From: a virus
Virus record (IMG/VR): IMGVR_UViG_3300033978_000173
Span: 1 to 24,801 of that record
Reading direction: 5' to 3' (one strand)
DNA length: 24,801 nt
Position 1 is the stretch's first letter. Each line of letters starts with the position of its first letter. Below, one piece after another: positions 1 through 24,801 of this stretch. The translations under genes were made by a program, and so were the position numbers. Below the pieces are notes generated by a model. That model was not told the DNA's origin. It searched no databases and saw nothing but the letters and a program-made list of their open reading frames with translations.

Positions 1-1015
1 CATCGTTATCGAATGTCCAAGTGTGAGCATCTGTGCTGTATTTTGTAGCAATAGTAGCACCGTTGTTGTCAACCCATACCCATGAATCTTCATCCTTACC
101 TGCTGGGCTTGCTGGTCCTGCTGTGATACCAGCATAGTTGCCTGCTACGGTTTTTAGTGTAGCACCGTTGATAATGCTACCATCTGGCAATGCCACAACA
201 CCGCCATCGGTGACTTCCAGTACATACAGGTTGTTGAGTCCCTGGTTAGGATTTTCATTGTACAGTTTGCTGGTGGTAATCTTTCCATCATCTAATGAGT
301 CAGTAAAGCCTTCACCAAAGTCTGTGATAGATAATCCGCCACCACCTAGTACACTAGCACCTGTGCTGTCTACAATGTCACCGCCTGGAGGTAGTCGTAG
401 TCTTGTGGTGTCATCAACGAATTCAAATTTAAAATCACCGCCACCATCAATTCCAATTTCTGCTAGGCCATTGCTTGGATCTAGTCTAAAGTAGGCTCGA
501 ACAACATCGTTGTCGTCTTTGGATTCAAGTTGGAAAACTGCGCCTGGGTCCGCAATGATCTTGTTGTTCGCAAATGTGATATCACCAGTGTTAGCATTGC
601 CGCCTGTAACCACATCTCCGTCAATAATCAGTTGACCTTGATCAGTAATACTTAATGGAATACCCCCAATAAAAATTGTGTTGGTACTAACATACAGGCT
701 GCGCCAAGGCAATGTGCTTGAACCTAGATCGCCACCATTGGCAGTCTGCGGCAAAATATCTCCACCCACAGTCAAGTTGCTGGTTATGGTAGTTGCTTGA
801 TCGATAGTGATTGCTGAACTATCAGTAGTGCTCATCACACTGCCCGTAAACTCAAATGCTCCCAGGTTTAATCCGCTTCCGTCAACTAACCCTAATTTTG
901 TATATAGATCAGTAAATCCTACATTGACTTTTTGGAACGCAGCTCGTAGGCTATCGCCCTTCTTGTCATTAGCTGTGAGGCCTACGCCTATTAATACATC
1001 TGTTAATTTTGCCAT
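1..1015 (-). CDS. Tail-fibre-like structural protein, 3' end cut by window edge
   Basis: The frame is open for 338 codons from an ATG at 1015 to the window edge, so the C-terminus is missing. The start is supported by a GGAG Shine-Dalgarno sequence 6 nt upstream and lies 12 nt after the stop of the preceding fibre gene. The N-terminus (MAKLTDVLIGVGLTANDKKG, then a GDSLRAAFQKVN-type stretch) matches the module that opens the 2485-residue protein upstream. The rest is Gly/Asp/Thr/Asn-rich with short beta-strand-like repeats, as is typical of trimeric phage fibres. It is the last gene visible in the late structural operon. Fibre or baseplate-wedge-associated function is inferred from composition and neighbours; no receptor-binding domain can be named because the C-terminus is outside the window. 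Confidence 0.8.
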   Translation of the reverse strand, partial: MAKLTDVLIGVGLTANDKKGDSLRAAFQKVNVGFTDLYTKLGLVDGSGLNLGAFEFTGSVMSTTDSSAITIDQATTITSNLTVGGDILPQTANGGDLGSSTLPWRSLYVSTNTIFIGGIPLSITDQGQLIIDGDVVTGGNANTGDITFANNKIIADPGAVFQLESKDDNDVVRAYFRLDPSNGLAEIGIDGGGDFKFEFVDDTTRLRLPPGGDIVDSTGASVLGGGGLSITDFGEGFTDSLDDGKITTSKLYNENPNQGLNNLYVLEVTDGGVVALPDGSIINGATLKTVAGNYAGITAGPASPAGKDEDSWVWVDNNGATIATKYSTDAHTWTFDND

Positions 1016-1027
1016 TTATCGCTCCAA

Positions 1028-2818
1028 TTATGCCAATGCTGCTATTCTTGTTTGGAAGTCAGCAAAGCTAGAGCTTGCCGCCACAACAGATTTTAATTCT
1101 GCAAGATTAATTACTCTACTGCCTTTTAGTGTTAATCTTTCTGCTATTGTTATATCGTTTTCAAAAGTAACATCTGTGTTGAATGTTGTCTGAACATCCA
1201 CTGTCAATCCGCTGGAGTCGCTGGTGCTGATAGTGCTGTTGATAAATTCCAGTGTTGATGTGTAGAATAGTTCTTTGGTTGTAGTATCATAAACAACCGG
1301 CCTTGCTGAACTTGTAGTTGATCTAACGGGATTAACATAGAATCCAGCTGCTGCGCCGTTGAGTATAGCACCGCTGGCATTTAAGATAATACTGTTTGCT
1401 GATTGATTATTGTGTCCTGCATAATGTCCGACAGCGATCGCATAGTCACCCTGACTTGATTGACCAGCATTGTCACCTATGGCAACCGCACTAGCACCTT
1501 GCTCAAAATATGCTGCTGATGCTCCTACAGCCACTCCGTAGTTGCTTTGTCTAAGTTCACCTGCCTGTCCTCCTATAGCGACTGCACGGGTGCCTTGATC
1601 TTCTGATCCAGCTGATGCACCAATGGCAACTGCACGATAGGCTTGATTTAAACCGGCATTTTCACCTAGTGCTATCTTTTCTTCACTGGTTCTCAATGTT
1701 GTGGCTTCTATGTTACCGTAGACTGTGGCAGTGTTGCCATCTATGATCTGTGTTGAATTGTCTGTGAACACAGAGCCTATGAAAATACCTCGTAAGGTGC
1801 CACTCACAGCGTCTACCATCACAGTAGAATCATCTGCAAACACTGAACCTCGTAAATCAAACACTGGATTCACGGCGATGGTTAAAGTGTCTGTGGCCAC
1901 GTTTTTACTCAGCGTGATGGTTGCGTCACTGGCAATGTTTAATATGTCACTGGCAGCATCAGCTGCCAGTATATTAGCTATATCATTGTTGACTACAATT
2001 TGTGTAAACGCATTTACCGCAGGTGCTGAGTTGGTAATAGTCACGTCACCTGTGGCAATGTCTGTACTAACTGTGATACCTACACCAGAAGATATACTTA
2101 TGACACCGGTGTTGGTTACTCTCAAGTTGTCACCAGTTGTGCCGTTTATGTTAATACCTGCACCTGTGGCTCTGCCTGAGGGCAAAGCAGTGACGTTCTG
2201 TAGACTGCGAACACCGGTATTGGTTATTGTTGACACGCCACTGCTTGTAGCAGTTGATATTCCCAACCCTGCCGCTACACTAAGTATGCCAGTGTTTGAG
2301 AATGTAATTGAGTCTGCTCCTGAACTCACTGCCAGACCTACGCCTGAGCCTGACAAGAAATTCACTGTGTCGCCAAATGTGGTTGCCACTATAGACAGAT
2401 CGTTGTTGATCTGTATTTCTTTGAAGAATGTTTTATCAGGATCTATGATCAAACTGGTCCCCACACCAGTTAACGGATCGCCTCCCACGGTAGATCCTAC
2501 GGGCAGATTAATGGTGTTGCCCACGCCTTTGATCTGTGCGCTTCCTGCCCACAAGCCGTTTAATGGATCTACTGTGGTGTGTTCTGCTGTAAACACCGAT
2601 CGCCACTGATGAGTTACATCTCCCAAACTGCGTAAATTATTTGTAGTAGGAGTAACATCGGTATCTAACGATGAAAAATCTATAGGAGCCAGTCCTGACC
2701 CAGTACCAATAGTAGCAACTAGTATGTCAAAGTTTTCATTGACTTTGATAAATGCTTCATTGACTTCACTCCATAAAACAGGAGGACGACCTGGGGTTAT
2801 ATTATTATTAAAAGGCAT
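1028..2818 (-). CDS. Tail-fibre-like protein with YadA-head-type repeats (596 aa)
   Basis: The N-terminus (residues 1-35) contains WSEVNEAFIKVNENFDIL, a variant of the module that opens the two neighbouring fibre genes. Residues 150-210 repeat a GI-x-S-x-G-x-TITNTG pattern. Residues about 384-480 hold five imperfect repeats built on AVAIG-x-x-AG-x-x-x-QG, the pattern of the left-handed beta-roll head of trimeric autotransporter adhesins such as YadA. The C-terminal 100 residues have no motif I recognise. A trimeric virion fibre or adhesin is the likely role. The ATG overlaps the stop of the 2485-residue gene by one base (TAATG) and an AGGGAG Shine-Dalgarno sequence lies inside that gene, so translation is probably coupled. 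The exact position in the tail is unknown. Confidence 0.85.
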   Translation of the reverse strand: MPFNNNITPGRPPVLWSEVNEAFIKVNENFDILVATIGTGSGLAPIDFSSLDTDVTPTTNNLRSLGDVTHQWRSVFTAEHTTVDPLNGLWAGSAQIKGVGNTINLPVGSTVGGDPLTGVGTSLIIDPDKTFFKEIQINNDLSIVATTFGDTVNFLSGSGVGLAVSSGADSITFSNTGILSVAAGLGISTATSSGVSTITNTGVRSLQNVTALPSGRATGAGININGTTGDNLRVTNTGVISISSGVGITVSTDIATGDVTITNSAPAVNAFTQIVVNNDIANILAADAASDILNIASDATITLSKNVATDTLTIAVNPVFDLRGSVFADDSTVMVDAVSGTLRGIFIGSVFTDNSTQIIDGNTATVYGNIEATTLRTSEEKIALGENAGLNQAYRAVAIGASAGSEDQGTRAVAIGGQAGELRQSNYGVAVGASAAYFEQGASAVAIGDNAGQSSQGDYAIAVGHYAGHNNQSANSIILNASGAILNGAAAGFYVNPVRSTTSSARPVVYDTTTKELFYTSTLEFINSTISTSDSSGLTVDVQTTFNTDVTFENDITIAERLTLKGSRVINLAELKSVVAASSSFADFQTRIAALA

Positions 2819-5800
2819 TATGTTCTCCCTACCGCTATTTCAATTGACCCTATGTGATCCGAATCGTATGCTACCAGAGCTTTGCCAACTACTGTGCCTA
2901 CTTTTACGTCACTTGTGGCAGCTACTGCCACTCCTGGAATTCCTGATGTGATCAAAATATCTCCTTTTGATATTTTTCCTACTACCTTGCAGGGCACACG
3001 ACCTTGTAGTGCAACTAGATTCTTCAAGCCCGGGCAAGCATCATACATGACAAATGCTGCATTATTAGACACCACACCAGCTACTCTAGTGTCACCTTTG
3101 ATATTGCCCGTAGTAACTTCTTTGTCTCCACCAAATACAAGAACAGTTCCTACTTCATATTCTCGATCACCTTCGTAGTATTCTGCAAGGTCAGCAGCAT
3201 ATGTGGCCTGCATCCTTGATCCTGGGTTCAAGCTCCAATTGCCTATGATAGTACCAGCCACGACATTGCCACCAGTGGTTAATGTCTGTGCCTGTATGCC
3301 TGTGCAAGTGATAGTGCTGCTTGATGTAATTGCTCCCACTGCGGTGATAGGAGCATTAGAAACACCGTTCTGCGTTTTGAATTCATGACTGTCATTCCAA
3401 TAAGATGTTTTATCATCTGCAGCCAACGACCCTTCACTGATTAGTATACCGCCAGCACTGTTGTATCCGTAATAGCGTAGGTAACCGCCAGTGGCAGTTG
3501 TTGCTGAATCAACAGCCAACTGCGTGTCAATTTTGATATTAGACACATCAACGGTCCTGCCACCGAAATCACCGTTTACGTCTCTTACTATAATCTCACT
3601 GGCTCCGACACTACTGCTGCTTCCAGAAGATCCAGCTACTATACTATAAGAACCATCTGATGTTGCAGTAGCACCAGTTCTTCGTAAGAATCCCAAAGCA
3701 CTATACTGTGATTTCTTAATGGCCAAACCATCGTTGACCACATCAGCGAATGCCACTGCGGCAGCGTTGGCAGTGCTCACACTGCTGTTACCGATCAGTG
3801 TGTCTGGAGCCAGCTGTGCAAGATCTCCTAGCTGAATACTGTTGGCCTTGATAGTAACATGTCCGTCAGTGACGTCAAAATCCGCATTGCTGAAACTGCT
3901 TAATCCACTAGCTGCTTGAATAACGGCAGCAGATCCTGTAGGTGCTGCGGCCTGTGCAGTAGCAATGGTCATTGCCAACTTGCTCTGTTCAATAGCTGCG
4001 GCCGCATTCACTTCAGCGTTGTTGACCGCACCGGCACTCAACTGCACGTCTATATTGTTTAGTGTAGAGTCTATGCCAGTGCGTAGATCAAAAGTGAGAT
4101 CACCAGTGACACTGGCATTTACAAAGATGTCGCCAACACCAGTGAACACCATTACTTGACCTGCCTGCACATTAGATCCTGCATAGTTTTGTAAATTGGT
4201 AAAAGTCAGACTCTGCAGGTTTACTGCATCTTGAGGGTCAGTTGGATCGGCAACATTAGAAATCTTGTTGAAGTTGAGATTCATATTTGCCTGCATGCCC
4301 AGTTGGCCATCCAAACTCATGAAACCACCTGTGCCAAGAGGTATTACTTCGGCTGGCGCAACAGCGGCACCTTCATGTGAGATTCCCAGTCGGCGATCTA
4401 TGTATTTGCGTGTGGCATTCTCTGTGGGCACAGTATCTGTGGCGTTATCTGTGAATCCACTGTCTGTGGAAAACTCACTGACCGGCACACCACGTTTGAA
4501 TCCAATACCGTCCAAATTACTCAGTGCAATAGAACTTGAGAATGTGACCTGGCCAGTGCCCTGATCCACTCTAAAGTATGGTCCGACTGAGAAATTACCA
4601 AATTGATCTGTGGTAACATAAAACACACGACCCACATCACGTTCTTCTGTTTCTTTGGAGTCGTCTATCGGGTTAACACTACCTCCATAAATTTCTTTGG
4701 GATAGTTGGTGTCTGCATAAGAACCTGTGCCGATCTCGAGTAGATCGTGTCCAGTAACCCGAGTAAGAGCAATTCTAATAGTCAACGTGCCGAGGCTGCC
4801 GCTGGTACGCACAGCCACGGCAGCTTTAATGGTGTAACTTGTGGACAAATTGTTTATGGCATTGACTAACGGACGGTTCAGTGTGATTCTGCCAAACACG
4901 GTGCCAGTTACACCAGGACCTTGATACGAACTAATCACATATTCTTCGCCCAGGTAAACAAACTTAGCTGCAGATAATCTAGATATTTCAGTAGTTGAAA
5001 TAGCAATTACCGCAAAAGCATTGTCACCTGCGCGGCCGGTAACTAGACCTACTTTATGCACTCCACTCTGTGTACCAGAGGTTTCTATGGCCGGATCACC
5101 AGGCACATCTGTAATTTGGAATGTATCAGGATTTCCTGTGCTGACAACAAAATACCTATTTTGAATACTTATTCCTGTGGGCAAAGCACCAGTGGTAGTG
5201 AATTTGACCACATCTCCCGCAGAGAATCCATGGCCGACTAGTGTTACCACAGCTGGATTAGCGATTGATATAGTGCAGGTTGTACCAGTTGGTGTTGAAG
5301 ATATAAATTCTCCAGGCTGGAATACCGTGATATCTATATAGTTGTAGTTTTCTCTGGTCTGGGTGAGAGTCAACCCCACGATGTTATATCTATGAATGCC
5401 ACTACCTGCAGTTGTGATACTCACAGCAGCACCGTTTTTCTGTGTGCTTATACTGAATTGTGTTTCTGTGAGATTGTTAGGTAACACATAGTAAGTTTCT
5501 CCCACTAGCAATGGAGCAGGTAACGTGCCCGTGGTGGTGAAAGTTATGGTATAGGCTTCTAACAGTTTGTGAGTTTTCACGGCTTTGATACTCAGTCCAC
5601 TACCATTTGTCAATGTAAATGTGCCTCCTCCCGGAGTTGTGCTGACTGTAAACGTGTTATATGTGGGCTGTGTGATGATGTAATAGGTAATGCCGCTGAC
5701 AAAGTTGTTGGCAGTGCTGGTAGGGATTATTCTATCACCAATTCTCAGTTTGTGATTACCACTGGTAGTGCAGACGTTTGAAACTATATCGGTTATGGTC

Positions 5801-8800
5801 AATGCCACACGGAATATTGTAGGTGTAGCCGGATTAACTAATATCTCATAAGGACCATTGCTATCTGCGGTATTAGTGAATGACAATACACGATACACAT
5901 TTGAAAGTGTCTCACGCAGTTTAAGACCGGTAGAAGGTCTTACAGCAACATCTTCTAGACTGCCGGTGAGCAGTGTATTGCTGAGTTGACGCATGGTCAT
6001 TTTGGTGTTATTTGCTACTACCGCAAATAGACCTTCTGAGGCAGATCCTATGCCAGTGCTGAGATTTAATCTTGCTACTCCTACTGGAAGATCAGTGGTA
6101 GTCACACTAGTCACTGGGTATCTATATATTTCTGTGCCGTGTAGAACTTCTAATTCTGATCCACTTAATGGTGTATAGTCATAATTATACACAAATATAG
6201 ATAATCCACCTGCCACGTTGGCATATGCACCACTAGGAAAATAACAATCTACTCGTTGATTTAGATCTTCATAGACAGTGGTTGGGGTAGGAACTTCAAG
6301 TGGATCTGCACCTTCCGCAACCAAGGCATAATTACCATGAGCATTTGAACCGCCGACTGAACGAATCTGTCCACCAGTCAATGAGTAGTAGGCAATATGG
6401 CAGTAGTATGTGAACATGGACACTGCTTCAGTCAAGCCACCATTGGCCACAACTATGCCATATCCGAGGTCGTTGATCTGTGTGAAGTCATTACATAACA
6501 TGCTTCTGTTACCAGGCATCAACAATTCATATCGATTGCCATTGAAATCCACATAGCTCACAGCCGATGCCTGAAGCGCAGCTTTATTGGTCTGAATGAT
6601 GGTTCTAACAGCAATGTTATTAGCAGTGTAACCCACAAAGCTAGGTTCAGTTATGGCTACCACTGCCTGTGCAGCTGTGAAGTTGGCAGCACCGATGATT
6701 GAACTCATGCGGGTCATTAGGGTGTTTATGGTAGCAGCTTCTGTGGCCGAGGCAGGAGTTCCTGAGGTTCTAGTCACTGCAGAATAACTCACAGCTGGAG
6801 CCAAGTCCTGCACAATTTGTCCTAGCAGATAATTCAAATAGGCATGCCAGGTTGCAGATTGAGCTTGTGTTAGCGAAGAATCAGTGATCACTGCACCTGT
6901 GAGATTGTTGTAGAATTTCAACCCTCTTGTGCGTGTGGCCACATTGCCGCCATAAATCAAGTCATGGATCACTGCGTCTACAGCTTGTCTAATCTGATAT
7001 TCTACTTCACTGGCCACATATACCGTGGCAGTGGTAAATCCACTGAGATTGCCTGCTATCTGTGCATCGATATAAGCAATTAGTTCAGCGATTTCATAGT
7101 CTCTGTTTGCCAACAGCAGTGCATAGGCATTAGTGACGTTAGCAGACAGTCCAACCGGTAGTGTAAATGACAGAGCTGGTGCGGCAACAATGCCGCGTTC
7201 TATAGTGTCTGCTATGACAGTATTGCTCTGATCCACAGTTTCTTGAATGGTAGGGTAAGCAGTAATTAGATCGTTTACAGAATCATGCACGAACTCAATA
7301 GCTTCCAATGTGATTCGTCGTTGATCGGTCAATACCACTGCGCTTTGACTGAGTCTGTAGGTCAAGCCATTTTGTCTGGTCCAGTAGTTGGTGCCTAGCA
7401 CAATATCTCTTCCCAGGCCATCTAGGATCAATCCAGTGTCTCGACTGCAGGCAGCGGAATTGTACGTGAATACGCTGAATGGCCAAGGCGTGGTTTCATC
7501 TAATACAAATGTAGCTGTGCTGCCGTCCTTGTCATAGACAAAGTCTCGGACATAGTTTATTCTATATACAGAATCTGCTACAATGAATGATGCTGGAAGT
7601 TGCGGAAATCTATCAAGATCACTGACTTGCAATCTTGTTGGAGTGACCACGACGTCGATATTAAATTCCAGGTTGCCTGCAAATCCGTCTGTGAACATAC
7701 CGCCAGCAAACACCTGTCTGTCCTTGCTGCGGCTGAATGAAGCACACTCTTGAAAGTATGGAGACCTTGACAATATCTGACCTGTGGGATCCAATACTCC
7801 CATGAAACCGCCATGACCTATGGCTGATATAGCCTGCCAACGCACGGTATCGTTGGCTAGGAACACGTCCATCTCTTCGTTGTCTTTGGGATAATTCACT
7901 GATCCCGATCCATCAATTACATCCTTGAACGCTGTGATCAAGTCTGTGATAACCCCATCAGCACCCACCTCAGACTGGAACGCAGGATCAATAGTCTGTA
8001 AAAATAAATTCTGTTTAGGTGAGGTCACCGCAGTATTAGTGATAATATCTTGAACCAGCTCTTCAAAAAGATCTATCACCGCCAGATATTCACTGAGCTG
8101 TGTGGTAATTACTGTGTTACCAATTTCACTTTGATAATATTTCAGTGCTGCAGATATAGTTCGATTGTATTCTCCGTAGTCTAGATCAAAAGTAAGATCG
8201 TCAACTAAGATACCTATGCTGGTTTTGTAGAATGGTTTATCATAATTAAAAGTAGAAACAAAAGGTATAACATTATTGATTTTGCGGAATTCAATAGTAG
8301 CAACGATTTCTTCCTGTAGAAACTGTCTGTTCAATCTGATCAGGTCCGCAGCTGCTTCGTAGCCGCCTTTGTTTTGTATTTTGGGGTAGACAGGTTGAGT
8401 GCTGTTCTGTAGATAATGATAACCGTAGGCCTGTGTGACCACATCAAGGCCATCAATGACTGGGTCTCTACGGAATTTATTAAATGCCCAAGGACTAGCA
8501 GATGTGCCTGGACGAGGTCTAAAAATAACTCTACGGAATTCATCTCCTACTACAGAAACGTTTGCAGGAACTTTTAGTGGATAGTTTTCGAAATATTCTC
8601 CACTTTCTACTAGCACAGAAATCTGTATGTTTCTAGCAATGTCTCCATAGGTTATGCTTTCACCTATTTGAAAATTGCCAGATAATATATCCACATCAAA
8701 AATTTCATTGCCACCACTCTCTAGCTGTCCTGAATGCGCCACAATCTGGGCCAATGCGTTGCTGGTCTTACCTCGTAGGAATAGTCCTTCACGTATGTCT

Positions 8801-10275
8801 CGACCTCGGACAGCTTCAACGGTGTTAGTAGTAACATCTCCTGTGAAGTCTGTGCGCAATCCTGCGGTGTAGATCAAGAATCTAGGAAGATCTACTACGA
8901 AATTTGGCAATGAGCTAAATCCCGAACCTTTGTCTGTAATAGTGATACTGGTAATTGCCCCGCCGGTAACCACAGCGGAACCGAATGCTCCACTACCACC
9001 GCCACCGGTAATTCTTACAGAAACTAAACTGTAACCACTTCCACCATTGCTGATAGATACTGACCCCACTTTGTATCTGATATTAAAAGTGGCACCAGTT
9101 CCTATTGGACCGATCCCTACAGGCGCAGCACTAGTGATGATTGTGGTCGGCACGGCAGTTGCACCCGGTAGCGCAGTATATGTGCCAGTAGAGACGACTT
9201 TAAAAGTAACAATAGCACCGGGAGTAGTTAGGGTAGTCAATACTTCTATTAAACAAGCCCCACCACCCGAAGGCACAGTTCCTCCAGAGACTTGTAGTAT
9301 ATCACCGGGATAATAATTTGCACCTACAGTATTAATTACAACAGTGTCCACACTCATACGTATGGTGCCAGCAAATCCTATGCCAGATGTAGGGGATTCT
9401 TCAATGGCAGTCAACGAACATTCGGTAGCTCCGTTATTAAAGGTCAGTGTTTTTTCATAAGGCCCAATAATAGCTCGTGATTCTAAAACCAATTGTTCTG
9501 CACGTTTGAGAGCAGCTTCGAGAGTTCTATAAGCATACGCTAGAGCACGACCTTGCAGTTCTTGCGACACACCCGGGCGATCGTCTTCACCGCTGAGCGC
9601 CACATACAAATTCACACTGCTACCAAATGCCGAACTATCAACATACTGTTTTGTAGCTGCGATCAATCCGCCGTAATTTGTGTCGTCATCTGGTTCTGGA
9701 CTTCTAGAAAGTATCAGCGGTCCGCTCATACGTCCAAAGCTGGTATCCGTAAGACCTGTAGCAGGATCTATGGCATTGACTCCGAATCTAGATATTTTAG
9801 AATCTGCATAATTCTTATTAACTAATTCGTGACTGTAAATTGGTGCCAACGGGCTAATTGTTGTTCCGGCATCAATTATACGATATTGATTACCGCCAGA
9901 GCGCATGGACAAATCGCCGCCTAGTTGTGGTGTTGTATCAGCAGCTATTTCGGCAAAATCTGCATTAATTGCAATTTGATTGGGGTTAGTGGTAAAATCA
10001 ATGCTGATACCACTGCCTGCAACAAGTTTTTTAAATTGCAGTCCTGACTCTGTGTTATTCACAGTGACTACAGGAGTATTGCCAGTAACAACATCGTTCT
10101 GACCCACGTAGGTAGATGGAGTGTCTTCTAGGCCTGTGAATTGTAATCTTTCGCCGAGCCCTAGTGAGCTGTAAAGTTCTCTAAAGTTGTCATTAACTTT
10201 ACGGAATGAATCTCTTATACTGTCGCCGGTGCCGTCGTTGCCAACGGTACCGATATCAATAGTCTTTCTTGCCAT
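2818..10275 (-). CDS. Giant tail-fibre/structural protein (2485 aa)
   Basis: Residues 1-40 carry the fibre N-terminal module (GNDGTGDSIRDSFRKVNDNF). Around residues 220-260 is a YVALSGEDDRPG segment followed, near 540-620, by ANVSVVGDEFRRVIFRP, a combination I associate with very long fibre proteins of marine myoviruses. Two related helical segments (about 680-760 and 1085-1165) share a DL-x-YG...KYY/KFY pattern. Near 1500-1720 three copies of a small beta domain repeat the theme TTTG-LP-x-x-x-x-YYV. Residues about 2355-2485 form a distinct C-terminal domain beginning QATYAADLAEYYEGD and ending in several VGKI/VGTVVGKAL strands. This end resembles, at best weakly, domains that release or trimerise fibres (peptidase G2-like). 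It is the first gene of the late structural operon, preceded by a CTAAATA motif and an AGGA ribosome site. Its role is virion structure; host recognition is inferred. Confidence 0.85.
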   Translation of the reverse strand: MARKTIDIGTVGNDGTGDSIRDSFRKVNDNFRELYSSLGLGERLQFTGLEDTPSTYVGQNDVVTGNTPVVTVNNTESGLQFKKLVAGSGISIDFTTNPNQIAINADFAEIAADTTPQLGGDLSMRSGGNQYRIIDAGTTISPLAPIYSHELVNKNYADSKISRFGVNAIDPATGLTDTSFGRMSGPLILSRSPEPDDDTNYGGLIAATKQYVDSSAFGSSVNLYVALSGEDDRPGVSQELQGRALAYAYRTLEAALKRAEQLVLESRAIIGPYEKTLTFNNGATECSLTAIEESPTSGIGFAGTIRMSVDTVVINTVGANYYPGDILQVSGGTVPSGGGACLIEVLTTLTTPGAIVTFKVVSTGTYTALPGATAVPTTIITSAAPVGIGPIGTGATFNIRYKVGSVSISNGGSGYSLVSVRITGGGGSGAFGSAVVTGGAITSITITDKGSGFSSLPNFVVDLPRFLIYTAGLRTDFTGDVTTNTVEAVRGRDIREGLFLRGKTSNALAQIVAHSGQLESGGNEIFDVDILSGNFQIGESITYGDIARNIQISVLVESGEYFENYPLKVPANVSVVGDEFRRVIFRPRPGTSASPWAFNKFRRDPVIDGLDVVTQAYGYHYLQNSTQPVYPKIQNKGGYEAAADLIRLNRQFLQEEIVATIEFRKINNVIPFVSTFNYDKPFYKTSIGILVDDLTFDLDYGEYNRTISAALKYYQSEIGNTVITTQLSEYLAVIDLFEELVQDIITNTAVTSPKQNLFLQTIDPAFQSEVGADGVITDLITAFKDVIDGSGSVNYPKDNEEMDVFLANDTVRWQAISAIGHGGFMGVLDPTGQILSRSPYFQECASFSRSKDRQVFAGGMFTDGFAGNLEFNIDVVVTPTRLQVSDLDRFPQLPASFIVADSVYRINYVRDFVYDKDGSTATFVLDETTPWPFSVFTYNSAACSRDTGLILDGLGRDIVLGTNYWTRQNGLTYRLSQSAVVLTDQRRITLEAIEFVHDSVNDLITAYPTIQETVDQSNTVIADTIERGIVAAPALSFTLPVGLSANVTNAYALLLANRDYEIAELIAYIDAQIAGNLSGFTTATVYVASEVEYQIRQAVDAVIHDLIYGGNVATRTRGLKFYNNLTGAVITDSSLTQAQSATWHAYLNYLLGQIVQDLAPAVSYSAVTRTSGTPASATEAATINTLMTRMSSIIGAANFTAAQAVVAITEPSFVGYTANNIAVRTIIQTNKAALQASAVSYVDFNGNRYELLMPGNRSMLCNDFTQINDLGYGIVVANGGLTEAVSMFTYYCHIAYYSLTGGQIRSVGGSNAHGNYALVAEGADPLEVPTPTTVYEDLNQRVDCYFPSGAYANVAGGLSIFVYNYDYTPLSGSELEVLHGTEIYRYPVTSVTTTDLPVGVARLNLSTGIGSASEGLFAVVANNTKMTMRQLSNTLLTGSLEDVAVRPSTGLKLRETLSNVYRVLSFTNTADSNGPYEILVNPATPTIFRVALTITDIVSNVCTTSGNHKLRIGDRIIPTSTANNFVSGITYYIITQPTYNTFTVSTTPGGGTFTLTNGSGLSIKAVKTHKLLEAYTITFTTTGTLPAPLLVGETYYVLPNNLTETQFSISTQKNGAAVSITTAGSGIHRYNIVGLTLTQTRENYNYIDITVFQPGEFISSTPTGTTCTISIANPAVVTLVGHGFSAGDVVKFTTTGALPTGISIQNRYFVVSTGNPDTFQITDVPGDPAIETSGTQSGVHKVGLVTGRAGDNAFAVIAISTTEISRLSAAKFVYLGEEYVISSYQGPGVTGTVFGRITLNRPLVNAINNLSTSYTIKAAVAVRTSGSLGTLTIRIALTRVTGHDLLEIGTGSYADTNYPKEIYGGSVNPIDDSKETEERDVGRVFYVTTDQFGNFSVGPYFRVDQGTGQVTFSSSIALSNLDGIGFKRGVPVSEFSTDSGFTDNATDTVPTENATRKYIDRRLGISHEGAAVAPAEVIPLGTGGFMSLDGQLGMQANMNLNFNKISNVADPTDPQDAVNLQSLTFTNLQNYAGSNVQAGQVMVFTGVGDIFVNASVTGDLTFDLRTGIDSTLNNIDVQLSAGAVNNAEVNAAAAIEQSKLAMTIATAQAAAPTGSAAVIQAASGLSSFSNADFDVTDGHVTIKANSIQLGDLAQLAPDTLIGNSSVSTANAAAVAFADVVNDGLAIKKSQYSALGFLRRTGATATSDGSYSIVAGSSGSSSSVGASEIIVRDVNGDFGGRTVDVSNIKIDTQLAVDSATTATGGYLRYYGYNSAGGILISEGSLAADDKTSYWNDSHEFKTQNGVSNAPITAVGAITSSSTITCTGIQAQTLTTGGNVVAGTIIGNWSLNPGSRMQATYAADLAEYYEGDREYEVGTVLVFGGDKEVTTGNIKGDTRVAGVVSNNAAFVMYDACPGLKNLVALQGRVPCKVVGKISKGDILITSGIPGVAVAATSDVKVGTVVGKALVAYDSDHIGSIEIAVGRT

Positions 10276-10307
10276 GGTTAGAATCCTAGATTGAGCAAAT
10301 GCTCTAA

Positions 10308-10314
10308 TATTTAG
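10308..10314 (-). promoter_or_regulatory. T4-type late promoter CTAAATA for the fibre operon
   Basis: The minus strand reads CTAAATA 32 nt before the ATG of the 2485-residue gene. CTAAATA is the variant of the T4 late element TATAAATA reported for marine cyanomyoviruses. The leader that follows contains a small inverted repeat (GAGC-ATTT-GCTC, 10292-10303) and a weak AGGA ribosome site. This gene therefore has an ordinary leader, unlike several others in the window. Confidence 0.6.
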
Positions 10315-10347
10315 CCCAAAGTTTTATAAGCCGGATGTAAATACTAG

Positions 10348-10635
10348 ATGTTTCTCACAATCAAAACTCAGCAAAATCAATACTCTAGACTCAGTAAACA
10401 CGGAGTCGAACATCAATATAAGAGAAAAAAGACCGTAGCAGTATTGAGATGTGACGCCTGTGATTCAATATTTGAAAGAGATCTCAAACATATAGATAAG
10501 AAACGCCTCAGCAACAATTTCTTTCATTGTTGCGGGTCTTGTGATGCCAAAAGATTTGCTCAACGCAAGGGGATTGAGCAGAAGCAGATATGGAACATGC
10601 CTGCTAGTTTAGACTTACCTGTGTCTAAATTCTAA
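10348..10635 (+). CDS. Small Cys-rich (zinc-ribbon-like) conserved phage protein
   Basis: The product is 95 residues and basic. It has two cysteine pairs, C35-x2-C38 and C62-x2-C65 (C61 is also Cys), spaced like a zinc ribbon or zinc finger, followed by a DAKRFAQRKG helix. It looks like a small protein conserved in marine T4-like phages whose function I do not know; nucleic-acid binding is only an inference from the Cys pairs and charge. A TAAATA motif ends 4 nt before this ATG and a TTATAAG lies further up (10323-10329), so the promoter and even the first codon are uncertain. There is no Shine-Dalgarno sequence. Its 3' end overlaps the iscA-like gene convergently by 11 bp. The divergent neighbour is the giant fibre gene. 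Confidence 0.75.
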   Translation: MFLTIKTQQNQYSRLSKHGVEHQYKRKKTVAVLRCDACDSIFERDLKHIDKKRLSNNFFHCCGSCDAKRFAQRKGIEQKQIWNMPASLDLPVSKF

Positions 10636-10951
10636 ATGATTCGCCGCAGCCGCAGCGATCTCGCTCATTGGGATTGATAAAATCAAAGCCTTCATTGAGT
10701 CCATTGCGGACCCAATCCATGGTCAACCCGTTTAAATAGGCTAGACTTTTGGCATCAACCAGCACAACAAACCCGTCGTGTGCAAAATTAGTTACTCCTA
10801 CTTCAGATTCGTAACTGTCCACGTATTCTAACACATAGGCTAGCCCACTGCACCCTGTGGTTCTAACACCTATGCGAATGCCTACACCTTTACCTCGGCG
10901 TTCTAAATTCTGTTTAATCTTTTTAGCCGCTGTGTCGGTTACGGTAATCAT
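10625..10951 (-). CDS. iscA: A-type Fe-S cluster carrier, IscA/HesB family
   Basis: A complete 108-residue A-type carrier that delivers nascent Fe-S clusters (or iron) to apoproteins in the cytoplasm. The three family cysteines are present: C34 in TTGCSGLAY, and C100 and C102 in the C-terminal CGCGESF. The GLNEGFDFINPN segment before them is also typical. Length is normal. The gene starts inside iscU (29 bp overlap), so it is translated from the same mRNA as iscU and the superoxide dismutase. IscA, SufA and ErpA cannot be separated by eye; the pairing with IscU favours an ISC-like role. It probably cooperates with the host cluster-assembly system, since no cysteine desulfurase is in the window. 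Confidence 0.92.
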   Translation of the reverse strand: MITVTDTAAKKIKQNLERRGKGVGIRIGVRTTGCSGLAYVLEYVDSYESEVGVTNFAHDGFVVLVDAKSLAYLNGLTMDWVRNGLNEGFDFINPNERDRCGCGESFRI

Positions 10952-11309
10952 CTACGGCCGCCTTGATAGCATCTTCTGCAAGGATACTACAATGTATCTT
11001 TACTGGTGGTAGAGCTAGTTCTTCTGCTATTTCTTTGTTTTTGATTGTTCCGGCTTGGTCGAGGGTTTTGCCTTTGAGCCACTCTGTGACAAGGCTCGAA
11101 CTCGCGATAGCCGATCCGCAGCCATACGTTTTAAATTTTGCATCTGTAATAATACCTGTATCATGATCTACCTTTATTTGTAGTTTCATTACGTCACCGC
11201 AAGCAGGAGCACCGACCATACCAGTGCCCACTGTGGGATCATCTTTGGCAAATGATCCTACATTACGTGGGTTTTCGTAATGATCAATTACTTTGTCCGA
11301 GTACGCCAT
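10923..11309 (-). CDS. iscU: Fe-S cluster assembly scaffold IscU
   Basis: A 128-residue, full-length IscU, the scaffold on which a [2Fe-2S] or [4Fe-4S] cluster is built from desulfurase sulfur. All ligands are seen: C37 and D39 in PACGDV, C64 in YGCGSAIASSS, H106 and C107 in KIHCSILAEDAI. The LPPVK motif (residues 100-104), which is the recognition site for the Hsp70-type chaperone HscA, is intact. This suggests the viral protein can plug into a host ISC machinery. The ATG overlaps the end of the superoxide dismutase gene by 26 bp and iscA overlaps its own end by 29 bp. No iscS, hscA or ferredoxin gene is present here, so function must depend on the host. Identification is very secure. Confidence 0.95.
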   Translation of the reverse strand: MAYSDKVIDHYENPRNVGSFAKDDPTVGTGMVGAPACGDVMKLQIKVDHDTGIITDAKFKTYGCGSAIASSSLVTEWLKGKTLDQAGTIKNKEIAEELALPPVKIHCSILAEDAIKAAVDDYRNRHSG

Positions 11310-11841
11310 TGATTATTCTCCAGTTTATTATCTTCCATATATTAGACAAATAGCTTTTTTTATCTGCCTGATAGTCCAATGCCCATGCATGTTCCCACCA
11401 ATCTACTAATAGCACAATGTCGTTCTTGATTTCGTGATTCACAATGGTTTTGATCTTGCCATCCCGAGCCAAGTATACCCATCCGCTGCCCTGTATCTTC
11501 ATGGCTGTTTTTTCAAATTCTTCTTTGAACCGGTCAAAAGTATCAAAGTGTTTTTCTATAAACTGTAAAATAGCATCATAGGGTCTATTAGATCCTTCTG
11601 GTTTTTGTAGTTGACCAAAATAGATACTGTGTAAAAATGCGCCAGCTTCGTTGAAATCGTCATCACCTTCGCCCTTGTTGTAGCGATCAACATAGGCTTT
11701 GTATAATGTTCCGTAGTGATAATCTATGGTTTCTTTGGATTTCACGGGATCGAGATCTTCGCGATCGTATGGCAGTGTCAACTGTATGAGTTTGTCTTTT
11801 TTGCCTTCAACAATGAACTTTTGAATGAAATTGTATGCCAT
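11284..11841 (-). CDS. Iron/manganese superoxide dismutase, shortened form
   Basis: The product is 185 residues. Family motifs are clear: TIDYHYG-x-x-YKAYV, GSGWVYLARDG and DWWEHAWALDYQ followed by NIWKIINW. The four expected metal ligands are H42, H71, D147 and H151 (E. coli FeSOD H27, H74, D157, H161). The stretch between the first two ligands is 18 residues shorter than in E. coli FeSOD, trimming the helical hairpin. The usual KHH after the first ligand is TLY here. A Gly occupies the FeSOD Gln position and a His the MnSOD Gln position, a combination reminiscent of cambialistic or archaeal enzymes. It would turn superoxide into peroxide and oxygen. I chose the ATG at 11841; a longer TTG start at 11871 would overlap the late motif. 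The gene is first in the operon with iscU and iscA. Confidence 0.85.
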   Translation of the reverse strand: MAYNFIQKFIVEGKKDKLIQLTLPYDREDLDPVKSKETIDYHYGTLYKAYVDRYNKGEGDDDFNEAGAFLHSIYFGQLQKPEGSNRPYDAILQFIEKHFDTFDRFKEEFEKTAMKIQGSGWVYLARDGKIKTIVNHEIKNDIVLLVDWWEHAWALDYQADKKSYLSNIWKIINWRIINGVLGQSN

Positions 11842-11846
11842 ACATG

Positions 11847-11852
11847 TATTTA
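11847..11852 (-). promoter_or_regulatory. Late-type TAAATA element abutting the SOD start codon
   Basis: The minus strand reads GGTAAATA, then 5 nt, then the SOD ATG. In T4 late promoters the TATAAATA element covers about -13 to -6, so the predicted first transcribed base is the A of the ATG. No Shine-Dalgarno sequence can fit. It lies back-to-back with the plus-strand late element at 11856-11863, with 5 bp between the two hexamers. Confidence 0.45.
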
Positions 11853-11855
11853 CCG

Positions 11856-11863
11856 CATAAATA
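11856..11863 (+). promoter_or_regulatory. Late-type promoter CATAAATA
   Basis: One base from the T4 late consensus TATAAATA, 20 nt upstream of the ATG at 11884. An AAGGAG Shine-Dalgarno sequence (11870-11875) follows, 8 nt before the ATG. The predicted transcription start is about 11869. This is the ordinary late-gene layout and a useful contrast with the leaderless-looking promoters nearby. Confidence 0.6.
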
Positions 11864-11883
11864 ACCGACAAGGAGATTTTAAT

Positions 11884-12123
11884 ATGCTAGGATTAATCAA
11901 GAAACTTTTTGGCAGTAAGCCAGCCGAACCTGTTGCAGTTCCCTACAAGGTAGAAACTCCACCAGTCGAAGTCGCACAACCTTCAGTCGAGCCAACAGCA
12001 GCAGAAGTTTCTGCTGAAAACAAAGCAGTGGCAGTGGCAAAAGCCAAACGAGCACCAGCGAAAAAAGCGCCTATTAAGAAAGTAGCAGCGCCGAAGACTC
12101 CGCGAAAGCCAAAGGCTCCGTAA
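11884..12123 (+). CDS. Small Lys/Ala/Pro-rich basic protein with histone-H1-like tail
   Basis: The product is 79 residues. Residues 1-12 (MLGLIKKLFGSK) form a short amphipathic basic helix. Residues 13-45 are Pro/Glu/Val-rich and acidic. Residues 46-79 consist almost only of Lys, Ala, Pro and Arg in AKKAP/APKTPRKPK repeats, like a histone H1 C-terminal tail. I use the ATG at 11884 because it follows an AAGGAG ribosome site and a late promoter; the open frame extends further upstream, to 11716, but that part overlaps SOD and has no support. Binding of DNA in the capsid, or membrane attachment through the N-terminal helix, is possible; neither is shown. The 3' end overlaps the UV endonuclease gene convergently by 50 bp. 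Confidence 0.75.
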   Translation: MLGLIKKLFGSKPAEPVAVPYKVETPPVEVAQPSVEPTAAEVSAENKAVAVAKAKRAPAKKAPIKKVAAPKTPRKPKAP

Positions 12124-13144
12124 CTTTTTTATCCTGCTCGTAAAGGGCAAATGAGGCTAAATTCTTGGCCTTGCTTTCACACATGATGTCTGCCCACGGC
12201 CTATGTGTCAACGCCCACTCATTGACCGCGGTATTCCAATAAAAGCCACTGTGTGCTCTTAGTTTGGCTTTTTTGTAACCTGCTTCTAGGAGGGACGGAA
12301 GATCGGGGCGGATGTGTCTGGGATGGTCAATAAGACAGTCTTCCCGTGAAACACTATAATGTATGACAGGGCGCACACCACGCCAGCTATCGATAACCCT
12401 TTTAACACGATCATCATTTGCTTCAATGTATTCTCCAGTTTTAATCCAGTGATGATGAATGTCTAGCACCAAGGCACAGTCTTTGACCAATTCAATGCTA
12501 GATTCAATACCCCAGGTCATTTCGTCATTTTCAATGGTAAGGCAGTTGCGAGCCTCGGGTGTCATTTTGCTAAGAGCGTCACGAATACCTTGTGGTCCCA
12601 GCTTGCCGGAGATATGCACATTGATCTTGAAGTCTTGGAATGTTTGACCATATCCCATCCATCGAGCCATGTCCACATGATACTCGAACTCTTCTATACT
12701 GCGTTCTACTATGCCCGGGTTAATAGACGCCAACACGCAAAACTGGCCAGGATGAAAGCTGAGCCTAACATTATTCTTCCTAGCCACATCACCCACACGG
12801 GCAAATCCTCTTTCTGCAAAGGCTCTAACATCGGGCTGCCGCCAAAACCACTTCCAACTAGGCTCAGTGTATACAGGAAGTATATCACTTGAGAGTCGTA
12901 CCATTCTAAGATCTTCATCTAATGTTCCTACCCTGCTGACTAATTTATAGCAGGCTTCTATGTTTCGTTCCATTAACTCCCAAAGACGCTGTTCTGCTTC
13001 TTGAGGATGTTCACGCAACCACCTAACTGTGGTAGAGCCTGTATTTAAGTCACGATCAACAGCATTGATTTTCATGCCGTTGACTTCGGAAGGATCGTTG
13101 ATCCATTTGCAGGCAAAGCCTAGACGTCTGAGTGTAGTGTTCAT
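12074..13144 (-). CDS. uvsE: UV-damage endonuclease, UvsE/UvdE family
   Basis: A complete 356-residue TIM-barrel endonuclease that nicks DNA 5' to cyclobutane dimers, 6-4 photoproducts and abasic sites, starting alternative excision repair. Barrel-strand motifs with metal ligands are visible: RLSFHPGQF (H131), NVHISGK (H177), TIENDE (E205), LVLDIHHHW (D228, H230, H231), VIHYS (H262) and MCESKAK (E323). The N-terminus LRRLGFACKW is the usual first strand, so the ATG at 13144 is almost forced. It is the only gene in this stretch with a strong sigma70-type promoter (13151-13179), implying early expression by host polymerase, sensible for repairing viral DNA soon after entry. There is no Shine-Dalgarno sequence. 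About 17 C-terminal residues overlap the plus-strand neighbour. Confidence 0.93.
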   Translation of the reverse strand: MNTTLRRLGFACKWINDPSEVNGMKINAVDRDLNTGSTTVRWLREHPQEAEQRLWELMERNIEACYKLVSRVGTLDEDLRMVRLSSDILPVYTEPSWKWFWRQPDVRAFAERGFARVGDVARKNNVRLSFHPGQFCVLASINPGIVERSIEEFEYHVDMARWMGYGQTFQDFKINVHISGKLGPQGIRDALSKMTPEARNCLTIENDEMTWGIESSIELVKDCALVLDIHHHWIKTGEYIEANDDRVKRVIDSWRGVRPVIHYSVSREDCLIDHPRHIRPDLPSLLEAGYKKAKLRAHSGFYWNTAVNEWALTHRPWADIMCESKAKNLASFALYEQDKKVTEPLAFAESSALLLS

Positions 13145-13150
13145 ACTATA

Positions 13151-13179
13151 AGTATAACATCATCACTGCCAGTTGTCAA
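13151..13179 (-). promoter_or_regulatory. Near-consensus sigma70 promoter fused to the uvsE start codon
   Basis: Minus strand: TTGACA (13174-13179), exactly 17 bp, TATACT (13151-13156), then 6 bp (TATAGT) and the uvsE ATG. A sigma70 promoter starts about 7 nt after the -10 hexamer, so the first transcribed base should be the A of the ATG or very near it. No room remains for a ribosome binding site. Confidence 0.75.
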
Positions 13180-13969
13180 CTACAAATTTGTCCTGAACAT
13201 CCTGTGGATTTGGTTCTCCGTGAAACACAGCTATACTACAATCTGGAGGAGGTCGCACATCGTGTTTCACTGTTTTGAATCGCCGTCCGCCATGTGCAAC
13301 AGTGAGTTCATCTCTGCTGCGTATTTCCCATTTGTAACTCATAATCCATTCTTTGGGCCAAAATATCATTCTATCTTTGGCTATCTTCCAAATCCAATCT
13401 TGATCTCCTTGCAGCCGTTGTGCCTCCGACGGTTTCGATTTGAATTGATCGTATATATGACCTTGTGTGCCGTGTGTCCATGCCAACACCGAACTGTTGA
13501 GATAATTCCAACTGGGGAAAAATTTTCTATTGAAATCATGGATACCTATAAAACTGGTAGGATGATATCCAGTGAGCTTATTCATGTTGGCATGTATGAC
13601 TACATCTAGATCCAGATATAATATTCTTCCCCTGAGAGGTAATGCAGAATCAAACATGTGAACCTTGTGCCACCAACCTCTAGCATAATTGGCGTTGGGT
13701 TGATATATTTTACGAACTCCGGCAATATCATGTTGATCGTCGGTGAGACAGGCAAACTCATAAGGCACTGTGAGATGTCTAGACACCATATTACGTAGAC
13801 GCTCTACATATTCACGACCATATTTGTTACCGAATCTCACACACAGCACAGTGATAGGTTCGTTGAGATCCGAAGGCACTACAAGATCGGGATATTCTCC
13901 ACGTGCTGCCATTTTGGCAGCTCGCTTTTCAGCCTTGGCTTGTATGCGTTGTTCTTTTGACAATTCCAT
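13163..13969 (-). CDS. Glycosyltransferase, GT8-like (DxD type)
   Basis: The product is 268 residues. After a basic leader of about 35 residues comes a GT-A-like nucleotide-sugar transferase core: ITVLCVRFGNKYG (39-51), RILYLDLDVVI with the metal-binding DLD at 120-122, NSSVLAW (158-164), GDQDWI (188-193) and a terminal FHGEPNP (249-255). This arrangement is that of small phage glycosyltransferases related to family GT8. The acceptor is unknown; surface polysaccharide, virion glycans or modified DNA bases are all possible. It overlaps the end of kdsA by 41 bp and is probably translated from the same mRNA, so a joint role with Kdo metabolism is plausible. The start is the first ATG after kdsA overlap; a Met at residue 20 is an alternative. 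Confidence 0.8.
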   Translation of the reverse strand: MELSKEQRIQAKAEKRAAKMAARGEYPDLVVPSDLNEPITVLCVRFGNKYGREYVERLRNMVSRHLTVPYEFACLTDDQHDIAGVRKIYQPNANYARGWWHKVHMFDSALPLRGRILYLDLDVVIHANMNKLTGYHPTSFIGIHDFNRKFFPSWNYLNSSVLAWTHGTQGHIYDQFKSKPSEAQRLQGDQDWIWKIAKDRMIFWPKEWIMSYKWEIRSRDELTVAHGGRRFKTVKHDVRPPPDCSIAVFHGEPNPQDVQDKFVVDNWQ

Positions 13970-14774
13970 CTATGGCTACCAAGTCTTTTAAAATATCACC
14001 CAGGTCGTCTAGTTTGATCATATTTGGACCATCGCTAGGAGCACTATCAGGATCTTCGTGACATTCCATAAAGACAGCTGCCACTGAACCTGTGGCTATA
14101 GCAGCTCTCGCCAGGTATGGGACCATGGTCCTATCTCCGCCAGATCTTTCTCCCATTCCTCCAGGCTGTTGAACAGAATGTGTGGCATCAAAGACCACTG
14201 GATAGCCAGTGCTTGCCATAATAGGTAGGCTGCGCATATCAACCACAAGATTATTGTATCCATGAGTGTATCCTCTTTCGCATAACATAATGCGTTCGTT
14301 TCCAGTTGAAGCAATCTTTGATGCGACGTTTTTCATATCGTGGGGAGCAAGAAATTGTCCCTTCTTGACATTTATAGCACAGCCTGTAGCACCCGCGGCC
14401 AACAATAAGTCAGTTTGTCTACATAAAAATGCTGGAATCTGTAGTATGTCAATGCCAGCATCTGCACATTCCTTTGCCTGCCAGCTTTCATGAATGTCTG
14501 TCAAAACAGGCACTCCGAACGTATGTTTAATCGCATTAAGAACATCAAGTCCTTCTTTGATTCCTACACCACGTTTGGTAGAAATACTAGAACGATTGGC
14601 TTTGTCAAAACTGCTTTTGTATATCAAAGGAATACCTAATAATGCTGTGATAGCAATTAATCTTGCACAAGTATCTTCTGCATGATCTTGACTTTCAATT
14701 TGGCAAGGTCCAGCAATTAATACGAACGGAAGATTGTTACTAACAGAGAGAGAATTAATATTAAATGTATGCAT
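13929..14774 (-). CDS. kdsA: 3-deoxy-D-manno-octulosonate 8-phosphate synthase (KdsA)
   Basis: A complete 281-residue enzyme that condenses phosphoenolpyruvate with arabinose 5-phosphate to Kdo-8-phosphate, a committed step to the LPS inner-core sugar Kdo. Signature segments are all present: LIAGPCQIES, KSSFDKANRSS, VPVLTDIHE, LQIPAFLCRQTDLL, NVKKGQFLAP and DATHSVQQPGG. Four residues match the ligands of metal-dependent KdsA: C24, H199, E237 and D248, spaced almost exactly like Aquifex C11, H185, E222, D233; E. coli-type enzymes have Asn at the Cys. I chose the ATG at 14774; a TTG at 14789 would place the late motif inside the gene. It is followed by a glycosyltransferase with a 41 bp overlap. 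It could be moonlighting in another 3-deoxy sugar pathway, but the motifs favour Kdo. Confidence 0.92.
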   Translation of the reverse strand: MHTFNINSLSVSNNLPFVLIAGPCQIESQDHAEDTCARLIAITALLGIPLIYKSSFDKANRSSISTKRGVGIKEGLDVLNAIKHTFGVPVLTDIHESWQAKECADAGIDILQIPAFLCRQTDLLLAAGATGCAINVKKGQFLAPHDMKNVASKIASTGNERIMLCERGYTHGYNNLVVDMRSLPIMASTGYPVVFDATHSVQQPGGMGERSGGDRTMVPYLARAAIATGSVAAVFMECHEDPDSAPSDGPNMIKLDDLGDILKDLVAIDGIVKRTTHTSQG

Positions 14775-14779
14775 ATAAT

Positions 14780-14785
14780 TATTTA
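14780..14785 (-). promoter_or_regulatory. Late-type TAAATA element abutting the kdsA start codon
   Basis: Minus strand GGTAAATA followed by 5 nt (ATTAT) and the kdsA ATG, the same geometry as at SOD. The TAA of the element is the stop codon of the small membrane protein upstream. No Shine-Dalgarno sequence is present. Confidence 0.45.
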
Positions 14786-14974
14786 CCAATGCCTAATGGT
14801 GTTGGCAACAATAAAGCAACAGGTTATAACGTGAATGACTACCCAAAAAGTTTTTAAGAATAAAACAATTCGAGCTTCACGTAGAGTGAGGATAGGCACA
14901 TCTGGCCTATCCTCATCAGTTTGTCCCATTCTGTGCCCGGTTGCCCGAGCCCATATTTTTTCAAAACTATTCAT
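14783..14974 (-). CDS. Small single-pass membrane protein of unknown function
   Basis: The product is 63 residues. Residues 1-32 are polar (EKIWARATGHRMG, DEDRPDVP) and residues 36-58 form one hydrophobic segment (VLFLKTFWVVIHVITCCFIV) fit to span the inner membrane. Its start overlaps the stop of the queD-like gene as ATGA, so translation is coupled. It resembles small membrane proteins common in marine T4-like phages; I do not know the function. The coding sequence contains an 11-bp perfect hairpin at 14887-14915. Confidence 0.75.
   Translation of the reverse strand: MNSFEKIWARATGHRMGQTDEDRPDVPILTLREARIVLFLKTFWVVIHVITCCFIVANTIRHW
14887..14915. repeat. Perfect 11-bp inverted repeat inside a coding region
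   Basis: Arms 14887-14897 (TGAGGATAGGC) and 14905-14915 (GCCTATCCTCA) pair perfectly around a 7-nt loop. No T-run follows on either strand, so it is not a standard intrinsic terminator. It lies in the polar N-terminal half of the small membrane protein gene, downstream of queD on the same mRNA. Confidence 0.8.
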
Positions 14975-15498
14975 CCTTCGTATATTGCAGAATTACCTGC
15001 GTGTTCGAATACTTCGGCAGATTTTAGTTTAACGCCTACGCCAACAGGATAACGTGCTTCAAAAACACGACCATCAGGATGTGTCCAGCCACGGCCTTCT
15101 TGATAAGCAGTTAGAATTTCGTTCATAGTCTTGTAAACTAGTTCGGCAAACATTTCACAGCCTACACCATCTACAATACGTAGATCGATGATGCCCATGT
15201 TTTTAAAACCACCTTGGATTTTGTTTAATTCTACAAATGTGCCACGTTCTGGATCGTCTTTGCCAATAACTAGTGTATGATCAAATTGCCATTCACTCCA
15301 TTCTTTGAATGCTTTGAGTCCACCAAAGTCCATGACCCAGTTGCGATCATCTAAGGTTTCTGATTCAAAGATTAGTTTAATGCCAATGGAGTAACCATGT
15401 AGCATAGAACAATGTGAGTGCGTTGAACGCCATTGTCTAAAACAGCATGACAGCCCTCTGTCGTTGCCGTAAGTTTTTGTTGAAAGATATTTTGCCAT
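14971..15498 (-). CDS. queD: 6-carboxytetrahydropterin synthase-like protein (QueD/PTPS family, viral type)
   Basis: The product is 175 residues of the tunnelling-fold QueD/PTPS family, which converts dihydroneopterin triphosphate to a tetrahydropterin on the path to 7-deazaguanines (preQ0, queuosine) or related pterins. Residues 15-37 hold FRQWRSTHSHCSMLHGYS: C30 matches the catalytic Cys and H34 the first His of the classical LHGH zinc site, but the second is Tyr (Y36), and the classical N-terminal zinc His is not at its usual place. H27 and H29 may replace them. DFGGLK (57-62), FDHTLV and the final EVFEHAGNSAIY are also family-like. This variant is the usual one in marine phages as far as I recall. 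The ATG follows an AAGGAGA ribosome site by 9 nt. The exact product is uncertain; no folE, queC or queE is evident here. Confidence 0.8.
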   Translation of the reverse strand: MAKYLSTKTYGNDRGLSCCFRQWRSTHSHCSMLHGYSIGIKLIFESETLDDRNWVMDFGGLKAFKEWSEWQFDHTLVIGKDDPERGTFVELNKIQGGFKNMGIIDLRIVDGVGCEMFAELVYKTMNEILTAYQEGRGWTHPDGRVFEARYPVGVGVKLKSAEVFEHAGNSAIYEG

Positions 15499-15565
15499 CT
15501 CTAGTCTCCTTTATATAGGTAGCAAGTTTGATGACTGCAGAGTGTTTATAGAGGGATGATGCCAT
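15437..15565 (-). CDS. Possible 42-residue leader ORF ahead of queD
   Basis: An ATG at 15565 follows an AGAGGAC ribosome site by 4 nt and opens 42 codons (basic, MASSLYKHSAVIKLATYIKE at the start), ending inside queD in another frame (61 bp overlap). It lies in the otherwise empty 111-bp leader between the late promoter and queD. It could be a real small gene, a coupling device or chance. I recognise no family. Confidence 0.25.
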   Translation of the reverse strand: MASSLYKHSAVIKLATYIKETRDGKISFNKNLRQRQRAVMLF

Positions 15566-15606
15566 AGAGTCCTCTTTGTGTGTATTGTAATATTATATTA
15601 CATTTC

Positions 15607-15614
15607 TATTTATA
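15607..15614 (-). promoter_or_regulatory. Perfect T4 late promoter TATAAATA upstream of queD
   Basis: An exact TATAAATA on the minus strand, overlapping the TAA stop of the Maf-like gene. Transcription would begin near 15601 and run through a leader of about 100 nt to the queD ribosome site. This is the only perfect match to the T4 consensus that I saw in the window. Confidence 0.7.
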
Positions 15615-16203
15615 ATGCAATGAATTTCACATTATTTTTCTGCCATTCCGGTGGCATCTGCCAGTCTGGTCTATTATAGATCACAAATGTTGTATCGGGA
15701 TAATACATGAATACTGCGGCAATTTGATAGACCCAATAGCTGGGATCTACTGCCTGTGATCCCACTCTAGCATAGTTCACGGTGCCTTTGTAGATATTAT
15801 TCACACTGTGATCGATCGGATACAGATCAAATCCGATCATTACAACTTCTTCGTGTCCTAACATCGCTGACAATAGCACAGCATAACCGCCACTGCCCCA
15901 ATGTTCAGCTTGATCCTTTTTCGATTCACCTCGGGTAGGCACCTCAGGTAGAAGATTGATGTTTTTGTTTTTTCTTATTTTTCTGAAGTAGTGATGCCAA
16001 TGGTCCCGCACATAGATTTCTGTGTCTTTGGTATTGGGATTATTTACAGCTTCGTCAGCCATTCTGCGATCGCAACAGACCAAATGATTGACATTTAGAT
16101 CTCGATGTATGGCATTACATCCTATAAGAACATGATCGGTGTATGCGCTGATATCAACGCGGCGTCTACTTTCGCCATTGCCAATTACCAATGCTCGAGG
16201 CAT
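15610..16203 (-). CDS. Maf/DUF115-like or MptE-like phage protein
   Basis: The product is 197 residues. It opens with a Rossmann-like strand-turn RALVIGNGESRR (3-14), then HVLIGCNAIHRDL, HLVCCDRRMADEA (about 41-53), GSGGYAVLLSAMLG and VVMIGFDLYPID. The GNG-[PE]-S turn with a following C/GxN and a late GFD is the layout of the DUF115 / MAF-flagellin glycosylation and 6-hydroxymethylpterin pyrophosphokinase MptE-like group. In phages such proteins sit near fibre genes and are often of unknown role; transfer of an acidic sugar to a virion protein is a possibility only. The ATG overlaps the stop of the preceding fibre-like gene by one base (TAATG). Confidence 0.6.
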   Translation of the reverse strand: MPRALVIGNGESRRRVDISAYTDHVLIGCNAIHRDLNVNHLVCCDRRMADEAVNNPNTKDTEIYVRDHWHHYFRKIRKNKNINLLPEVPTRGESKKDQAEHWGSGGYAVLLSAMLGHEEVVMIGFDLYPIDHSVNNIYKGTVNYARVGSQAVDPSYWVYQIAAVFMYYPDTTFVIYNRPDWQMPPEWQKNNVKFIAL

Positions 16204-17045
16204 TATTCGATTCTACCGAATCCGTTCCATATTCCAGGGTTGCCTGGCTGAACACATACCCAACCAATTGACTTTCCTGCTTGAGGTGAACTGTTCCATA
16301 CGATATCGCCTTCGTTAAACGAACCGCTACTAGGAGGTTCATTCCCACTAAGATGCAACTTGTCGTTGAATTTTAATGCACCATTTACGTGTAATGTACT
16401 ACGAGGATCAGGATTGTTGACATTGATGCCCAGGGAACCTATGATTGTGACCTTGGTATCGCCCACCGTCGGATTGCCTATGATAACATTACCGCCAGCT
16501 TTGATTTGGATCCTAGCTGTGTTATCGGTTCCTAGTTCTAGGTCAGTGTAATTATAAGTGCCAATTCTTGCAGTGTTGGTACCTTCTGCACCTATTACTA
16601 TATCCACATTTTGATCTATGATATTAACAGCAGCTTTGGGTTGATCTGTTCCAAGCCCTAATCGATCAGATATACTGTCATAAACTAGATATTGATTTAC
16701 ACTTAATCCGCCATCTACTATCAATCCCTTGAGACGACCAACTTCTCTTAAACTGCTTTTGGTTACGGTAGGACCTAATTCTTTCTCATCAATTAATTTG
16801 ATGTTGTTGGTGCTTAGATATTTTCCTTTGGCAAGATCTATATTTTCAGATATAAAAAATCTATCTGGATCGGAATTAAAAATGAACTGTTTATTATGTC
16901 CCTGTCCATTCCACAGTATGCCTTTGCCATTGATATCGCCTTTGATGATGATGTAAGGGAATTCAGCAGAGTCAATTTCTTGACCTTCTTGAAATACTTC
17001 TTGCAATAGGGTAGTTAGGGCATTTAATTTTTCTTGGCTTGCCAT
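16203..17045 (-). CDS. Fibre-like structural protein, paralogue B (280 aa)
   Basis: I start it at the ATG at 17045 (MASQEKLNALTTLL), one base after the stop of paralogue A and preceded by GGAAA. The frame is open further upstream to 17120, but that part overlaps paralogue A. The body matches paralogue A over nearly its entire length: KGILWNGQGHNKQFIFNS, DPDRFF, IDEKELGPTVTKS, LREVGRLKGLIVDGGLS, LELGTDNTARI and a C-terminal EGDIVWN with a Trp/Cys-containing end (GWVCVQPG). It lacks the first 110 residues of A, carrying only a short N-terminal helix. RLGLGTDQP and LHVNGALKF are short repeat units known from phage fibre and tail-spike proteins with an intramolecular chaperone-like end. Virion structure is the inferred role. 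Confidence 0.8.
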   Translation of the reverse strand: MASQEKLNALTTLLQEVFQEGQEIDSAEFPYIIIKGDINGKGILWNGQGHNKQFIFNSDPDRFFISENIDLAKGKYLSTNNIKLIDEKELGPTVTKSSLREVGRLKGLIVDGGLSVNQYLVYDSISDRLGLGTDQPKAAVNIIDQNVDIVIGAEGTNTARIGTYNYTDLELGTDNTARIQIKAGGNVIIGNPTVGDTKVTIIGSLGINVNNPDPRSTLHVNGALKFNDKLHLSGNEPPSSGSFNEGDIVWNSSPQAGKSIGWVCVQPGNPGIWNGFGRIE

Positions 17046-17046
17046 G

Positions 17047-18141
17047 TTATGAATTTCCAATTTTACCGAAAGGCGACCATATCCCAGGAGATCCGGTTTG
17101 AATGCACACCCAACCCACATAAGAGTTCATTCTCGGTTGGATGTTCCATATAATGTCACCTTCGTTATACGATCCATTTGTTGGATAAGTGCTGTCGTAT
17201 TTTTGCAGTCTATTGTTGAATCTCACTGCGCCATTTACATGCAGATCAACTTCTGGATCCGGAGTCGAAACCCTTACTGAAAGTTTACCATGTACATGTA
17301 TTTGGGTAGGAGCCAGTTTGGGATTACCTAATATAATATTGCCACTCGACGAGATGATTATTCTTGCAGTGTTGTCAGTGCCTAATTCTAAATTATTACT
17401 GGCGTAAGTGCCAATGAATGCTTTTACGGTGTCTTTGGTGCCGAGAACTATCTCTACTCCGTCATCTAGGATGCTGACAGCTGCGTTAGGATTTTCAGTG
17501 CCTAGTCCTAGTCTGCTAGTGTTGGCATCGAATACCATAAACTGACCCACCGATAATCCGCCATCTACTATCAGTCCATTAAGCCGACCAACTTCTCTGA
17601 GATTGCTTTTGGTTATAGTAGGACCTAATTCTTTCTCATCAATTACTTTGATGTTGTTGACAGTGATGCTTTTGCCTTTGGCAAGATCGATGGATTCAGA
17701 TGAAAAGAATCTATCCGGACTGGAGTTAAATATAAACTGTTTGGTATATCCTTGGCCACTCCAAAGCAGTCCTTTGCCGTCGATGGTATCACCTGAAAAC
17801 ACAATAGGCACATCTTTCTCAAATTTGATATCTGCACGTATCTCATCCACCTCTAGAATCTTGGTTTTTAGGGTGCCTGCGACTGTGAGATTATCGATGT
17901 TTTCTACGAACAGATTAGTGACAGTGACACCATCATTGTTCACTGTTAATTGAGTTTTTACAGCGGTATCTGTGATACCGGTGCTGGCAAAGTTATGTAT
18001 TTTGCCTCCGGAAATATGATCCCCCGATAGAGATCGAAATGGCATTTTTCTTGCGATTTCTTTGACATCTGGGGCAGCGGTTTGTGCGATCGAGTTGATC
18101 TCATCGCCTAGTGCGGCTAATAAATTATTGACATTACTCAT
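17047..18141 (-). CDS. Fibre-like structural protein, paralogue A (364 aa)
   Basis: The start is the ATG at 18141 (MSNVNNLLAALGDEINSIAQ); a TTG at 18165 is less likely. Residues 1-110 hold an N-terminal helix, a FRSLSGDHISGGKIHNFAST segment typical of marine myovirus tail or virion proteins, and beta-rich LTVAGTL repeats. Residues from about 112 onward are shared with paralogue B (GKGLLWSGQG, DEKELGPTITKS, LGLGTENP, LHVNGAVRF, GYVGWVC-like end). The ATG is 7 nt after an ATAAATA late motif and has no Shine-Dalgarno sequence. It heads a three-gene unit with paralogue B and the Maf-like protein. The structural role is inferred from composition and neighbours. Confidence 0.82.
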   Translation of the reverse strand: MSNVNNLLAALGDEINSIAQTAAPDVKEIARKMPFRSLSGDHISGGKIHNFASTGITDTAVKTQLTVNNDGVTVTNLFVENIDNLTVAGTLKTKILEVDEIRADIKFEKDVPIVFSGDTIDGKGLLWSGQGYTKQFIFNSSPDRFFSSESIDLAKGKSITVNNIKVIDEKELGPTITKSNLREVGRLNGLIVDGGLSVGQFMVFDANTSRLGLGTENPNAAVSILDDGVEIVLGTKDTVKAFIGTYASNNLELGTDNTARIIISSSGNIILGNPKLAPTQIHVHGKLSVRVSTPDPEVDLHVNGAVRFNNRLQKYDSTYPTNGSYNEGDIIWNIQPRMNSYVGWVCIQTGSPGIWSPFGKIGNS

Positions 18142-18148
18142 AGTAATG

Positions 18149-18155
18149 TATTTAT
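18149..18155 (-). promoter_or_regulatory. Late-type ATAAATA element close to the paralogue A start codon
   Basis: Minus strand GGATAAATA, 7 nt, then ATG. The predicted start site is about 2 nt before the ATG. It lies just downstream of the terminator of the previous unit (18164-18190), so the two units are insulated. Confidence 0.55.
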
Positions 18156-18163
18156 CCGCCAAC

Positions 18164-18190
18164 AAAAAAGCGGACCAAAGCCCGCTTTTT
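18164..18190 (-). terminator. Intrinsic terminator after the 391-residue gene
   Basis: A 9-bp stem, AAAAAGCGG (18165-18173) with CCGCTTTTT (18182-18190), around an 8-nt loop. Read on the minus strand the hairpin ends in a run of T (18164-18169), 18 bp after the stop of the 391-residue gene. The plus strand also has a T-run, so it could act both ways. Confidence 0.75.
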
Positions 18191-18207
18191 ACTGAGAATC
18201 TACTTTG

Positions 18208-19383
18208 TTATTGCACTTTAAGTAGCACAGTATCTTCGTTGATACGACCGTTGAGTTTGATATCTACGGCCTTGATATCGTCTAGAAACTTGCGTAACTG
18301 CACTTTACCTGCAGCCTTGAACTCTTTGAGCTGTTCTTCGGGCTTGCGCAGAGTTTTCTGCACACTTTTTATTGGATCAAATCCAATAACTGTGGTGCCT
18401 TTGACTGCAAGATCGCTGAATTCAGCAGCCATATATTTGCCCAATTTGCGTGTTTTGACATTAAAGATCCACAGTTCCTTGGCTCCGATGATGTCTTGTG
18501 GGTTGATAGACACTAATTTAAGTTTTTCATCCTGCTTGAGATACTTCATCTTGGCCACAACTTTGGCCTTGTCAGTGGGCTTTTTAGCACGAGGCTTTTT
18601 ATTAACCTTAGCCTCTTGTGCTAGCATATCACAGGCTGCAAGAATTTCGCTATAGAACAGCGTGATCTTCTTTAGATTGGCCTTGCTCAAATGACTATAA
18701 CCTTCTTTCAATTGCTCGTCTTTGGTAGTGGCTGCTTCCACTAATTCGTCATAGTTTCGACTGTATAGTGTTTTAATGATTCGAGCGTGAGCGGCCTTGG
18801 CTTGGCGTCCACGTAGAAGATTTAGAAGTTTAAATGCTTTTGGATCAAATGCATCTGGATCTGTTTGAAAAGCTTCAATAGCATCTTCAATCTCTTCAGT
18901 CATGCCTATTGCAACTTCACGCAGTCGTTCTTGGATGCTAGGAGTACACACTGCGGGTTTGACCTCCACTGCACCTTCTTCGAGTTCAACTTCGTCATGT
19001 TTACCTTCTTCGATGATCTTAGCAATGGCTTTGCTTAACCATTCTGCGGTATTACGGCCCTCGTTGAAGTCTGCTCTTACTGCTGGCATACCTTTGAGTA
19101 AGTTGGCAGCAATGGCACCTACGGTCGTGCCGCATCGATTGTCTTTGGTATCTTTGAATGCTTTAATAACATCTTTTGGATAGTTCTGGCTGCTCATCCA
19201 ATTAATAACTTTGGGTTTGAGTTCTTTGCCGCTGGTTTCCAAACGATAATAACTCATAGCCATCCGGAAATGTCGACTGAACTGGTCAGCAGTCATGATC
19301 TCGTGGTCGTCCCATTTTGGACTTAGATCACGTCCTTTGTTTTGGCGGATATCGATACTTGCTTTTTTCAGTTTGGTTACCAT
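18208..19383 (-). CDS. Conserved 391-residue marine-phage protein of unknown function
   Basis: The start is the ATG at 19383 (MVTKLKKASIDIRQNKGRDL), with an AGGAG ribosome site 7 nt upstream; the longer frame to 19443 has no such signal. The N-terminal 140 residues are mixed and hydrophilic, with an FSRHFRMAMSYYRLE helix and a KDNRCGTT loop. Residues 140-270 are largely helical and acidic-basic (EELEEGAVEVKPAV, RQAKAAHARIIKTLY). A Lys-rich linker (KKPRAKKPTDKAK) precedes a beta-rich C-terminal part (ELWIFNVKTRKLGKYMA, GRINEDTVLLKV). I recall close relatives in T4-like marine phages but no assigned role. It has its own consensus sigma70 promoter and its own terminator, so it is a single-gene early unit. 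It may be a nucleic-acid-binding or virion protein; neither is shown. Confidence 0.85.
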   Translation of the reverse strand: MVTKLKKASIDIRQNKGRDLSPKWDDHEIMTADQFSRHFRMAMSYYRLETSGKELKPKVINWMSSQNYPKDVIKAFKDTKDNRCGTTVGAIAANLLKGMPAVRADFNEGRNTAEWLSKAIAKIIEEGKHDEVELEEGAVEVKPAVCTPSIQERLREVAIGMTEEIEDAIEAFQTDPDAFDPKAFKLLNLLRGRQAKAAHARIIKTLYSRNYDELVEAATTKDEQLKEGYSHLSKANLKKITLFYSEILAACDMLAQEAKVNKKPRAKKPTDKAKVVAKMKYLKQDEKLKLVSINPQDIIGAKELWIFNVKTRKLGKYMAAEFSDLAVKGTTVIGFDPIKSVQKTLRKPEEQLKEFKAAGKVQLRKFLDDIKAVDIKLNGRINEDTVLLKVQ

Positions 19384-19414
19384 AGAGTCACTCCTGTTGT
19401 TAAACAATACATAT

Positions 19415-19443
19415 ATTATAGCACCAAATGATGAACATGTCAA
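19415..19443 (-). promoter_or_regulatory. Perfect consensus sigma70 promoter with extended -10
   Basis: Minus strand TTGACA (19438-19443), 17 bp, TATAAT (19415-19420), with TGC directly before the -10 (extended -10). The -35 overlaps the TGA stop of the 64-residue gene. Transcription should begin near 19408, giving a leader of about 25 nt that contains the AGGAG site of the 391-residue gene. Confidence 0.85.
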
Positions 19444-19634
19444 CCATGATTAAATCGTTTGATTTCATGTAGGTCTCCGTTTTCATCTTCTTGGTAGACC
19501 ACAGCTTCTGTAATTCCTAATCCAAGATTGGCTTCTGCTATTTCCAATGCTTCTTTTCTACTGCTGGTGGTTTCTACCAATTCTTCGTGACCGGCCTCAT
19601 CCACTGCCCAAACTTCGTAAAGTTCAAAGTTCAT
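19440..19634 (-). CDS. Small acidic phage protein (64 aa)
   Basis: The product is 64 residues and acidic, with an amphipathic helix SRKEALEIAEANLG flanked by short beta strands (FELYEVWAVDEAG and AVVYQED). It could be a small domain of the kind found in phage regulatory or inhibitor proteins, but I recognise no family. An AAGGAG ribosome site lies about 13 nt before the ATG, a long spacing. The gene follows the 193-residue gene by 18 bp. Confidence 0.7.
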   Translation of the reverse strand: MNFELYEVWAVDEAGHEELVETTSSRKEALEIAEANLGLGITEAVVYQEDENGDLHEIKRFNHG

Positions 19635-19652
19635 GATACTAACACAATCTCC

Positions 19653-20234
19653 TTAAGTAAATTTTTCCCAGTCCCCACCAGGCGCCACCACCCAGCCAAG
19701 CTGTTGAAGATCATTCCGGATCTCGTCGGTTATACAGCCTTCCGGCACATATTTCTCTACTACTGCCTTCCGAGCTTCTTGTTCTTCGGTCAGCTGTTCG
19801 TTTTCTTTTGCAGGTGCATAGACGCCAATATCACGAATACCTGAACAGTACCAATCTATGTAGTCGCCTTTTTGTTGCATGTCAGCAATGATGCCACCAG
19901 CACTGCGCCAACTACAACCCCATTCCTCTTGTTTAAGGATAGGAATAACATCTAATTTAATAAACCCGTTGTTGCACATGGCCGCATATAAGTTTTGGGC
20001 GTAGTCATCTCTGGCTCGAACTTTCTCTAAAATCCAATCGGTGGTTAAGAGATCGTACTCCATATTGTTTACACGGCGTTGGGGATCGTCAAACTTATGA
20101 TCGTGTTCGTTGATTATCTTTTCAAAAAGATCTAGATAATCTTCATTGACGGGTTCGCCTTGTTCAGCCTGACGCTTGACATATCCTTGCTTTTGGAAAG
20201 AATGCCGTTCAGGGCTGCTTGAAATTTTTGACAT
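19653..20234 (-). CDS. Conserved phage protein of unknown function (193 aa)
   Basis: Hydrophilic and Trp/Cys-containing. The central part (about 65-130: WILEKVRARDDYAQNLYAAM, EEWGCSWRSAGGIIADM, GDYIDWYCSG) is strongly patterned and looks conserved in marine T4-like phages. The last 20 residues (QQLGWVVAPGGDWEKF) form a separate small motif. The start overlaps the end of the 121-residue gene by 26 bp. It is expressed with the small-gene run led by the promoter at 21609. I cannot assign a function. Confidence 0.8.
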   Translation of the reverse strand: MSKISSSPERHSFQKQGYVKRQAEQGEPVNEDYLDLFEKIINEHDHKFDDPQRRVNNMEYDLLTTDWILEKVRARDDYAQNLYAAMCNNGFIKLDVIPILKQEEWGCSWRSAGGIIADMQQKGDYIDWYCSGIRDIGVYAPAKENEQLTEEQEARKAVVEKYVPEGCITDEIRNDLQQLGWVVAPGGDWEKFT

Positions 20235-20574
20235 CTTGTATTGCTTTCTTTAGTGTTTCTGCGTAGTTAACTGCCTGTTGTTCGGTCATTATGATGCTGG
20301 CTTCGTATTTGACATAGCCTTTAGTTAACAAGATCCAAATGGTCTGCCAGCGATTGAGCTTCCACCATTCTGATTTTTGTGTGGTATAGGTAGTAACCGT
20401 AACATAATGATCGTCAGCTTCAACCCAAACATTGTGATCGTGATTGGCATCTTGACATTCGCAAACAACTTGATAGGTAATAGCATCGCCCCAGTCGCTG
20501 CGTTTCAATACGCCTTCTGCTGGAGTTTGTGGTTTAAGTGTCGTTAAAGGTTCGGACATCATTTCTTCTTTCAT
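20209..20574 (-). CDS. Conserved small phage protein (121 aa)
   Basis: It is beta-rich in its middle (ITYQVVCECQDANHDHNVWV, YVTVTTYTTQKSEWW), with WKLNRWQTIWILLTKGYV and a C-terminal helix TEQQAVNYAETLKKAIQD. Cys-x-Cys and His residues (CECQDANHDH) could bind metal. The start overlaps the 75-residue gene by 41 bp; Met5 or Met6 may be the true start because the first ATG has no ribosome site. Relatives with unknown role occur in T4-like marine phages, to my recollection. Confidence 0.75.
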   Translation of the reverse strand: MKEEMMSEPLTTLKPQTPAEGVLKRSDWGDAITYQVVCECQDANHDHNVWVEADDHYVTVTTYTTQKSEWWKLNRWQTIWILLTKGYVKYEASIIMTEQQAVNYAETLKKAIQDVKNFKQP

Positions 20575-20761
20575 ATATGCTTTTTACCATACGTTGATAG
20601 TCTTCTTCCGGCAACACAGTTCTATACATGCTGAGAGCCTGTGTGACCATGATACCGGCTATCTCTATGTCTTTATATTCTTCCATCATCACGCTAGTAA
20701 ACTGTAGATACTTGGTATATAGGTCTTCAATACTGTGTTGATTTTTATCAGATATACTCAT
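20534..20761 (-). CDS. Small helical phage protein (75 aa)
   Basis: The product is almost entirely helical in appearance (IEDLYTKYLQFTSVMMEEYK, MVTQALSMYRTVL, EEDYQRMVKSIYERR). Its ATG comes one base after the stop of the 278-residue gene (TAA-T-ATG). It is followed, with a 41 bp overlap, by the 121-residue gene. I recognise no family. Confidence 0.75.
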   Translation of the reverse strand: MSISDKNQHSIEDLYTKYLQFTSVMMEEYKDIEIAGIMVTQALSMYRTVLPEEDYQRMVKSIYERRNDVRTFNDT

Positions 20762-20762
20762 A

Positions 20763-21599
20763 TTATGTCCATAGACTATCTCGGGCTTTGATAAGGCGGA
20801 TCATCATAGCTTCATCTTCGGCCGCATATTCTTCTTCAATCTTCTGTAGCAGTTCGTGTGATCGTGTGCTGAGTTCTTCAAGTTCGGGAGTCTTCTTGCT
20901 GCCAAAAAGTCTGCCATCGTTGAGGAGTCGTGCCTTTTCACAGTATTCAGTCCAGCCGCTGACATCATAAGGATCAGGACGATTACGATAAGTCACAGTC
21001 CACCATAGGTAAAGTTCTTTGATCTCTTTTGCACGAAGAGCCTGTCCTGTAGGTTTGCCGTAGTCTAGATGATCTGGTTCACACCAATCAGTGTTAGTAA
21101 GAGTCATAGCCCAATCTAAATGATCAATGCCTGCTTGAGGACAGCGCCAAGTGCGCCAACGGAACCAACCTGTAGCCCAGAAAGGTGCCTTATACTTTGC
21201 CTTATCTTCTTCGCTACCCCAAGCAATATGACTCCATGCTTGTTCTATTTCAACAAAGTCTACAAGTTCGTTGAAGAGGCAAGGAAGGAACCGGTTGCCC
21301 ACGTCGCACCAGTTACCGGGCTTAATATCGCGAGGGTGAGCGGTAAGACTATGAGTGCGACTAACCCAACGGTTATTAATGTAATACTTAACATCGTAAA
21401 TCTTTCTAACAGGCCAGGTGACAAAATCTTGGATATAGCTTAGGCCTTCTTCAGCTAGCCAATAACGGACAGGATGATAGCGTTTGGCTTCATCTTCCCA
21501 TTCGGCCCAGCCGTCCGAGGTTAGCGCACCCTTTTTAGGTGTGCCTCGAACCCAATCTGCGAACGGGGAGCATGACCAGTAGTTTGTGTGTTGTGCCAT
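20763..21599 (-). CDS. Conserved Trp-rich phage protein (278 aa)
   Basis: It is very rich in Trp, Tyr, Arg and acidic residues (NYWSCSPFADWVRGTPKKG at the start; VRYWLAEEGLSYIQDF; WFRWRTWRCPQAGIDHLDW; ELYLWWTVTYRNRPDPYD), ending in a charged coiled helix (ELEELSTRSHELLQKIEEEY). I recall relatives in marine T4-like phages and giant phages without a known role. The ATG is 9 nt after the -10 of a consensus sigma70 promoter, with no ribosome site. It leads a run of five coupled small genes on the minus strand (down to 19440), likely expressed early. Confidence 0.82.
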   Translation of the reverse strand: MAQHTNYWSCSPFADWVRGTPKKGALTSDGWAEWEDEAKRYHPVRYWLAEEGLSYIQDFVTWPVRKIYDVKYYINNRWVSRTHSLTAHPRDIKPGNWCDVGNRFLPCLFNELVDFVEIEQAWSHIAWGSEEDKAKYKAPFWATGWFRWRTWRCPQAGIDHLDWAMTLTNTDWCEPDHLDYGKPTGQALRAKEIKELYLWWTVTYRNRPDPYDVSGWTEYCEKARLLNDGRLFGSKKTPELEELSTRSHELLQKIEEEYAAEDEAMMIRLIKARDSLWT

Positions 21600-21608
21600 A
21601 ATAAAGTA

Positions 21609-21637
21609 ATTATACAGTCTTTCTAGAAACTTGTCAA
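21609..21637 (-). promoter_or_regulatory. Perfect consensus sigma70 promoter close to the 278-residue gene start
   Basis: Minus strand TTGACA (21632-21637), 17 bp, TATAAT (21609-21614), then 9 nt and the ATG at 21599. The expected leader is about 2-3 nt. It lies in the 55-bp gap after the 127-residue gene and marks a new early unit. Confidence 0.85.
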
Positions 21638-21654
21638 TAAGAATCTTTTTTGAC

Positions 21655-22038
21655 TCAAATTTTTCTTTGGTATCCGGCTAGATTGAGCATGATACTATAC
21701 TGCTCGTAGGCTTTTTGGACAGCAGTATTGGATTGACGATACCAACTTTCCTCACGTTCCTTTTCCATAAGCATGGAAAACATGTCGGCATCGCTGTAGC
21801 CGTGGGTATGATTGCCAAAAAATCTTTGTTCCATTTCTACAAGAGCTCGAAATCTGCTTTCAGGTATTTGAACTGTGAATACTTTTTCTGTTTCAAATTT
21901 TACAAAATCTCTGTTTACAATATCTGCTCGCAGAGGATCTGTAAAATATTTGGGAGGGTGGTATCTGGCCCTACGTTTTTGATCATCTACAATTTGTATT
22001 TCGTAGTTTTTACAAAACTGATCAACTTTTTCTTTCAT
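21655..22038 (-). CDS. Conserved small phage protein (127 aa)
   Basis: Basic N-terminal half (DDQKRRARYHPPKYF), then ESRFRALVEMEQRFFGNHTH and a helical end (REESWYRQSNTAVQKAYEQY). The start overlaps thyX as ATGA, so translation is coupled. A role next to nucleotide metabolism is suggested only by position. I recognise no family with a known function. Confidence 0.78.
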   Translation of the reverse strand: MKEKVDQFCKNYEIQIVDDQKRRARYHPPKYFTDPLRADIVNRDFVKFETEKVFTVQIPESRFRALVEMEQRFFGNHTHGYSDADMFSMLMEKEREESWYRQSNTAVQKAYEQYSIMLNLAGYQRKI

Positions 22039-22700
22039 TGTACTAGGCTTTCTGCTAGAGGAAATATTTCTGCAATTACTTTTGCACAGGCTTTAGCAAT
22101 TTCTTGATGCTCTTTCTGGGTGCCATTGGCCGAGCGTAGTTCAATAAAATGCACCCATGACCGCAATGTTCCATTCATATACAAGCGACTTTCTATAAGA
22201 CCTTCTGGTAATACAGCCCGAGCCTGTTCCTTGGCTATGCCATTAGCGATAGCCCATTCATACTCTCGTTTGGCAGCATAGATGACTCGCTGTTGAGCAC
22301 GGTACCATTCATTTTGTAACAATTGATCATCGACGTCGACGCTATTCTGTCTGTTCTTAGGGTCTTGAAGTCTAGCTTCCCTTGTAACAAAATTGAGATC
22401 TTTCGTTGGGTCAGCATAGCGTTGAGAGAACTCTTGGAAACTGAAACTTCTGTGTCGCAAGATTTGCCGGGCAATGTCTCTTGTTGTGGTAATTTCGATA
22501 CAGGCGGAGACCATTTCGAGCGGTGACCAGTGTTGGTGTTTAACCAAGTATCGGATAAGTTTATCTGATGTCTCTGTATTAAGCTGGTTGCTGGGATTGC
22601 TGACACGGGCGCAATACGCAATGAGTTCCTGTGCATCTGCAATACCCATAAGTTTAAATTCGCCTGTGGGTTGGCTGTAGGATAAAAGTTTAACATTCAT
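22035..22700 (-). CDS. thyX: Flavin-dependent thymidylate synthase ThyX
   Basis: A complete 221-residue ThyX, which methylates dUMP to dTMP using methylene-tetrahydrofolate and FAD, in the cytoplasm as a tetramer. The ThyX motif RHR-x7-S is present as RHRSFSFQEFSQR (82-94). HWSPLEMV (57-64) and the C-terminal RSWVHFIELRSANGTQKE (substrate and FAD contacts) are also family-like. Length is normal. It raises dTTP for viral DNA synthesis and is common in marine phages. It is coupled by ATGA overlaps to both the methyltransferase upstream and the 127-residue gene downstream. No ribosome site beyond the coupling is seen. Confidence 0.95.
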   Translation of the reverse strand: MNVKLLSYSQPTGEFKLMGIADAQELIAYCARVSNPSNQLNTETSDKLIRYLVKHQHWSPLEMVSACIEITTTRDIARQILRHRSFSFQEFSQRYADPTKDLNFVTREARLQDPKNRQNSVDVDDQLLQNEWYRAQQRVIYAAKREYEWAIANGIAKEQARAVLPEGLIESRLYMNGTLRSWVHFIELRSANGTQKEHQEIAKACAKVIAEIFPLAESLVQ

Positions 22701-23254
22701 TTATAATTCCTTAGTAATTCTATAATTTCTTCTTCTGAATAAAGTTTAATCGTTTTGATAAAAGAATCAAACTCTTCAAAATCTATATTAGCATATTTTT
22801 CCGGAGGAGCAATCTGTGCTGCAGGCATTTTAACTAGAGTCAAACCAAATTCGCAGTTCATAGGATAAACTAAAAAATCTGTTTCTTTAATAAAATACAT
22901 TAACAGTTTGTACGAATCCGAACAATATTTTGACTGTGACCAAAATTTTGTTGGAGGAATCATGTCATGTATTAATATCCAGTGGTTGCAATGATTTACA
23001 GAATTATTAAAGTCTTTTAATACAAAATCATAATCGTGATTTGCATCTATAAAAATTATATCAAACGACACTTCTTTGTCTAGAATTAAAAAAAAATCAT
23101 CAGTCGTTGATTTTATAAGAGCGTTGTTGTTAGTGTCTACTGATAACTTTACATTGCATTTTATTTGATCAAAGTTTTTATTTTGATCAATGCCTAACTC
23201 TAGATACACAAGATCTTTAATATTTGAAATATTGTTTATTATAGAACAAGACAT
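22697..23254 (-). CDS. Class I SAM-dependent methyltransferase-like protein, low GC
   Basis: I start it at the ATG at 23254 (185 residues, MSCSIINNISNIKDLVYLEL); the frame is open to 23350 inside the upstream gene, but its stop lies 4 nt before this ATG. Motif I is LVYLELGIDQ, followed by an acidic strand end (VKLSVD). DIIFIDANHDYDFVLKDF and WILIHDMIPPT are the post-motif strands typical of the Methyltransf_24 / cephalosporin-hydroxylase-like group, whose DANHDY is characteristic. Substrate is unknown; in phages these genes often go with surface-sugar modification. It is much richer in Asn, Lys, Ile and AT codons than its neighbours, so it may be recently acquired. Its 3' end overlaps thyX (ATGA). 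Confidence 0.72.
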   Translation of the reverse strand: MSCSIINNISNIKDLVYLELGIDQNKNFDQIKCNVKLSVDTNNNALIKSTTDDFFLILDKEVSFDIIFIDANHDYDFVLKDFNNSVNHCNHWILIHDMIPPTKFWSQSKYCSDSYKLLMYFIKETDFLVYPMNCEFGLTLVKMPAAQIAPPEKYANIDFEEFDSFIKTIKLYSEEEIIELLRNYK

Positions 23255-23258
23255 TTTG

Positions 23259-23750
23259 TTATTTCTGTTCTTGTTCTTTTTCAGGAAAACACAATGATTC
23301 CATGGTTTTGTAATGTTCGTAGGCTTTTTTAAGAGCTTCGAATCTTTCAAGTTTTGCCGGATCAGGCACTAGTATGGACAGTCTTTGTTCCATTTTCTTC
23401 ATGAACTCTTTGAGGCTCTTACCATCTATTTTAATATCAGTGCCCGCAGCCATGTCAATACCATCGCCGGTAATACTCACAGTCTGTGGAACAGCAGCGT
23501 TGGTAAATGTATATCCACTAGTTCCTGTAGCCCACTGACTGTTATTGCTAATGTTATTAATAGTTGTAATACCGCCTACTGTTGCTCCGTAATTGTAAGA
23601 ATACGCAGATGATGGCAGAGTAATTGTTGAAACTCCGGAGCCAAGTGTAATTGTATCTAATGTATCAGTCATGGTGCTTGCTTGAGCAGCACCATAACTG
23701 CTTAGATCAATTTCAATATCATCAAGTGTGATACTGTCCTTGTCGTTCAT
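23259..23750 (-). CDS. Conserved virion-like phage protein (163 aa)
   Basis: Residues 1-95 are Ser/Thr/Gly-rich with TITLGSGVSTITLP and TVGGITTINNISNN, like a short beta-repeat or fibre head. Residues 97-160 (TDIKIDGKSLKEFMKKMEQR, LVPDPAKLERFEALKKAYEH, ending LCFPEKEQ) are helical and strongly patterned; I recall this end as common in T4-like marine phage proteins. Virion association is likely, function unknown. The ATG comes two bases after the stop of the histone-like gene. Confidence 0.78.
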   Translation of the reverse strand: MNDKDSITLDDIEIDLSSYGAAQASTMTDTLDTITLGSGVSTITLPSSAYSYNYGATVGGITTINNISNNSQWATGTSGYTFTNAAVPQTVSITGDGIDMAAGTDIKIDGKSLKEFMKKMEQRLSILVPDPAKLERFEALKKAYEHYKTMESLCFPEKEQEQK

Positions 23751-23752
23751 GA

Positions 23753-23944
23753 TTAGGCCTTGGCTTCTTTGCGGGCGTTTTTTTCTTCTGTGATTTCATT
23801 GCGACGAGCTTTAACTGCTTTGCCTACTTCTTGTAATGCTTTGCGAGCACGGGTGCCTGCGGCATTGTTACCTGCTGCAAATTTTGCGTCTTCTGCCAAG
23901 AATGCTTCCATTGCTGCTTTTAATTGTTCTACTGTGTTTGACAT
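23753..23944 (-). CDS. Histone H1-like DNA-binding protein, Hc1 type
   Basis: A 63-residue Ala/Lys/Glu/Arg-rich helical protein. The core AAGTRARKALQEVGKAVKAR is the pattern of the Hc1 (chlamydial histone H1-like) family, which condenses DNA; small phage versions are known. Residues 1-25 form an acidic helix (EQLKAAMEAFLAEDAKF). An AAGGA ribosome site lies 7 nt before the ATG. It lies downstream of the tRNA on the same strand and heads the run 163-residue protein, methyltransferase, thyX. A nucleoid or packaging role is inferred from the family. Confidence 0.75.
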   Translation of the reverse strand: MSNTVEQLKAAMEAFLAEDAKFAAGNNAAGTRARKALQEVGKAVKARRNEITEEKNARKEAKA

Positions 23945-23970
23945 AATGTTTTCCTTAAGTTATGTTCTAC

Positions 23971-23978
23971 TACTTATA
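23971..23978 (-). promoter_or_regulatory. Possible late-type element TATAAGTA before the Hc1-like gene
   Basis: One base from TATAAATA, 26 nt before the ATG and upstream of an AAGGA ribosome site. It is a plausible late promoter between the tRNA and the histone-like gene; the match is weak and transcription from the tRNA promoter could serve instead. Confidence 0.3.
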
Positions 23979-23986
23979 ATAGTAAT

Positions 23987-24095
23987 TGGTGTGGTCGGTA
24001 GGATTCGAACCTACAAAGCGATGTCTAAGACGTTGCCCTTGCCCAAATGCGTTTCACAACGGACCGGAGGTATACCAAGTTCCACTCACGACCAC
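23987..24095 (-). tRNA. tRNA gene of unusual length, isotype not resolved
   Basis: On the minus strand GTGGTCG (24089-24095) pairs perfectly with CGACCAC (23991-23997). The T arm GTAGG-TTCGAAT-CCTAC is perfect, a D-loop-like GGAACTTGGTA is present, and discriminator A plus encoded CCA end the gene. Without CCA it is 106 nt, about 20 longer than normal long-arm tRNAs. I could not find a proper 5-bp/7-nt anticodon arm. CGTTG/CAACG can pair around a 21-nt loop, and TCTTAGA and TTGTGAA resemble anticodon loops without matching stems. A small intron, an expanded variable arm or a decayed gene are possible. Confidence 0.7.
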
Positions 24096-24101
24096 ACATA
24101 C

Positions 24102-24130
24102 AGTATATAACCGCAAACGCAAAAGGTCAA
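24102..24130 (-). promoter_or_regulatory. Sigma70 promoter of the tRNA gene
   Basis: Minus strand TTGACC (24125-24130), 17 bp, TATACT (24102-24107), then 6 nt and the first base of the tRNA. The predicted transcription start coincides with the mature 5' end. An inverted repeat CAAAAG...CTTTTG overlaps the -35. Confidence 0.75.
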
Positions 24131-24142
24131 GACTTTTGTAGT

Positions 24143-24148
24143 TAAATA
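24143..24148 (+). promoter_or_regulatory. Late-type TAAATA element before the radical SAM gene
   Basis: Plus strand TTAAATA, then 10 nt and the ATG at 24159. The predicted leader is about 5 nt, and no Shine-Dalgarno sequence is seen. It is divergent from the tRNA promoter. Confidence 0.4.
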
Positions 24149-24158
24149 CTGTCAGATT

Positions 24159-24801
24159 ATGACACAAGACTTCACAAAGATACCATTCCATAACATAACA
24201 AGATTTGGTCAACGCACCATGTTGCATCGCCCGTTATTTTCTACCAGTTGGATTTTGGGCCGTTTCTGTAATTATAACTGTTCTTACTGTTGGCCCTATG
24301 CTAGATCGGACAAGGTAGATCACCAGCCTTTAGAAGTATATACTAATACTGTAGATGAAATCAAACGACAGGCTCGACTAAATGGCTTCAATGAATTCCA
24401 TTGGAGTTTCAGTGGCGGTGAACCTACTGCTTACCGACAGCTACATGATTTGATTAAACACCTTGACGAAACAGAAAGCACATACCAAAGTATACACATG
24501 ACAACCAATTTAAGTCCTGGAAGTAAATGGTGGAATACCTGGTGTGCCAACACAGCATTACTACAACGCAGAAGTATCACAGCATCATTTCATGATGAGT
24601 TTGCTCGAGAGCAGGAATTCGGTGACAAGTGTCTACAGTTATTGCATGAGCGTGTGCATGTCACAGTCAATCAAGTAATGGTCCCGGAAAAGTTTTATGA
24701 GCTTTATGAACGCATGTCTCGGCTACATGCTCGTGGAATCAATGTTACGCTCAAACCGCAAAGTGATCCTACAGCGAGTCGTGTAGTCGATGGCTACACA
24801 A
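24159..24801 (+). CDS. Radical SAM protein, 3' end cut by window edge
   Basis: The visible 214 residues start at the ATG at 24159. C37, C41 and C44 in GRFCNYNCSYCWPY form the CxxxCxxC site for a SAM-binding [4Fe-4S] cluster, with the usual aromatic residue after the second Cys. SFSGGEPT (about 85-92) is the GGEP SAM-contacting motif and HMTTNLS, ITASFHDEF and LKPQSD are further barrel strands. It would generate a 5'-deoxyadenosyl radical; the substrate is unknown. Relation to QueE is possible in view of the queD-like gene but the arrangement is that of the general PqqE/NifB-like class. As a [4Fe-4S] enzyme it is a plausible client of the viral IscU/IscA. The C-terminus, and any auxiliary cluster domain, is outside the window. 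Confidence 0.88.
   Translation, partial: MTQDFTKIPFHNITRFGQRTMLHRPLFSTSWILGRFCNYNCSYCWPYARSDKVDHQPLEVYTNTVDEIKRQARLNGFNEFHWSFSGGEPTAYRQLHDLIKHLDETESTYQSIHMTTNLSPGSKWWNTWCANTALLQRRSITASFHDEFAREQEFGDKCLQLLHERVHVTVNQVMVPEKFYELYERMSRLHARGINVTLKPQSDPTASRVVDGYT

Follow-up and report, generated by a model that had tools for sequence, protein, structure and literature searches.

Genomic organisation of the locus

The window, as we call the whole stretch of viral DNA analysed here (24,801 nucleotides; IMG/VR record IMGVR_UViG_3300033978_000173), carries three minus-strand genes for a compact Fe/Mn-type superoxide dismutase (SOD), an IscU scaffold and an A-type Fe-S carrier, each overlapping the next. 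The features of this cassette and its surroundings are the following:

13929–14789 and 14971–15498: KDO-8-phosphate synthase and QueD-like gene, close to the cassette (NCBIfam)
12074..13144, minus strand: UvdE-type endonuclease gene, upstream of the cassette and used as a site marker (PF03851, 2e-35)
11284..11841, minus strand: compact Fe/Mn-type SOD, 185 aa, ATG at 11841 and stop at 11284 (Pfam Sod_Fe_N and Sod_Fe_C)
11284..11309, minus strand: SOD/IscU overlap, 26 bp (read off the sequence)
10923..11309, minus strand: IscU scaffold, 128 aa (TIGR01999, above cut-off)
10923..10951, minus strand: IscU/carrier overlap, 29 bp (read off the sequence)
10625..10951, minus strand: A-type Fe-S carrier (IscA-like), 108 aa (PF01521; TIGR00049, above cut-off)
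10348..10635, plus strand: convergent 95-aa gene, conserved, of no family, used as a site marker

A first-pass annotation of this DNA had described the three cassette genes as overlapping by 26 and 29 bp, and both the overlaps and the ORF coordinates it gave were confirmed. The UvdE-type gene is found upstream of SOD in many IMG/VR loci. The convergent 95-aa gene, which had no Pfam, NCBIfam or PHROG match at an E-value of 0.001, is kept at the equivalent position in many related loci. Many of the IMG sample numbers of the loci probably belong to lakes.

The whole window is 100% identical to positions 206018–230818 of a 281,658-b contig (G001, hereafter the parent contig), which has a G+C content of 40%, open ends and at least 28 tRNA genes (the search covered all but the last 1,658 b). 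We assign this contig to a T4-like phage on the basis of its gp23-type major capsid gene (5.8e-99). Near the cassette, the KDO-8-phosphate synthase gene scores above its NCBIfam cut-off and the QueD-like gene below it; the former is compatible with a Gram-negative host. Two adjacent related fibre-like genes at 16203–18165 of the window share 81% identity over 227 bp and are likely the result of a duplication.

A compact SOD of possible viral lineage

We identify the first gene of the cassette as a compact Fe/Mn SOD, with a predicted dismutase function, from its matches to Sod_Fe_C (2.2e-23) and Sod_Fe_N (1.4e-9). In comparison with E. coli SodA and SodB, the N-terminal helical hairpin of the protein is incomplete and a C-terminal-domain loop is absent. 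The metal ligands (H42, H71, D147 and H151 in its own numbering) are invariant in all 101 aligned viral SODs, as are Tyr34, the Glu beside the last His ligand, and a His at the place of the water-binding Gln of MnSOD. Tyr34 and this Glu have functional roles in Fe/Mn SODs. The motif corresponding to HXXXHH reads HXXXLY, both second-sphere His residues being gone. An AF2 model (pLDDT 85.9, pTM 0.83) agrees with this assignment, in that the best 50 PDB matches listed are all SODs or SOD-like subunits, with TM scores of 0.73–0.84 by query.

Among named relatives, the closest come from two jumbo phages, PA5oct and Vibrio phage 2.275, whose SODs share ~40% identity with the window protein and have the same compact form. 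Pseudomonadota SODs reach at most 42% identity among the matches listed (398 genomes, 309 with a match), and the best of those listed (42%) spans 181 codons against 154 residues of the phage protein. In 20 genomes picked from the IscU matches, SOD identity was 27–37% over the longer alignments and rose to at most 49% in short ones of 35–42 residues. No bacterial donor of the phage SOD was thus found among the matches listed, with identities of ≤42% over long alignments. Taken together, the compact SOD suggests a viral lineage. The SOD tree was built by a quick method without bacterial SODs, and PA5oct and Vibrio phage 2.275 sit on long branches in it, so that a single viral SOD clade is unproven by this tree.

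The SodFM subfamilies 3 and 4 (Sendra et al. 2023, PMC10172142), as described in the available text, share with the phage SOD the four metal ligands and a C-terminal His at the water-coordinating place; of 13 cases of C-terminal-His enzymes given there, 9 preferred Fe. The same source takes absence of the final His of HXXXHH as the mark of SodFM4, and this residue is also absent from the phage SOD. The phage protein differs in reading HXXXLY, with both of the last two His residues gone, and in its shortened hairpin. The words "phage", "virus" and "viral" are absent from the text of that paper.

IscU and the A-type carrier

The window IscU matches NifU_N (2.5e-54) and scores 221.5 bits against TIGR01999 (cut-off 192.4). 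Its cluster ligands and LPPVK motif had been considered intact from the first reading of the sequence, and PACGD, YGCG and LPPVKIHC are indeed all present, as are all three motifs in 174 of the 177 viral IscUs of ≥120 aa. The protein is 79% identical to E. coli IscU and 81–87% identical to its best 80 cellular matches, which by title belong mostly to Burkholderiales or betaproteobacteria and include Neiella, Rheinheimera, one Gammaproteobacteria MAG and one Proteobacteria MAG. We take this as a lead to a possible betaproteobacterial host, and as a lead only.

The third protein matches Fe-S_biosyn (PF01521, 5.6e-17) and is 55% identical to E. coli IscA. It scores 138.5 bits against the IscA equivalog TIGR02011, under the cut-off of 150.6, and is therefore filed here as an A-type carrier, a subfamily whose model (TIGR00049) it passes with 102.2 bits (cut-off 58.8). 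Both carrier cysteine motifs are present in 193 of 196 proteins of ≥95 aa. The parent contig encodes a second carrier at 173239–173562; it shares 67% identity with the alternative carrier of locus L122 and 75% with that of L301.

All three proteins of the cassette are under purifying selection, which together with the recurrence of the arrangement speaks against a chance grouping. Median pairwise dN/dS across 24 representatives was 0.058 for SOD, 0.102 for IscU and 0.093 for the carrier, with gene ends trimmed to avoid the overlaps and only pairs with a dS of 0.05–2 kept (137, 196 and 109 of 276 pairs, respectively).

Expression signals

Two short motifs around the SOD gene bear on how the cassette may be expressed:

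11847..11852, minus strand: TAAATA, late-promoter-like, at −11 of the SOD ATG (read off the sequence)
11318..11321, minus strand: GGAG, likely Shine-Dalgarno sequence of iscU, inside the SOD gene (read off the sequence)

A Shine-Dalgarno-like motif precedes IscU in 49 of 52 loci, SOD in 11 of 85 and the carrier in 17 of 61. The 26- and 29-bp overlaps, together with the internal Shine-Dalgarno sequence, fit a putative translationally coupled operon, although iscU has this ribosome-binding signal of its own.

In 67 of 85 loci TAAATA, which resembles the T4 late promoter, occurs somewhere in the 80 nt preceding SOD, compared to ~2% of random 80-nt stretches. Throughout the parent contig the hexamer lies near the starts of 52 of 259 ORFs (6.9 expected), and in 11 of these 52 it is positioned at −10 to −12. 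These positions provide a lead towards late SOD transcription, perhaps leaderless or with a very short leader; SOD, iscU and iscA may be co-expressed, probably late.

The SOD and Fe-S gene linkage is recurrent

IMG/VR was scanned using IscU, SOD and a SOD alignment as queries. Each scan returned the best 80 loci at most, with distant relatives under-sampled. We grouped loci into clusters by their SOD or IscU gene (95% nucleotide identity) and scored one representative of each. The SOD-scan loci alone formed 76 distinct SOD clusters, one of them cut by a contig end and 75 scorable. In 67 of the 75, an Fe-S assembly gene lies ≤2.6 kb downstream of SOD, the partner being IscU in 44 clusters (37 at the uvdE site of the window and 7 at the nrd site described below), another A-type carrier in 20 and SufC (of SufC-SufD) in 3. 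A wider set of 171 loci in 87 SOD clusters, which also takes in the IscU- and SufD-scan loci, has IscU after SOD in 52 clusters, overlapping in 41 and non-overlapping in 11. The overlap is exactly 26 bp in 38 of these 52. A group of SOD and Fe-S genes is thus a recurrent module. By the first-pass annotation, the joint-function reading would fall if the linkage were confined to this genome; it passes that check, since the order recurs in many IMG/VR contigs.

The genes also occur apart. SOD has no Fe-S neighbour in 8 of the 75 scored clusters, and SufC-SufD is found without SOD at 8 of 13 SufD loci. IscU has no SOD just upstream in 46 of the 98 scorable IscU clusters (178 loci in 99 clusters, 1 unscorable), a set in which IscU and SOD scans are mixed, so that the share with SOD is no population estimate. 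Loci L020 and L035 carry IscU-IscA at the window's uvdE site with no SOD, and phage C48C1 has IscU among replication genes with no SOD annotated nearby. PA5oct and Vibrio phage 2.275 have no isc or suf gene annotated within ~6 kb either side of SOD, and their records are absent from the IscU and carrier matches in the phage collection; when the PA5oct SOD was used as bait in viral contigs, it recovered a single locus that showed no isc gene. No single record of the phage collection showed SOD, IscU and carrier together. Among records of the name Acinetobacter phage MD-2021a, iscU and iscA are adjacent and the SOD matches fall on other records.

Two genomic sites and exchange of Fe-S partners

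Most SOD clusters belong to the site seen in the window, between UvdE and a giant tail gene. The second site is within ribonucleotide reductase operons, where SOD-IscU-IscA separates nrdA from nrdB; these contigs read nrdA, SOD-IscU-IscA, then nrdB and glutaredoxin where the contig is long enough. The eight nrd-site loci are 64–90% (SOD), 73–93% (IscU) and 61–89% (carrier) identical to the window. Six of them (L033, L141, L142, L154, L301 and L303) again have a 26-bp SOD/IscU overlap; L332 has one of 14 bp and L304 none. On the SOD tree, the nrd label needs 5 changes, at least 3 of which are forced by branches with an SH-aLRT support of ≥95; the three forced changes may represent one gain and two losses. 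The IscU tree, with 2 starred of 113 inner branches and a support of only 68 for setting bacterial IscUs apart from viral ones, is too poorly resolved to separate movement of the unit from its re-formation beside a resident IscU-IscA pair.

The slot after SOD at the uvdE site is occupied by IscU-IscA, by a p95 gene on the opposite strand followed by another A-type carrier, or by SufC-SufD. An opposite-strand gene separates SOD from the carrier in the 20 carrier-type clusters, and these loci are therefore not one operon. By NCBIfam, SufC is above cut-off in L020 and below it in L318, and the short SufD is below cut-off; a gene of the GenBank phage MaAM05 is annotated as sufD. In the SOD-less L020, a row of SufC, SufD, a SufS-family desulfurase (PF00266, 3.7e-78; below NCBIfam cut-off), IscU and A-type carrier genes occupies 5350–8685 at the uvdE site. 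A P-loop kinase-like gene with weak APS_kinase/KTI12 matches splits IscU from the carrier in L081 and L143, and the same family is also present in L054.

Proximity to ribonucleotide reductase extends beyond the full triple, since 39 of the 98 scorable IscU clusters lie ≤7.5 kb from nrdA or nrdB, 30 of them without SOD and 9 with it. Fe-S assembly genes were seen in the phage nrdA-nrdB-glutaredoxin neighbourhoods of L154, L141, L303, L332 and others. For the NrdB of L332 the nearest model is NF006576 (class Ia), whose cut-off it does not reach. By eye, phage NrdB looks unusual in the region of its dinuclear-iron ligands.

Candidate clients and undetected partners

Near its end, the window enters a gene for a radical-SAM protein, a class of enzyme suggested from the outset as a client of the module:

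24159..24800, plus strand: radical-SAM protein, truncated at the edge of the window (the parent contig gives 326 aa; PHROG radical SAM)

Its PF04055 domain lies at 230269–230526 of the parent contig, and the protein has CX3CX2C. Possible clients are indeed many. The parent contig has 19 radical-SAM (PF04055) places, 18 of them above the Pfam cut-off and 18 in ORFs with CX3CX2C; 13 fall at 230–262 kb, the gene at window position 24159 being the first of these. The genes form two groups, at 144–152 kb and 230–262 kb. Out of 10 radical-SAM proteins scanned, three pass a twitch-domain radical-SAM model and one is nearest to B12-dependent C-methyltransferases, below cut-off. It is plausible that the radical-SAM proteins of the parent contig are clients of the module. 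The 281,658-b parent contig, which has open ends and may be incomplete, revealed no ribonucleotide reductase large chain, and radical-SAM proteins are therefore the better client candidates there.

Elsewhere, radical-SAM matches number zero in both PA5oct and Vibrio phage 2.275, twelve in a 64-kb SOD-carrier contig and six (three above cut-off) in a 355-kb SOD-SufC-SufD contig. Two contigs of 327 and 328 kb, with SufC-SufD and no SOD at that site, have one weak sub-cut-off match each. No match was found in seven module contigs, G007, G009 and G011 (window type, 51–58 kb) and G434, G442, G446 and G447 (34–102 kb), probably because these are fragments. Radical-SAM richness therefore does not follow the module strictly, and the trend for it to rise with the module rests on few large contigs.

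When the E. coli isc proteins were searched against the parent contig by tblastn, IscU and IscA alone matched; IscS, HscA, HscB, Fdx, IscX and IscR did not. Aminotransferase-V proteins (IscS/SufS) were found in 0 of 15 contigs of 42–282 kb, the parent contig included; of 15 records covered by another search, one, that of L020, has a desulfurase. As IscS, HscA/B and ferredoxin were not found in the parent contig, partners from the host would be needed.

A possible role in protection and supply of Fe-S cofactors

Superoxide destroys exposed [4Fe-4S] clusters. We suggest that SOD, IscU and the A-type carrier constitute a phage module which would protect and supply Fe-S, and possibly other iron, cofactors during infection, and we place the probability of this reading at roughly 0.6. 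The compact SOD would lower superoxide, IscU would rebuild clusters via the host cysteine desulfurase, HscA/HscB and ferredoxin, and the A-type carrier would hand them on. The likely clients would be phage radical-SAM enzymes here and class I ribonucleotide reductase in the nrd-operon relatives. Enzymatic activity, host partners, co-expression, clients and benefit to the phage are all inferred.

The first-pass annotation had gone from linkage to one joint function. The recurrence of the linkage, its second site and the exchange of Fe-S partners at the uvdE site support a shared function. Evidence against a strict single unit is that SOD, IscU-IscA and SufC-SufD each occur apart. Further points against the protection-and-supply reading are the related SODs of PA5oct and Vibrio phage 2.275, which have no adjacent isc gene annotated, the desulfurase encoded by L020, and the loss from the phage SOD of both second-sphere His residues and part of the hairpin. 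A joint function is the best-supported reading, one that we infer from gene content and arrangement.

Part of the same evidence could be accounted for if the uvdE-tail region and the nrd operon simply collect auxiliary genes, SOD and isc genes being separately useful there. The neighbourhood does hold other metabolic cargo (UvdE, KDO-8-phosphate synthase, QueD-like and glycosyltransferase genes), and the independent gain and loss of SOD, IscU-IscA and SufC-SufD, as well as the insertion of an unrelated P-loop kinase-like gene between IscU and carrier in L081 and L143, would agree with such hitchhiking. However, IscU, A-type carrier and SufC-SufD genes, which make up most of what directly follows SOD, all serve a single process, and at a second site the triple turns up again, in most cases with its 26-bp overlap unchanged; we consider this explanation rather unlikely. 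Less likely still is that the module serves mainly class I ribonucleotide reductase, with IscU/IscA giving iron or electrons to the diiron-tyrosyl radical site of NrdB, SOD protecting that site, and the uvdE site being secondary. Against it, the uvdE site holds the majority of SOD clusters, and the parent contig, as far as its open ends allow, showed no large chain. In favour of a reductase role are the 39 of 98 IscU clusters near nrdA/nrdB, the placement of SOD directly between nrdA and nrdB in L330, the glutaredoxin gene after nrdB, and the nearness of the L332 NrdB to a class Ia model, if below its cut-off.

Phage IscU might also act on the host, by titrating IscS or altering IscR signalling and so diverting sulfur and iron. 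The presence of IscU in a contig in which IscS was not detected, and its 81–87% identity to the best 80 cellular matches, would suit such a takeover, but the cluster ligands and HscA motif are under purifying selection and a carrier is linked, neither of which a decoy needs, making this very improbable. An assembly artefact or bacterial contamination scarcely deserves credence. While the triple is known only from metagenome contigs, with no phage-collection record holding all three genes, its order is the same in many contigs, among phage genes, and the SOD is ≤42% identical to Pseudomonadota SODs among the matches listed, over long alignments.

Returning to protection and supply of Fe-S cofactors, a broader version can be tentatively proposed, which we regard as possible rather than probable. 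Large T4-like phages may possess a dedicated, movable Fe-S defence-and-repair system, composed of a viral compact SOD lineage paired with IscU-IscA, with another A-type carrier or with SufC-SufD as the assembly module, that would keep a large phage-encoded radical-SAM repertoire and the phage's ribonucleotide reductase active in cells under oxidative stress. The combination of SOD with interchangeable Fe-S genes at two sites points to superoxide damage of clusters as a possible limit on phage growth, an idea testable with three small genes. The compact viral Fe/Mn SODs and the viral SufC, SufD and SufS-type genes are also material for enzymology.

Comparison with known systems

The window shares with the E. 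coli isc operon (iscRSUA-hscBA-fdx) the order iscU then iscA; it differs from it in having SOD in front, and the parent contig yielded no iscS, hsc, fdx or iscR. IscU and/or an A-type carrier also occur in marine T4-like viruses (Nishimura et al. 2017, PMC5332604), and 12 radical-SAM genes were reported in one such genome. In the available text of that study "superoxide" occurs 0 times, and neither the SOD linkage nor SufC-SufD nor a cassette in the nrd operon is described. Freshwater phages (Kavagutti et al. 2019, PMC6802176) have superoxide dismutases among their oxidative-stress genes, again as here, with some oxidative-stress gene in >10% of phages; the available text contains neither "Fe-S" nor "iron-sulfur" nor "iscU", and does not describe the linkage. 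More widely, viral IscU, A-type carriers, sufE, nifU and SODs have been reported as separate genes in the literature accessible to us, and no report of SOD/Fe-S linkage, or of viral SufC-SufD beside SOD, was found in that literature, which included few subscription papers. Single SOD and Fe-S genes are thus already known from phages, and it is their linkage that, within that literature, is the new part.
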